Shown: positions 1 through 64,000 of the stretch, in pieces | Layout: every line of letters begins with the position of its first letter | Numbering within the stretch: position 1 is the first letter of the stretch | Assembly: GCA_001508005.1 (NCBI GenBank) | Contig: LGEZ01000010.1 | Coordinates: 1 to 64,000 of the forward strand | Direction: 5' to 3' | Length of the DNA: 64,000 bases | From: Clostridia bacterium 41_269 | GTDB lineage: Bacteria > Bacillota > DTU086 | Notes under the pieces: generated by a model | Told to the model about the DNA's origin: nothing | Seen by the model: the letters and a program-made list of their open reading frames with translations, nothing else | Database searches by the model: none | Translations under genes and position numbers: made by a program

Positions 1-77
1 TTAATTATTTATCGCCTCGGGAATTTCATGAAGTATTTACCCGGTATTCTGCAAGTTGCTTAACTGTTACGGCTTAA

Positions 78-341
78 TTGTCCAAAATTTGGGGGTCAGC
101 CCAGGCAGGATTGCCGAAAGTGCGGTTGCATGACCTGCGGCATACGCACGCAAGCCTGCTTTTAACTAGAGGCGTTCACCCAAAGGTAGTGCAGGAACGG
201 CTGGACCACAGCAGTATAACAATGACCATTGGCCTGTACAGCCACTTAACCCCTGGCCAGCAGGAAGCAGCAGCAGCAGCCACATTGAACGGCCTGCTGA
301 ACAAAGAAAAAAGCCCTGTAAAAGCACAGGGCGAAAAATAA
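78..341 (+). pseudogene. C-terminal fragment of a phage-type tyrosine integrase
   Basis: HDLRHTHASLLL...GVHPKVVQERLDHSSITMTIGLYSHL matches the C-terminal catalytic motifs; N-terminal half absent, in-frame stop upstream. Confidence 0.8.
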
Positions 342-477
342 AAATGTTTAGCTTACCACCAGCAGGGATGCGACCCCTGCTAATTTTTTACCCACAATTG
401 GCTTAAAATTGGCTTACTGGAGAAACTTTTAAAGGCCCCCGGGAATTCCCACAACCCCGGAAGCCTTGATATTCCTG

Positions 478-563
<86 letters not shown>

Positions 564-634
564 CATTTTTAATTACACATCAAATGATAACAAAATTGTA
601 GGGTAAAGTCAATGGTACTGCCAAAAGCACATTT

Positions 635-1129
635 TTAATCTCTGGAGCTGTTAAAGACTCTTCTTCTATCTTCTGTATCGTATTTTATAAGGCCGATATT
701 AACTAAAACTACGCCTAGACGGAGAGCTATGAATATTGCCAAAACGGTGCAGAAAACCAGGAAATAGTGTCCCAAACCTATAGCAATACCCAGAGCTGCA
801 GATGCCCATATATTTGCTGCAGTAGTAAGTCCTCTTACATCTCCATGGCTGGTGTCTTTCCAAATAATACCTGCCCCCAGAAAGCCTATTCCTGTAATTA
901 TTCCCACTATCAAACGGGCTGGGTCCATGGATATTATGCCTTTATCATTTACAAATTCTCCAAATCCGTATGCAGAAACTATGGAAATCATGGTTGAAGT
1001 TATGCATACCAGGGCATGGGTTCTCACCCCTGCAGGTTTTCCTGCTTTAGTTCTTTCAATACCCAGTACAGTGCCCACGATTAACGCAACAAGGAGCCTA
1101 ATGACAATTTCTTTATGGGAAAGAAGCAA
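635..1129 (-). CDS. MgtC/SapB family membrane protein
   Basis: GIERTKAGKPAGVRTHALVCI...GIGFLGAGIIWK...VRGLTTAANIWASAALGIAIG motifs. Confidence 0.88.
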   Translation of the reverse strand: MLLSHKEIVIRLLVALIVGTVLGIERTKAGKPAGVRTHALVCITSTMISIVSAYGFGEFVNDKGIISMDPARLIVGIITGIGFLGAGIIWKDTSHGDVRGLTTAANIWASAALGIAIGLGHYFLVFCTVLAIFIALRLGVVLVNIGLIKYDTEDRRRVFNSSRD

Positions 1130-1414
1130 AACACCACACCTCTTTGAAATAATAATTTTACAACTGCTTTTTCTTTAATTATTAATATATTTGATTTATG
1201 CTAATAAAGGAACTTATGTTTAAAAAAATACAAAAAATTTTATGCCAAATTTTGTACCGCATTTTTATGCCTTTATATAAGATGAGATACTTTGTAGTGG
1301 TGGGAAAATTTTAAAAGCAGGGAAAAATTTATTTTTAACGAACTTTTGAAGAATTAAATTATTTGAAGAAGAAAAATGATAAAATAGTCTTTTCTTTTTA
1401 TCAGGGGGGGTAAC

Positions 1415-4063
1415 ATGGGCAAAAAAGTGATGCTTTTGGATGGAAACAGCCTTGTGCATAGAGCATTTCACGCCCTACCTTTATTGAGCAACAGAGGGGG
1501 AGTTTTTACTAATGCAGTTTTGGGTTTTACAACGATGCTTTTTAAGCTGTTGAAGAATGAAAAGCCTGATTACATAGCTGTAGCTTTTGATAAAGGAAGA
1601 ACCTTCCGCCACGATGAATATGAGAAATATAAAGCCCACAGAAAACCAGTTCCTGACGAACTGCGGCATCAGTTTGTATTGGTCAAAGATATTTTAAGCG
1701 CATTAAATATAAAAATTTTCGAATATGAAGGATATGAAGCTGATGATATTTTAGGAACTTTAGCTAAAAAGGCTGAGGAAGAAGGGTTAGAACCCATAAT
1801 TGTAACTGGTGATAGCGATGCTCTGCAGCTGGTTTCCCCATCAACAAAAGTTATGCTGACCCGTAAAGGCATATCTCAAATAGAGACCTTTGATATAGAA
1901 AAAATAAAAGAAAAATATAATTTAGAACCAAAACAGTTAGTAGATGTTAAAGCTTTAATGGGTGATGCTTCAGACAATATTCCTGGAGTTCCTGGTATAG
2001 GAGAAAAAACAGCCTTGAAGCTGATCAGAGAGTTTAAAGATATTGATAATCTTTTAAAAAATCTGGCGAAACTGCCTTCGAAAAAGTTGATGAAGAATAT
2101 TAAGGAGCATCAAGAGCAACTTCTTATGAGCCGCATGCTTGCGGAGATACGCACAGATCTTGAATTGGAAGGAGATATTTTAGAGTGCAGAACTGCTAGG
2201 CCTGATTATGATAGGCTTCTAAAAATTTTTGATGAGCTTGATTTTCGTAAATTAACCAAAGAAGTTTTAGAAGAAATGAAATTAAGTGAAGAAGAGGAAG
2301 AAAAAAATAATGGTGAAAAGAAAAATGTGGAAGAAATTGATAATGTGGAACGTCTTTCGCAATTAATTGAAGGGGTCCTAAAAAGTAAAAAAGCAGCAAT
2401 GCATTTTGTGTTTGAAGGAAGCTCTTATTTTCAATCCAGGATAATTGGCTTTGGTCTTTCATTTGATGGCAAATCCTATGCATTAAACTTAAACGATAGC
2501 GGTAAAAAGAGTGAGGATAAATTACTTCAAGTATTAAAACCCTTGTTTGAGAACCATACATTGGATATTATCCTTTATGACAGCAAGAAGACCATTGCTG
2601 TTTTAAAAGTGAAAGGCATTGATATTAATTTTTTGCCTGATGATATTATGATTGCTGCATATCTTCTAAATCCCTCTGCATCAGGTTATGATATACAGTA
2701 TTTAGCCTTAGAATATTTAGACAAAACAGTTGTTGAACCTGAAAATCCCGGAATTAGAGCAGCGTGTTATGCGGAATTAATAATGGATCTTAGGGATGAG
2801 CTTGTTGACAGATTGAAAATAGCCCAGATGGACAGTCTTTATTATGATTTGGAGCTTCCTTTGGCCCGTATACTTGCTAAAATGGAAATTTCAGGGGTGA
2901 CTTTGGATAGGGAAAGGTTAAAGGAGATGTCTCAGGAATTTGCAGAAAAAATTGAAGAGGTAACTTCAGAAATCTATGAATTGGCGGGGGAAGAATTTAA
3001 TATAAACTCTCCAAAACAGCTTGCCTATATTCTTTTTGAAAAGTTAAAACTGCCCGTAATCAAACGTACCAAAACAGGGTATTCCACAGATGCTGCTGTT
3101 CTTGAAGAGCTTGCCCAATATCATGAAATTGCAGCAAAGATATTATATTACAGGCAGTTAATGAAACTTAAGTCTACTTATTTGGATGCAATGGATAAAC
3201 TGGTGGATGAGAAAACAGGAAGAATTCACACCACCTTTAACCAAACCATTACAGCCACGGGAAGACTGAGCAGTGCAGAACCAAATCTGCAAAATATTCC
3301 TGTAAGGCTTGAAATAGGAAGAAAAATAAGGAAATTATTTATTCCCAAATATTCTGGCTGGTTTATCCTTGCTGCTGATTATTCTCAAATTGAATTAAGG
3401 GTAATGGCTCATCTTTCAGAAGACGAAAATTTGAGGAAAGCATTTTTAAAAGGTGAGGATATTCATGCTAGAACTGCTTCCGAGGTTTTTGGTGTAAAAA
3501 TAGAAGATGTAGACAGAAATATGAGGCGAATGGCTAAAGCTGTTAATTTTGGAATTATTTATGGTATCAGCGATTTTGGTCTTGCTAGGGATTTGGGGAT
3601 ATCCAGGCAGGAAGCCAAAAGATATATAGAAAAATATTTTCAGAGGTATCCTGGTGTTAAGGCTTATATGGAAAAAATTGTGGAAGAAGCAAGGGAAAAA
3701 GGATATGTTACCACTATTCTCAACAGGCGTCGATATATTCCAGAATTGTTCAGTACAAACAGAAATGTTAGGGGGTTTGGAGAACGTACAGCAATCAATA
3801 CTCCCATTCAGGGTAGTGCTGCGGATATAATCAAGTTGGCTATGCTCAGGGTGGATAAAGAAATTGAAAATAGCAGCTTAAAAGTCGAAATGGTGCTGCA
3901 GGTTCATGATGAACTTATTTTTGAAGTTGCAGAAGAGGATCTACAGGATGCAGCTGTAATGATAAAAAGGGAAATGGAAGGAGCTTACAACCTGAGGGTT
4001 CCCTTAGTTGTGGATTTAAAGTATGGAAAAAATTGGTATGATATGGAACCGTTAGAATTATAG
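1415..4063 (+). CDS. polA: DNA polymerase I
   Basis: N-terminal 5'-nuclease domain and family A polymerase motifs (DYSQIELR, RRMAKAVNFGIIYG, QVHDEL). Confidence 0.97.
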   Translation: MGKKVMLLDGNSLVHRAFHALPLLSNRGGVFTNAVLGFTTMLFKLLKNEKPDYIAVAFDKGRTFRHDEYEKYKAHRKPVPDELRHQFVLVKDILSALNIKIFEYEGYEADDILGTLAKKAEEEGLEPIIVTGDSDALQLVSPSTKVMLTRKGISQIETFDIEKIKEKYNLEPKQLVDVKALMGDASDNIPGVPGIGEKTALKLIREFKDIDNLLKNLAKLPSKKLMKNIKEHQEQLLMSRMLAEIRTDLELEGDILECRTARPDYDRLLKIFDELDFRKLTKEVLEEMKLSEEEEEKNNGEKKNVEEIDNVERLSQLIEGVLKSKKAAMHFVFEGSSYFQSRIIGFGLSFDGKSYALNLNDSGKKSEDKLLQVLKPLFENHTLDIILYDSKKTIAVLKVKGIDINFLPDDIMIAAYLLNPSASGYDIQYLALEYLDKTVVEPENPGIRAACYAELIMDLRDELVDRLKIAQMDSLYYDLELPLARILAKMEISGVTLDRERLKEMSQEFAEKIEEVTSEIYELAGEEFNINSPKQLAYILFEKLKLPVIKRTKTGYSTDAAVLEELAQYHEIAAKILYYRQLMKLKSTYLDAMDKLVDEKTGRIHTTFNQTITATGRLSSAEPNLQNIPVRLEIGRKIRKLFIPKYSGWFILAADYSQIELRVMAHLSEDENLRKAFLKGEDIHARTASEVFGVKIEDVDRNMRRMAKAVNFGIIYGISDFGLARDLGISRQEAKRYIEKYFQRYPGVKAYMEKIVEEAREKGYVTTILNRRRYIPELFSTNRNVRGFGERTAINTPIQGSAADIIKLAMLRVDKEIENSSLKVEMVLQVHDELIFEVAEEDLQDAAVMIKREMEGAYNLRVPLVVDLKYGKNWYDMEPLEL

Positions 4064-4093
4064 AATGAGGTTTTTAGCGGGGAGAGCTGTTTA

Positions 4094-4924
4094 ATGCCTG
4101 AGTTACCTGAAGTGGAGACCATAAGAAGAACTTTGGAGCCCAAAATTATAGGTAGAAGAATAGAAAGTGCAGAGGTTTTTTATCCTCACATAATCAAATA
4201 TCCCCCTGTCATTGAATTTATTATTGGTGTTGAAGGTGGTCTTATCAAAAAATTAAGAAGGCGGGGAAAATATCTTATAATCGATTTGGATAACGGATTT
4301 TCAATGTTAATAAGCTTTAGAATGACGGGTCAGCTTTTATATATGGATGAAAATTTCCTAATTCCCTGTGATAAGCATACCCATATTGTTTTTAAGTTGA
4401 ACAGCGGTGCACAATTGAGGTTTCGTGATGTAAGAAAATTCGGCAGCATTTCCTTGATTAAAACTTCAGAAATTGAGAATGCTAAAGAAATTTTAAAATT
4501 GGGTTATGAGCCCTTTTCTAATGAGATAACCAAAGATAAGCTGTATCAATTTCTAAAATCAAAGAATGGGAAAATTAAGCAGGTACTTATGAATCAGAGC
4601 TTTATATGCGGTATAGGGAATATTTATTCCGATGAAATACTTTTTTATGCTGGAATTCATCCAGAAAGAATTACCAGCTCCCTTAGTTTTGATGAAGTTT
4701 GTACTCTGCATGATGGTATAGTAAAAGTTTTAAGTGAAGCAATTGAATATAATGGCACTTCCATAAGGGATTATGTTGATGGTGAAGGGGAAAAGGGGGG
4801 CTATCAACATCGTCTCAAAGTATATGGAAGAAAAGAAAAAAAATGTGCGCGGTGTGATTCTGTAATAGCATGCACAAAAATAGGAGGACGCACAGCGCAT
4901 TTTTGTCCCCACTGTCAGAAATGA
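4094..4924 (+). CDS. mutM: formamidopyrimidine-DNA glycosylase
   Basis: MPELPEVETIRR start and C-terminal zinc finger CARCDSVIACTKIGGRTAHFCPHCQK. Confidence 0.96.
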   Translation: MPELPEVETIRRTLEPKIIGRRIESAEVFYPHIIKYPPVIEFIIGVEGGLIKKLRRRGKYLIIDLDNGFSMLISFRMTGQLLYMDENFLIPCDKHTHIVFKLNSGAQLRFRDVRKFGSISLIKTSEIENAKEILKLGYEPFSNEITKDKLYQFLKSKNGKIKQVLMNQSFICGIGNIYSDEILFYAGIHPERITSSLSFDEVCTLHDGIVKVLSEAIEYNGTSIRDYVDGEGEKGGYQHRLKVYGRKEKKCARCDSVIACTKIGGRTAHFCPHCQK

Positions 4925-4935
4925 GGTGAGGGTTT

Positions 4936-5547
4936 TTGTATGTAATAGGGTTAACAGGGGGGATTGCATCGGGAAAAAGTTTGGTTTCAAGTATTTTGGC
5001 TGAATTAGGTGCAGTGGTTTTGGATGTTGATAAAGTAGGCCATGAAATTATTAAACCGAATGAGCCTGCATATAGAGAGATAGTTGAATATTTTGGTAGA
5101 GATATTTTAATGGACAATGGAAAAATTGATAGAAAAAAACTGGGAAAAATGGTTTTCAGTGATCCAAAAAAGCTTAAAGTTTTAAATAGAATTACTCATT
5201 ATCGTATTCGGGAAAGGGTTAGGGAAATTCTAGAAAAATATAAAAATGATGGAGTAACTGTGGTTGTTGTTGAAGCAGCACTCTTGTTTGAAATGGAAAT
5301 GCACGAAATGGTAGATGAAGTTTGGGTGGTTTGGGCAAATAAAAAACAGCAAATTGAAAGGCTGATAAAACGCGATGGCCTTACTGAGGAAGAAGCTGAG
5401 AAAAGGATAGCAGCGCAGCTGCCTCCAGAGCAGAAGGTCCTGAGAGCTGATAGGGTAATATATAATTCTGGGGATGTCGAGGATACTAAGCGGCAGGTAG
5501 CTGCTTTATGGCATGAACTTTCATTAAAGTTATTGAAAAAGCGTTAA
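4936..5547 (+). CDS. coaE: dephospho-CoA kinase
   Basis: VIGLTGGIASGKS P-loop; follows polA-mutM as in many Firmicutes. Confidence 0.95.
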   Translation: MYVIGLTGGIASGKSLVSSILAELGAVVLDVDKVGHEIIKPNEPAYREIVEYFGRDILMDNGKIDRKKLGKMVFSDPKKLKVLNRITHYRIRERVREILEKYKNDGVTVVVVEAALLFEMEMHEMVDEVWVVWANKKQQIERLIKRDGLTEEEAEKRIAAQLPPEQKVLRADRVIYNSGDVEDTKRQVAALWHELSLKLLKKR

Positions 5548-5592
5548 TTACATATTATTTAAATAGCATTTTAGGATTTTGGAGCTGCAGGC

Positions 5593-6177
5593 ATGATACT
5601 GAAGTTGGTTGAGATAAAACGGTTTTTTTTAATACTTATAATTTTTTTAATTTTAATATTGTTTGCTGTAAATATTAATTTTTTTTGGAAGTTTTTTTAT
5701 CCATTTCCTTACAGAGATATAATTTGCAGATATTCTAAACAGTTTGGTGTGGATCCCCTGCTTGTTGTAGCAGTTATCAAGGTAGAAAGCAGATTCAATC
5801 CCTATGCAGAATCTGAGCAAGGAGCATTAGGGCTGATGCAGATTATGCCTGAGACTGCTGTATGGGCTGCTAAAAACTTAAATGTGAATTACAGCAGAGA
5901 AAAGCTTTTTGAGCCGGATTATAATATTATGATAGGATGCTGGTACCTTTCTAACCTGCACAGCGAATTTAATGGTAATCTTGCTTTGGTGCTTGCGTCT
6001 TATAATGGCGGCAGAGGTAATGTCCGGGAATGGATGCGTACAGGTCAGTGGGATGGAAATAGGAATTCCCTACAGAAAATACCTTTTACAGAAACTAGAG
6101 ATTTTGTTAAAAAAGTACTGAAAAATTATGAAAGGTATAAAAAGATTTATAAAGAAAATGAAGGGAGGGCACTTTAG
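5593..6177 (+). CDS. lytic transglycosylase (SLT domain)
   Basis: ES RFNP...GALGLMQIMPETA and ASYNGG motifs after one N-terminal TM segment. Confidence 0.9.
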   Translation: MILKLVEIKRFFLILIIFLILILFAVNINFFWKFFYPFPYRDIICRYSKQFGVDPLLVVAVIKVESRFNPYAESEQGALGLMQIMPETAVWAAKNLNVNYSREKLFEPDYNIMIGCWYLSNLHSEFNGNLALVLASYNGGRGNVREWMRTGQWDGNRNSLQKIPFTETRDFVKKVLKNYERYKKIYKENEGRAL

Positions 6178-6178
6178 A

Positions 6179-7216
6179 TTGGAAATTAATCAGCTTAAGA
6201 CCCTGGAGGATGTTAAAAATCTTAAGCCTGGAAAAAGGAAATTTTTTTCGGCACAGCATCAGGAAATTTTATCTGGAGCTACCACAGACATTTATTTTGT
6301 TAGAACCAGACAAGCACTTATGGGGCTTGGGCTTGAAAAAACTTATGTAGCGGCAGAAATTTTTCCAAGGAAAAGCGGTATTTTTTGCGGTGTGGAAGAA
6401 GTATTAAACTTACTTGAAAATCAGAATGTTGAGGTTTGGGCGCTTCCAGAAGGTTCAAAATTTGATGAAAAAGAAATAGTTATGAGAATAGTAGGTCCCT
6501 ATGATAATTTCGGCATTTATGAGACTGCCATTTTAGGAATTCTTGCAAGTTCCAGCGGCTGGGCTACAGCAGCTTTTGAGGTTAAGCAGGCGGCAGGTGA
6601 TAAGCCGGTATATTGTTTCGGTGCCAGACATGTACACCCTGCAGTTGCTCCAGTAATGGAAAGAAGTGCAATTATCGGTGGTGCCGATGGTGCAAGCTGT
6701 ATTTTAGGTGCCAAGCTTGCAGGGATGGAGCCTGTTGGAACTGTTCCCCATGCGTTTTTTTTAATACTGGGGGATACTGTTAAGGGTGCAGAAGCTTACG
6801 ATCGGTTAATGCCTGATGAGGCTCCTCGGCTTATTTTGGTGGATACTTTTAAAGATGAAGCTGAAGAAGCTTTAAGAGTTGCAGAAGCTTTAAAGGACAG
6901 GCTGTATGGAATAAGAATTGATACGCCCAGCGAAAGGGGTGGAGTAACTCCGGATTTAGTAAGAGAAATTCGATATAGACTTGATATTGCAGGGTTTACA
7001 TATGTTAAAATTTTTGTCTCAGGTGGACTTAATCCGGAAAAAATAAGTGTTTTAAAAGATGCAGGAGCAGATGCTTTTGGGGTGGGAAGCTATATTTCAG
7101 GAGCGCAGCCCATTGATATGACTATGGACATTAAGGAAGTTGAAGGAAAGCCCCTTGCAAAACGGGGTAGGCTGCCGGGAATAACAAATAATCCAAGGCT
7201 TAAAAGGCTTTTATAG
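6179..7216 (+). CDS. nicotinate phosphoribosyltransferase (probable TTG start inside the 6128 ORF)
   Basis: FGARHVHPAVAPVMERSAIIGGADGAS...VDTFKDE...FVSGGLNPEKI motifs; SD gggagg before TTG at 6179. Confidence 0.87.
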   Translation: MEINQLKTLEDVKNLKPGKRKFFSAQHQEILSGATTDIYFVRTRQALMGLGLEKTYVAAEIFPRKSGIFCGVEEVLNLLENQNVEVWALPEGSKFDEKEIVMRIVGPYDNFGIYETAILGILASSSGWATAAFEVKQAAGDKPVYCFGARHVHPAVAPVMERSAIIGGADGASCILGAKLAGMEPVGTVPHAFFLILGDTVKGAEAYDRLMPDEAPRLILVDTFKDEAEEALRVAEALKDRLYGIRIDTPSERGGVTPDLVREIRYRLDIAGFTYVKIFVSGGLNPEKISVLKDAGADAFGVGSYISGAQPIDMTMDIKEVEGKPLAKRGRLPGITNNPRLKRLL

Positions 7217-7243
7217 GTTATAGAAGGGACTGGTGGAAGGAAC

Positions 7244-8725
7244 TTGAAGGCTCTAGGGGTTAGAATAATTTGTTGGGTAATGATTTTTTCAATGTTATTT
7301 ACCTTGAATGGATGTGGCAGGGGGACAGGATCAGAAAATAATGCACCTGTTGTACATAAAAAAGTAAATATTATAACTTTCAGGACAAATTTATTTCCTG
7401 AACCAACAACCCTTGATCCTGTAAAGGCCAGAACGGAAAGTGAGATTTTACTGATCAATTGCTTGTATGATACTCTTTTTGAAAAAAACGGCAGCAGCAT
7501 AAAAGGCAGGTTGGCAGAGAGATGGGCCTATTCAGAAGATGGAAAAGAGCTGACGATTCACCTTAAAAAGGGAGTTAAATTTCATAATGGTAGGTCTTTA
7601 ACGGCTGAAGATGTAGAATTTTCACTTAAGCGTGCTGCGGGCTATTTTAGAGAACAGTATCCGTTATACGGAATAAGATTTTTTGATTTGGGCTTTAATG
7701 TTTTCAAAGAAAATGATTATACTCTTTCCATAACCTTTTCCAGCCCTGCTTTTAATTTTCATGAAATTTTAACGCTGCCTATTTTCTCAATTGTTAATAA
7801 AGAAGCCCTTGAAAAAAATCCTGAATATGGAGCGCCTGGCGATTATTTTAATCCAGCTGCACCAGTGGTGGGGACAGGTCCCTATAAATTTGTAGAATGG
7901 GTTAATGGAAAGTTTTTAACGTTGGCTTCTAATGCCAATTATCATGGGGGAAAAGTAAGTTTAGAAAGATTGGAATTTGTGTTTTATGATGATTTGTCCG
8001 TAGCAGCGCATGATTTTGTAGCACATGATTTGGATGTAATTACTCTGGACTATGGAAATTATTCAAAGATTCTTAAAGAGTATCCTGAACTAAAAAACAG
8101 TTTAAAGAAATTTCTAACCGGAAACAAGTATTATCTTGGATTTAACTTGTCCAGCAAGATTTTTGGCAGCCCAGAAATTAGAGATGCAGTTCTAAATTCC
8201 CTTGATACTAAAAAAATTCAAGAGGATGTTATGGGGTCTGTTAAACTGCTGAAGGAATTTGGCAAAGGAGATAAAAAAGAAGCCAAAGAAATATTAGATA
8301 ATTTGGTCCATAATTCAGACAATGATGAGAATGAATCATCAAACAATGGAACTCTAAGAATTGTGTTGGGTTTTACAGAAGGTCCAGTGCAGAATGCCAT
8401 AGCAGAAAGCATAAAAGAACAGCTAGAGCCATTAGGTATAGAAGTTTCTGTTAGGAGCTTTCCCAATGATTCAGAAACTAGGAGCTTTTCTGATCTGTAT
8501 ATTTTAAAGCAGAATTTTACACTCTTAAATTTTGTTAATGAAAATGCAGAAGATGCAGAAAAAAATGATAATAAAAAATTAGATTCTGCTGAAGAAGAAA
8601 ATCAGATATTACTGCCTTTAGCCCAGGAATATAATTTTTATTGTGTTCATAACTGGATTAAGTTTTATGTGAATAGAGACACTGGTACGATTGATTTTTT
8701 TAAGATGAAAAAAATTTTGCGTTAA
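7244..8725 (+). CDS. ABC transporter substrate-binding protein, family 5 (peptide/nickel type) lipoprotein
   Basis: lipoprotein-like N-terminus (LNGCGRG), EPTTLDPVKA, GVKFHNGRSLTAEDV, GTGPYKF motifs. Confidence 0.85.
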   Translation: MKALGVRIICWVMIFSMLFTLNGCGRGTGSENNAPVVHKKVNIITFRTNLFPEPTTLDPVKARTESEILLINCLYDTLFEKNGSSIKGRLAERWAYSEDGKELTIHLKKGVKFHNGRSLTAEDVEFSLKRAAGYFREQYPLYGIRFFDLGFNVFKENDYTLSITFSSPAFNFHEILTLPIFSIVNKEALEKNPEYGAPGDYFNPAAPVVGTGPYKFVEWVNGKFLTLASNANYHGGKVSLERLEFVFYDDLSVAAHDFVAHDLDVITLDYGNYSKILKEYPELKNSLKKFLTGNKYYLGFNLSSKIFGSPEIRDAVLNSLDTKKIQEDVMGSVKLLKEFGKGDKKEAKEILDNLVHNSDNDENESSNNGTLRIVLGFTEGPVQNAIAESIKEQLEPLGIEVSVRSFPNDSETRSFSDLYILKQNFTLLNFVNENAEDAEKNDNKKLDSAEEENQILLPLAQEYNFYCVHNWIKFYVNRDTGTIDFFKMKKILR

Positions 8726-8782
8726 ATATGAAACTGCTTGATAAATTGATAGAAGTAATAATAAAAAAGGTGGTTATTTGCG

Positions 8783-9649
8783 GTGATTGATTTAAAGTAT
8801 CATATTGCTTCCCTTGTTGCCATATTCTATGCCTTAGCCATCGGTGTCTTTGTGGGAAGCAATCTTGTGGGTAATGAAGTTTTAATTGAGCAGCAAAAAG
8901 AGATGGTTGAAAGGCTTGAGCAGGAATTTAATACTTTGAGGGAGCAGAATAAACTTGTTCAGGAAGAATTGAATGTTCTTGAAGATAAGGCAGAAGAATA
9001 TAGAAGATACAGCGAACAGGTTTTCCCATTGGTGGTTGGCGGTAGGCTTAGCGGGTTAAGAATTGCTGTTGTTGAAACAAATTCCCAGGGCTTAGCTGAA
9101 AAGGTGGAAAAGGGGCTTGCAACGGCAGGTGCAGAGGTCGTCTATGTTTTAACCATGGATTGGGATAAAGCTCCCAATTGGAAGAAACTCGAGGCTAAAT
9201 ATGCTGACAGGATTCAGGAAGCAGAAAAGGAGGACTTTAGGATTACTGCTGCCAAGCTTCTGGGGGAAGCGGCAGCTTCTGGTAAAAATAGGGATTTCTT
9301 AGCCGATCTTGTAAACAGCGGATTTCTTAAGATAAAAGGGGAATTGGGACAGAAGGTTGACGGGGTTGTTTTTATTGAAGGTGATGAAAAAAATAGAGAT
9401 GCTCTTGTGAATTTTTTCAACCTGCCGTTAGTGGATTACTACATTAACATGGGGGACAAAGTTGTTGTTGGAGAATATGAAGGTGCAAAATTTTCTTATC
9501 TAGATAAATATAAAGCTAAGCCGGTGACCACTGTGGATAATATAGATAATCCTATCGGCCTTACTTCTGTGGTATTTTCCCTATCGGGTAAAACGGGAAA
9601 CTATGGAACGGGTGAAACTGCTGAGAAGTTGATACCGGAAATACAGTGA
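8783..9649 (+). CDS. copper transporter MctB-family protein (GTG start)
   Basis: MIDLKYHIASLVAIFYALAIGVFVGSNL N-terminus followed by coiled coil. Confidence 0.75.
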   Translation: MIDLKYHIASLVAIFYALAIGVFVGSNLVGNEVLIEQQKEMVERLEQEFNTLREQNKLVQEELNVLEDKAEEYRRYSEQVFPLVVGGRLSGLRIAVVETNSQGLAEKVEKGLATAGAEVVYVLTMDWDKAPNWKKLEAKYADRIQEAEKEDFRITAAKLLGEAAASGKNRDFLADLVNSGFLKIKGELGQKVDGVVFIEGDEKNRDALVNFFNLPLVDYYINMGDKVVVGEYEGAKFSYLDKYKAKPVTTVDNIDNPIGLTSVVFSLSGKTGNYGTGETAEKLIPEIQ

Positions 9650-9783
9650 TAATTTTTTCCTTTAATTTTTTATTGAATAAATTCAGTTTTATATTTACTA
9701 TAAGCAGGAATGGGCGAAGTTTTTAAGAATAAATACCCTTAGTGTGTTTTTGATTTTTATTAAGTAGAGGGAGGGGGAGTTTT

Positions 9784-10572
9784 TTGAAAAAATTTAGGTG
9801 GTTTCTTCTAATTTCTTTATTAGTTTTTGGTCTTATTTTTTCAGCTGCAGGCTGTGGTGGGGGAGAAGAAGCAAGTAAAGAAGAAAGCGGGAAAGAAGAG
9901 CTGGTTATAAAAGCTGGTACTGATGCAGCTTATGCTCCTATGGAATATAAAGGAGAAAATGGCGAAGTTGAAGGTTTTGATGCTGATTTGATCAAAGCCA
10001 TTGGAAAAGCTGTAGGTTTGAAAGTAAGTATTAAGCATGTAGACTGGGACGGCCTGTTCCCTGCCCTTGAATCTGGAGATATAAACTGCATTATTTCTTC
10101 CATGACTATTACGGAAGAAAGGAAAAAGATCGTTGATTTCAGTGAGCCCTATTTTGAAGCTACTCAAGTAATAGCTGTTAAAAAAGGTTCTGATATCAAA
10201 GGTCTTGAGGATTTAGTTGGGAAAAAAGTTGGTGTTCAGCAGAATACCACAGGTCATTATGCTGTGGAAGAACTTGAAGGCATGAAGGATGAAGATATTA
10301 AGAAGTTTCCAACCACGCCAGATGCGTTAATAAACTTAACCAATGGACTGGTTGATGCTGTTGTAGCTGATGCTCCAGTTGTATATAACTACATAAAGCA
10401 TAATCCTGATGCTGGGCTTGTGACTATAACAGATGATGATTTTGAAAAGGAGTATTATGGAATTGCTGTTAAAAAAGGTAATAAAGAGCTTCTAGATAAA
10501 ATTAATGAGGGCTTAGCAAAAGTTAAAGAAGATGGTACTTATGACAAATTGTATAAGAAATATTTTGAATAA
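9784..10572 (+). CDS. polar/basic amino-acid ABC transporter substrate-binding lipoprotein
   Basis: AGCGGGEE lipobox; AAYAPMEYKGENGEVEGFDADLIKAIGKAVGL; family 3 SBP. Confidence 0.93.
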   Translation: MKKFRWFLLISLLVFGLIFSAAGCGGGEEASKEESGKEELVIKAGTDAAYAPMEYKGENGEVEGFDADLIKAIGKAVGLKVSIKHVDWDGLFPALESGDINCIISSMTITEERKKIVDFSEPYFEATQVIAVKKGSDIKGLEDLVGKKVGVQQNTTGHYAVEELEGMKDEDIKKFPTTPDALINLTNGLVDAVVADAPVVYNYIKHNPDAGLVTITDDDFEKEYYGIAVKKGNKELLDKINEGLAKVKEDGTYDKLYKKYFE

Positions 10573-10650
10573 AGGTTGGAAAAGTTGCTAAAAAACATTA
10601 TTTGATATGCATTTTATAAATAGATTTTTTAAACTTTAGCTATAGATTAG

Positions 10651-10679
10651 TGCGTCATGCTGAGGCTGACGCATTTTTC
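10651..10679 (+). terminator. intrinsic terminator between SBP and permease genes
   Basis: TGCGTCA-tgctgaggc-TGACGCA-TTTTT. Confidence 0.75.
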
Positions 10680-10696
10680 TTTCATTCATTTAATTA

Positions 10697-11383
10697 ATGG
10701 AGGAAATAAGCATGCGATGGGATTTTATAATTGAAATTTTTCCGAAACTTTTAAGGGCTTCAGTTTTAACTTTAGAGCTAACAATAGCTGGAATATCCAT
10801 AGGTATAGTTATCGGACTCATAGCCAGTTTAATGCGGATTTCTGGAATTAAACTTTTTTCAGTTATTGCTAAAATTTATGTAGATTTTTTTAGAGGGACC
10901 CCACTGCTTGTGCAGATAGCAATAATTCATTATGCACTACCTGTAATTTTTGATTATGTACCTGTTGCTATTGTGTCTGGAGTAATTGCGCTGGGAATAA
11001 ACAGCGGTGCGTATGTTGCAGAAATATTTCGCGCTGGTATTCAATCTATTGATAAAGGGCAGATGGAAGCTGCAAGGTCTTTGGGAATGACGTGGGGACA
11101 GGCTATGCGGTACATTATTCTTCCTCAGGCTTTTAAAGTAAGCATACCTCCTCTAGGTAACGAATTTATTGCACTTTTGAAAGATTCTTCCTTAGTATCG
11201 ATTATTGCTGTTGAGGAACTTATGACTACAGGCCGGTTAATAATGGGAAAAACACCTCTTGTGGCAGAGATTTGGTTCAGTGTAGCAATGCTGTATCTTG
11301 TTATGACCAGTACCATTGCTGTTTTAGTAAATTATGTAGAAAGGAGACTTCAGATCGGTGATAGTAGTCAGAAATCTGCATAA
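10697..11383 (+). CDS. amino-acid ABC transporter permease (HisM/GlnP family)
   Basis: [42 protein letters not shown] loop. Confidence 0.94.
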
Positions 11384-12080
11384 AAAATTTGGAAATCTTG
11401 AAGTTCTTAAAGGTATCAACTGCCACGTAAAAGAAAAAGAGGTTGTATGTATTATAGGTCCCAGTGGTTCCGGGAAAAGTACTTTTTTGAGGTGTTTGAA
11501 CCGCCTTGAGGAACCGACTTCTGGAGAAATTATTATTGATAATATACCTGTTACTGGAGATAAAGCTAATGTTAATTTGATCAGGCAGGAAGTGGGCATG
11601 GTTTTTCAAAGATTTAACCTGTTTCCCCATCTCACAGCATTGGAAAATATAATGCTTGCACCCATGAAGGTAAGAAAAAAATCTAGGAAAGAAGCAAAGG
11701 AGATTGCAGAAGAACTTTTAGCAAAAATCGGATTGACGGATAAAAAAGATGCCTATCCCGAACAGCTTTCAGGAGGACAGCAGCAGCGGGTAGCCATTGC
11801 GCGGGCATTGGCTATGAAGCCGAAGGTTATGTTGTTTGATGAGCCTACCTCTTCTTTAGATCCAGAGGTGGTTGGTGAAGTATTAAATGTTATGAAAACC
11901 CTTGCTAAAGAAGGTATGACCATGATTGTTGTAACTCATGAAATGGGGTTTGCAAGGGAAGTTGGAGACCGAGTAATTTTTATGGATGATGGCTGTTTTT
12001 TAGAGGAAGGAACACCAGATGAAATTTTTAATAATCCAAAGTATGAAAGGACCAGAGCTTTTTTGAGCAAAATACTTTAA
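11358..12080 (+). CDS. amino-acid ABC transporter ATP-binding protein (GlnQ family)
   Basis: Walker [38 protein letters not shown]. Confidence 0.96.
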
Positions 12081-12102
12081 CAGCTGAAGAGGTGAAATTT
12101 AA

Positions 12103-13026
12103 TTGTATGATAAGAAGAAAAGAATTAAAGCAGATATTTCCTTGATAATAGTAGCTTTCATCTGGGGTATTACGTTCGTTACCGTTAAAAATGCAATAGC
12201 GGATATGGCTCCTTATACTTTTATTGCTATAAGATTTGCTATAGCCTTTATTTTTATGAGTTTATTTTGCATCGGCATCTTTAAGGAATTAAACAAAAAA
12301 ATATTTTTTCCGGGATTAATGTTGGGTGTTTTTCTTTTTGGAGGATATGCATTTCAAACCATTGGGCTACAGTATACTACTGCTTCCAATGCGGGTTTTA
12401 TTACTGGTCTATCTGTTGTTATTGTCCCCCTTATATACTCCATAATTAACAAGACATTACCCTCAAAGACCGCTCTATTGGGTGCCTTTTCTGCAGCTGT
12501 GGGAGTAGGACTGCTTTCATTAAAAGAAAACTATACATTTAATCCTGGCGATTTTCTTATGCTGTTGTGTGCCTTCTGTTTTGCTTTTCATATAGTTTTT
12601 GTTGGCTGCTATGCTTCAAAAGTCAATACAACTTTACTCTCTACGATTCAGATCGGCACTGTGGCTCTAATAAGCGGCATAGCAGGTTTAGCTTTTGAAT
12701 CACATCTGCCTATTCGTTTTACCACTGCAGTTTGGGTAGGGCTGTTAACAACAGCCATACCAGCTACTGCTTTAGCTTTTTTTGTCCAGAATACAATGCA
12801 GAAATATACTACGCCTATGCATACAGCAGTTATTTTTTCTTTGGAGCCGGTTTTTGCAGGTATAGCTGGGTATTTTCTTCTTGGAGAAGTGCTGGGCTTT
12901 AGAGGTTTATTGGGAGCAGCTCTTGTTTTCTTAGGTATGGTACTTTCAGAACTGAGTGAAATACAAAGCTGTACAGTTATTAGGGATATTAAAGACATTG
13001 TTGTGGAAGCGGGAAAAAAGAATTAA
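12103..13026 (+). CDS. EamA/DMT family transporter
   Basis: two EamA repeats, AFIWGITFVTVKNAI and SLEPVFAGIAGYFLLGE. Confidence 0.92.
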   Translation: MYDKKKRIKADISLIIVAFIWGITFVTVKNAIADMAPYTFIAIRFAIAFIFMSLFCIGIFKELNKKIFFPGLMLGVFLFGGYAFQTIGLQYTTASNAGFITGLSVVIVPLIYSIINKTLPSKTALLGAFSAAVGVGLLSLKENYTFNPGDFLMLLCAFCFAFHIVFVGCYASKVNTTLLSTIQIGTVALISGIAGLAFESHLPIRFTTAVWVGLLTTAIPATALAFFVQNTMQKYTTPMHTAVIFSLEPVFAGIAGYFLLGEVLGFRGLLGAALVFLGMVLSELSEIQSCTVIRDIKDIVVEAGKKN

Positions 13027-13088
13027 ACTTGCGCTGATCCTATAAGGTGTGCTATAATACAAAATGCAGATTTTGATAAATATGATGT

Positions 13089-13175
13089 GCGGTGATGGCG
13101 GAACAGGCAGACGCGCTGTCTTGAGGGGGCAGTGCCCTTGAGGGCGTGCGAGTTCGACTCTCGCTCACCGCACCA
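13089..13175 (+). tRNA. tRNA-Leu (anticodon GAG), CCA encoded
   Basis: GCGGTGA...TCACCGC-ACCA, anticodon arm CTGTC-TTGAGGG-GGCAG, long variable arm. Confidence 0.94.
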
Positions 13176-13176
13176 C

Positions 13177-13210
13177 TAAAACTGCCAGCACTGGTTGCTG
13201 GCAGTTTTTA
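13177..13210 (+). terminator. intrinsic terminator after tRNA-Leu
   Basis: AAAACTGCCAGCA-ctgg-TTGCTGGCAGTTTTTA. Confidence 0.85.
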
Positions 13211-13269
13211 TTTATGACAAATAAAATTAACTAAAATATTCTAACTTAATAAAAACAATAGCAATACAT

Positions 13270-13512
13270 TAAAGGATTCAGATTGTCGACAAACCTTCTT
13301 GTTAAATCCTGCAGGTCTCTGCTGCAGTTTGAAATATGATTTAACGAACGTTGTTTAAGGGATCTATACGAAGCATAAGGCAAAACCGAGAGGTGCGAAC
13401 AGGAGATGAGCATCAGTCCTATACTTTCATAGGATGTTGCTTTGGGGAGGTACAAAAAGCTGGAATCCTTTACTGAAACCTAAAAAAACACATTAAAGGA
13501 TTTTTATTAATA
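13270..13512 (+). ncRNA. candidate riboswitch-like structured leader RNA of unknown class
   Basis: Closing stem TAAAGGATTCAG (13270-13281)/CTGGAATCCTTTA (13460-13472); internal hairpins GTTAAATC-CTGCAG..CTGCAG..GATTTAAC (13301-13345) and 13409-13442; 3' closing strand also pairs with TAAAGGATT-TTTATT (13494-13502) as a terminator. Confidence 0.55.
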
Positions 13513-13557
13513 TCATTAGAATAATAAAATTTAGTTTAAGAGGAGGGAAAGGTTTAA

Positions 13558-13977
13558 TTGACGTATTGGTCTATTATAAAAAATGGTATAATTAATGGCA
13601 TTAGAATTACTTGGGATCTTACTAAGGCAGTGGTTCCGATATATTTTTTTATAGTGATTTTAAAACATACTACTGCTTTTGACTGGCTTTCAAATTTTTT
13701 TGAGCCATTAATGAGTTATTTTGGTCTTCCTGGAGAAACAGCTTTACCTTTTGTTCTGGGTAATGTTCTAAATTTATATCCTGCCCTTGGAGCTATTGAA
13801 GCCCTTTCATTGAGCAGTAAACAGATAACTATTATAGCGGTTATGCTTTTATTTTCTCATAGTTTGCCCATTGAACTGGCAATAACAAAAAAAGCAGGTG
13901 TTAAAATTTTTCCTGTTTTATTCATTAGGCTGATGGCTGCATTTATAAGCGGTCTTATATTAAATGCAGTTCTTTGA
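13558..13977 (+). CDS. nucleoside-recognition (Gate) domain membrane protein, half A
   Basis: hydrophobic protein with gate-like helices (ALPFVLGNVLNLYPALGAIEAL); overlaps next gene. Confidence 0.65.
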   Translation: MTYWSIIKNGIINGIRITWDLTKAVVPIYFFIVILKHTTAFDWLSNFFEPLMSYFGLPGETALPFVLGNVLNLYPALGAIEALSLSSKQITIIAVMLLFSHSLPIELAITKKAGVKIFPVLFIRLMAAFISGLILNAVL

Positions 13978-14510
13978 TATATTTTGAAAGAGGTGGGCAG
14001 TTCTTGGATATATTGAATATTATTTATGAAGTTTTTAATGAAAGTTTGACATGTATAATCCAGATTGCAAGGATAGTAATTCCCTTAATGGTGGTGCTTC
14101 AATTAGTAAAAGAATTGAAGCTTTATGATAAATTTTCTTTTATACTAAATCCTTTGGTTCGGATTTTTAAGATGTCAAAGTACACTATTTTGCCCCTTAT
14201 GGCTGGCCTGTTTTTTGGAATAGCCTATGGAGGAGGATTAATTATTCAAACGGCAAGGGAAGGACTTATTACTAAAAGAGACATTTATTTAATGGTTATA
14301 TTTTTATCAATTTTTCATTCAATTTTTGAGGATAATATTTTGTTCGTTGCCATTGGTGCAGATCCATATATAGTTTTTCTGGGAAGGCTTTTTTTGGCTT
14401 TCCTGGTTACTTTGTTATTTTCTAAACTTTGGAAAGTTAAGTCTAAAAGAAGACCGGAACCTGAAGGAGATTATCCCGTCCTCATTGATTATAAAAGCTA
14501 TAAGGAGTGA
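13974..14510 (+). CDS. nucleoside-recognition (Gate) domain membrane protein, half B
   Basis: LPLMAGLFFGIAYGGGLIIQTAREG; SpmB-like; overlaps both neighbours by 4 nt. Confidence 0.65.
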   Translation: MIYFERGGQFLDILNIIYEVFNESLTCIIQIARIVIPLMVVLQLVKELKLYDKFSFILNPLVRIFKMSKYTILPLMAGLFFGIAYGGGLIIQTAREGLITKRDIYLMVIFLSIFHSIFEDNILFVAIGADPYIVFLGRLFLAFLVTLLFSKLWKVKSKRRPEPEGDYPVLIDYKSYKE

Positions 14511-15598
14511 ATGGAAAATTGGCTATTCTAAGTGGTATTATTGGGCTTCCTGCGGTAGGAAAATCTACTGTTTTTGATATTTTAACCAGCAGTGCCCCTT
14601 CACGTCATGGGCAGGTCAACATTGGGACAGTTGCTGTTCCTGACAGTCGCCTTGATTATTTGTGGGAGATTTATAGGCCGGAAAAAAAGGTTTATGCTTC
14701 GATGGAAGTTATGGATATTCCAGGTTTAAACCCAAAGGAAATGGATAGAGAGCAGCTTAGAAAATTTCTTGAGGAGATCCGTAGAGCTGATGTTTTCATT
14801 CATGTTGTAAGAGGTTTTAGGAATGATGCTGTTTGGCATGTGGAAGGGGAAATAAATATAAAACGGGATATTGACATTATAAATACTGAGCTGATTTTGA
14901 ATGATCTTCAGCTGGTAGAAACAAGAATCAGCAGCATTGAAGAAACCCGCAAGAAAAAAGGTATCAGCAGTGAAACAGAGGCGGAGCTCTCTGCTCTCTT
15001 AAAATATAGGAAAGCATTGGAAGAAGAAGTTCCCATTTGCAGTGTAGAGCTGTCAGAATTTGAAGAAAAAGCAGTGCGTCATCTTGGTTTTTTAACTTCA
15101 AAACCCATGGTTTTGGTAATTAATTTAGATGAGGAGCAGCTGAGTAAAGGATATGATGAAAGGGAGTACGTGCATAATTGGGCGGAGGAAAGGGGTTATA
15201 AGTTAATTGAAATATGTGCGTCTCTTGAGCAGGAGATAAGTGAGCTTGATAAATCAGATCAAATGCTTTTTCTTAAGGAGATAGGGATGGAGCAGCCAGG
15301 CAGTATGAGAATTGCCAGGGCAGTTTTTGAAAGCTTGGATTTAATAACCTTTTTTACAGTAGGAAAAGATGAGGTTAAGGCATGGGTCATTACTGAAGGC
15401 ACAAATGCCAGAAAGGCTGCGGGAAAAATTCATTCTGATATGGAACGCGGCTTTATTCGAGCGGAAGTTGTTAGCTTTGAAGATTTTAAGGCATGTGGTT
15501 CGGAAAAAGAAGCAAAAAAAAGAGGATTATATCGATTGGAAGGAAAAGATTATATTGTTAAGGATGGTGATATTATCCAATTTAGGTTTAATGTATGA
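14507..15598 (+). CDS. YchF/Obg-family NTPase with TGS-like C-terminus
   Basis: GLPAVGKSTVFDILTS (G1), MDIPGL (G3), NLDE in place of NKxD (as in YchF), C-terminal HSDMERGFIRAEVVSFEDF and EGKDYIVKDGDIIQFRFNV. Confidence 0.88.
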   Translation: MNGKLAILSGIIGLPAVGKSTVFDILTSSAPSRHGQVNIGTVAVPDSRLDYLWEIYRPEKKVYASMEVMDIPGLNPKEMDREQLRKFLEEIRRADVFIHVVRGFRNDAVWHVEGEINIKRDIDIINTELILNDLQLVETRISSIEETRKKKGISSETEAELSALLKYRKALEEEVPICSVELSEFEEKAVRHLGFLTSKPMVLVINLDEEQLSKGYDEREYVHNWAEERGYKLIEICASLEQEISELDKSDQMLFLKEIGMEQPGSMRIARAVFESLDLITFFTVGKDEVKAWVITEGTNARKAAGKIHSDMERGFIRAEVVSFEDFKACGSEKEAKKRGLYRLEGKDYIVKDGDIIQFRFNV

Positions 15599-15622
15599 GT
15601 TTTATATAACTTTATTTTGTTT

Positions 15623-15898
15623 TTATGTATTTTTAAAAAAATCAACCTTTAAATATATTTGTGCCACTTTATCAAAGGAAAGATTGTACTTTTCAGCAAT
15701 GGAATAGATTATTCCTTCTTCAATGTTTTTAATTTTTTCAGCAAGCTGCTCCCTTAATTGGGGAATCCTTGCGTTTTCAAAGGATTTATATATATGGGCA
15801 TTTTCTTTTGTGCTTAATAAAAACTGCTCAAGAACTTCATTGTAAATTTTTAATTCAAATTCTGTGGGACAAATTTCCTTTTTTTCGCATCCCATCAA
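15623..15898 (-). CDS. hypothetical small protein
   Basis: 91-aa ORF with coherent amphipathic composition; convergent with upstream operon. Confidence 0.6.
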   Translation of the reverse strand: MMGCEKKEICPTEFELKIYNEVLEQFLLSTKENAHIYKSFENARIPQLREQLAEKIKNIEEGIIYSIAEKYNLSFDKVAQIYLKVDFFKNT

Positions 15899-15988
15899 AA
15901 TTTCCTCCGCTTTCTGTACTTTTGTTTTTTATTATAGTTTAATGTTGATTTTTGCGGCAATAGTTTTAACGAATGTGGGGTTATAAAA

Positions 15989-16684
15989 ATGAGTTTGTTT
16001 GCTATCGCTGATCTTCATTTATCTTTAGGGGAGCCCAAACCCATGGATATTTTTGGTGTTCAATGGGCTGACCACCACGTTAAAATAGAAGAAAACTGGC
16101 GCAGAACTGTGGGTGAAAATGACTGGGTTCTAATTTGTGGTGATATTTCTTGGGCAATGGACCTTGAAAAGGCTTTTTTGGATTTGGAGTTTATTGCAAG
16201 GCTTCCTGGAAAAAAGATTTTAATTAGAGGCAATCATGATTACTGGTGGAAAGGTATATCCAAGCTTAGAAAAATATTACCCCAGGGGATGTTTGCAATT
16301 CAAAATGATTTTATTCCCATTGAAGGAATAGCTGTCTGTGGAAGCAGGGGCTGGCTTTTGCCTAACAGCAATAATTATCTCCCTGAGGATAAAAAAATTT
16401 ATAATCGAGAACTGCTGCGTGCGGAGATGTCTTTGAAAAAAGCTGATGGGGAAGGCTTTAGAGAAAAACTTTTTATGATGCATTTCCCTCCATTTAACAA
16501 CGGCAGGCTTGACGCCGGCTATAGAGAGCTTTTTAATAAGTATAAAGTTAAATGGTGTGTTTACGGACATCTGCACGGAGCTGATCACCGTTTTGCAGTG
16601 GAAGGCAACATTGACGGAATTGAATATAAATTTGTTGCCTGCGATTATACGGATTTCACTCCTGTGAAGATTCTTGATTTTTAA
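15989..16684 (+). CDS. metallophosphoesterase (predicted phosphohydrolase)
   Basis: DLHLS, GDISWAMD, IRGNHDYWW, YGHLHG motifs. Confidence 0.93.
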   Translation: MSLFAIADLHLSLGEPKPMDIFGVQWADHHVKIEENWRRTVGENDWVLICGDISWAMDLEKAFLDLEFIARLPGKKILIRGNHDYWWKGISKLRKILPQGMFAIQNDFIPIEGIAVCGSRGWLLPNSNNYLPEDKKIYNRELLRAEMSLKKADGEGFREKLFMMHFPPFNNGRLDAGYRELFNKYKVKWCVYGHLHGADHRFAVEGNIDGIEYKFVACDYTDFTPVKILDF

Positions 16685-16725
16685 AGCTGTTTTTTTAAAA
16701 TTATTCATATTTAGGAGAAACGGCA

Positions 16726-17391
16726 ATGTTTATTCTTCGACAGATTCCTATACAATTGGATTATTCAGAAGTTTATAGGTATTTAGGGCTAAAAGGAAAT
16801 AAATCTGTGGAGCAGAATTTTTCTAATCTTGTCAGAGAAATTGGCGATTATGCATTATCCTTTATGGAACCCCGAGGTATATATCACACCCTTAAAATTG
16901 AGAGCATAGAAAAAGACAGGATTTTTTTTAGAAATACGGAGTTTCAGTTAAAAGGAGAAAAGATAGCCAGATATATGTCAAAGTGCGTTCGAATAACTTT
17001 TTTGGCTGTAACCATCGGAGAAGAAATTGATAGTGTTATAGAACAGTTATTTAATGAGGGAAAATCAGCGGAAGCTGTGATTTTGGATGCTGTTGGTTCT
17101 GATGCAGTGGAGCAGGCAGCTAATTGGATAGACAATGCAATAAGCAGACAGGCTAAAACAAAAGGTTTTGTAACCCTTTCTAGAGTGAGCCCGGGTTACG
17201 GTTTATGGAATATTGAGGCAAACCTCGATATATCAAGACTTTTAAATACAGAAGATGAAATAGGTTTAAGGATTCTTGAAAGCTTTCAGCTGGTGCCAAG
17301 AAAATCTGTGATAGCTGCTAAGGGTTGGGTGCCCGCTGGAGTTATCAGGGAAAAGAAGGGTGGGGACAGCCTTGAAAACAGAAATACTTAA
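16726..17391 (+). CDS. B12-dependent methionine synthase activation-domain protein (separate polypeptide)
   Basis: SPGYGLWNIEANLDISRLLN region and position directly upstream of, and overlapping, metH. Confidence 0.75.
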   Translation: MFILRQIPIQLDYSEVYRYLGLKGNKSVEQNFSNLVREIGDYALSFMEPRGIYHTLKIESIEKDRIFFRNTEFQLKGEKIARYMSKCVRITFLAVTIGEEIDSVIEQLFNEGKSAEAVILDAVGSDAVEQAANWIDNAISRQAKTKGFVTLSRVSPGYGLWNIEANLDISRLLNTEDEIGLRILESFQLVPRKSVIAAKGWVPAGVIREKKGGDSLENRNT

Positions 17392-19792
17392 CTATATAAA
17401 GAGCAAAATTTTAGTTTTTGATGGTGCTATGGGAACAGAACTGCAGAAAATGGGACTTTCAGAAAACGAACCTCCTGAAATATGGAATATAAAGAAACCT
17501 GAATTAATTGTAAAGATTCACAGAGCATATTTTAAAGCTGGAGCTAAAGCGGTGACTACCAATACTTTTGGTGCTAATAGAATGAAACTTGCGGAATACG
17601 GACTTGCTCATCGTGTGGAGGAGTTAAATACAGCTGGGGTTAGGCTTGCCAGAAAAGCTGTGGGTTCCGAAGGATTTGTTGCTGCTTCTATAGGTCCTTT
17701 AGGGGTTTTTATTGAGCCCTTGGGAGAATTATCTTTTGATGAGGCCTATGAAATTTTTTTTGAACAGGCTAAGGCTTTAACGAAAGCTGGTGCCGATGCC
17801 ATTATATTGGAAACAATGTCCGATTTGGGTGAAATTAGGGCAGCTCTCCTAGCTGTTAAAGATGCTGCAGATATTCCTGTAATTACATCTATGACCTATG
17901 CGGAAGGAGAAAGAACCCTTACTGGAACAGATCCAGAAACCGCTGCGGTTGTTTTAGAAAGCTTGGGTGCCGATGTTATAGGGGTAAATTGTTCAGGAGG
18001 TCCCAGAGAACTGGAGAAAGTTGTTGAGATTTTGTGCAGTTCCACTAATTTACCAATTCTTGTGGAACCCAATGCAGGTATGCCGGAGCTTATCAATGGT
18101 TGCACTGTGTTTAAGGAATCTCCCCAGAACATGGCTACTTTTGCCAGAAAGTTTGCTTCTTTTGGAGCAGTAATGATCGGTTCTTGCTGTGGAAGTACTC
18201 CAGAGCATACCGCTGCCATTGCAGGAGAGCTTAAAGGATTAAAACCAATCAAAAGAACAAAACACTTTCCATTGAGAGTGACAGGACGTTCAAAAACGGA
18301 AAAAATAGGCGGCAGCGGTTTTCCTGTTATAATTGGAGAGCGCATAAATCCCACAGGGAAAAAACATTTGACCGACGAGATCCGCGAGGGAAAAACAACT
18401 ATAATAAAAGCTGAGGCAATTTCTCAGGAAAAAGCTGGTGCTCACCTTCTTGATGTTAATGTAGGGGTTCCCGGTGTTGATGAACCTCTATTAATGAAGA
18501 CTGCAGTACAAGCAGTACAAAGTGTTGTTAATACTCCTCTTGTTCTGGATAGTTCCAATCCCCAAGCCCTTGAGGCAGGTTTAAAGGCCTACCATGGAAA
18601 AGCAGTTGTAAATTCTGTTACGGCAGAAGCAGAATCCATGGAAAAAATACTGCCATTGGTAAAAAGATACGGAGCTGCAGTAATAGGATTGTGTCTTAAC
18701 GAACGGGGAATTCCGGAAAGTGCAGTGGAGAGATTGGCAGCAGCTGAAAGGATTTTGAGTTATGCAGAGAAATTTGGTATACATTCCCAAAACCTAATTA
18801 TCGACAGCCTTACCCTTACTGTAAGTGCTGAGCCCAGATCAGCATTGGTTACTTTAGAAAGCATAGAGCTTGTTAAAGAAAAACTAGGTCTATCTACAGT
18901 GCTTGGAGTATCCAATATATCATACGGACTGCCCATGCGGTCAATGCTTAACAGGGCTTTTTTGGCGGCGGCTTTAGAGAGGGGCCTTGATGCTGCTATT
19001 ATTAATCCTTTGGATGAAGATATGATGGATATTTTTTATGCAGGTGCAGTGATTGCAGGCAGAGATAAAAATGCTGAACATTATGTTAAACGGTTTTCTA
19101 AAATTGCCCATGACCAAAAAGAGAAAACCCCAAGAGAAGATAAGGAAAAGCTAAAGGGTGAACAGACATTTCATCCATTGATGGAAGCTGTAATAAAAGG
19201 GGAAAAAGAAAATATAGCAGCATTAGTGGAAAAGTATTTAAAGGATATCAAACCTATGGATATATTAAATAAATATCTCATACCAGCCCTTGAAGAAGTG
19301 GGAAGAAAGTATGAAAAAGGAGAATATTTTCTTCCTCAGCTGATGCTGTCTGCGGATACAATGCAGGAAGCGTTTAAACGTTTGAAACCAGAGTTGGAAA
19401 AGGGAGGAGAAAGTTCCAGAGGAACTGTGGTATTGGCAACTGTAAGAGGAGATATACATGACATTGGGAAAAACATAGTGGCAATAATGCTTAGAAACCA
19501 TGGTTTTAACGTTGTTGACCTTGGCAAAAATGTTCCCAATGAAAAAATTATAGAAGCTGCTAAAGAAACAAATGCGGAGGTTATAGGTTTGAGTGCTCTT
19601 ATGACAACGACAATGCCTCGTATGGGAGAAATTATCGACATGATAAAAGAAAATAATTTACCTTTTAAAGTAATAGTTGGGGGAGCTGCTGTAACCGAAA
19701 AATATGCTCAGGAGATAGGAGCGGACGGCTATGGCAAAGATGCTGTGGCAGCGGTAAATATAGTAAGTAAGCTTATTGAAGGAAAGAATTAA
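17360..19792 (+). CDS. metH: cobalamin-dependent methionine synthase (homocysteine-, pterin- and B12-binding domains, no activation domain)
   Basis: FDGAMGTELQKMG, GERINPTGKK, DIHDIGKNIV (B12-binding DxHxxG). Confidence 0.95.
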   Translation: MGTALKTEILNYIKSKILVFDGAMGTELQKMGLSENEPPEIWNIKKPELIVKIHRAYFKAGAKAVTTNTFGANRMKLAEYGLAHRVEELNTAGVRLARKAVGSEGFVAASIGPLGVFIEPLGELSFDEAYEIFFEQAKALTKAGADAIILETMSDLGEIRAALLAVKDAADIPVITSMTYAEGERTLTGTDPETAAVVLESLGADVIGVNCSGGPRELEKVVEILCSSTNLPILVEPNAGMPELINGCTVFKESPQNMATFARKFASFGAVMIGSCCGSTPEHTAAIAGELKGLKPIKRTKHFPLRVTGRSKTEKIGGSGFPVIIGERINPTGKKHLTDEIREGKTTIIKAEAISQEKAGAHLLDVNVGVPGVDEPLLMKTAVQAVQSVVNTPLVLDSSNPQALEAGLKAYHGKAVVNSVTAEAESMEKILPLVKRYGAAVIGLCLNERGIPESAVERLAAAERILSYAEKFGIHSQNLIIDSLTLTVSAEPRSALVTLESIELVKEKLGLSTVLGVSNISYGLPMRSMLNRAFLAAALERGLDAAIINPLDEDMMDIFYAGAVIAGRDKNAEHYVKRFSKIAHDQKEKTPREDKEKLKGEQTFHPLMEAVIKGEKENIAALVEKYLKDIKPMDILNKYLIPALEEVGRKYEKGEYFLPQLMLSADTMQEAFKRLKPELEKGGESSRGTVVLATVRGDIHDIGKNIVAIMLRNHGFNVVDLGKNVPNEKIIEAAKETNAEVIGLSALMTTTMPRMGEIIDMIKENNLPFKVIVGGAAVTEKYAQEIGADGYGKDAVAAVNIVSKLIEGKN

Positions 19793-20806
19793 ACAAAATA
19801 TTCCACCGTTGCTTCTTTAAATAGGCTGTTGATGTTTTTTATAAAAAATTCTTTAGCATCACTCATAAGGCCTTTGGGATAAATATATTTTCCGTATCCA
19901 AATTGACCAAATTTAAATCTGCGCTTTTCTTCATCCATGGAAAGCTGCGTGTTAGGAAAAACATCCAATATATTTGATTTTGCTCTTTTGGTAAAGCGGT
20001 GGGTTATAAGCTCAAAGGAAAGGGGAATATCTGAGATAAACCTTTTTATGGTTTTGAGCAGTTCAAGGTAGTTGTGCTGCCAGTTATCTTCTAGAAAAAT
20101 AGGTGCGATCATAAAACCAAGGGGATAACCTGCATTAGAAACTTTTTCTGCGGCTTTTAACCTTTCTTCAAGGGCTGGAGTTCCGTGTTCGAAGTTTTTT
20201 ATAACCTCAGGCAGATTTATGCTGAAGCGAAAGTGCGTTTTCCTTTTATGTTCAATGGTAAGCAGGCTGTCAACATTGGTAAATTTCGTCACAAAACGAA
20301 AACGGCCAAACTGCTGTTCTGAAAAAAAAATTAATTGTCTGCTTCAAAGCACCCGTATATATCTCCACGGGAAGGGGATCACTTGTAGCGGCTCCTTCAA
20401 ATAAAGTTATTTCCGGTTTCCGCTGTTCCATATAATCTTTTGCAATGGATAAAATTTCGTCTATATTGACATATATGCGAATATATGGTTTTTTTCCTAG
20501 ATTAGTTGTAAGGTAGCAGTATTCACATTTTCCTGGGCAGCCTGTAACCAAAGGAAGCTGGAAATGGGCAGAAGGCCTGCATGTTTCAAATTTTTTGCTT
20601 TTTCTTGTACCTATAACAAGTGTGCTTTTTGCCTCTCTATATTTGCAGGAAGGAGTTTTTCCCGGTATTCCTAAGACACGATTGTGCGAAGTTGTATATT
20701 TTATTGGTATTCCTTTAGATTTAAAATATTCATATAGATTTTTTCCCAATGGATATTCTAAAGCTGCGGATTCTATATATACCCTTTTGGGAATGAAATT
20801 CTGCAT
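19789..20806 (-). pseudogene. splB: spore photoproduct lyase (radical SAM), frameshifted at an A9 run
   Basis: ORFs 20270-20806 (CPGKCEYC radical SAM motif) and 19789-20292 join in frame if one base is removed from A9 at 20322-20330. Confidence 0.85.
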
Positions 20807-20883
20807 TAAGTTACCCCCGTAATTCTTAAATAAGCTATTTTAAGATTAATTTTCCCGATACAGAAATAAAAAAAGCGGTATTT

Positions 20884-21207
20884 TTAACCGCTTTGCTTTT
20901 TTCCTTCGAAAACTCTAATTATAACATAGGCAATAAGAGCAAATACAAAGAAAACCAGCAGCATAACTGCTATACCGTTTAATGTTCCTATTATGGTTCT
21001 GTAAATTTCAAGAGCCCATCTATTGGAATTTAATTGCAGTACTATTTCACTGCCCTTTTCTCTCATTGTTTGAGGAGAGATATACTTCTCTAGTTTCCAG
21101 ATTTTAACACCATTAGAAATTCCCACTACATAAATTGCAAAATGAAGATATTTCAACCAAGCAGAACTGATGTCCTCAGGGATAATCCACTTTAATATGC
21201 TTTCCAA
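20884..21207 (-). CDS. small membrane protein of unknown function
   Basis: ORF with C-terminal TM segment (IAVMLLVFFVFALIAYVIIRVF). Confidence 0.6.
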   Translation of the reverse strand: MESILKWIIPEDISSAWLKYLHFAIYVVGISNGVKIWKLEKYISPQTMREKGSEIVLQLNSNRWALEIYRTIIGTLNGIAVMLLVFFVFALIAYVIIRVFEGKKQSG

Positions 21208-21362
21208 AGGATGGTTAAAGATTTTGGCAGTAATGAAAGAGACAAAAAGAGAAATAAGGAAAGGTTACTACAAGAAGAGAAATATCAGCATGGATATAAT
21301 CCTCCCAATATAAAATATGCCACCTCTCTGGGTGGCTTTTAAACCGAGAAAGATATAATTTA

Positions 21363-21439
21363 TGGTGCCCGAGGCCGGATTTGAACCGGCACGTCCTAAG
21401 GAGGACCCGGGATTTTAAGTCCCGTGCGTCTGCCAAATT
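21363..21439. repeat. attL: duplicated tRNA-Leu(TAA) segment
   Basis: TGGTGCCCGAGGCC...CTGCCAAATT identical to 29240-29316. Confidence 0.95.
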
Positions 21440-21536
21440 TGGTATGCCCCGAGAACCCTTGGTATTCTTAGCTTCTAGCCTGTGATTTTTGCCTTTTTAT
21501 CAGTAGCACGGGATTAGCCCCCATAAATATGCTTCT

Positions 21537-23300
21537 TTATACTTGTTTAAATTCCTGCTCAAGTGGATGAGTTTTTAAAAAAGCCTTTACCCATTCTTTT
21601 GGTGGCGGGGGGATATTATATTTCTTAAGTAAATTTATGTAATCATTCCAGGTTTCAGCTTCTGCATAATCATCTTTTTCTGCTAAAGCTAATTTTAAAT
21701 TTTTTGCAATTTCTTTTCCTTCCGCTGTGTAAAAAATAACTAATCCCGGATGGATTTTTTTAGCTGGCCTATTTTTGCTTTTTGCTTTTAACTTTTCAAT
21801 CTCCCATTTTCCCCACTGCTCCAGGTATTTTTCAATTGTTACTTTACCATCTCTAACTTTTTCACTCATTCTCCTTAATGATTGATGAAGACTTTTTAAA
21901 GTTGTTCGGCAAGATTCTTCTGTACTTAGATAGTCCTCATTACACTTTTTGGAACAGAACCTGCTAGCTTTTTTAGAAACAAAAAACTCTTGGCAGAAAT
22001 CACATTGCTGAATTTCTATATTTTGAGCTGCACACCACAGTAATTCCGACCATACCAAAGCTAAGATATAGGGCGAAGAAAAAGCAAACCCCATTGGGTA
22101 ATCTTTAGCTTCCCAAAAGGGAACTCTTTGAATTCGATTATCTCTTTTGGTAAGCATAAATTTTTCAGGAGTTGTTAAGTCTACCTTTATTTTAGATTTC
22201 CAATAGTCGCAAATCATGTTTAGTAAATTTTCATTAACATTTGGGGAAATGTCTTCTCCTTCTTCTTGTAAAACTTTAATAAAAGAAGCTTGCCTTTCCC
22301 ATTCAGAAGCCCAGAAATCGTCCTCTAACCCCTCCCATGCCTTAGGAGGCAATGAGTAGATAGAAACCCTTTGAGAAGGCGTTAACTTTTCATATTTTTC
22401 AAGGAGTACCCATTTTGGGTTTTTCGCTAATAACTCCCCCTTGTTTCTAAATCCCAGCCAAGCAGCAGCAGTCTGAAGGTAATCATCTTTTGTAAAAGGC
22501 TTTATTTCTCCATGTATTGAAGTAAAAAAACTTTTTTGTTTTTCATTGCTACATTGAAATACTGCTCCATCTTTTGACTTGTACATATTGCCTTCTATTT
22601 CTACACCTTGAGTAAGTCTAAATATATTGCTTGGAGGCGAAAAATTATAATCAACCGATACTTTCCCCTTCAAGCCTTTTTGTAATCCTTTAAGCCACCT
22701 CTTAAGACCTACTTTTTCTTCTACAGGAACCTTTGTTATTTCTTGACGCAAGAGCCATAATTCAATAGCACGTTTAATAGCGGATATATCTCTTGCTATA
22801 AAGTAATTTTCTATATCTTCTTCCTCTGGACAGCCTTCCCGTAGTTGGTCAGCAAATTCCCAATTTTCTTCTGTTGTTAAAAATAAAAGGCCATTTTTAT
22901 TATCCCATTTTAAATTTTCATGTGTTCTTTTAATGGGTTGAGCGATTCTTTTTGAGGTAATTTCAATAAATATTTCTTTTTTACTACTTTCCCATTTCAT
23001 ACCCCAATTTTTCTTATTACTAACTTCACTGCAAGCCCATTCTCCAAAACGTGGAATAGAAACAGTTTCTCCCTCAAAATCAAATTCACTTAACACCCAT
23101 AGAAAAAACTCTATGAAGGCCTCTTTAGGGTTACTTTGTTGTTTTTTAAAACACTTCAAAAGCATTCGTGTTAAGAAAATGGGAGAAGCGACCTGAAAAT
23201 ATGTATAGCTCAGCTCATCTTCCAAAACAAAAAGCCCATATTTCCAGTCATGCGAAAAAAATCTGTGAAAAATTATTGGCTTTGTAGACGAATATTCCAC
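21537..23300 (-). CDS. 587-aa protein of unknown function with a CxxC...CxxxC zinc-finger-like motif
   Basis: long ORF; CDFCQEFFVSKKASRFCSKKC. Confidence 0.8.
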   Translation of the reverse strand: MEYSSTKPIIFHRFFSHDWKYGLFVLEDELSYTYFQVASPIFLTRMLLKCFKKQQSNPKEAFIEFFLWVLSEFDFEGETVSIPRFGEWACSEVSNKKNWGMKWESSKKEIFIEITSKRIAQPIKRTHENLKWDNKNGLLFLTTEENWEFADQLREGCPEEEDIENYFIARDISAIKRAIELWLLRQEITKVPVEEKVGLKRWLKGLQKGLKGKVSVDYNFSPPSNIFRLTQGVEIEGNMYKSKDGAVFQCSNEKQKSFFTSIHGEIKPFTKDDYLQTAAAWLGFRNKGELLAKNPKWVLLEKYEKLTPSQRVSIYSLPPKAWEGLEDDFWASEWERQASFIKVLQEEGEDISPNVNENLLNMICDYWKSKIKVDLTTPEKFMLTKRDNRIQRVPFWEAKDYPMGFAFSSPYILALVWSELLWCAAQNIEIQQCDFCQEFFVSKKASRFCSKKCNEDYLSTEESCRTTLKSLHQSLRRMSEKVRDGKVTIEKYLEQWGKWEIEKLKAKSKNRPAKKIHPGLVIFYTAEGKEIAKNLKLALAEKDDYAEAETWNDYINLLKKYNIPPPPKEWVKAFLKTHPLEQEFKQV

Positions 23301-23360
23301 TTTATTTATGCCCCCTAAAAGAACTGGTACATGGGAGTTAAGATTGAAGACGAAAATTAT

Positions 23361-23388
23361 TTGATACTATTTGCTTTGATTTTATACT
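23361..23388 (+). promoter_or_regulatory. candidate sigma-A promoter for the element replication module
   Basis: TTGATA - 16 nt - TATACT upstream of 23437, in the divergent intergenic region. Confidence 0.45.
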
Positions 23389-23436
23389 AAATTTTTGGGA
23401 AAATCAATCCAGAGTTTGAAAGGGAGGTAAATAGGA

Positions 23437-23658
23437 ATGTTAACGATGTTAAGAATATGCCGCTTAAAAAAAGGAAAAACCCTTCGACAAGTAGCAAGGG
23501 AGCTGGGAGTTTCTGAAGTTGGACTCTGTCGGATAGAAAAAGGGCAGGCCTATATTCCACCAGCTTGGAGAAAGAAACTAATTAACTACTATGATGTTTC
23601 GCCTATTGAAATTTTTGACCCTGAAACTGGGTGGCCAGTCCTGATTAAGGAGGAATAA
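23437..23658 (+). CDS. XRE-family HTH regulator
   Basis: RLKKGKTLRQVARELGVSEVGLCRIEKGQ. Confidence 0.85.
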   Translation: MLTMLRICRLKKGKTLRQVARELGVSEVGLCRIEKGQAYIPPAWRKKLINYYDVSPIEIFDPETGWPVLIKEE

Positions 23659-23661
23659 AGG

Positions 23662-24012
23662 ATGGTTTTTAAGGTAATGACACCGCAAGGTGTACGGATT
23701 ATTGGCAGGATTGAGGGAAACACCCTCATAAAAACAGTGAAACGAAGCAAACATTTCCACCGTAAAACAAAAAGCTGGGGTATTCAGCTGGCAGCCATAC
23801 CCCAGCTTGAGCAAATAGGTGTAACGCAAATTCGCTTAAACATTAAAGACACTGGTGAAGCACTCACTGCCCCGCTGCAAACTTTGAAAACCAAAGGCTT
23901 TGTGGTTGACTACGGCTACGGCAAACAACTTCTTTTACCTGAGAAGTACTGGGAAGCAGAAGGAGTAAAGCAGTTAAACCTGTTTGAGGGGGTAGCTCTA
24001 TGGCAAGTTTAA
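23662..24012 (+). CDS. hypothetical element protein
   Basis: ORF between XRE and Prim-Pol genes, overlapping the latter. Confidence 0.7.
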   Translation: MVFKVMTPQGVRIIGRIEGNTLIKTVKRSKHFHRKTKSWGIQLAAIPQLEQIGVTQIRLNIKDTGEALTAPLQTLKTKGFVVDYGYGKQLLLPEKYWEAEGVKQLNLFEGVALWQV

Positions 24013-26111
24013 CATGCGAAAAACGAGCTGACAATATCTTTTATAAATTCGCAGTTTATTATCACAAGCTTGGCTTTAGCGTTATCCCCATAAATCCAAG
24101 GGATAAAAAGCCACTTGTACCGTGGCAGGAGTATCAGAATAGGAAAGCAACGGAAGAGGAAATAGCAAACTGGTGGAAAAAGTGGCCGAATGCGAATATA
24201 GGCATTGTTACAGGTGCAGTTTCCGGGATTATTGTTTTGGACATAGATGGGGAAGAAGGAGAAAAAAGTATAAAAGAACACGGCTTAGCACTTCCACCCA
24301 CATGGGTGTCCAAAACAGGTGGAGGTGGCTTCCATTACTTCTTTAAGCATCCGGGTGGTACGATTTCAAACTTCGCTAAAAGACTGCCAGGCATAGACCT
24401 TAGGGGGGATGGGGGCTATATAGTTGCCCCTCCCTCAATCCACCCCAGCGGTAATCGCTATCAGTGGGTGATAAGCCCAAAGGATGAAGAATTAGCGGAA
24501 CCGCCAGATTGGCTTCTTGAACTAATCCAAACCACCAACACAGGCAAGCTTGACCCAGAAGATTGGCAACGGGACATACCAGAAGGGCAGCGGAACGAAG
24601 AACTAACAAGAAGGGCTGGAAGCCTGCTTAGCAGAGGTATTCCACCAGCTGAAGCTTTAACTATGTTATTGGCATGGAACCAAAAACACTGTAAACCACC
24701 ATTACCTGAAAGAGAAGTAAAAACAATCGTTGAAAGCATAGCAAGGCGTGAAATGGAAAAAATTAACTCTGAATTCGTAATTCGTACAATGCATGAAGAA
24801 AAAAACGATGAAATGGAAAAATTTTCTTCTGAATTCGCAATTCGCAATTCTATTAACGAAAATTCTTCTTCATCCTTATGGCCGGAACCATTAGCACCGG
24901 AAGCCTTCTATGGCCTTGCTGGGGACTTTGTTAAAACCATAGAACCCCACACGGAAGCAGACCCAGCAGCGTTGCTGTTTACTTTCCTAACCATGTACGG
25001 GAATGTGATTGGTCGCAATGCTTACTTTGTAGCTGAAGCGGATAAGCACTATACCAACCTTTTTACCTGTTTGGTAGGTGCTTCAGCAAAGGGAAGAAAG
25101 GGAGTATCCTTTGGCCAAGCATATAAGCTTTTTGATGCTGTTGATGAGGCATGGGCAAAGGAAAGGATAACCCAAGGGCTTTCATCTGGTGAAGACTTGA
25201 TTTGGGCAGTGAGGGATGAACAGCGGAAAATAGAGGTAGACAAAAAGACTGGAGAAGAAAAAGAAATGGTCATTGTTGATGGTATCAAGGATAAGAGACT
25301 GCTGGTTGTGGAACAGGAATTCGCTTCAGCAATAAGAGTGTTAAAACGGGAAGGAAACACATTATCAGCCGTAATCAGAAAAGCATGGGATGATGGTAGC
25401 TTAAATGTGCTTACCAAAAATAATCACGCACAAGCTACCAATGCCCATATCAGCATTATAGCCCATATTACCAAGGCTGAACTGCTGCGGTATTTAGAAG
25501 CCACAGAAGCAGCCAATGGTTTTGGTAACCGCTTTCTTTGGGTATGTGTTAAGCGGTCAAAGTGCCTTCCTGAAGGTGGCAGGCTTCATGAAGTAGATTT
25601 TGCCCCACTACTTAGAAGGCTTAAAGATGCGGTAGAATTTGGCAGGGTAGCGGGAGAGTTGAAACGGGATGAAGAAGCAAGGGAGTTGTGGTATGAAGTT
25701 TACCCTGAACTCTCAGAAGGAAAACCGGGGCTTTTTGGTGCCATGATAGCAAGGGCTGAAGCTCAGGTCATGAGGCTGGCTTCTATATATGCACTGCTTG
25801 ACCAATCAAGCTACATACGACTGGAACACTTACAAGCAGCTTTGGCTTGCTGGGACTATGTTGAAGCTTCAGCAAGGTTTATTTTCGGCGATAGCTTAGG
25901 AGACCCAACGGCTGATGAAATACTAAGGGCATTGAAAGAAGCTGGGGAACAGGGAATGACCAGAACGGAAATTATTAACCTTTTCGGGAGAAACAAAAAT
26001 GCTAGGGAAATCAGCAAGGCTTTAAGTCAATTAGCAGAAAGTGGCATAGCGTACTGTAAAAACATTACCAATGAGAACAACCGGAGAGTAGAAATATGGT
26101 TTAAAACATAA
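24000..26111 (+). CDS. bifunctional DNA primase/polymerase (Prim-Pol) with C-terminal DUF3987-like ATPase region
   Basis: GFSVIPINPRDKKPLVPW, DIDGEEG, GGGGFHYFF, GIDLRGDGGYIVAPPSIHPSG; PriCT-like segment; GASAKGRKGVS. Confidence 0.88.
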   Translation: MASLTCEKRADNIFYKFAVYYHKLGFSVIPINPRDKKPLVPWQEYQNRKATEEEIANWWKKWPNANIGIVTGAVSGIIVLDIDGEEGEKSIKEHGLALPPTWVSKTGGGGFHYFFKHPGGTISNFAKRLPGIDLRGDGGYIVAPPSIHPSGNRYQWVISPKDEELAEPPDWLLELIQTTNTGKLDPEDWQRDIPEGQRNEELTRRAGSLLSRGIPPAEALTMLLAWNQKHCKPPLPEREVKTIVESIARREMEKINSEFVIRTMHEEKNDEMEKFSSEFAIRNSINENSSSSLWPEPLAPEAFYGLAGDFVKTIEPHTEADPAALLFTFLTMYGNVIGRNAYFVAEADKHYTNLFTCLVGASAKGRKGVSFGQAYKLFDAVDEAWAKERITQGLSSGEDLIWAVRDEQRKIEVDKKTGEEKEMVIVDGIKDKRLLVVEQEFASAIRVLKREGNTLSAVIRKAWDDGSLNVLTKNNHAQATNAHISIIAHITKAELLRYLEATEAANGFGNRFLWVCVKRSKCLPEGGRLHEVDFAPLLRRLKDAVEFGRVAGELKRDEEARELWYEVYPELSEGKPGLFGAMIARAEAQVMRLASIYALLDQSSYIRLEHLQAALACWDYVEASARFIFGDSLGDPTADEILRALKEAGEQGMTRTEIINLFGRNKNAREISKALSQLAESGIAYCKNITNENNRRVEIWFKT
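24750..24850 (+). repeat. in-frame tandem ~60-bp repeat inside the Prim-Pol gene, related to the intergenic GAATTCGTAATTCGT repeats
   Basis: TGAAATGGAAAAA(N)TTCTGAATTCGNAATTCGNA twice with 60-nt period, encoding EMEKINSEFVIRT / EMEKFSSEFAIRN. Confidence 0.8.
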
Positions 26112-26114
26112 AAA

Positions 26115-26182
26115 ACGAATTTACGAATTACGAATTTTACGAATTCAGAGGAAAAATTTTACTCTGAATTCGTAATTCGTAA
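26115..26182. repeat. ACGAATT-iteron palindromic repeat, copy 1
   Basis: ACGAATT x4 then AATTCGT x2 in inverted orientation around ggaaaaattttac. Confidence 0.85.
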
Positions 26183-26213
26183 CTTCTTCTAAAAAATTTG
26201 GAGGGTATTTGAA

Positions 26214-26554
26214 ATGAGCTACCTTCAAAAAGCAAAGGAATGGCAGGCTAAAAAAAAAAGCATGGTAATAAACCGACACGGGAAGAGCAAGCCAAAAAGG
26301 CTGCCCAGCTCCTAAAAGAACGGGGCTGGGTGGCCGTAAAATCCCATGTGCTGGGGGAAGTGGTGCTTTGGACACGGGATAAGAAGGTTGCAGTACCAGA
26401 AAGGTGGAATAATGCGGTCATTTATACCCTTGAGGAGTTACAGGCATTGGTAAATGAACCTGTACCAAATGCAGCGGAACTGAAAGGTGTACATGCAGCT
26501 AAGAAGATTTTTAACGGTAGTTTGGTTGATTTAGAAACCGAGTTGGAAAGTTAA
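26214..26554 (+). pseudogene. element small protein, frameshifted at an A10 run
   Basis: ATG at 26214 (MSYLQKAKEWQAKKKK) joins the 26330-26554 ORF (…QAKKAAQLLKERGWVAVKSHVLGEVVLWTRD) if one A is added to A10 at 26250-26259. Confidence 0.6.
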
Positions 26555-26555
26555 C

Positions 26556-26629
26556 TTACGAATTTACGAATTACGAATTTTACGAATTCAGAGGAAAAAT
26601 TTTACTCTGAATTCGTAAAATTCGTAATT
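26556..26629. repeat. ACGAATT-iteron palindromic repeat, copy 2
   Basis: AATTACGAATTTTACGAATTCAGA / TCTGAATTCGTAAAATTCGTAATT, 24-bp perfect inverted repeat. Confidence 0.88.
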
Positions 26630-26803
26630 GTTTAGAAAAAAAATTTTATTCAGGTTATGGTAGGTTAGCACTTCTAAACCATGTTAGCAGGCTAAATGAT
26701 TTATAGGGGGCATTCAAAATTTTGTGCTGCTTTTCTAAAGACCGCTGCCCCTACCTTTCTTTTCGCAAAATTCCCTTTTTCATCCTTTTTATGAGGTGAT
26801 GGC

Positions 26804-27220
26804 ATGACAGCACTTCCCACCCATATAAAGCGGTTTTGCAAGGGTATTTTGCGACAGTATCCACTGATGAAAAAAGAACTGGCTGCTTTAGAGGAGGAAA
26901 GAAAGGCTGTAGCAGAAGCTGTTTCTACAGCTACATGGAAGGAACCAGCAAGGGTAAAAGCCATTGGTGATAGAACCGCTGCCCAAGCATTTAAGCTTCT
27001 AAGGTTATCTGAACAATGGCAGCAGGTGCATTTTTACGTTAAAGCCGTGGAAGATTTACTGGAATACCTTGATGAAGAAAAGAAGGAATTGGTTAAGCTG
27101 CGTTTCTTTAACAATTACCCACCCTGGAAAACAGCAGAGGAGCTAAACATGAGCGAAAGCAATGTTTACCGCTGGCAGGATGAAATTTTGACCTTACTAG
27201 CTCATAGGTTAGGGCTATGA
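26804..27220 (+). CDS. phage-type late transcription regulator (ArpU/RinA/DUF1492-like)
   Basis: C-terminal sigma-70 region 4-like HTH: LVKLRFFNNYPPWKTAEELNMSESNVYRWQDEIL. Confidence 0.6.
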   Translation: MTALPTHIKRFCKGILRQYPLMKKELAALEEERKAVAEAVSTATWKEPARVKAIGDRTAAQAFKLLRLSEQWQQVHFYVKAVEDLLEYLDEEKKELVKLRFFNNYPPWKTAEELNMSESNVYRWQDEILTLLAHRLGL

Positions 27221-27411
27221 GAAGCTTATATTTGGCTTTTAAGGCAATTCATGAGTAAAAATATTACCCGAACTTTTAAATGCCCTTAGAAGGCAAAATA
27301 GAGGCTTTTTGCAGGGGTAGGGGGCTTTCAATCATACCAACCCCTTAGCTCCTAGACCGGCGGGGCAGGCTTACGCAAAATTCCGCAGGTTTTGCTTAAG
27401 GGGGTATCAGC

Positions 27412-27942
27412 ATGGCCAAAACGGACAAAAAAAGACAAAAGGAAGCCTTATCCATCGAGCAGCTTAATGCCATTGATTTATTGATACTTGGTAAATGCGA
27501 TAGGGAAGTTGCAGAAGCGGTTGGAGTTGCAAGGCAGACTGTAACCAGCTGGAGACTGTATAATCCCTACTTCCAAGCGGAACTTAACAGGAGAAGGAAA
27601 GAGGTATGGGGTGCAGCGGTGGATAAGTTTAGAAGCCTTCTCTTAAAGGCATTGGATACTGTTGAGAAGGCAGTTGAAGAAGGAGACGCAAAAGTGGCAA
27701 TTGAAGTCCTGCGGATGGCGGGAATGGACATGACGAAAGGAGGAAGCACCTTAGGGAGTTACCTTATTGGTGCTGATGACCCAGAACAGATACTGGAGGA
27801 AATAACAGAAAAGAAAGCCAGGGAAGAAAGGCTTAGGGTGTTTCCACCACCTACTGATTGGGAAAAGAAAAAGACCTTGCATGAACTTGAGGAACTGGCA
27901 AGAAAGCTTGAAGGGATTACCAAAGCAGATAAGGGAACATAG
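27412..27942 (+). CDS. phage HTH protein, possible terminase small subunit-like
   Basis: N-terminal HTH (LLILGKCDREVAEAVGVARQTVTSWRLYNPYFQAELNRRR) typical of phBC6A51/TerS-like proteins. Confidence 0.5.
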   Translation: MAKTDKKRQKEALSIEQLNAIDLLILGKCDREVAEAVGVARQTVTSWRLYNPYFQAELNRRRKEVWGAAVDKFRSLLLKALDTVEKAVEEGDAKVAIEVLRMAGMDMTKGGSTLGSYLIGADDPEQILEEITEKKAREERLRVFPPPTDWEKKKTLHELEELARKLEGITKADKGT

Positions 27943-28114
27943 CGGAACAAAAAATACCCCCCTGCTTCAAAGGAGGGTTTTTCACAAGACCGCAGCAGCT
28001 GCCTTCAAAAAACCCCCAGACCAATGCCTTGCATGACGGGGGTTGTTAAGTTTTGTTAAGGTGCAAATGCTGAATGTGATGTAAAAAAAAAGCCTTTTAA
28101 AAAAATAGGGAAAA

Positions 28115-28215
28115 TATCGTCATTACCGTCATTATCGTCATACCCGTTGAGTATCAACGGTTTCAGAATGACGATATTTAATTTTTAATCGTCATAGTAT
28201 CGTCATTATCGTCAT
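28115..28215. repeat. TATCGTCAT iteron array (six direct, one inverted)
   Basis: tatcgtcat-taccgtcat-tatcgtcat at 28115-28141, atgacgata at 28168-28176, aatcgtcat at 28187-28195, tatcgtcat-tatcgtcat at 28198-28215. Confidence 0.9.
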
Positions 28216-28221
28216 TGGTTT

Positions 28222-29157
28222 TTACTTTATCCTCCTACTTGCCCGTTTACCCATCTGAGCCAGCTTATTAACCGGACTGGCTTTTTCGTGGGCTTTTTTA
28301 ATGTCATCATGTAGGTAGCGAATGTATCTTTTGGTCATGCTTAAATCCTGGTGCCCCAGTATTCTCTGCAGTGCGAACGGGTCATTGGCTTCTTTAAGAA
28401 ATTCAATGGCAAAGCTGTGGCGTAATCCGTAGGGTGTAACCTTAACCCCTGCTTTTTTGCAGTATTTTCTCAGTCTTGCTGCCCAGATGTGGCGGTTTAA
28501 TGGCCTTGCATTTTCAGTAGCAAAAAGCGGTACATCTTCTCCCCACCATGCAGGCCTTACCTTCAGGAACTTCGTCAAAGCCTGGGTAGTGATTGGCGAA
28601 AGCACTAAAGTGCGTCCCACACGTGTTTTAGCTGCTTCCTGGCGTATATATAATTCCCTGGCTTCAAGGTTTAAGTCGCTTACCCTCACTTGGAACAATT
28701 CACCCGGCCTTGCTCCTGTGTCTATTTGTGTTAAAAGAAGGCAGTAGTCCCTTAACCCAGCATAGCTTCGCTTATCAGGCTGCTGTAGAAGCTTCTTTAC
28801 GGCCTCCAGGGGAACATGTCTTATTTTGTTCAAATCTTCCTTGGCTTTTCTTATATCCTGGGCTGGGTTGTTAGGCAGATAACCTTCTTTTACACACCAG
28901 TTAAAAAAGGCTTTAATGTAGCGGAGGCGAACGTTGCGGTACCCAGGGGAAGAAGGCTGGCTGAAGTATCGAATGACGGCTTTGCGTAATGCTTCATAAG
29001 TTGTACCTTGGCAGGTCTCCAGGAACCTACCGACATGACGGCGGTAGTCGTTCAAGGTGCATTGTGCTAATCCGTCTGCTTCTCTTGCAAGGAGGAACTC
29101 TTCCAGGGCTAAGGATAAATCAGGCAACCTGGTATTGAGTTTTGCAATTTTCTTCAT
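28222..29157 (-). CDS. tyrosine recombinase/integrase
   Basis: GARPGELFQVRVSDL, TPYGLRHSFAIEFLKEANDPFALQRILGHQDLSMTKRYIRYL. Confidence 0.93.
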   Translation of the reverse strand: MKKIAKLNTRLPDLSLALEEFLLAREADGLAQCTLNDYRRHVGRFLETCQGTTYEALRKAVIRYFSQPSSPGYRNVRLRYIKAFFNWCVKEGYLPNNPAQDIRKAKEDLNKIRHVPLEAVKKLLQQPDKRSYAGLRDYCLLLTQIDTGARPGELFQVRVSDLNLEARELYIRQEAAKTRVGRTLVLSPITTQALTKFLKVRPAWWGEDVPLFATENARPLNRHIWAARLRKYCKKAGVKVTPYGLRHSFAIEFLKEANDPFALQRILGHQDLSMTKRYIRYLHDDIKKAHEKASPVNKLAQMGKRASRRIK

Positions 29158-29199
29158 AAAAAACTACCCCCTCAGGAGCACTGGATTTTTCTGAGGGGG
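29158..29199 (-). terminator. terminator-like hairpin overlapping the integrase Shine-Dalgarno
   Basis: minus strand CCCCCTCAG...CTGAGGGGG-TAG-TTTTTT-ATG, stems at 29191-29199 and 29167-29175. Confidence 0.7.
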
Positions 29200-29239
29200 G
29201 CTAATCCGTTTAAAATCTCTTAAACCTTGATTTTCTAGG

Positions 29240-29316
29240 TGGTGCCCGAGGCCGGATTTGAACCGGCACGTCCTAAGGAGGACCCGGGATTTTAAGTCCC
29301 GTGCGTCTGCCAAATT
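29240..29316. repeat. attR: segment of the intact tRNA-Leu(TAA)
   Basis: identical to 21363-21439. Confidence 0.95.
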
Positions 29317-29330
29317 CCGCCACTCGGGCA
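29243..29330 (-). tRNA. tRNA-Leu (anticodon TAA)
   Basis: TGCCCGAG...CTCGGGCA, anticodon arm CGGGA-CTTAAAA-TCCCG. Confidence 0.94.
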
Positions 29331-29385
29331 ATTTTTATTTTCTTTTGGTTTGCATAAATTAAAAGACTGCCGCAGAGCAGCCTTT

Positions 29386-29461
29386 TGGAGGCGACGGGCG
29401 GATTTGAACCGCCGCATCGGGGATTTGCAGTCCCCTGCCTTAGCCACTTGGCTACGTCGCC
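29386..29461 (-). tRNA. tRNA-Cys (anticodon GCA)
   Basis: GGCGACG...CGTCGCC-TCCA, anticodon loop CTGCAAA. Confidence 0.94.
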
Positions 29462-29469
29462 AAAAAAAA

Positions 29470-29544
29470 TGGAGCGGGAAACGGGATTCGAACCCGCGAC
29501 TTCGACCTTGGCAAGGTCGCACTCTACCACTGAGTTATTCCCGC
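29470..29544 (-). tRNA. tRNA-Gly (anticodon GCC)
   Basis: GCGGGAA...TTCCCGC-TCCA, anticodon loop TTGCCAA. Confidence 0.95.
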
Positions 29545-29547
29545 ATG

Positions 29548-29624
<77 letters not shown>

Positions 29625-29627
29625 TAG

Positions 29628-29704
29628 TGGCGGAGCTGACGGGAGTCGAACCCGCGATCTCCGGCGTGACAGGCCGGCATGTTAGACCACTACACCACAG
29701 CTCC
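29628..29704 (-). tRNA. tRNA-Asp (anticodon GTC)
   Basis: GGAGCTG...CAGCTCC-GCCA, anticodon loop CTGTCAC. Confidence 0.95.
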
Positions 29705-29707
29705 TTA

Positions 29708-29784
<77 letters not shown>

Positions 29785-29945
29785 GAGCTCCTGGCACGAC
29801 ATTAGTATAAAGGAGAAACCTTAAAAAGTCAAGGGTAATTTAGTGCTTATTGGCTTCTCTCTTAACTGGACACAGTAATTATAACATGGTAAAAATAAAA
29901 CAGTCAAATTTTTATTTTAAATAATTTAGACTAAAAAGATGTCGT

Positions 29946-30713
29946 TTAGTTAGCTGCTGCACCTTCTTTTTTATAAAGCTTTATAAAATCGAAAATAAAT
30001 TTTAGTTCTTTTTCATTACAGTTGGATATTAATCTTAGTACCGATTGGACTTTTTCATCGCACAACAGCATTTTAAGGTCTGGGCTCATTTGTTCTATAA
30101 ACTGCTCTAAACAGAAATCATCATCATTTATGATAAAGTAGCAAGGGGAGACGCCCAGTTCCTTTGCGATTTTTTCTATTGTTTGTAATGAAGGCTGAAC
30201 CCTTCCTTGTTCAATTTGCCCAATAAGCCCTGCAGAGACGCCGGCTCCCTTTGCCAATTCTGCTTGGGTAATGCCCTGTTCCTCTCTGAGTTTTTTCAGC
30301 TTTTTCCCCAATCCCGTGGGTTCATTTAAAATTTTTCCTAATGGTATATCTAAAACTTCAGATATTTTTTTTAAAGTTTTTATAGAGGGCTTAACATTTC
30401 CCCTTTCAATTTCACTTAAATACGAAGAAGAAATTTCCAATTTTTGGGCCAGCTCTGTAAGAGTTAAACCTTTTTTATTTCTTATCAACCTCAGCTTTGT
30501 TCCTAAATTGATATCCTGAGCTTCTAAAAGCTGACTTTTATCTATATTTAAGGCTTCTGCGATTTTTTGAATTGTTTTAAGGGATGGATTTGTTAAGCCC
30601 TGTTCAATTTCACTCATGTAGGAAACGGAAATATCTGCCTTCTTCGCGAACTGGGAAAGAGTATAACCCCTTTCTTCTCTAAGCTTTCGTATTTTTGCGC
30701 CATCTACTTTCAT
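29946..30713 (-). CDS. regulator with three tandem XRE/HTH_3 domains
   Basis: three repeats: KIRKLREERGYTLSQFAKKADIS..., KLRLIRNKKGLTLTELAQKLEIS..., KLKKLREEQGITQAELAKGAGVS... Confidence 0.92.
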   Translation of the reverse strand: MKVDGAKIRKLREERGYTLSQFAKKADISVSYMSEIEQGLTNPSLKTIQKIAEALNIDKSQLLEAQDINLGTKLRLIRNKKGLTLTELAQKLEISSSYLSEIERGNVKPSIKTLKKISEVLDIPLGKILNEPTGLGKKLKKLREEQGITQAELAKGAGVSAGLIGQIEQGRVQPSLQTIEKIAKELGVSPCYFIINDDDFCLEQFIEQMSPDLKMLLCDEKVQSVLRLISNCNEKELKFIFDFIKLYKKEGAAAN

Positions 30714-30789
30714 TTAGTACCCCCAAGAATTTCAGTATTTATAGTAAAACTATTATTTAGGTAAAGTATAAGTTGTTTTTTTGCCATTG

Positions 30790-31830
30790 TCAATTGTTTA
30801 TTTTAAGGGTACTAATTTCCAATATGTTTTCTTTAATTCTCGTGTATAGATAATAGGAACCAAAACCCAGAGATATATTAATTGCAGCTAAATAAAAGTA
30901 GATTTTTAAGAGCCAATAGGTTAGCCAATTCTGCATTAGAAAGCTTAATATTGTTAAATATACTGCTGCTAAGAAAAATGATTTTACCAGTTTTTTGTAC
31001 CGGAGTTCTTTTTTCCTCAGAGATAGTAGTTTGTTTTTTTTATTTTCCTGCAGTTCAATTTCTTTAATTTCATTTGTCGTTGGACATATTTTGTGTTTAG
31101 AAAGTTTTACCCATTCCAATAATTTTGTTTTGTCTGCCAAAATAATTTTAATCCCTTTATCATTGATGGAATGAGCGTAATCTATTGCCCAATCTGAAAA
31201 AGAAGAAGTGGTAATAAAAATACCCTGTCTAATTCCTACACTTTTTATTGCAGTAGCAAATACTTTTAGTTCTTCTTGACTTATTTCTTTTTTTTCGTCA
31301 TATTTTCTGCAGTTTACTGCTATGGGAGCATTATTATAAATGCCGATAATATCTATATTTTTTGAGTTTAAACTGTTATTAATCTGCATTTTTGAAAAAC
31401 CTTTGATGCCATTTAATATCTGGGTGATAAAAATTTTAAATTCTCCATTAAGATCCATTTTCATGATTTTATTAAAAATGTATTTTTTAGCAGTTACTTG
31501 CATCCTCTTTTCATTAATTATTTCTCTTTGTTTTTTTTCTTTGTTTGACAATAACCAGTGAAATACTAAAGCGGACAGCAGTGAGAAAATTATGGATGGG
31601 TATAAATCAAAATATCTAGCCCAAAGGGAGAGAAACAAAAAAAAGAATAAAAGTCTTAAGGAAACAAAATCCATTGCTTTAGCAAGTCTTCCTCTTTGAT
31701 CAAGGGCTTTAGGATTAAAACCGCTGTTATCATCATTACTTATTATGATTTCAAAAACGTTTAATAATTCTTGCCAAATGAATTTGACGACTTTCAAGCC
31801 TCTTATTTCCATTTTTATACACCCCTTCAT
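30790..31830 (-). CDS. membrane-anchored Mrr-like (restriction endonuclease fold) protein
   Basis: NIDIIGIYNNAPIAVNCRKYDEKKEISQEELKVFATAIKSVGIRQGIFITTSSFSDWAIDYA flanked by TM segments. Confidence 0.7.
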   Translation of the reverse strand: MKGCIKMEIRGLKVVKFIWQELLNVFEIIISNDDNSGFNPKALDQRGRLAKAMDFVSLRLLFFFLFLSLWARYFDLYPSIIFSLLSALVFHWLLSNKEKKQREIINEKRMQVTAKKYIFNKIMKMDLNGEFKIFITQILNGIKGFSKMQINNSLNSKNIDIIGIYNNAPIAVNCRKYDEKKEISQEELKVFATAIKSVGIRQGIFITTSSFSDWAIDYAHSINDKGIKIILADKTKLLEWVKLSKHKICPTTNEIKEIELQENKKNKLLSLRKKELRYKKLVKSFFLAAVYLTILSFLMQNWLTYWLLKIYFYLAAINISLGFGSYYLYTRIKENILEISTLKINN

Positions 31831-31948
31831 TTAAAAAAGTATGTGCTTTTATTGTTTTTTTTAAAATTGCCTGTTTGAGAAAACAGAAAAGATATTAAAA
31901 CTAAATTGTCAATGTTCTATAAAATATTAAAAATATATTTATTAAAGG

Positions 31949-31977
31949 TTGACAGCTTTAAATGGGAATGCTACTTT
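31949..31977 (+). promoter_or_regulatory. sigma-A-type promoter upstream of isochorismatase-MFS pair
   Basis: TTGACA - 17 nt - TACTTT. Confidence 0.6.
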
Positions 31978-32136
31978 AAAATTAAAGGACTAACCATTAT
32001 ACAAATAAACCATATTACCATTTCAGGCCAAAAAAATATTTCAAAGACAGCAAGGGGGGGATGAATTTTTAAGTTGATTTTTTGAAGGTTAAGATTTTAG
32101 AAAACTTAAAACTAAACTATGGGGAGGTATTGATGT

Positions 32137-32760
32137 ATGGGTAAAACAGCTCTTTTAATTGTTGACATGCAGAACGATTTCTGCTTGCCTGGGGCACCTT
32201 TTGAGGTAACAGGGGCAATGAAGGTAGCTGAAAAAATTAAAGAGGTTTTGGAAGCATGCCGTAAGCATGGGCTTCCTATAGTTCATGTTATAAGGTACTA
32301 CAGACCAGATGGAAGCGATGTAGAAATTACAAGGTATGAAGCATTTAAAAAGGCCGGAGGAGCATTAATTGAAGGAACTAAAGGAGCGGAAATTGTAGAT
32401 ATCCTTAAGCCCAAAGAAGGAGAGTATGTAATTATAAAGCAAAGATGGAGTGCATTTTTCCAAACTGAGCTGGATGTTCTGCTCAAGCGCCTTGGAGTTG
32501 ATCAGGTGGTAGTTACAGGTGTCCAAACACCAAACTGCATAAGAGGAACCGTATGGGATGCCAATTCTCTAGATTATGAAGTTGTAGTGCTAACTGATGC
32601 CACAGGGGCAAAAACACAAGAAGTGCATGAAGCTAACCTCTATGATATGAAAAATATTGGAGTTAAGTTAATGACAGCAGAAGAGTTTATCAATACGCTG
32701 CCTAATCCGCCTAAAGATAATCTTATTGCTAAGATTCGCAAGGATATAGAAGGGAAGTAA
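32137..32760 (+). CDS. isochorismatase-family cysteine hydrolase
   Basis: ALLIVDMQNDFC, KQRWSAFFQTELD, VVTGVQTPNCIRGTVWDA. Confidence 0.92.
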   Translation: MGKTALLIVDMQNDFCLPGAPFEVTGAMKVAEKIKEVLEACRKHGLPIVHVIRYYRPDGSDVEITRYEAFKKAGGALIEGTKGAEIVDILKPKEGEYVIIKQRWSAFFQTELDVLLKRLGVDQVVVTGVQTPNCIRGTVWDANSLDYEVVVLTDATGAKTQEVHEANLYDMKNIGVKLMTAEEFINTLPNPPKDNLIAKIRKDIEGK

Positions 32761-32819
32761 ATAAGCACAAGATTTAAGTAAAAGAATTACCCTTTATTTG
32801 CTTAAAAGGGGGGATAAAG

Positions 32820-34046
32820 GTGGAAAAAGAATTTGATCGAAGTTATATTTATAGGGTTATTGCAGCGTTTTGTATTGGTTGGGCAATAATTTATGCTGAC
32901 CGAACTTGTTTATATCCAATGCTTAAAATTATCGGAGAGGAATTTAAATTAACAGGAGCACAAACAGGAGCAATAACCAGTGCATATTTTTTGTGCTATG
33001 TAGCTATGCAGATACCTGCGGGTATGTGGGGAGATAGGTACGGACTCAAAAGAATACTTGTTTTCATGTATCTACTTGCTGGTATAGGGATGTTACTTAC
33101 GGGATTGATGGCATCAAGTTATTTAACCTTGCTGGTATTCGTAGCCCTTCACGGTATAGGAGCCGGTGCTTATTACCCTGCTGCTTATGGTACCACTTTA
33201 AATACTGTTCCACCAGAGACAAAGGGTCTTAGTACTGCAATAATAAACTCTGGAATGTCTTTAGGTTTGGCACTGGGGTTAATTAGTGCAGGACCCATTT
33301 ATAATTATACTCACAATTGGAGGATGCCTTTTTTAGTACTGGCTGTACCTACAATTCTTATGGCTTTAGTATATCAATTAGTGTTAAAGGATATTAGACC
33401 TCCAAAAGGAGAACAGGTTCCTTTTTCTGAAATACTTAAGGATAAAAATTTAATGCTCATCAACTGTGCAATTTTCTGTTCCTTATATGGCTTTTGGACT
33501 GTTGTAACATGGGGACCTACATTCTTCCAAACAGAACGCGGTTTGACGCTGACTATTTCAGGGCTGTACACAGCAATTGTTGCTGTAGCTGCAATTCCGG
33601 CCGCACTTACCATAGGAAGATCTTCGGACCGCTATGGACGCAAAAAGCTTTCACTGATTCTACTTCCACTTGCGGCTGTGACGGTATTTGCAACTGGTTA
33701 TGTAAAATCATTAACTGCTTTAATAATTGTTTTAATTTGCTACGGATTGGTAGGCAAGCTGACATGGGATCCAATTGCAGTTTCTTGGGTAGGAGATCAT
33801 GTTTCAGCTACCAAACCCCAGGCGATGGGTACGGCAGTTTCTTTATTCAATTTTTCAGGGATGCTGTCATCTATAGTTGCTCCGATAATCAGCGGGTGGC
33901 TGAAAGATATAACAGGTTCTCTGCAGACCTCATTTTATCTAGGTGGAGTCATAGTGCTGTTGGGAACACTTTTTGTAGCATTTGTTGATGAAACAGTAAA
34001 AGTTAAGGTGGAAAAAATACAGCAGCGTAAATTAAATAAAACATAA
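32820..34046 (+). CDS. MFS transporter (anion:cation symporter-like)
   Basis: 12-TM pattern, MWGDRYGLKRILV and SSDRYGRKKLS loops. Confidence 0.92.
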   Translation: MEKEFDRSYIYRVIAAFCIGWAIIYADRTCLYPMLKIIGEEFKLTGAQTGAITSAYFLCYVAMQIPAGMWGDRYGLKRILVFMYLLAGIGMLLTGLMASSYLTLLVFVALHGIGAGAYYPAAYGTTLNTVPPETKGLSTAIINSGMSLGLALGLISAGPIYNYTHNWRMPFLVLAVPTILMALVYQLVLKDIRPPKGEQVPFSEILKDKNLMLINCAIFCSLYGFWTVVTWGPTFFQTERGLTLTISGLYTAIVAVAAIPAALTIGRSSDRYGRKKLSLILLPLAAVTVFATGYVKSLTALIIVLICYGLVGKLTWDPIAVSWVGDHVSATKPQAMGTAVSLFNFSGMLSSIVAPIISGWLKDITGSLQTSFYLGGVIVLLGTLFVAFVDETVKVKVEKIQQRKLNKT

Positions 34047-34108
34047 ATTAAATTAAAAAGCTGAAAAACAAAAAAAATAAAAATAAATTTTTCCGATATA
34101 ATTAATAG

Positions 34109-34139
34109 GCAAGCATTTAATATTATGCTTGCTTTTTTA
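34109..34139 (+). terminator. intrinsic terminator
   Basis: GCAAGCAT-ttaatatt-ATGCTTGC-TTTTTT. Confidence 0.85.
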
Positions 34140-34264
34140 TTTTTCTTCCATTAAGCATTGCAATTTTATATTTTCGTAAACTGTTTTTTTAAAGCTGTTT
34201 ATTTAAAAGGATTTTATAAATTTATAACCGAATTACATTCCTATTAGCAGCCATTGAAAATAAA

Positions 34265-35311
34265 TTGGGGGAACGAAAATTGATTGAAATAAAAGGACTT
34301 ACTAAGATATATAAAACTCCAGGACAGGAGATTAAGGTTCTTGATAACGTAAATCTTTATATTAAAAAAGGAGAGATCTTTGGCATCATAGGACTCAGTG
34401 GAGCGGGAAAAAGCACCCTTGTTCGCTGCATTAATATGCTGGAAAAGCCAACCAGCGGTCAGATTATTGTTGATGGGCAGGATATTACTGCTTTAAACAG
34501 CAGGGAGCTTCGAGCTGCAAGACAAAAAATTGGAATGATCTTTCAGCATTTTAATCTTCTTTCTTCTCGTACTGTATTTAATAATGTAATGTTTCCCCTT
34601 GAAATTGCTGGTGTTCCTCGCCGGGAAGCAGACAGGAGAGTAAAAGAACTTTTGAAATTAGTAGGTCTTGCAGATAAAGCAGAAGTTTACCCCGGGCAAT
34701 TAAGCGGTGGGCAGAAACAAAGGGTTGGGATAGCAAGGGCCTTGGCAAATGATCCTAAAGTGCTTCTTTCTGATGAGGCAACATCTGCTTTAGACCCCCA
34801 AACTACAAGATCAATTCTTGGTTTGCTGAAGGATATAAACCGGAGGCTCAATCTAACTATTTTGCTGATTACCCATGATATGAATGTAATAAAAGAAATA
34901 TGCGATCGGGTGGCAGTGATTCATAATTCAAAAATAGTGGAAGTGGGGGATGTTTTGGAAATATTTTCTAATCCCCGCACCCCTATTTCCCGCAATTTTA
35001 TTAACACTGTAATGAACAGAGATATTCCCGAAGAACTGCTCTATCGCTCTAAACAATTGGGGGCGAGTATGACGGCAAAATTGATACGGGTAACATTTAT
35101 AGGGGAATCAGCTGAGGAGCCGGTTATAACTTCCATGATAAAAAAATATAATGTGAAGGCTAATATTCTCTACGGTAATATAGATCGTATAAAAGGAAAA
35201 CCCTTTGGAAACTTAACTTTAGAGCTTTTGGGAGAACCTGCTCTAGTGGATAAAGCTGTGAATTATTTGAAGAATTTGGATCTAGAAGTAGAGGTGTTAA
35301 ATGGTGATTGA
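34265..35311 (+). CDS. metN: methionine-type ABC transporter ATP-binding protein with NIL domain
   Basis: [57 protein letters not shown]-terminal NIL-like domain. Confidence 0.9.
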
Positions 35312-35972
35312 GCTTAATTCATGGTTTGCAGATAAGCTGCTTACTGCAACGTGGGAAACATTATATATGGTAATTATTTCTACTTTTTTCAGCTATCTTT
35401 TTGGACTGCCCTTAGGAGTTATTCTGGTGACTACATCTGAAGGACATATACTTGAAAGCAAAGGAGTAAATAGGGTTCTGGGAGCTATAGTAAATGCAAC
35501 TAGATCCATACCCTTCATTATATTTTTAATTCTGCTGATTCCCTTAACTAGGTTGATAGTGGGGACTTCAATCGGAACTGTAGCTTCAATAGTTCCTTTA
35601 ACCCTTGCAGCAATTCCTTTTGTTGCTCGATTGGTGGAAACATCCCTCAAAGAAATTGATTGGGGCTTAATTGAGGCAGCTCTTTCTATGGGAGCCAGTG
35701 CATGGCAGGTGATCCATAAAGTTTTAATTCCTGAAGCCAAGCCTTCCCTTATACTTGGTGTTGCTATTACCGCTATTAACTTGATCGGTTATTCAGCTAT
35801 GGCTGGTATTGTGGGAGGAGGTGGTCTTGGAACTTTAGCATATTATTACGGCTACCAAAGATATGAAACGCCGGTGATGTGGGCAACGGTAATAGTGCTA
35901 ATTATTATGGTTCAAGGCATTCAAATGATTGGTGATGCTTTAGCAGCAAAAGTAATTAGCAGGAGGAGGTAG
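35301..35972 (+). CDS. metI: methionine-type ABC transporter permease
   Basis: [16 protein letters not shown]...[23 protein letters not shown]...[15 protein letters not shown]. Confidence 0.92.
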
Positions 35973-35976
35973 AAAG

Positions 35977-36801
35977 GTGAAAAAATTTTTTGCACTTTTA
36001 GTTATCTTGGGTTTGCTCATATGTTTTGCAGCTGGCTGCGGCGGTGCAGATGAAAATGCTTCTTCCGGGGGAGATGCTGCACCAACAAAGTTGGTAGTAG
36101 GAGCTACGGCTAAGCCCCATGCTGAAATACTTGAGGTTGTAAAGCCTATGCTGAAAGAACAAAATATAGAACTTGAAATAAGAGTATTTACTGATTATGT
36201 ACTTTTGAATCCAGCCCTTAAGGATGGGCAGATAGATGCCAATTTCTTTCAACATATTCCCTATTTAGAGGACTACAACAAAAAGAACAATGCTAATTTA
36301 GTGTGGACAGTAAAAGTACATACAGAGCCAATGGGGGTTTACTCTAAAAAAATTAAAAACCTTAATGAGCTAAAAGAAGGCTCAACAGTGGGTATCCCAA
36401 ATGATACCACTAATGGCGGCCGGGCTTTAGCAGTGCTCGAAAGGGCAGGACTTATAAAGCTTAAAGAGGGTGTAGGAGTAACAGCTACAGAGAAAGATAT
36501 TGTGAGCAACCCCAAAAATTTGAAGATTCAAATGATGGATGCTGCAATGCTGCCCAGGGCATTGGAAGATTTGGACATTGCTGTAATAAACAGCAATTAT
36601 GCTCTTGAAGCTAATCTTATACCAGCTAGGGATGCTATTTTTATGGAGCCCAAAGATTCACCCTTTGCCAATGTGCTGGTAGTAAGACCGGAGGATAAGG
36701 ATAAAGAGGCTATAAAAAAGCTGGGAGAAGCTCTCCAATCAGAGGAAGTTAAAAAGTTTTTGGAAGAGAAATATAGTGGAAGCGTTGTTCCAGCCTTTTA
36801 G
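35977..36801 (+). CDS. metQ: methionine-type ABC transporter substrate-binding lipoprotein (NlpA family)
   Basis: lipobox AAGCGG; ATAKPHAEILE...DANFFQHIPYLEDYNKKNNANL...GIPNDTTNGGRAL. Confidence 0.92.
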   Translation: MKKFFALLVILGLLICFAAGCGGADENASSGGDAAPTKLVVGATAKPHAEILEVVKPMLKEQNIELEIRVFTDYVLLNPALKDGQIDANFFQHIPYLEDYNKKNNANLVWTVKVHTEPMGVYSKKIKNLNELKEGSTVGIPNDTTNGGRALAVLERAGLIKLKEGVGVTATEKDIVSNPKNLKIQMMDAAMLPRALEDLDIAVINSNYALEANLIPARDAIFMEPKDSPFANVLVVRPEDKDKEAIKKLGEALQSEEVKKFLEEKYSGSVVPAF

Positions 36802-36946
36802 AATTAAAAAGGGCTTTGGTATTATATAGAAATGTAAGCTTGTCCCCAGCAGTGAGTGGGCAGGCTTAACTTTTATAATGCAGAATAAAAAATTTTTATT
36901 TAAAATGTATTTAAAAGAAAGTGAAAAGTAAGTTGTTACTTTTCAA

Positions 36947-37652
36947 ATGGAGGTATATTTAATGAAAACTAATAACAAAATGCCTAAATTGAATCCCTAT
37001 CTTATAGGTTTAATAATTTTATCTTTTGCGGTGGGAATTCTGGTATATGACCATCTTCCTGAGAAAATACCCATACACTGGAATTTAGAAGGAGAAGTGG
37101 ATGCATATGGTAATAAATTTTTTGGCATCTTTTCACTGCCCTTTTTGACTCTTGCAGTATATCTGCTTATGATTGTACTTCCCAGAATTGATCCTAAAAG
37201 TGAAAGTTATGCTCAATTTACAGGTGTTTACAATGTGTTTACAACACTTTTGGTGCTTTTTCTTCTTTCTTTGTATGGGTTGGTGCTTCTTGCTGCGTTT
37301 GGTTATCAGATCAATGCTGGCTTGGTGGTCAGATTAGGATTGGGGATTCTGTTTATAGTTTTGGGAACTCAGCTGCCCAAAATAAAACATAATTATTTTT
37401 TTGGAATTAAGACACCCTGGACTCTTGCAAGTGAGGATGTATAGGAAAAGACCCATAAAGTTGGGGGAGTATTATTTATTTTTGGTTGGGGGAGTATTAT
37501 TTATTTTTGCAGGTGCAATCATAATTCTAAGCATACTTTTTAATGATAATGTGGGGTTTTATATTACAGTGCTTTCAATACTGTTAATAACAGTTTTTTC
37601 AATTCTTTATTCTTATTTTTTATATCAGAAAAACGACAGCAGCGGTGCATGA
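36947..37652 (+). pseudogene. SdpI/DUF1648-family membrane protein disrupted by an amber stop and a 25-bp tandem duplication
   Basis: …GIKTPWTLASEDV* (TAG at 37442 where W is expected); GTTGGGGGAGTATTATTTATTTTTG twice at 37460-37509; removing one copy restores VGGVLFIFAGAIII. Confidence 0.88.
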
Positions 37653-37666
37653 ACAAATAATTAGGA

Positions 37667-39076
37667 GTGAAAAATTATTTTAAAATTTGGGAGTTTTCTT
37701 TAATGAAAAGAGAATTGGAAAAACCAGTTGAATTAGGTGAAATAATTAAACTAAAAATACACGACTTAAATCATGCCGGTGAAGGTGTTGGAAGATTTGA
37801 AGGTTTTACAGTTTTTGTTCCGTATGCACTGCCTGGAGAAAGTATTTATGCTGTTGTTGAAGAGGTAAAAAGCAGTTATGCTAGGGGCAGAGTGGTTAGT
37901 TATACTGATCTATCGGATGAACGTATTGATCCTTACTGCACTTCATATGGTAAATGCGGAGGGTGTCATCTTCAGCATGTAAACTATGAAGCTCAACTTA
38001 AATTTAAAGAATTAATTGTTAAAAGAGCGTTAAGAAGAATTGGCGGAATAGAGGAAATAAATATTCGTCCTCCCATTGGAATGGAAAACATAAAAGGTTA
38101 TAGGAATAAAGCAGAGTATCCCTTTACAGAATATAATGGTAAGCTTTTTGCAGGCTTTTTTAAAACGCGATCCAAGGAAGTAGTTCCCATTGATGACTGC
38201 GGGCTGCAGCATCCTTTATCTGAAAAAGTACGGAAATCTTTTGTTAGAATTGCAAGAAAAATGAGGCTGAAAGCCTTCTGCGCAGAAACAGGCATGGGAC
38301 ATCTTAGGCACCTAGTTGTTAGGGTGGGAGTTTTTACTGGGGAAGTTATGGTTATTGTAGTAACGACCTTGGGCTGCAAAAAAAGTACATTAAAAAGGGC
38401 AGCAGAACTTTTAGTGGAAGATGTTCCTGAAGTAAAAAGCGTATTTCAAAGCATTAAAATTAATAATAAAAACCCAAACGTAATGGGGGAAAAGTTATTT
38501 CACATATATGGAGAAAAATATATAACAGAAAAAATAGGCTCCTTTAAATATCTCATTTCTCCTGAAACATTTTTTCAGGTAAATTCTATTCAGGCTGAAG
38601 TTTTGTTTGATAAGGTTCATCAGTATTCTGAGCTGGCTGGAAAGGAAACAGCTGTGGATGCTTACTGTGGTGTGGGAGCAATTTCATTATTTCTGGCACA
38701 GAAAGCTAAAAAGGTTTATGGAATAGAAATATCAAAAAAATCCATTGAAAATGCCTGGAAAAATGCAGAATTGAATGGGCTTAAAAACATTGAATTTTAT
38801 GCAGGAGATGTGGTGGAAATTGTTCCTCAACTGCCGATAATGGAACCTCATGTTGTGGTTCTTGATCCTCCACGTAGCGGGTGTGAAAAGAAAGCCCTTC
38901 AAACACTGCTTGCTTTAAAACCCCAAAGAATCATATATGTTTCCTGCAACCCTGCAACATTGGCTAGAGATCTTTCTTTTATTGTTAACAATTCTAGTTA
39001 CCAATTGAAAGAAATCCAGATAGTTGATATGTTTCCACAGACCTATCATGTGGAATGTGTTGCACTGTTAAAATGA
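37667..39076 (+). CDS. 23S rRNA (uracil-5-)-methyltransferase RumA/RlmD family with TRAM domain
   Basis: CTSYGKCGGCHLQH Fe-S motif, DAYCGVGAISLFLA, DPPRSGC, YVSCNPATLARD; likely start ATG 37703. Confidence 0.94.
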   Translation: MKNYFKIWEFSLMKRELEKPVELGEIIKLKIHDLNHAGEGVGRFEGFTVFVPYALPGESIYAVVEEVKSSYARGRVVSYTDLSDERIDPYCTSYGKCGGCHLQHVNYEAQLKFKELIVKRALRRIGGIEEINIRPPIGMENIKGYRNKAEYPFTEYNGKLFAGFFKTRSKEVVPIDDCGLQHPLSEKVRKSFVRIARKMRLKAFCAETGMGHLRHLVVRVGVFTGEVMVIVVTTLGCKKSTLKRAAELLVEDVPEVKSVFQSIKINNKNPNVMGEKLFHIYGEKYITEKIGSFKYLISPETFFQVNSIQAEVLFDKVHQYSELAGKETAVDAYCGVGAISLFLAQKAKKVYGIEISKKSIENAWKNAELNGLKNIEFYAGDVVEIVPQLPIMEPHVVVLDPPRSGCEKKALQTLLALKPQRIIYVSCNPATLARDLSFIVNNSSYQLKEIQIVDMFPQTYHVECVALLK

Positions 39077-39161
39077 AATTATGGATTGTAGGTATATATG
39101 GTTTATGTTAGAGAAGATTTAGGCGTTATTGTTTTTAAAATGGGTTTGAGAGAAGGGCAGG

Positions 39162-39907
39162 ATGTTTTTAATGGAAGAAATAAGGGTTAACATTGGAGAT
39201 ATTCTACTCTGCCTTTCCAGTGCACAAAATATAATTTCTCCTATTATTTCCAGACATAATGAGCAGGTGGCATATCTTTCTTTTAAGTTGTGTGAACAAT
39301 TGAATATATCTAGCCCAAAAATAGAAGATGTCTTTTTGGCTGCTTTGGTTCACGATATTGGTGCTTTATCTGTGGATGAACAGTTAGAACTAATTGAGAC
39401 GGAACCGCCGAATGTAAACAGCCATGCATTTAAAGGGGCTAAATTAATAAAAGATTTTGCACCTCTAAAGGCTGCTTCTTATATTATTAAATATCACCAT
39501 CTGCCGTGGGATTACGGCAGAGGTAATAGGTATATGGGGGAATCTGTACCGGCAGGAAGTCATATAATACACTTAGCTGATAGAGTATGTGCTCAGTTTA
39601 AAACTAAATATAATGTTATATCTCAGGTACCTCAGGTGTTAGAATCAATAGAAAAACATAAGGGAGCTCAGTTTGTTCCTGAGTATGTTGATGCACTTTG
39701 TGAACTTAGCAGAAAGGAATACATTTGGCTGGATTTAATGTCTGATGATCCCATAGGTAAACTTCCTGAAGGAATTATGGGTGTGATTGTGTTGGAAATG
39801 GAAAAATAGTCGATTTATTAATAGACAATTTTAACGAAATAAATAGTATCAGGGAATATGCGCAAAAGAAAGCAGAAGAATTTTATAATAAATTTTTTGC
39901 TGATTAA
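39162..39907 (+). CDS. HD-domain protein; C-terminus probably frameshifted at 39802-39806
   Basis: HNEQVAYLSFKL…LVHDIGAL…IKYHHLPWD; downstream frame encodes IVDLLIDNFNEINSIREYAQKKAEEFYNKFFAD if one A is added. Confidence 0.75.
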
Positions 39908-39930
39908 ATTAATTAATACAAAAATTTGCT

Positions 39931-40134
39931 TTAAGGTCTATCTCCCCTTTCTATAATTAGATTAGAAAAGATTTGCTGAGATTTTGCAGCTTCATCTGAT
40001 GCCATTTTAAACAGTCTGCGCAAATTATTATCAATTACTTCTGTTTGAATTAAGGAATAGGCAAGTGCAGCCATTCTAGTATCCTTTTCATAATCTTGGA
40101 GCATGTCCATATCAGAAAATTTCATAAAAATCAC
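39931..40134 (-). CDS. small hypothetical protein (possible ferritin-like/spore-associated helical protein)
   Basis: helical 67-aa ORF, overlapping start with upstream 87-aa ORF. Confidence 0.55.
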   Translation of the reverse strand: MIFMKFSDMDMLQDYEKDTRMAALAYSLIQTEVIDNNLRRLFKMASDEAAKSQQIFSNLIIERGDRP

Positions 40135-40394
40135 TCCTTAGTTATACTTTCATAGTATGATTGCAGAATACGAGCTAATTTTCTTAATTTGTTGGCTTCC
40201 ACTTTAAAGGCTTCAGCGACTTTTTTGTCAACGGAATTTGCTGAATAAAATTCACATTTTCGAGCAGCCACTTCTGTTTCACTTATGACTTTTATTAAAT
40301 ATGCTCCTTCTTTTATTCTCTGAATAGTAGTAGGGTCAAATTCCCTGAGCATGGGCTTATCAACATTTGACAATTTCATTTTTTTTCTGATCAT
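40131..40394 (-). CDS. small hypothetical helical protein
   Basis: 87-aa ORF, same operon as 39931-40134. Confidence 0.55.
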   Translation of the reverse strand: MIRKKMKLSNVDKPMLREFDPTTIQRIKEGAYLIKVISETEVAARKCEFYSANSVDKKVAEAFKVEANKLRKLARILQSYYESITKE

Positions 40395-40498
40395 TATTTG
40401 AAAACCCCCGTTTTTTATTTTTAAATTCCCTATTAGGTTTAATTCTTATTCACAATAAGGTTAGGAAATTATTTCAATAAAAATTGTATTAAATCTTA

Positions 40499-40527
40499 AG
40501 AAGGCGGGAAAAAATCCGCCTTTTTGA
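40499..40527 (+). terminator. intrinsic terminator-like hairpin
   Basis: AAGGCGG-gaaaaaat-CCGCCTTTTT. Confidence 0.65.
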
Positions 40528-40611
40528 AATTTTATAGCAACATTTACAAAATATTTGACTTTTAATCTTTATATATTCGGTAAAACTAAGTGTAGAAAGG
40601 AGGGAAAAACA

Positions 40612-40911
40612 TTGGCAGGTGGGCAGAGAACAAATCAAATATTAGTTCCCCAAGCTAGAAAAGCTATGGATCAGTTTAAATGGGAAACTGCCAAACAGGT
40701 GGGGATAAATCTATCTCCTGGAGATTATGGAGGAGATATTCCTTCTAGACTTTGGGGAGCTGTGGGTGGCCATATGGTTCGCCAGATGATTCAGTCTTAT
40801 CAGCAGAGCCTTGTGGGTGCTCAAGGTATGGGTACTCAAGGCATGGGGGCTCAAGGTCAAGTTCAGGCAACCACTACACCTCAACCCAGCCAGTATCAAA
40901 CTAATCAATAA
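40612..40911 (+). CDS. alpha/beta-type small acid-soluble spore protein with a Gly/Gln repeat tail (TTG start)
   Basis: NQILVPQARKAMDQFKWETAKQVGINLSPGDYGGDIPSRLWGAVGGHMVRQMI; SD aaggaggg upstream. Confidence 0.85.
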   Translation: MAGGQRTNQILVPQARKAMDQFKWETAKQVGINLSPGDYGGDIPSRLWGAVGGHMVRQMIQSYQQSLVGAQGMGTQGMGAQGQVQATTTPQPSQYQTNQ

Positions 40912-40934
40912 ATGCAGTGGAAAAAAGTATGAAA

Positions 40935-40967
40935 ACCCTGCAGTAAAATTGATTTTACTGCAGGGTA
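40935..40967. terminator. bidirectional terminator hairpin
   Basis: ACCCTGCAGTAAAAT-tg-ATTTTACTGCAGGGT, 15-bp perfect stem. Confidence 0.85.
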
Positions 40968-40997
40968 AATTTTTGGGTTAAACTTTAATTTGTATAT

Positions 40998-41669
40998 TTA
41001 TTTTCCAATAAAATGCTGAGTAAACATTTTGCCGTAGGGACCACCGCTGATGATTCCTACTCCTACATGGGTAAAATTAGGATTTAGGATGTTTGCCCTA
41101 TGTCCTGGGCTATTCATTAGATTTCTGTGAGCGATTTCTACAGAAGGAGCTCCTGCAAGGTTTTCTCCGGCAATTCTGTAGGTTATTCCCTGACTTCTCA
41201 TTAAATCAAAGGGTGAACCGTAAGTAGGTGATTGATGTGAAAAGTAATTTTTATTTATCATATCTTGACTTTTCATTCTAGCTGTTTTTACGAGCCTCAT
41301 GTCTACAACTAATGGGGCAAGGCCGCGGCTGGTTCTTTCTTTATTTATTAAATTAATCATCTGCTGTTCTTCCGCTGTTAAACCCGCTAAATTTTCCTGC
41401 TGATTATCATTAGATTGGTTGTTTTTATCTTCTGGGATTTCATTTGTTCCATTATTATTGGGTATGGGTTTTTTATTTATGATTATGGGGTAGTAAATTT
41501 TATATACAAAATTTGTTTTGGTTAGTTTTATATAGTAATCACTAATAGTTTGTTTATATGCTTTTGAGATTCCGCTGTATCCCCATGCAGTTAGGGGTAG
41601 GTTTATTATTAATACTGCCGTTAATAGCAGACATATGTAGACGAGAAAACGATTTTTTTTGAGCTTCAT
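40998..41669 (-). CDS. CAP/SCP-domain extracellular protein (YkwD-like)
   Basis: LINKERTSRGLAPLVVD…NYFSHQSPTYGSPFDLMRSQGI…AGENLAG…WMNSPGHRANIL-like. Confidence 0.92.
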   Translation of the reverse strand: MKLKKNRFLVYICLLLTAVLIINLPLTAWGYSGISKAYKQTISDYYIKLTKTNFVYKIYYPIIINKKPIPNNNGTNEIPEDKNNQSNDNQQENLAGLTAEEQQMINLINKERTSRGLAPLVVDMRLVKTARMKSQDMINKNYFSHQSPTYGSPFDLMRSQGITYRIAGENLAGAPSVEIAHRNLMNSPGHRANILNPNFTHVGVGIISGGPYGKMFTQHFIGK

Positions 41670-41868
41670 TTTTTACATTTGCCTCCCTTTTTGTTATTAA
41701 ACAGGTACCTTTACCCGGGTAAAGTTAAATAAACCTGTTTAGGTAATTATTTTCTTTTCTGATTTAATTTGCCCTTTAAGAAATTGTTTCCATTTCTTTG
41801 ATAAAAAAAGACTGCAAAAAATAATGCAGTCTTTTATAATAAATGTTTACTAATTTTTTTATACACTC

Positions 41869-42132
41869 TTAAGTTACATTTTTGACTATTAAATCAACTA
41901 CAGGAGTAAGATTTTCATCCATTACCTGCTGGGCTGGAATACTGAGGGTTAATACTTTTTCTTCGTCGCCTTTTTTATAATCTACACATAGGTTTAAGCG
42001 CAGTGAATGTTCCAGCTGGTAAAATTGGCGGATGCTGATGACATTTGGAGCCTTTTTCATAACCATTTCCTGCAGCATGGGAACAACTTCTTTGCATTTC
42101 TTTTCGAACTCTGTAGAAGAAATATTATACAT
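41869..42132 (-). CDS. hypothetical protein
   Basis: 87-aa ORF with good SD and downstream terminator (AAAGACTGCA…TGCAGTCTTTT). Confidence 0.65.
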   Translation of the reverse strand: MYNISSTEFEKKCKEVVPMLQEMVMKKAPNVISIRQFYQLEHSLRLNLCVDYKKGDEEKVLTLSIPAQQVMDENLTPVVDLIVKNVT

Positions 42133-42257
42133 AGTTAAATTCCTCCCCTTTTTATATCTCCCCCCATAAATTCGTTAAGACAGCCAAATTTCCTTTTAAT
42201 TTTTTATAAGTATTTATAAGTTTTTAAATTTGTACAGCTCTTATACATCTCGTTTAA

Positions 42258-42677
42258 TTACTTAACTGGTATTGAGATATTTGTTAAGGCTTCACCTGCC
42301 TCATCTGAGAAATTTGGTTTTGTCGCAAGATCGCCCAGAGAAACTATACCCACAAGTTTACCATTTTCCACAACAGGCAGTCTTCTTATTTGGTGTTCAG
42401 CCATTATCTTTGCAGCTTCTTTTACATTGATTTCAGGATTTACTGTAATAAGTTTTTTGGTCATGATTTCTGATGCTTTGACTTTTGTTGCATCTTTTTC
42501 TTCGGCTACGCATCTCAACACTATATCTCTGTCTGTAATTATTCCCACAGGACGTTCACCATCAACCACAGGAACAGCACCTATGTTTAAATCACGCATT
42601 TTACGAGAAGCTTCTAAAACATTTGATTCCAGTGAGACTGTAGCTACATTTTTTGTCATAATATCCTTTAGTTTCAT
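42258..42677 (-). CDS. tandem CBS-domain protein
   Basis: MKLKDIMTKNVATV…GAVPVVDGERPVGIITDRDI…IMTKKLITV…RRLPVVENGKLVGIVSLGDL. Confidence 0.95.
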   Translation of the reverse strand: MKLKDIMTKNVATVSLESNVLEASRKMRDLNIGAVPVVDGERPVGIITDRDIVLRCVAEEKDATKVKASEIMTKKLITVNPEINVKEAAKIMAEHQIRRLPVVENGKLVGIVSLGDLATKPNFSDEAGEALTNISIPVK

Positions 42678-42816
42678 TTTATTCTCCCTTCCCTAGTATT
42701 AAAAATTTTTGATTTAAAGTTTTAGTATTAGAATGTACAATTAGTTGTTTTTTAAACATGTTATTGTTTGAAGATATTGAATACATCGTTTCTTTGTAGA
42801 AGATACTATTTTAGAG

Positions 42817-43065
42817 GTGGTTAATTTGGATAGATTAATGGACAGCTGCAGATTTTGCGGAGGTTATTTAGAAGAAAGCACTTCAATGGTAAAAACTCAT
42901 TGGAGAGATAGAACAATTACCATAGATAATGTTAATTGCTGGATATGCAATACATGTGGCGAGGTTTATGTAAGTCCCGACATGGCTAAAAAAATAAAAG
43001 CTCTTGAAAGACCCTTGGATAGAGAAGAATTCTTGATAAAGCCTTATTTATATAAAAAGATATAA
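42817..43065 (+). CDS. YgiT-type zinc-finger protein
   Basis: CRFCGG…CWICNTCGEVYVSP. Confidence 0.8.
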   Translation: MVNLDRLMDSCRFCGGYLEESTSMVKTHWRDRTITIDNVNCWICNTCGEVYVSPDMAKKIKALERPLDREEFLIKPYLYKKI

Positions 43066-43098
43066 AAAAGAATTTAGAAATTTAGATATAATTAAAAA

Positions 43099-44067
43099 GT
43101 GGGGATTACTCAGGTGCTTGAGAAAATTATAAACAGATTAAAAAGTGTAGGAATTAAAAAAAAGAATAGCGGAGATACCCAACTTAAAGGGTCATTAGAA
43201 AACAAAGTTTCTGAAGTAAAAAAGGATCAAGAAATACAAACTTTTAAAAATGTTGAAAAATCTCTTAAAAAGCTTGAATCCCTCGTTGCTTTAGAAAATG
43301 TAAAAGAGCAGGTAGAAAAACTCACTGCGTTTGCTTGGATGTGTAAAATGCGAGAACAAAGGGGTCTGACCAATCAGCCCCTTAGCCTTCATATGGTTTT
43401 TATGGGAAATCCCGGTACAGGGAAAACTACAGTGGCCCGTATCTTGGGGGAAATTTTACATTCAATAGGAGTTTTAGAAACTCCTAATGTAGTTGAAGTT
43501 TCTAGGGGAGACCTCGTAGGAGAATATATCGGACAGAGCCTGCCAAAGGTAAATAAAATTATTTCGAAAGCTAAAGGTGGGATACTGCTTATTGATGAGG
43601 CTTATAGTATTGTCCGCAGCGATTCTGTTAGGGATTATGGATATGAGGTTGTTGATCATCTTGTAAAAGTGATGGAAGATAAAAGAGACGAAATAATGAT
43701 TGTTTTTACAGGATATCAAAAGGAGATGGAAAACTTTTTAAATGTAAATACGGGATTAAAATCTCGTATTAATTACCACTTAACTTTTCCTGATTATACT
43801 GCGGAAGAGCTGCTTAAAATTTTTATCTATTTGGCTTCTCAGAGGGATTTTGAAGTGGCTCCTTGTGCTGTAGAAAAATTAAGGAAAAGCCTTTGTCCCC
43901 ATCCTGATAATGGAAGATATGTGCGAAATATATTGGAGCAGTCCATAATTAAAAAAGCCGTGAACATGTATAAATATAAAAAAATAGGTGACTTAAAAAC
44001 CCTAACAGTTGATGATATAATAATTCCTACTTTAAGTACAAATCGCGGCAGAGTAGGATTTGTTTAG
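43099..44067 (+). CDS. AAA ATPase, SpoVK/CbxX-CfqX family
   Basis: MVFMGNPGTGKTTVARILG, LLIDEAYSI, VFTGYQKEMENFL. Confidence 0.9.
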   Translation: MGITQVLEKIINRLKSVGIKKKNSGDTQLKGSLENKVSEVKKDQEIQTFKNVEKSLKKLESLVALENVKEQVEKLTAFAWMCKMREQRGLTNQPLSLHMVFMGNPGTGKTTVARILGEILHSIGVLETPNVVEVSRGDLVGEYIGQSLPKVNKIISKAKGGILLIDEAYSIVRSDSVRDYGYEVVDHLVKVMEDKRDEIMIVFTGYQKEMENFLNVNTGLKSRINYHLTFPDYTAEELLKIFIYLASQRDFEVAPCAVEKLRKSLCPHPDNGRYVRNILEQSIIKKAVNMYKYKKIGDLKTLTVDDIIIPTLSTNRGRVGFV

Positions 44068-44071
44068 ATAA

Positions 44072-44099
44072 AAAAAGGGCCTGACACGGCCCTTTTTAA
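44072..44099 (+). terminator. intrinsic terminator
   Basis: AAAAAGGGCC-tgacac-GGCCCTTTTT. Confidence 0.85.
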
Positions 44100-44107
44100 T
44101 TTATTTT

Positions 44108-44573
44108 TTATTCTTGAATTATGTTGTACTTAAGTATAAATAGGGCTAAGAAGCTGTGGATGGCAAAGCTCAGCAGAAAAGTAGCCATTAGATCCCAGTT
44201 TATAAAGGTGATAAATCCTGCGTTAGTTATAAGACCTAAAACAATGGTAGTTAATGTTGTAAAAATTAAAATCCAGCATAAAAGCATATTTTTTTTACTG
44301 AATATTGGTGTATAATAGGAAAAAATTATTACTGCTGGAATCCATAAAGCAGCAGAAAATATAGGAAAGCCTAAAGCAGGGTAAAATGCTGTTTTAAACT
44401 GCCACAGACCCAGTAATGGTACTAAAAAAAACAAGAATCAGCATGGGTAAAAGAAAACTTGCAACAATTCCCAGGGGTAGAAGCTTGTATAATTCTTCCC
44501 GGGGGACAACGACTATAGAAACTATGCTTAAAAATAAAAATATAACGAACCAAATTAAGTTTTCATCAAGCAT
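44108..44573 (-). pseudogene. membrane protein of unknown function frameshifted at an A8 run
   Basis: MLDENLIWFVIFLFLS…LLPMLILVFF joins FLVPLLGLWQFKTAFYPALG… if one base is removed from A8 at 44424-44431. Confidence 0.7.
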
Positions 44574-44684
44574 TTAAAACCACCCTTTCTTTAGTTTGAA
44601 AAATATTACTTTCAGCCATATTGTTGGCTTAATTTATAAAAAAAATGCTTTAAAATTAAAATTAAAAGGAAAGTGAGAGTATAA

Positions 44685-46106
44685 ATGAAAAGGAAAAGTC
44701 TAATAAGTCTGGAAGAAGCTCTTAGCCTTAATGAAGATGAAGTAAAAACCCTTTTTTCAAATTACTTAAACCCTGGAATGGCTAAAGCTTTTGAGCTGTT
44801 GGGATTTGATAAGGTCTATATTAAAGCTTCCGGAACTGTTCTTAGAGATAGAAAGGGCAATAAATATTTGGATTTTTTGGGGGGGTTTGGTTCACTAAAT
44901 TTAGGTCATAATCCTAAAAAAGTGATCGAAGCCCTTCAGCTGGTTGAAGATAGGCCAAATATCCTTCAGACAAGTTTAAATCCTGTTGCAGCTGCTTTAG
45001 CTCATAATTTAGCTGTGATTACTCCAGGAGAACTTTCACGAACTTTTTTCTGCAACAGTGGAACTGAAGCTGTGGAAGGAGCTATAAAGCTTTCTCGTGC
45101 CGCTACGGGTAAGAAAAAAATAATATACTGCAGAAATTCCTTTCACGGTAAAACTATGGGTTCCTTATCAGTTACAGGTCGTGAAAAATATCAAAAAAAA
45201 TTTACGCCGCTTATTCCCCACTGCATTTCTATTCCCTTTGGAGATGCTGATGCTTTAGAAAGGGAACTAAAACAGCATAAAGATGTGGCTGCTTTTATAG
45301 TAGAACCCATTCAAGGTGAAGGTGGAATTATTGTTCCTCCAGAAGGGTATCTTAAGCAAGTTAGGGAGTTATGCACCCAATATGAAGTGCTTTTGATAAT
45401 TGATGAGGTGCAAACAGGATTCGGAAGAACTGGTAAAATGTTTGCGTGTGAACATGAGGGAGTTGTACCTGATATTCTATGTCTTGCTAAATCTTTGGGT
45501 GGTGGAATAATGCCGGTGGGTGCATTTATTACGAAACCTGATATATGGGATAGAGCTTATGGAGGACTGCAGAATTTTTCTCTGCATACTTCCACCTTTG
45601 GAGGATGTACTCGCAGCGTAGCAGCAGCTTTAGCGGCAATAGAGGAAATTATAAAAATGGATCTTCCTAAACAGGCAGCTGAAAAGGGCAGTTATTTTAT
45701 TGCAAAACTTAGGGAAATTACTGATAAACATCCTTTAGTAAAAGAAGTTCGCGGAAAGGGGCTTTTAATTGGTATTGAATTTAAGGATTCAGGAAATATT
45801 TTAGATAAATTAGCCAGCGGTGTTGCAAAAAAAATAAGTCAGGATTATTTTGGAGCTTTTGTAGCTGGAGAACTTCTAAACAGATACCGGATAATAACAG
45901 CTTATTCCCTCAATAATTACAACACCATTAGGCTTGAACCGCCTTTAATAGTTACCTATGAACATCTGGATTATGTACTTAATGCTGTTGACGAGATATT
46001 AAAAAACAATCGTTCTACTGGGAAAATTATTTTTACCGGTGTGAAAAATGCAGTTGAATCTTTTTTCCGCAGTAAAATGAAAAATGGCAAAAAAAATAAT
46101 AAATAG
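44685..46106 (+). CDS. class III (ornithine/putrescine-type) aminotransferase
   Basis: FLGGFGSLNLGHNPKKV, NSGTEAVEGAIKLSRAATGKKKIIY, DEVQTGFGRTG. Confidence 0.93.
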   Translation: MKRKSLISLEEALSLNEDEVKTLFSNYLNPGMAKAFELLGFDKVYIKASGTVLRDRKGNKYLDFLGGFGSLNLGHNPKKVIEALQLVEDRPNILQTSLNPVAAALAHNLAVITPGELSRTFFCNSGTEAVEGAIKLSRAATGKKKIIYCRNSFHGKTMGSLSVTGREKYQKKFTPLIPHCISIPFGDADALERELKQHKDVAAFIVEPIQGEGGIIVPPEGYLKQVRELCTQYEVLLIIDEVQTGFGRTGKMFACEHEGVVPDILCLAKSLGGGIMPVGAFITKPDIWDRAYGGLQNFSLHTSTFGGCTRSVAAALAAIEEIIKMDLPKQAAEKGSYFIAKLREITDKHPLVKEVRGKGLLIGIEFKDSGNILDKLASGVAKKISQDYFGAFVAGELLNRYRIITAYSLNNYNTIRLEPPLIVTYEHLDYVLNAVDEILKNNRSTGKIIFTGVKNAVESFFRSKMKNGKKNNK

Positions 46107-46243
46107 CTGTTTGGCGAAATATCTTTTAGATTGCTTTAAAAAGCAATCTTAAACTGCTTTTTAGGTGATTTCTTGACTTTTTAATTTTTATGTATCATAA
46201 TAACTCTAGAAAGCCCTATACAGATTGGATATTGATTATAGAT

Positions 46244-46318
46244 GGGTCTGTAGCTCAGTGGGAGAGCGCCTGCTTGACGCGCAGGAGGCCGCAGGTTCAA
46301 TTCCTGCCGGACCCACCA
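46244..46318 (+). tRNA. tRNA-Val (anticodon GAC), CCA encoded
   Basis: GGGTCTG…CGGACCC-ACCA, anticodon loop TTGACGC. Confidence 0.95.
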
Positions 46319-46319
46319 T

Positions 46320-46353
46320 TAAGTTCTGGAATTTTCCAGAACTTCTTTTTTTT
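46320..46353 (+). terminator. intrinsic terminator after tRNA-Val
   Basis: AAGTTCTGGAA-ttt-TCCAGAACTT-CTTTTTTTTTT. Confidence 0.85.
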
Positions 46354-46546
46354 TTGTAAAAATTGGGTTTGTATTTTTGTGAATGATGAAGATGAGAACT
46401 TTTGTATAAGAAGAAAGTGTAAAAGGTCGAAATGTTTAGTAATTCCCTCAAATCATTGGGAAACCTAGCTTTTCAGCGGTGCAGCGGTTGTATACTATGA
46501 TATACACGGACATATAATAGTAGCACAGAAGAAAAGAGGTGCAGTC

Positions 46547-47420
46547 ATGGCAGACAAAATAAGTATTTATGCGTCCAGAGATATTCATTATATTTATAAA
46601 AATTTATGCAGTAAGAATAATATTTTAAAAAGATATGGAATTGATATTAAATTACATTTTAAAGAATCTGGTGAATTTAAATTATTGGAATGCATTAATA
46701 ATAAAGAATTAGATGAAAGTTCATCTAATCTGCTGCGTAAATATATATCCGCTGTAATTGCAGATTTAATTGTTGGCAGATGGATAAAAAGAGATATTTG
46801 GAATCTTATTAATGTCAATTATAAAGGTTTGAGAAATAGTGATAAAAAGAGATTATATAAACGAGTAGTGGAAATGTATCAGCAACGTTTTTTAAAATTC
46901 TCGAATTTAAGGAATTTGACTGTAGAAAAACTTTTTATCCATTTTTGCGGCAATGGTCGATTGAACATTGACGGTTTTTTGAGGTTTCGTTTCAAGGAAG
47001 TTTTTTTTTGACCTTAAAGATTTTGTAAATGCTGCAGCAGAAGAATTTTTGCTGGAGAAAGAATATGATGATTTTATTGATCTGCTAAAATATTTTGTAA
47101 ACATGCAAAAACCTCAAATAAAAAAAGTTAATGTAATTTTGTATCGTTCGGGAAAATTTAAGATTTTAGATAGTGAATATAGGAAAATAGATAACGATAG
47201 TTTGGAATGTTTGATACTTGATTTTGCGGAGAACGATCTTACCAATGAGGATCTGCTGATAAGCGCTTTAATAACTATAGCCCCAGAAGAAATTAAGATG
47301 CATCTTCCTGATTATGTTTCCTTTTCATTTATTGAGACTGTAAAAAAAATATTTAATAATAGGGTTGAAATTTGCAGCGGTTGTCCAAACTGTATGCATA
47401 TAAGGCAAAAGGAATCTTAA
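46547..47420 (+). pseudogene. sporulation protein YtxC-like, frameshifted at a T9 run
   Basis: ORF1 ends …FRFKEVFF*; removing one T from T9 at 47001-47009 gives EVFFDLKDFVNAAAEEFLLEKEYDDFIDLL…, continuous with ORF2 47049-47420. Confidence 0.8.
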
Positions 47421-47521
47421 TTTCCAAAACCGGTGGCACAGCCGGTTTTTAAATTTTTTGGGTTTTTGCTACCTTATCTGCTATACTAATATGGGACAAA
47501 ATTTATGAAAGGGTTATAATT

Positions 47522-48115
47522 TTGTCAGTGAAGCTTTTAATTATTCCTCTAATAGGTGCTTTTATTGGTTGGGTTACTAATAAATTGGCTATCAAGTTTC
47601 TTTTTTGGCCTTTAAAACCAATAAAAATACCCTTTATAAGATACGAAATTCAAGGAGTTCTTCCAAGACGAAGAAAGGAAATAGCTGCAACTGTTGGATT
47701 AGTAGTGGAAAGGGAACTTCTTTCCGCAAAGGATCTGATTAAATATTTGAATTCTTTCTATACCAAAGAAAAGATTATTGAAAAGGCTGTTTTAGAGTTA
47801 AAAAGAGCAGTTTTAAACAGTGTGCCCAAATATATACCTTTCAAGAAAAGTTTATCCGAGTTTATCGAAAGCAGATTATTAAATGGGCTTCCAAAAATTA
47901 TTGAGAGTATCAGCAGCAGTATTTCAGAAGATTTAAAAAACAGTTTTGATCTTTCTAAATCTATTGAAGAAAAGCTTAATAATTTTGATTTAGTGTATTT
48001 AGAGAAACTCACATATGAAATTGCTTCTAAAGAATTGAAGCACATTGAAATTATGGGTGGTGTTTTGGGTTTTTTGATAGGCTTAATTCAAGTAGCATTT
48101 GCTGTTTTTTTATAA
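47522..48115 (+). CDS. DUF445-family membrane protein
   Basis: PLIGAFIGWVTNKLAIKFLFWPLKP…GVLPRRRKEIA. Confidence 0.85.
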   Translation: MSVKLLIIPLIGAFIGWVTNKLAIKFLFWPLKPIKIPFIRYEIQGVLPRRRKEIAATVGLVVERELLSAKDLIKYLNSFYTKEKIIEKAVLELKRAVLNSVPKYIPFKKSLSEFIESRLLNGLPKIIESISSSISEDLKNSFDLSKSIEEKLNNFDLVYLEKLTYEIASKELKHIEIMGGVLGFLIGLIQVAFAVFL

Positions 48116-48200
48116 AGAAATGCAGAAAAAATTGACAGTTTTTCTTTTTGCGCTACTATAGTGGGTAGTGGTTTTTTATTTGGACAAGGAGGGACTTAAT

Positions 48201-50117
48201 ATGGATAAAGTTAAGGTGTTTTTAAAAAATGGTGAAGTCAAAGAATATGATTACGGTGTTTTGATAAAAGATATACTGCCGGAAATAAATAAAAGATACA
48301 TAAAAGAAGCATTGGCGGCGAAGTTTAATGGGGAACTTGTGGATCTCAGCAAAAAGATTACAGAAGATGGCAGTCTTGAAATTATTACATTTAATGATGA
48401 AGAAGGAAAAAAGGTATATCTGCACAGTGCTGCACATGTTATGGCTCAGGCAGTGAAGAGACTTTTCCCAGGAGTAAAGCTAGGAATTGGACCTGCTATT
48501 GAAAACGGATTTTACTATGATTTTGATTTTCCAGTAGATTTTAGTTCAGATGATTTAGCTGCTGTTGAAGATGAAATGGCTAAAATTATTAAAGAGGATT
48601 ACCCTTTTATAAGAAGGGAGCTTTCACGCCAAGAAGCTTTGAAGCTCTTTAGTGATTTAGGGGAAAAATACAAAGTGGAACTTATTGAAGATCTACCTGA
48701 GGATGCTGTTATCAGTGTTTATGAGCAGGGTGAATTTATTGATCTCTGTGCTGGTCCCCATGTTCCTTCTACAGGAAGGATTAAGGCTTTTAAGCTTTTA
48801 AGTGTTGCTGGAGCATATTGGCGGGGTAGCGAAAATAATCCAATGCTTAAAAGAATATATGGGACTGCTTTTCCGAAAAAAAGTATGCTTGAGGAATATT
48901 TACAAAAACTTGAAGAAGCTAAAAAGAGGGATCATCGAAAATTAGGAGTGCAGCTGGGTTTATTTAGTCTTCATGAGGAAGGACCGGGTTTCCCATTTTT
49001 CCACAGCAAAGGAATGGTAATTATAAATGAACTTGAGAACTTTTGGCGTAAAGAACACAAAATCCGCGGATATCAGGAAATTAAGACACCTATTATTTTG
49101 AATCGCAGTTTGTGGGAACAATCTGGACATTGGGATCATTATAAAGAAAATATGTACTTTACCGAAATTGATAACAGTACTTATGCTTTAAAACCCATGA
49201 ATTGTCCGGGAGCTATTCTTATTTATAAAACTGAACAGAGAAGCTATCGTGATCTTCCAATTCGATTTGCAGAGTTAGGGCTTGTACATCGACATGAACG
49301 TTCAGGAGTTCTGCACGGTTTGATGCGTGTTAGAGCTTTTACCCAGGACGATGCACATATATTTATGCTTCCCTCACAGATTAAAGATGAAATTATAGGT
49401 GTAATGGATTTGGTAGATTATTTTTACAATATTTTTGGCTTTGAATATATGGTGGAGCTGTCCACTAAGCCTCCTAAAGCTATGGGTTCCGATGAAATTT
49501 GGGAGCAGGCAACCAATGCTTTAAAAGAAGCAATGGAAGGTAAAAATATGGATTATGTTATAAATGAGGGAGAAGGAGCTTTTTATGGTCCAAAGATAGA
49601 TTTTCATCTTAAGGATTGTCTAGGCAGAACATGGCAGTGCGGAACTATACAGCTTGATTTTATGCTTCCAGAAAAGTTTGATATTAATTACATTGGTCCT
49701 GATGGAGAAAAGCACAGACCTGTTATGCTTCATAGGGTAATTTTTGGAAGCATTGAGAGATTTGTTGGAATACTAATTGAACACTATGGCGGAGCGTTTC
49801 CCCTTTGGCTTGCTCCTGTTCAAATTGTGATTCTGCCTATAGCGGATAGGCATTTGGATTATGCTCTGGATATAAAGAAAATGCTTGAAAGAGAAGACTT
49901 TAGGGTGGAGGTTGATGCAAGAAACGAGAAAATAGGATACAAAATTAGAGAAGCAGAAATCCAAAAGATACCTTATATGCTAATTGTGGGAGATGCTGAG
50001 AAAGAAAAAGAAATTGTATCAGTTCGAAAAAGAAGAGAAGGAGACCTGGGTTTGGTTTCTCTAACTGAATTTATTGAAAAAATAAAATTTGAAAGAGCGA
50101 ATAAAACTGTTCAATAG
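48201..50117 (+). CDS. thrS: threonyl-tRNA synthetase
   Basis: TGS domain, HSAAHVMAQAVKRLFP, MNCPGAILIYK, HRVIFGSIERFVGILIEHYGGAFPLWLAPVQ. Confidence 0.97.
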   Translation: MDKVKVFLKNGEVKEYDYGVLIKDILPEINKRYIKEALAAKFNGELVDLSKKITEDGSLEIITFNDEEGKKVYLHSAAHVMAQAVKRLFPGVKLGIGPAIENGFYYDFDFPVDFSSDDLAAVEDEMAKIIKEDYPFIRRELSRQEALKLFSDLGEKYKVELIEDLPEDAVISVYEQGEFIDLCAGPHVPSTGRIKAFKLLSVAGAYWRGSENNPMLKRIYGTAFPKKSMLEEYLQKLEEAKKRDHRKLGVQLGLFSLHEEGPGFPFFHSKGMVIINELENFWRKEHKIRGYQEIKTPIILNRSLWEQSGHWDHYKENMYFTEIDNSTYALKPMNCPGAILIYKTEQRSYRDLPIRFAELGLVHRHERSGVLHGLMRVRAFTQDDAHIFMLPSQIKDEIIGVMDLVDYFYNIFGFEYMVELSTKPPKAMGSDEIWEQATNALKEAMEGKNMDYVINEGEGAFYGPKIDFHLKDCLGRTWQCGTIQLDFMLPEKFDINYIGPDGEKHRPVMLHRVIFGSIERFVGILIEHYGGAFPLWLAPVQIVILPIADRHLDYALDIKKMLEREDFRVEVDARNEKIGYKIREAEIQKIPYMLIVGDAEKEKEIVSVRKRREGDLGLVSLTEFIEKIKFERANKTVQ

Positions 50118-50167
50118 CCAACCTTTAAGTAAAAAAATTTTTAAAAATTCATGTTTGACCCGTTTTA

Positions 50168-50355
50168 TTGACGACAGCTTTATATTGTGCTATACTTTGG
50201 GAGAAAAAATGGAGCTTTTTATAAAAGTAGAAGCATCCGCTTCTCACCTTATGGCGCTGTCTAAGCTGCCTATAAGGTTTGTTGAGGTAAATAATGGGCG
50301 GGTGTGCCCATTTTATTTGTTTTATTTATGTTTTATATGCGGAGGTGACCTAACA
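50168..50355 (+). promoter_or_regulatory. infC promoter and structured leader (probable L20-type autoregulatory leader)
   Basis: TTGACG-17 nt-TATACT at 50168-50196; hairpins CCTTAT…ATAAGG (50247-50277) and ATGGGC-gggtgt-GCCCAT-TTTATTT (50293-50317). Confidence 0.65.
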
Positions 50356-50877
50356 ATCGGAAAAGAACTTAGAGTGAACGAGGAGATAACTGCAAAGGAG
50401 CTGCGCTTAATTGGCGTAGATGGAGAACAGATTGGGATAGTATCTCCTCGTGAAGCCTTGGCTATAGCCAGGGAAGCTGGGCTTGATTTAGTTGAAGTAG
50501 CTCCCCATGCAAAGCCTCCTGTTTGCCGTATTATGGATTATGGCAAGTACAAATTCCAGCAGAGCAAAAGGGAGAAAGAAGCACGCAAAAAGCAGAAAGT
50601 TGTTAACGTAAAAGAGGTTAAATTCCGTTTGGGAATTGAAGACCACGACTTTGAAGTTAAAGCAAGAAATATTGAACGCTTTCTTAAAAAAGGCGATAAA
50701 GTAAAAGTGACTGTAATGTTCAGGGGTCGTGAGATTTCCCATTCTGATATGGGGCTGGCTTTATGCAATAGGATTATAGAAAGGGTTGGGGATGTGGGTT
50801 CAGTTGAAAAGCCTCCGAAGCTGGAGGGGAAAAATATGATAATGGTTTTGTCTCCGAAACAAGAAAAAAAGCAGTAA
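50356..50877 (+). CDS. infC: translation initiation factor IF-3, probable ATC start
   Basis: IGKELRVNEEITAKELRLIGVDGEQIG; GGAGGTGA SD 8 nt upstream of ATC, no ATG/GTG/TTG at that spacing. Confidence 0.9.
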   Translation: MGKELRVNEEITAKELRLIGVDGEQIGIVSPREALAIAREAGLDLVEVAPHAKPPVCRIMDYGKYKFQQSKREKEARKKQKVVNVKEVKFRLGIEDHDFEVKARNIERFLKKGDKVKVTVMFRGREISHSDMGLALCNRIIERVGDVGSVEKPPKLEGKNMIMVLSPKQEKKQ

Positions 50878-50901
50878 AGCAGGAGAAGGAGGTTTATAAT
50901 T

Positions 50902-51099
50902 GTGCCTAAAATTAAAACCCATAAAGGTGCAGCAAAAAGATTTAAGAAAACTGCCTCGGGAAAATTAAAAAGGGCGAGAGCGTATAAAAGTCATTTATTG
51001 GGAAAAAAATCCGGAAAAAGGAAAATGAGACTTAGAAAAGCGGATTTTGTTGATCCCGCCGATATGAAAAGAATTAAGAAATTACTCCCAGGACTTTAA
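50902..51099 (+). CDS. rpmI: 50S ribosomal protein L35
   Basis: [23 protein letters not shown]. Confidence 0.97.
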
Positions 51100-51125
51100 G
51101 CATTAAATGAAGGAGGTAAACTATA

Positions 51126-51494
51126 ATGCCCCGAGTTAAAACGGGTTACACTAGGCGTAGAAGACACAAAAAAATATTAAAACTGGCAAAAGGATATTTT
51201 GGCAAGAAATCCAAAGCATTTAGAATTGCGAACCAGCAGGTAATGAAATCTTTGGCCTACGCCTATGAACATAGGAAGAAGAGAAAAGGTGAATTTAGAA
51301 GGCTTTGGATTAGCCGTATTAATGCTGCTGCCCGTCTTAACGGTATATCTTACAGCAGATTTATGAACGGCCTTAAACAGGCAGGTGTAAAAATAAACAG
51401 AAAAATGCTTGCGGATTTAGCTGTTCATGATGCGGAAGCCTTTAAAAAATTAGCAGATATTGCTAAAGAACAGCTGAGCGCAGCCAATAAATAG
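51126..51494 (+). CDS. rplT: 50S ribosomal protein L20
   Basis: [26 protein letters not shown]. Confidence 0.98.
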
Positions 51495-51567
51495 CCAATG
51501 TAAGTCCTTCTTATGAAGGGCTTTTTATTTAATAATCAGAATAAATATAACTCTTGAGGTTTTTATA

Positions 51568-52377
51568 ATGCAGGAAAAAATAATTACTTCAAAACAGAAC
51601 AAATATGTTAGTCAAGCAAGGCTTACTGCTGTTAATAAAAAATTCAGGAGGAAAAGCAGGCTCTTTATAATTGAAGGGATTCGTTTATTGGGTGAAGCTG
51701 TCGAATCGAACTTTCCATTGGAATATGTTTTAGTAAGTGATAAATTGAAAAATAATGATCAGAGGGGAATAAAGATTCTCAATAATATTAAAGATATGGG
51801 TATAGAAGTTTTTACAGTGGATCATAGAGTTTTTTTAACCATTGCAAGAACAGAAACTCCTCAGGGTGTTGTTGCTGTAGCCAAACAGCCTGTTAGATCA
51901 TGGATAGATCTTAACCTAGAATGCCCAGAAAGCTTTATTTTAGTAGTGGATGGGGTTCAGGATCCGGGTAATCTTGGAACGATGATAAGAACAGCTGAGG
52001 CTGTGGGTGCAAGGGGGATCATAACAACTCCCAGTACTGTTGATGTGTATAATCCTAAGGTTGTCCGTTCTTCAATGGGTTCAATTTTTAGGATACCCAT
52101 TCTTGCTGAAAGATCTATAAAGGAAATTATAAAAGTGTTGGAGGATTATAGAGTTCAGCTAATTGTAGCTAGAGTAGATGCTGATAAAATAATATATGAT
52201 GTTGAGTTTGAAGGTGCTTTGGCAATAGTTGTGGGAAACGAAAACCACGGACCCAGCGAAGCTTTCAAAGGAATTCCAGTAAGGATACCCTGTAAGATTG
52301 AATCCCTTAATGTCTCGGTGGCAGCTGCTGTGCTATTGTATGAAAGGGTTCGCAGGCAGTATCAAAACAGCTTATAA
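51568..52377 (+). CDS. TrmH/SpoU-family RNA methyltransferase
   Basis: VDGVQDPGNLGTMIRTAEAVGA, VVGNENHGPSEA, LNVSVAAAVLLYE. Confidence 0.94.
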   Translation: MQEKIITSKQNKYVSQARLTAVNKKFRRKSRLFIIEGIRLLGEAVESNFPLEYVLVSDKLKNNDQRGIKILNNIKDMGIEVFTVDHRVFLTIARTETPQGVVAVAKQPVRSWIDLNLECPESFILVVDGVQDPGNLGTMIRTAEAVGARGIITTPSTVDVYNPKVVRSSMGSIFRIPILAERSIKEIIKVLEDYRVQLIVARVDADKIIYDVEFEGALAIVVGNENHGPSEAFKGIPVRIPCKIESLNVSVAAAVLLYERVRRQYQNSL

Positions 52378-52471
52378 TTCCTATACAACAGTTGATATTC
52401 TTGCTAAGCTGGATGACCTATGATATAATTTTTTTGGGTTTTGATTTTAATTTACTTAATGAAAGGTTGTG

Positions 52472-52570
52472 ATGTGCTTGCTGTCGCCTGCCGAGATTTT
52501 TTGGAAGATTTTTGAGAGGACTGGCTCCATCACGGCCTATATAATTTATAGAAGGCTACTTCTACAATAG
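52472..52570 (+). CDS. YqzL-like small protein
   Basis: 32-aa ORF MCLLSPAEIFWKIFERTGSITAYIIYRRLLLQ, below the supplied ORF size cut-off; followed by terminator-like GAAGGCTA…TAGCTTCTTTTTTTT. Confidence 0.6.
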   Translation: MCLLSPAEIFWKIFERTGSITAYIIYRRLLLQ

Positions 52571-52851
52571 CTTCTTTTTTTTTATATTTTCCACAGACAA
52601 AAACAGAAAAGATATTATATATTATAGAAGATATTAATATGAGTTATGAGTAATTAAGATTAAGTTGCTTCTCCCATTTAGGGTGGAAGCATTTTTATTA
52701 TGGTTAGTTTTAAAAAATTAATTTGATTAAAGAGGAATAAACCTGTATTTTACTATACAAAAATATAACAAATTTGGTTTTAAGAAGATTTTATAAAGTG
52801 ATAAAATAATGTTGTGTGTTAACTTTATTTAAATTAGTAAGGAGGACTAAA

Positions 52852-53874
52852 ATGCTGGAAAGATTGGAGCAGATAAGAAAAACTGCTGAAACTGGTCTAA
52901 AAAATCTTCAAAATATGAAAGATGTTGAAAATTTTAGAATTAAATATTTGGGTAAAAAAGGTGAGTTGACCCAGGTTCTAAGGGGATTATCACAGATTCC
53001 TGAAAATGAACGACCCGCAGTTGGAAAGCTTGCTAATGAAATACGGGACTATTTGGAAGAGCAGCTTCAAATAATTGAAAAGAAAATTAAAAAAGAAGAA
53101 GAAGAGAAAAAACTAAAAAAGGAATTTATTGATGTTACACTGCCTGGGAGAAGACCTGTTGTTGGTAAGAAGCATCCAATTACTCGCGTGCTTGATGAGA
53201 TAAAGGAAATATTTATTGGGTTGGGTTTTGGCATTGCAGAAGGTCCCGAAGTTGAATTGGATTATTATAATTTTGAAGCTTTGAATCTGCCTCCTGAGCA
53301 TCCAGCTAGGGATATGCAGGATTCTTTTTATATAACTGATAAGGTGCTTCTTAGAACCCATACTTCTCCAGTGCAAATTAGAGTTATGGAAAAAATGGCA
53401 CCTAAGCTGCCCATAAGAATAATTGCCCCAGGAAGAGTCTTTCGCAGGGATGACGATGCTACTCATTCTCCCATGTTTCATCAGGTTGAAGGGCTTCTTA
53501 TAGATCGGAAGGTTACTTTTGCTGATTTAAAGGGAACATTACAGGCTTTTGTCCTACAGATGTTTGGCGAGAGTGTTCGAATGAGGTTAAGACCAAGTTA
53601 TTTTCCATTTACTGAACCCAGCGCAGAGGTGGATATTTCCTGCATTATTTGTGGAGGAAACGGATGCCGCACATGTTCACACAGCGGCTGGTTGGAAATT
53701 CTGGGGTCAGGGTTGGTTCATCCAAAGGTATTAGAAATGGGTGGATACAATCCTGAAGAGGTCAGCGGATATGCTTTTGGTATGGGAATAGAAAGAATAG
53801 CAATGCTGAAATATGGTATTGATGATTTGAGAATATTATTTGAAAATGATTTCCGCTTTTTGTCACAGATTTAA
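52852..53874 (+). CDS. pheS: phenylalanyl-tRNA synthetase alpha subunit
   Basis: [40 protein letters not shown]. Confidence 0.97.
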
Positions 53875-53888
53875 GGAGGCGATAGAAA

Positions 53889-56315
53889 TTGCTGGTTTCA
53901 TATAATTGGCTGAAGGAATATGTAGATATAAATATTAATCCGGAAGAACTTGCCCAGAGGCTTACTATGGTTGGATTAGAAGTTAGCTCTGTAAATAGAT
54001 TTGATAAATCATTGGACAAAGTTGTTGTGGGTTTAATTGAGGATATAAAAGATCATCCTTATGCCTCTAAGCTGTCTTTGTGCACGGTAAATGTTGGTGA
54101 TGGGCAGCGCTTAAAAATTATATGCGGTGCCCCTAATATTAGAGTGGGACAAAAGGTACCAGTAGCTATAGAAGGAGCTGTTCTGCCTTCTGGCATGGTA
54201 ATAAAAAAGGTTAATATAAGACAGATGGAATCGGAGGGCATGATATGTTCAGCCCAGGAACTGGGGCTTGATGCTAATTTACTGCCTGAGGAACAAAAGC
54301 AGGGAATTATGGAGTTCCCTGATGATGTTCCCATTGGGGCGGATGTAGCTGATGTATTAAATTTAAATGATGCTGTTTTAGAATTGGATTTGACACCAAA
54401 TAGATCAGATTGTCTAAGTGTTATAAGTATTGCTCGAGAGGTAGCAGCGATATGCGGTACAGAGCTTCGCCTCCCTGTTATTGAAATTAAAGAGGATCCC
54501 AATACCAACATTGGTGATTTGATTACTGTAGAGATAGCTGATGATGAGCTCTGTGGTCGTTATGTGGCTAGGATAGTTGACGGTATAAAGATAAAACCTT
54601 CTCCTATTTGGATGCAGAACAGGCTTAGAGCCTCTGGTGTTAGGCCCATAAATAATATAGTTGATGTAACCAACTATGTTATGCTTGAATTTGGACAGCC
54701 GCTTCATGCCTTTGATTATCGTTTCATTAAAGGGAAGAAAATTATAGTGCGCAGAGCAGAAGAAGGAGAAAAAATAGTTACCCTTGATGGCCAGGAGAGA
54801 AAACTTGAGCCTGATATGCTTGTGATTGCTGATGCAGAAGAGGCTGTTGCCATTGCTGGTGTAATGGGGGGAAGGGATAGCGAAATTTTAGAGGATACTT
54901 CAACAGTATTAATTGAATCAGCTAATTTTAATTCTACCAGTATCCGTCGTACTTCGCGTAAGCTGGGACTCAGATCGGAATCTTCATTGAGGTTTGAAAA
55001 AGGGGTAAATATTGAAGGGGCTCTAATAGCTGCTGACAGAGCAGCACAATTAATGGCCCAATTGGGCGGAGGACATATTGTAAAGGGTGTAGTGGACAAC
55101 TATCCTAGGAAATGGCTACCTGTTAATATCGAACTTCGCCCCTATAAAGTAAATGAGTTTTTGGGTATTGAGCTGGATCCCCAGGTAATTAAAGAAACTC
55201 TTGAAAAAATAGGTCTTACAATAAAAGATAGGGAAGATGGATGTTTTACAGTATCTGTTCCTCCTTTCAGACTTGATCTGGAAAGGGAAATAGATTTAGT
55301 TGAAGAAGTGGCTAGGTTATATGGATATGATAAAATACCTTCAACTATACCCAGCGGAGATATAGGTCATATTAAGAAAAACCGCATGCAAATTCTTGAG
55401 GAAAAGTGTAAGAACATACTAACGGCATGTGGTTTAATGGAGGTTATCACCTTTAGTTTTACGAGTCCTAAAGTTTTTGATAAACTTGGGCTGCCCCAAG
55501 AGCATCCCCTTAGAAATGCCGTGACTTTGGCAAATCCGTTAAGTGAAGAAACAAGTATTCTTAGGACTACTCTTATTCCCAATTTACTTGAGGTTGCTCA
55601 AAGAAACACTCACAGAAAAGTAAACAACTTAAGAATATTTGAAATAGGCAGGATATTTTTACCTATTGAAGGGCAGGAGCTGCCCAGAGAAGAAACGGTT
55701 ATTGCAGGTTTGATAATGGGAGCCCTTGAAAAGGGTTGGAATTGGGAATCCCAGAAACTCGACTTTTTCTATCTAAAAGGTGTGCTTGAAGAGCTTTTTG
55801 AACATCTTAATGTAGGCGATGTTGTTTGGGAACCTACTTCTGATTACCCTGGTATGCATCCCGGAAAAACAGCTGAAATAAAAGCAAAGGGAATTTATCT
55901 TGGTTTTATTGGAGAGATACATCCGTCCGTAATAGAAAACTTTGAGCTGCCTACTCAGGCAAGTGTATTTCAAATTAATTTTGAAGCTTTGGCTCAAACA
56001 TCGGAAAGTGTAAAAATGTACAGACCTCTTCCTAAATATCCTTCTGCGGAAAGGGATATGGCGTTTATTGTTTCCGAAAATATACCGGCAGCAGAAATAG
56101 AAAAAGCTATTAGGGAAGTTGGAGGAAAAATTCTAAAAAGCTGCCGTATATTTGATGTTTATAAAGGCAGGCAGATACCTGAGGGTAAAAGGAGTTTGGC
56201 TTTTTCTCTTGTTTATCAAGCTGAGGATAGGACACTTACGGATGAAGAAGTAGATGCTCTTCATGAAAGAATAAAAAGCGAAATGGTTAAAAGATTTAGT
56301 GCTCAGTTGAGGTAA
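53889..56315 (+). CDS. pheT: phenylalanyl-tRNA synthetase beta subunit
   Basis: tRNA-binding domain, B3/B4, LTPNRSDCLSVISIAREVAAI, C-terminal FDX-ACB. Confidence 0.97.
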   Translation: MLVSYNWLKEYVDININPEELAQRLTMVGLEVSSVNRFDKSLDKVVVGLIEDIKDHPYASKLSLCTVNVGDGQRLKIICGAPNIRVGQKVPVAIEGAVLPSGMVIKKVNIRQMESEGMICSAQELGLDANLLPEEQKQGIMEFPDDVPIGADVADVLNLNDAVLELDLTPNRSDCLSVISIAREVAAICGTELRLPVIEIKEDPNTNIGDLITVEIADDELCGRYVARIVDGIKIKPSPIWMQNRLRASGVRPINNIVDVTNYVMLEFGQPLHAFDYRFIKGKKIIVRRAEEGEKIVTLDGQERKLEPDMLVIADAEEAVAIAGVMGGRDSEILEDTSTVLIESANFNSTSIRRTSRKLGLRSESSLRFEKGVNIEGALIAADRAAQLMAQLGGGHIVKGVVDNYPRKWLPVNIELRPYKVNEFLGIELDPQVIKETLEKIGLTIKDREDGCFTVSVPPFRLDLEREIDLVEEVARLYGYDKIPSTIPSGDIGHIKKNRMQILEEKCKNILTACGLMEVITFSFTSPKVFDKLGLPQEHPLRNAVTLANPLSEETSILRTTLIPNLLEVAQRNTHRKVNNLRIFEIGRIFLPIEGQELPREETVIAGLIMGALEKGWNWESQKLDFFYLKGVLEELFEHLNVGDVVWEPTSDYPGMHPGKTAEIKAKGIYLGFIGEIHPSVIENFELPTQASVFQINFEALAQTSESVKMYRPLPKYPSAERDMAFIVSENIPAAEIEKAIREVGGKILKSCRIFDVYKGRQIPEGKRSLAFSLVYQAEDRTLTDEEVDALHERIKSEMVKRFSAQLR

Positions 56316-56370
56316 TTACTGACAGGATATTTGATGTTTTTGGAGAAATCCTCCATAGGGAGGGAAAAAG

Positions 56371-56649
56371 GTGGCAGATAAAGCCTCGTCTGATGAGAAT
56401 AAAACAAGAACCAAGGTACTGATTAATGGACAGGAATATATTATCAAATCAACTTATCCCAGTAAGCAGGTTAAAGAAATTGCAGCATATGTTGATAAAA
56501 AAATGCTTGAGATTAAAAATGCGAATCCCTATTTGTCACCTGCCAAACTGGCTGTTCTCACTGCTTTAAACATAACAGATGAATTTTTTCTTCTAAAAGA
56601 AGAATATGAGTCCCTTTTAAAGCTTATAGAAGAAGAAAAAAAGAAATAG
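56371..56649 (+). CDS. zapA: cell division protein ZapA
   Basis: TKVLINGQEYIIKSTYPSKQVKEIAAYVDKKM. Confidence 0.85.
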   Translation: MADKASSDENKTRTKVLINGQEYIIKSTYPSKQVKEIAAYVDKKMLEIKNANPYLSPAKLAVLTALNITDEFFLLKEEYESLLKLIEEEKKK

Positions 56650-56710
56650 GTCTTTTTATAAAAGATCATGTTTTTAAGGAAGCAGTGCCTGCAGTTTTTA
56701 AGCTGCAGGT

Positions 56711-57344
56711 TTGTTTTTTTATAGCCCTCACATACTATTTGAAAAAATACTAAAAATTCAATTTTTTTCAAAACGACACAATGTAAAAGTATATGTTCAG
56801 CACGAAGTTACTGAGATTTTACCCAATAAAAAAGCTGTTGTGGTTAAGGATCTGAAACGGGGTATGGAAAAAAAATATAAATATGACAAATTAATATTAG
56901 TTTCGGGGGCTACTGCCAAAAGGCTTCCGGTACCAGGTATCATTTTGAAGACTATTTTAAGGCCGGATGTAAAGAATGCTGTTATAGTGGGCGCAGGATT
57001 TATTGGATTGGAAATGGCGGAAAGCTTTTCGAAGCAAGGATTGAAGGTAACTATCATTGAGCGGGAAAAACAGGTTTTAAAGAAAAATAGGATTTCCGTA
57101 TTGACTGGAACAATGGTAAAAGAATTTAAAGGAAATTCCGATTAATGAAGTTAGAAATAGGATTGAAGAATTTGATGATTCTTATAAAGAGATAATTTTT
57201 TACTGCAGGATGGGATTGAGGGGGTACTTGGCTGCAAAGATTTTAGTGAATTTAAGTTTCAAAAATGTTTGCAACTTATCAGGTGGGATTTTGAACTGGC
57301 CCTATCGAGAATTTATAGTTTTTGAAAAAGCTGTAAAAAAGTAA
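56711..57344 (+). pseudogene. remnant of a CoA-disulfide reductase / rhodanese fusion gene
   Basis: YDKLILVSGATAKRLPVPGI…VKNAVIVGAGFIGLEMAESFSKQGLKVTIIER, then rhodanese-like EIIFYCRMGLRGYLAAKILVNLSFKNVCNLSGGILNW outside the ORF; intervening parts missing. Confidence 0.8.
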
Positions 57345-57358
57345 GTGGAGGAATTTAA

Positions 57359-59089
57359 ATGAAAAATTTAGAGATTGCCTTGCTGCTGGGCGAAATTGCA
57401 GATCTCCTTGAAATTAAAGGAGAAAATCAATTTAAAATCCGTGCATATAGAAGGGCATCCCGAGCAGTAAAGTATCTAAAAGAAAATATAGAAGATCTAA
57501 AGGAAAAAGGGTCTTTAACCAAAATTCCGGGAGTAGGAAAGGGCATAGCAGCTAAAATTGAGGAATATTTGGATACTGGAGAAATAAAGTATTATACAGA
57601 ATTAAAAAAAGAAGTGCACCCAGAACTGCTTAATCTTATACGTCTTCCAGGGGTAGGCATTAAAACAGCTAAGATAATTCATGAGCATTTTCCTGGGATA
57701 GATATTGAGCTGCTTAAAAAATATGCAGAGGAAGGGAAAATAAGAGCTTTGCCGGGTCTGGGGCCTAAAACTGAGCAGAACCTTCTTCGAGGTATAGATC
57801 TGATGTATGGAGAAAGGGAAAAATATTCTATTGGGATTGCTAAGACGTCGGCTGAAATAATTCTTGATTTTCTTAACTCTATAAGTGAAGTGGAGAGAGC
57901 TGAAATTGCAGGCAGCGTTCGTCGGGGTAAAGATTTAGTTGGTGATTTGGATTTGGTTATTTCAGCTAAAAATTACCAGGAGGTTGTCTATTATTTTGAA
58001 AAGCATCCCCATATTCAAAGGGTAGAAAAAATAGGTGATCAAAGGTTCAAGGCTGCAACATGGTTGGGAATAAAAGTTGATATTGAATTTGCGGATGAAG
58101 ATAATTTTATTGAAACCCTTTACATATCTACGGGTTCAGAAGAGCATATTCAGCAGGTTAAAAAATTAGCAGAAGGATTTAAAGGTCAAATAACAAAGAA
58201 TGGAATTTTTATAAATGGAAGTAAAATTTTTTTGGAAGGGGAAAAGGACATTTTTTCTGCTTTAGGGCTCCCTTATATAGAACCAGAACTTAGGGAAGGA
58301 AGAGGAGAAGTTGAGGCAGCAAAAAAGGGACGGCTTCCTCTCTTAGTAAAGCTTAATGATATTAAAGGAGATCTACAGGTTCATTCCACATGGAGTGATG
58401 GAATGAACAGTATTGAAGAAATGGTACAGGAAGCTGTTGCCATGGGTTATTCTTACATTGCTATTACAGATCATTCTAAATCCCTTGGTATCGCAAACGG
58501 TCTTTCAGAAAAAAGGCTCATGGAGCAGTGGGAAGAAATTGAAAAACTTAGAGAAAAATATGCTCCCTTTAAAATTCTTAGAGGTATAGAAGTAGATATT
58601 TTAAGTGATGGAAGGCTTGATTTCGATGAGGAAGTTTTAAAAAACCTTGACTTAGTTATTGCTTCAATCCATTCGGGGTTTAAGCAGGACAGAGAAACCA
58701 TTACTAAACGAATTATCTCAGCTTTAGAAAATCCATATGTTGATATTATCGCTCATCCCACAGGACGCATATTGGGCAAACGGCCTCCTTATGATTTTGA
58801 TTTTGAAAGAGTTTTGGAAAAAGCAGCGGAAACAAATACTGTTCTTGAAATAAATGCTTCTCCCGATAGACTGGATTTAGATGATGAGCAGGCTAGGGCT
58901 GCAAAGGAAATGGGAATTAAAATTGCAGTTAATACTGATGCCCATGAAAGATCATGCTTGAACGATATACAGTATGGAGTTATAACTGCCAGACGGGCCT
59001 GGCTTCAAAAAGAAGATATTATAAACTGTATGGAACCCGATGAACTTTTGAATTTCCTTGCTGAAAGAAAAAAGGGAGCAATGCCATAA
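57359..59089 (+). CDS. polX: family X DNA polymerase with PHP domain
   Basis: GSVRRGKDLVGDLDLVI Pol X active site; LQVHSTWSDG…HPTGR…NTDAH PHP motifs. Confidence 0.95.
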   Translation: MKNLEIALLLGEIADLLEIKGENQFKIRAYRRASRAVKYLKENIEDLKEKGSLTKIPGVGKGIAAKIEEYLDTGEIKYYTELKKEVHPELLNLIRLPGVGIKTAKIIHEHFPGIDIELLKKYAEEGKIRALPGLGPKTEQNLLRGIDLMYGEREKYSIGIAKTSAEIILDFLNSISEVERAEIAGSVRRGKDLVGDLDLVISAKNYQEVVYYFEKHPHIQRVEKIGDQRFKAATWLGIKVDIEFADEDNFIETLYISTGSEEHIQQVKKLAEGFKGQITKNGIFINGSKIFLEGEKDIFSALGLPYIEPELREGRGEVEAAKKGRLPLLVKLNDIKGDLQVHSTWSDGMNSIEEMVQEAVAMGYSYIAITDHSKSLGIANGLSEKRLMEQWEEIEKLREKYAPFKILRGIEVDILSDGRLDFDEEVLKNLDLVIASIHSGFKQDRETITKRIISALENPYVDIIAHPTGRILGKRPPYDFDFERVLEKAAETNTVLEINASPDRLDLDDEQARAAKEMGIKIAVNTDAHERSCLNDIQYGVITARRAWLQKEDIINCMEPDELLNFLAERKKGAMP

Positions 59090-59112
59090 TTTATGCGGAG
59101 GGGAGAAAAGGC

Positions 59113-59709
59113 ATGCTGGATTTGGATAAATTGTCTCTTCTTCCCTATTCTTTTTATTCAAGAGACACTATTACAGTGGCTAAAGAGCTGCTGGGTAAAT
59201 ATATGGTTTATAATAATGGTAGGGAAATAGTGGCAGGAAGAGTAGTTGAAACTGAGGCATATTTAGGAAAAGAGGATCCGGCCTGCCATTCTGCCAGGGG
59301 CAGGGATAAAAGGAATGAAGTAATGTTTGGCCCTGCGGGATATGCTTATATTTATTTAATATATGGTATCCACCTGTGCTTTAATGTGACCACTGGTCCC
59401 CCTCATAAGCCTGAAGCCGTCCTAATAAGAGCCCTTGAGTCTGTATTGGGTATTGAGATAATGCGTAAGAATAGGGGGAAGGATGATATTTTTAATTTGT
59501 GCAGTGGTCCGGGGAAACTTGTTCAGGCTATGGGTTTTGGAATGGAATTAAACGGTACCAGTGTGGTTGAAGGACCCATAAGATTTTATGCTAAAAACTG
59601 TAAGGAGAATTTTGATATAGTAACCACGACACGAATAGGCATTAGTAAAGCTGCAGATTGGCCCTTAAGATTTTATGTGGCGCAGAGCAGGTTTGTTTCA
59701 AAAAGATGA
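59113..59709 (+). CDS. 3-methyladenine DNA glycosylase (AAG/MPG family)
   Basis: VVETEAYLGKEDPACHSARGRDKRNEVMFGPAGYAYIYLIYGIHLCFNVTT. Confidence 0.94.
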   Translation: MLDLDKLSLLPYSFYSRDTITVAKELLGKYMVYNNGREIVAGRVVETEAYLGKEDPACHSARGRDKRNEVMFGPAGYAYIYLIYGIHLCFNVTTGPPHKPEAVLIRALESVLGIEIMRKNRGKDDIFNLCSGPGKLVQAMGFGMELNGTSVVEGPIRFYAKNCKENFDIVTTTRIGISKAADWPLRFYVAQSRFVSKR

Positions 59710-59727
59710 ATCAAAAAAAAACAAATA

Positions 59728-60720
59728 ATGTTTGTAGGGAGGATGGCTATGAAGCTGAACGAAATTTACCGACTTGCGGTGGAGAAAGGAATGGAAGCTG
59801 ATCCCAGAGGGGAAGATAGGCTGAAAAAAATTTTATCTGATAGGAAAAAAGAATACGAAAAGCTTGATGATAAAAAAAAGAGTATCTTTGATGAGCAGAA
59901 ATTAAGCAACCCGTATGATGATACAAGAATATTATGGGGAGATCCAAATACAGAAATAAAAAAGGTTTTGGCTGGTATTGATATAGGTGGTGAAGAAATT
60001 CTACTTGCAGACAGGCTTCGGGAGAAAGGAGATTTTATAGATCTTATAATAAGCCATCATCCTGAAGGATATGCTTTAGCTGGTTTATATGGTGTCATGG
60101 ATCTCCAGGAGGATGTATTGTTTAAGCTTGGTGTGCCCATAAATATTGCTGAAGGTTTAATGGAACCCAGAATTAAAGAAGTAGAAAGAAATGTACTGCC
60201 GTTAAATCATAACCGTGCAGTGGATATGGCAAGAATTTTGGATATACCTTTTATGTGCATTCATACTCCTGCAGATAATTTGGTTGTAAGGTTTTTAGAA
60301 AGGAAATTTGAGGAGAAAAAGCCTGAAACTTTAGGAGATATCATTGATGTGCTCCTGGAAATACCAGAATATAAGAAAGCTGCACAGCTTAATGCTGGGC
60401 CAAAATGTGTTGTTGGTTCTGAAAAAAACAGAGCAGGTAAAATTTTTGTCGATATGACAGGTGGGACAAGCGGTTCGGAAAAATCATATGAGAAATTGGC
60501 GCAAGCTGGGATAGGGACCATAATAGGAATGCATATGGGAGAAAAACATCGTTTAGAAGCTGAAAAATACCATATAAATGTTGTTATTGCTGGTCATATA
60601 GCAAGTGATTCCTTAGGTTTTAATCTTTTTTTAGATTTACTAGAAGAAAAGGGAATTAAAATAGAAAGCTGTTCTGGTTTTATAAGACATTCCCGTCTGC
60701 AAAAAGGGGGCAGGGTATGA
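59728..60720 (+). CDS. NIF3-like protein
   Basis: GIDIGGEEILLADRLREKGDFIDLIISHHPEGYALAGL…CIHTPADNLV. Confidence 0.8.
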   Translation: MFVGRMAMKLNEIYRLAVEKGMEADPRGEDRLKKILSDRKKEYEKLDDKKKSIFDEQKLSNPYDDTRILWGDPNTEIKKVLAGIDIGGEEILLADRLREKGDFIDLIISHHPEGYALAGLYGVMDLQEDVLFKLGVPINIAEGLMEPRIKEVERNVLPLNHNRAVDMARILDIPFMCIHTPADNLVVRFLERKFEEKKPETLGDIIDVLLEIPEYKKAAQLNAGPKCVVGSEKNRAGKIFVDMTGGTSGSEKSYEKLAQAGIGTIIGMHMGEKHRLEAEKYHINVVIAGHIASDSLGFNLFLDLLEEKGIKIESCSGFIRHSRLQKGGRV

Positions 60721-63272
60721 GAGAGAAATTAGAAATTTTAGCTCCAGCTGGCAGTCCAGAAGCCTTAAGAGCTGCAGTGGAAAATGGAGCCGATGCAGTA
60801 TATCTGGGCGGTAAAGAATTCAGTGCCAGACAGTATGCATCAAATTTTACAAGGAAAGAAATTGCAGAAGCTGTAAAGTACTGTCATGTAAGAGGAGTAA
60901 ATGTTTATGTAACCGTTAATACACTGATTCGTAATGGTGAATTGGAAAAAGCTTTGGAGTTTCTTCTTTTTCTTTACAACAGCGGCGTAGATGCGGTTAT
61001 TGTTCAGGATTTAGGTTTGATGAAAATAGCTGGAGAGGTACTGCCTGATTTAACTTTGCACGCAAGTACTCAGGCAACGGTTCTTAATGCATCAGGAGTA
61101 AACTATTTAAAAAGTTTGGGTGTAAAAAGGGTAATTTTAGCTAGGGAGCTGTCCTTTCATGAAATTAAAAAAATAAAAGAAAAGACTGGTATAGAGCTTG
61201 AAGTCTTTGCACACGGTGCCCTTTGTTTTTCTTTTTCCGGACAGTGTTTAATGAGCAGCATTATTGGAAGTAGAAGCGGAAATAGAGGAAGGTGCGCTCA
61301 GCCCTGCAGACTCCCGTATACCCTTATTGACCGCAGTACAGGTAAAATCTATAAAGATTTTGAGAATTTTTATCTTTTAAGCACAAAAGATCTAAATTTG
61401 ATATATCATATACCGTATTTGGTAAAGGCAGGTATTTCAGCAATAAAAATTGAGGGACGTATGAAGCGCCCTGAATATGTTGCTGTGGTAGTAGGAATTT
61501 ATAGGAAAGTTCTCGACAGATATTATGAAAATCCTGACCAGTTTTATGTTGACCACGAGGAATACGAACAGCTGGCCCAAATATTCAACCGTGATTTTAC
61601 CACGGGATTTTTTGTGAGAGATCCCAAAGCTTCTTTGATAAGCTTCAGCAGGCCAAACAACAGGGGGATTTTTTTGGGCAGAGTAAATTTCATAGATAGG
61701 AAAAGAGGTACCATAACTGTTAATTTAAAAACCCCTTTAAGCAGAGGAGACGGAATAGAGATTTGGGTTACTGATGGAGGAAGGAAGGGTTTAGTAGTAA
61801 AAGAGCTTTTTTTAGAAGGTTGTCCTGTTAAAGAGGTGCCGAGGAATAGTACTGCTGAAATTTCCGTACCTTTTACGGAAGGGATAAGTATAGGTGATAG
61901 AATATTTAAAACCAGCGATGCAGAACTTTTGTCCAAAGCAAGGGAAACCTATACTTCGCCAAAAAACTTTAAAAAAGTACCTATAGAAATTTTTGCTCAG
62001 GTAGAAGTAGGAAAACCGCTGATTTTGAGGGGAACAGATGCAGATGGCAATAGTGTTGTGGTAAAAACCTCTTTGCCAGCAGAAAAGGCGTTAAAAAGAC
62101 CTTTAACAGAAGATTTTTTGAAAGAACAGCTGGACCGTTTGGGCAATACACCATTTTCATTAAAGAAGATCCAATGTGATCTTGACGGGCAATCTATAAT
62201 TCCAGTTAGTGAAATAAATCGTGCGCGGCGTGAACTGGTAAGTTCTTTAGAGCAGATTCGACACCTTATAAAGCTGCCCGACCCTTTACCGCATCAAGAA
62301 TTTAGAAAAAATTTAAAGGCAGTCTTAAACAGGGGTAAAAGGTCCTTAGAAAGAACTCTGAAAAACCACAAAAAATGGGTGCCTAAAATGAGTATTGCAG
62401 TAAGTGACCTGGGAAGCGTAAAAGCTTCTGTAATAAATGGTGCGGGCAGAGTATATGTGGGGGGAGAGCAGTTTGGAAAAAAAGGAATGACCATTGAAGA
62501 AATAAGAGATGCTGTTGAAATATGTCATGAAAATAATGTAGAAATATACTGTATGCTTCCCCATATTTGGCTTGAAAAAGAGGAAGGCAAAATTAGGGAT
62601 TTTATAGAAAAAACTTTAATTTTTGAACCTACAGGTTATGTTGCGGGCAACATTGGAAGCATAAATCTTTTAAAGCAATATGGTGTAGAAAACATTCATG
62701 GTGATTATTCCTTAAATATCTTCAATGATCAAGCTATTACAGCACTTCTTGAATCAGGGGTTACGTCATATACTCTGTCTTTAGAGCTAAGCTTTAAGAA
62801 TTTAAAAGAATTCTGTTCCATTAGTTCGGCAGCTGAGTGTGTGATTCATGGGACTATTCCCTTAATGGTATCCCAGTTTTGTTTTTTAGGGGATATTTAC
62901 AGGGTTTTTTTAAATGAAAATTGTGACAGCGTGTGTGGTGAAAAAAAATTTGGATTGAAGGACAGGTTAAACTATGTTTTTCCTGTTGAGTTTGATAGTG
63001 AATGCAGGGTTTATATATTTAATTCCAAAGAATTGTGCATGATTGAGAATATTGAAAGCTTTTTAAACCTTGGGATTGGGTATTTAAGAATAGAGGCTCA
63101 GGGAAAGAATTTCCAATATGTAGAGAGTACTTTGGGAACATATAGAGAAGCTATGGAAAGATATTTCGAAGGCACTTTATCGGATAAGGACCTTAAAAGT
63201 TTTGAAAAAAAATTAAGTTATTTTAACAGTCAGGGGTTTACTAAAGGACATTATTTTAGGGGTGTTGAGTAA
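60717..63272 (+). CDS. U32-family peptidase, long form
   Basis: ILAPAGSPEALRAAVENGADAVYLGGKEFSAR; EVFAHGALCFSFSGQCLMSSIIGSRSGNRGRCAQPCRLPY; IKIEGRMKRPEYVA. Confidence 0.95.
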   Translation: MREKLEILAPAGSPEALRAAVENGADAVYLGGKEFSARQYASNFTRKEIAEAVKYCHVRGVNVYVTVNTLIRNGELEKALEFLLFLYNSGVDAVIVQDLGLMKIAGEVLPDLTLHASTQATVLNASGVNYLKSLGVKRVILARELSFHEIKKIKEKTGIELEVFAHGALCFSFSGQCLMSSIIGSRSGNRGRCAQPCRLPYTLIDRSTGKIYKDFENFYLLSTKDLNLIYHIPYLVKAGISAIKIEGRMKRPEYVAVVVGIYRKVLDRYYENPDQFYVDHEEYEQLAQIFNRDFTTGFFVRDPKASLISFSRPNNRGIFLGRVNFIDRKRGTITVNLKTPLSRGDGIEIWVTDGGRKGLVVKELFLEGCPVKEVPRNSTAEISVPFTEGISIGDRIFKTSDAELLSKARETYTSPKNFKKVPIEIFAQVEVGKPLILRGTDADGNSVVVKTSLPAEKALKRPLTEDFLKEQLDRLGNTPFSLKKIQCDLDGQSIIPVSEINRARRELVSSLEQIRHLIKLPDPLPHQEFRKNLKAVLNRGKRSLERTLKNHKKWVPKMSIAVSDLGSVKASVINGAGRVYVGGEQFGKKGMTIEEIRDAVEICHENNVEIYCMLPHIWLEKEEGKIRDFIEKTLIFEPTGYVAGNIGSINLLKQYGVENIHGDYSLNIFNDQAITALLESGVTSYTLSLELSFKNLKEFCSISSAAECVIHGTIPLMVSQFCFLGDIYRVFLNENCDSVCGEKKFGLKDRLNYVFPVEFDSECRVYIFNSKELCMIENIESFLNLGIGYLRIEAQGKNFQYVESTLGTYREAMERYFEGTLSDKDLKSFEKKLSYFNSQGFTKGHYFRGVE

Positions 63273-63274
63273 AA

Positions 63275-64000
63275 TTGCCTTTTGAAAAACTGGAGTTGAA
63301 TAAAATCATCGATAGGCTAAGACAAAACTGTGTATCAGGAGCTGGAAAGGAAATTGCGGAGAACCTCAAATTTTCTTCCAAAAAAGAACAAATAATTCGC
63401 TGGCAGAAGGAAACTACTGAGGCAGCAGAATTTCTTCGATTGTATCCAGAAGTGCCTTTGGGAGGCATGAAGGATATAAGAGATGCCTTAAAAAGAGCAA
63501 ATATAGGTGGCATTCTCGAGCCTAAAGATCTGCTTGAGATTTCTGTTTTTTTGAGGTGTGCTCGAAGATTAAAAAGTTTTATTTCCAATATAAGAGAACG
63601 GGACAGGTTTCCTATATTGGTAGATTATGCTGCAAGAATCAAGCCACAACCGGATCTAGAAGAAATAATAAACAATGCTGTCACCCAAGAGGGGCAGATA
63701 TCTGATACCGCTTCTCAAGAACTTGCCAAAATTCGTAGACAGATAAATAATCTCCAGCAGGAAGTTAAGGATAAGCTTGATGAAATGATTAAATCCCCAG
63801 AAATTAGAAAGCTTCTTCAGGAAGCTTTTGTAACTGTCCGAGAGGGAAGATATGTTATTCCTGTAAAAGCTGAATATAAATCTAAAATTCCGGGATTAAT
63901 TCATGATCAATCTTCCAGTGGAGCAACGGTTTTTGTGGAACCTTATCCTGTTGTTCAATTAAATAATGAAATTCGCAGTAAAAAAGCTGAGGAAAGAAAT
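63275..64000 (+). CDS. mutS2: endonuclease MutS2, truncated by window end (TTG start)
   Basis: MPFEKLELNKIIDRL…VREGRYVIPVKAEYKSKIPGLIHDQSSSGATVFVEP read directly; open at the window edge. Confidence 0.92.
   Translation, partial: MPFEKLELNKIIDRLRQNCVSGAGKEIAENLKFSSKKEQIIRWQKETTEAAEFLRLYPEVPLGGMKDIRDALKRANIGGILEPKDLLEISVFLRCARRLKSFISNIRERDRFPILVDYAARIKPQPDLEEIINNAVTQEGQISDTASQELAKIRRQINNLQQEVKDKLDEMIKSPEIRKLLQEAFVTVREGRYVIPVKAEYKSKIPGLIHDQSSSGATVFVEPYPVVQLNNEIRSKKAEERN

Follow-up and report, generated by a model that had tools for sequence, protein, structure and literature searches.

We found seven copies of the 9-mer TATCGTCAT crowded into positions 28115–28215 of the 64-kb stretch of DNA analysed here (the window), beside the integrase gene of an integrated element. 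From its sequence, we read this array with moderate confidence as a second, orphan origin-type iteron locus of a phage-satellite-like element. The iterons, two sets and one inverted copy, surround an A/T-only stretch and a hairpin; a TATCGTCAT-binding initiator would assemble on both flanks and open the A/T stretch. The array would descend from an origin normally embedded in another kind of primase-helicase gene, the kind found in a related element (L003). The sequence-only reading had listed a second origin among its suggestions, and this one gains support from the origin-type layout and from a homology that leads, via an integrase-side copy in L003, to an array inside the L003 helicase gene.

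The integrated element

The array is part of a 7.9-kb island at a tRNA-Leu gene, 77 bp of which are repeated at the two ends (Table 1). Besides the proteins listed in the table, the island encodes a 116-aa protein, and the C-terminus of its Prim-Pol/helicase-like protein has a helix-turn-helix match (HTH_20, 3e-4). We saw neither capsid nor lysis genes in the element. It thus has the gene set of a phage-inducible island (PICI), namely integrase, attachment repeats, primase/rep and terS without capsid or lysis genes, and judged by these genes it appears phage-satellite-like. The integrase gene is convergent with terS, unlike the PICI arrangement. The host genome carries a second integrase, 77–78% identical, beside a tRNA-Gly gene (G000:C25:97527–98456; L083), in an element without the array.

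Table 1. Features of the element, with positions in the window
Feature	Position	Strand	Remarks
Distal attachment repeat	21363..21439		77-bp exact copy of the tRNA-Leu 3' part; 100% direct repeat with 29240-29316
XRE-type regulator	23437..23658	+	PF13560 3.4e-9
Prim-Pol / PriCT_1 / helicase-like protein	24000..26111	+	Pfam PF09250 5e-43, PF08708; phrog_5311 helicase
First iteron set, TTACGAATT	26115..26183		directly behind the primase-helicase gene; presumed main origin
Second copy of the TTACGAATT set	26556..26629		440 bp further on
ArpU / sigma-region-4-like regulator	26804..27220	+	phrog_36 1.5e-14, PF08281
HTH protein, terminase-small-subunit-like (TerS-like)	27412..27942	+	phrog_2538 1.7e-9, phrog_7344, phrog_3218
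Left iteron set	28115..28141	+	three abutting units, TATCGTCAT / TACCGTCAT / TATCGTCAT
Hairpin CCGTTGA-GTA-TCAACGG	28144..28160		perfect 7-bp stem
Inverted iteron, exact TATCGTCAT	28168..28176	-	within 13-bp perfect inverted repeat
10-bp all-A/T stretch, TTTAATTTTT	28177..28186		candidate melting site; same position in both L003 arrays
Right iteron set	28187..28215	+	AATCGTCAT, TATCGTCAT, TATCGTCAT
Tyrosine integrase	28222..29157	-	Pfam PF00589 8e-27
tRNA-Leu(taa) with tRNA-side attachment repeat 29240-29316	29240..29329	-	ARAGORN, repeat, Rfam

Layout and density of the array

Five of the seven units are exact, two have one mismatch, and one of the seven is inverted. The left-set units start at 28115, 28124 (TACCGTCAT, one mismatch) and 28133 and abut exactly; those of the right set start at 28187 (AATCGTCAT, one mismatch), 28198 and 28207, and the last two abut. 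These coordinates bear out the earlier description of three abutting 9-mers, one inverted copy and three direct copies. The same description placed the array 7 bp from the integrase stop; the actual gap is six bases, between the array end at 28215 and the end of the minus-strand integrase CDS at 28222. The hairpin and the A/T stretch were absent from it. A 13-bp perfect inverted repeat (28112–28124 / 28167–28179) encloses the hairpin, which folds inside this pair (z = -2.9), and the array strand beats 200 shuffles in folding. In L003, the counterpart of the hairpin is CCTTGATACGTAAGG. The A/T stretch separates the inverted iteron from the right-hand copies. We also considered CTTGATA in the hairpin as a rolling-circle nick site and dropped it: similar CCCTTGATA...AAGG hairpins look like terminators, and in L012, L015 and L106 they lie directly behind a gene or tRNA. 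The element has no HUH nuclease match in Pfam.

The array is non-coding, with no ORF of at least 60 aa spanning it. The terS-like and integrase genes converge on it, each with its 3' end facing the array, and a promoter scan of this junction found no promoter-like site. The array starts 172 bp past the TerS-like gene and about 2 kb beyond the end of the primase gene (28115 versus 26111). The tRNA-side attachment repeat, at 29240, is about 1,025 bp away on the far side of the integrase gene, in agreement with the earlier estimate of about 1 kb to attR.

Allowing one mismatch at most, TATCGTCAT occurs 20 times in the window against 8.3 expected, a count reached by none of 100 shuffles, and seven of the 20 copies crowd into 101 bp. 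One 7-mer occurs six times in the array, while dinucleotide-preserving shuffles of the element (n = 60) give at most three per 110 bp. A search of the 1.67-Mb host genome with the unit pair returned four matches, three in the array and the fourth a lone site with three mismatches; nowhere else in this genome does the pair form an array. The pattern GACGATA-(A/T)-ATCGTC gave, apart from the window, chance matches only in about 400 genomes of the phylum, and a second search with it matched only the two L003 arrays. This pattern was derived from these same arrays, so that the result speaks for its rarity and is not an independent confirmation. A 27-base pattern match in a genome of the same phylum (L002) was rejected as a chance match inside a coding gene.

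Homologous arrays in a related element

The array is patchy among the relatives, and we found two carriers, the window element and L003, with no near-identical element among the relatives. L003 is an element of a Tepidanaerobacteraceae MAG, and its integrase is 67% identical to that of the window. Its integrase-side array (L003 11197–11297, unit TATCGTCCAAT) lies beside the integrase gene and scores 60 in an alignment with the window array (z = 11.5), where shuffles average 21 and reach at most 40. Across 927 kb of DNA from related elements, no other stretch matches the window array as well, the next-best score being 46. Within L003, the integrase-side array is a paralogue of a second array located inside the helicase gene (score 65, shuffle maximum 34). 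In blastn, this pair matches over 122 bp at 69% identity (E 8e-6), and the match continues beyond the iterons into flanking DNA that codes for the helicase. Compared directly, the window array and the L003 in-gene array are modestly similar (z 4.2; score 36, with shuffles reaching 37), and the in-gene array ranks about 17th in an unbiased scan with the window array. The two nevertheless have direct units at identical offsets of +16, +27 and +36 from the inverted unit. Because the direct similarity is modest, the link between them rests on the L003 integrase-side copy and on this spacing.

Read by eye, the window array and both L003 arrays have a common plan: three abutting iterons, a hairpin, an inverted iteron, an AT-rich stretch and direct iterons. 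The units are more alike within arrays (0.76–0.85) than between arrays (0.55–0.62). In all three arrays, the main inverted unit fits the variant of its own array (0.80–0.92) better than those of the other arrays (0.55–0.65). Slippage cannot homogenise an inverted copy, and so a common binder is likely and is the simplest cause. Gene conversion between inverted copies may be an alternative cause of this homogeneity.

Iterons of the element and its relatives

Nearly all related elements have their iterons at the primase gene's 3' end. In at least 15 related elements, element-specific iterons lie within the Prim-Pol/helicase gene or at most about 170 bp past its 3' end, and such arrays are therefore likely origins. 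Similar helicases go with similar iteron units among these elements. The L003 and L087 helicases, for example, are 89% identical and both have a TGCGGAC unit, and L135 and L136, with helicases 61–65% identical to that of the window, have the unit TGCGAATTT. Since the unit tracks the helicase, as expected if the helicase binds the iterons, the TTACGAATT set directly behind the primase-helicase gene is likely the main origin of the window element. The TTACGAATT iterons were found in the element alone. Partial TTACGAATT copies are also present within the primase gene linker (24749–24844, peptide NSEFVIR...SSEFAIRNS), and thus iterons exist both inside and behind this gene.

The best match between the TATCGTCAT and TTACGAATT units is 7/11 and is not significant (p about 0.11), and it was fair to call the two sets unrelated. 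Because the window primase-helicase has its own TTACGAATT iterons, the integrase-side array would come from another replication module, either left over from it or acquired with it, and would have its own iteron specificity. That these arrays are origins, and that the window array is bound or active at present, we infer from their layout and relationships. Several observations count against the origin reading: the roughly 2 kb that separate the array from the primase gene, the modest direct similarity to the L003 in-gene array, the small number of carriers (two), a host genome in which no L003-type helicase was found, and a unit unlike the iterons beside the primase gene, so that the element's own initiator may not bind the array.

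Alternative explanations

The array may instead be a relic, now out of use: what is left, in decay, of a primase-helicase gene that once had its origin inside it. We think this rather unlikely. Other fragments of helicase/origin regions occur in non-coding DNA of L003, L087 and L165, and the L003 integrase-side copy contains helicase coding flank with a stop codon. The window element, moreover, has a different helicase type, and a matching initiator was not found in the host genome, where no L003-type helicase occurs and the shared Prim-Pol domain alone matches. However, five of the seven units are exact, and the units have changed together relative to those of L003, the inverted copy included. 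Such near-intact, jointly changed units suggest continued binding after the split. The protein responsible may be foreign: the element's own primase goes with another unit, and relatives with close integrase, TerS, XRE or ArpU proteins lack the array. A search of IMG/VR for helper-phage arrays gave lone or low-complexity matches, none with at least six units in 170 bp, and DNA-level searches of records from phages and plasmids returned no relative. A second origin could be tuned to the initiator of a helper phage or of a competing satellite, to steal replication or to serve as a decoy, and its specificity would then follow the foreign protein and not the element's own primase; we regard this specific version as improbable.

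The array lies just behind the TerS-like gene, and in phage lambda cosB is a small set of repeats bound by TerS (PMC6092414). A pac or cosB packaging site, bound by the TerS-like protein and marking the satellite DNA, would find further support in other elements, where the short repeat CGGACATTTTCGGAC is conserved in the interval from terS (or what remains of it) to int. However, L091 has a TerS 67% identical and no array, L003 has the array and no TerS, and the homology of the array is to an origin-type array and to no known packaging site, which makes a packaging role unlikely. At the corresponding place, L091, L087, L165 and L108 have just the short CGGACATTTTCGGAC repeat and no array. An array that adjoins the integrase gene of an element bounded by attachment repeats might be expected to bind the integrase at arm-type sites, or the integrase in complex with an excisionase, but this array is more than 1 kb from the attachment core, beyond the gene. 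It is also missing beside the integrases of the host genome's second element (77–78% identical), G187 (76%), G162 (74–79%) and L087, L165 and L091 (62–66%). These six loci, with equally or more similar integrases, uphold the doubt that the sequence-only reading had expressed about arm sites, and we give this explanation very little credence. That reading had also proposed a binding site for the element regulator, and the element does encode three predicted DNA-binding regulators (XRE 23437, ArpU 26804 and HTH 27412). An operator is nevertheless highly improbable in a convergent intergenic position with a negative promoter scan. The XRE promoter has no copies of the TATCGTCAT unit, and no array is present in relatives with XRE 54–59% and ArpU 68–70% identical; the XRE, ArpU and 116-aa proteins of such relatives are at least as close as those of L003. 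The proposal of a partition locus likewise finds no counterpart, as no predicted protein of the element has a ParA/ParB-type match in Pfam or PHROGs.

Comparison with known systems

The satellite phage P4, a small replicon whose initiator is a primase-helicase, has two separate iteron loci, ori and crr, and both carry the same repeat and use the same protein. The window element is similar in having two iteron loci, but its units differ between them. The in-gene arrays of L003, L087 and L165 have the same order of parts as the window array, with identical offsets in the case of L003. They are coding DNA in a helicase gene, whereas the window array is free-standing and has a changed unit (CGTCAT versus CGTCCGCA).

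Origins of Gram-negative PICIs always have two iteron sets around an AT-rich region (PMC6092414). The pri-rep-ori of PICIs and SaPIs is like the window array in its two sets of short iterons around an AT-rich stretch, and it too belongs to a small element with integrase, primase/rep and terS (PMC6092414). The left and right sets of the window array surround the all-A/T stretch in the same way. However, PICI origins follow the pri/rep genes, a position that the TTACGAATT set occupies in the window element, while the array lies behind terS next to int, and its units do not resemble those at the element's own primase gene. Judged by its parts, the array would work as PICI origins do; it differs in its position relative to the primase gene and in its unit, which is not that of the main origin. 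In the V. cholerae satellite PLE, the origin repeats are in non-coding DNA, and only one of several repeat types is used as an iteron (PMC7145576). Non-coding repeats of several types are common to PLE and the window element, but PLE differs in its RepA_N initiator and its longer, semi-palindromic repeats.

In these elements, the iteron array accompanies the primase-helicase, located within its gene or just behind it and with a lineage-specific unit, while free origin copies persist elsewhere, and orphan origins may thus make the history of an element readable. A second array with a code of its own beside the integrase gene suggests that spare origins are kept or swapped by such elements. If the window array is active, a small satellite would have two origins of different specificity, providing a simple route to initiator switching or to the use of another element's initiator.

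Other observations

About 1.2 kb of common non-coding DNA in L003 (11930–13075), L087 (2940–4090) and L165 (5815–6910) contains short repeats and decayed helicase/origin pieces. The CGGACATTTTCGGAC repeat is a 15-bp tandem that is conserved, amid otherwise diverged flanks, in the terS–integrase interval of five elements, some with a terS remnant only (L087:2620, L165:7213, L091:9904, L108:11140 and L089:10589); at the comparable place, the window has TGTTAAGTTTTGTTAAG at 28044. Outside the element, two adjacent minus-strand ORFs at 19789–20806 of the window appear to be a single radical-SAM, spore-photoproduct-lyase-like gene split by a frameshift. Just beyond the element, the 255-aa product of a minus-strand gene at 29946–30713 contains three XRE-type HTH domains in tandem.
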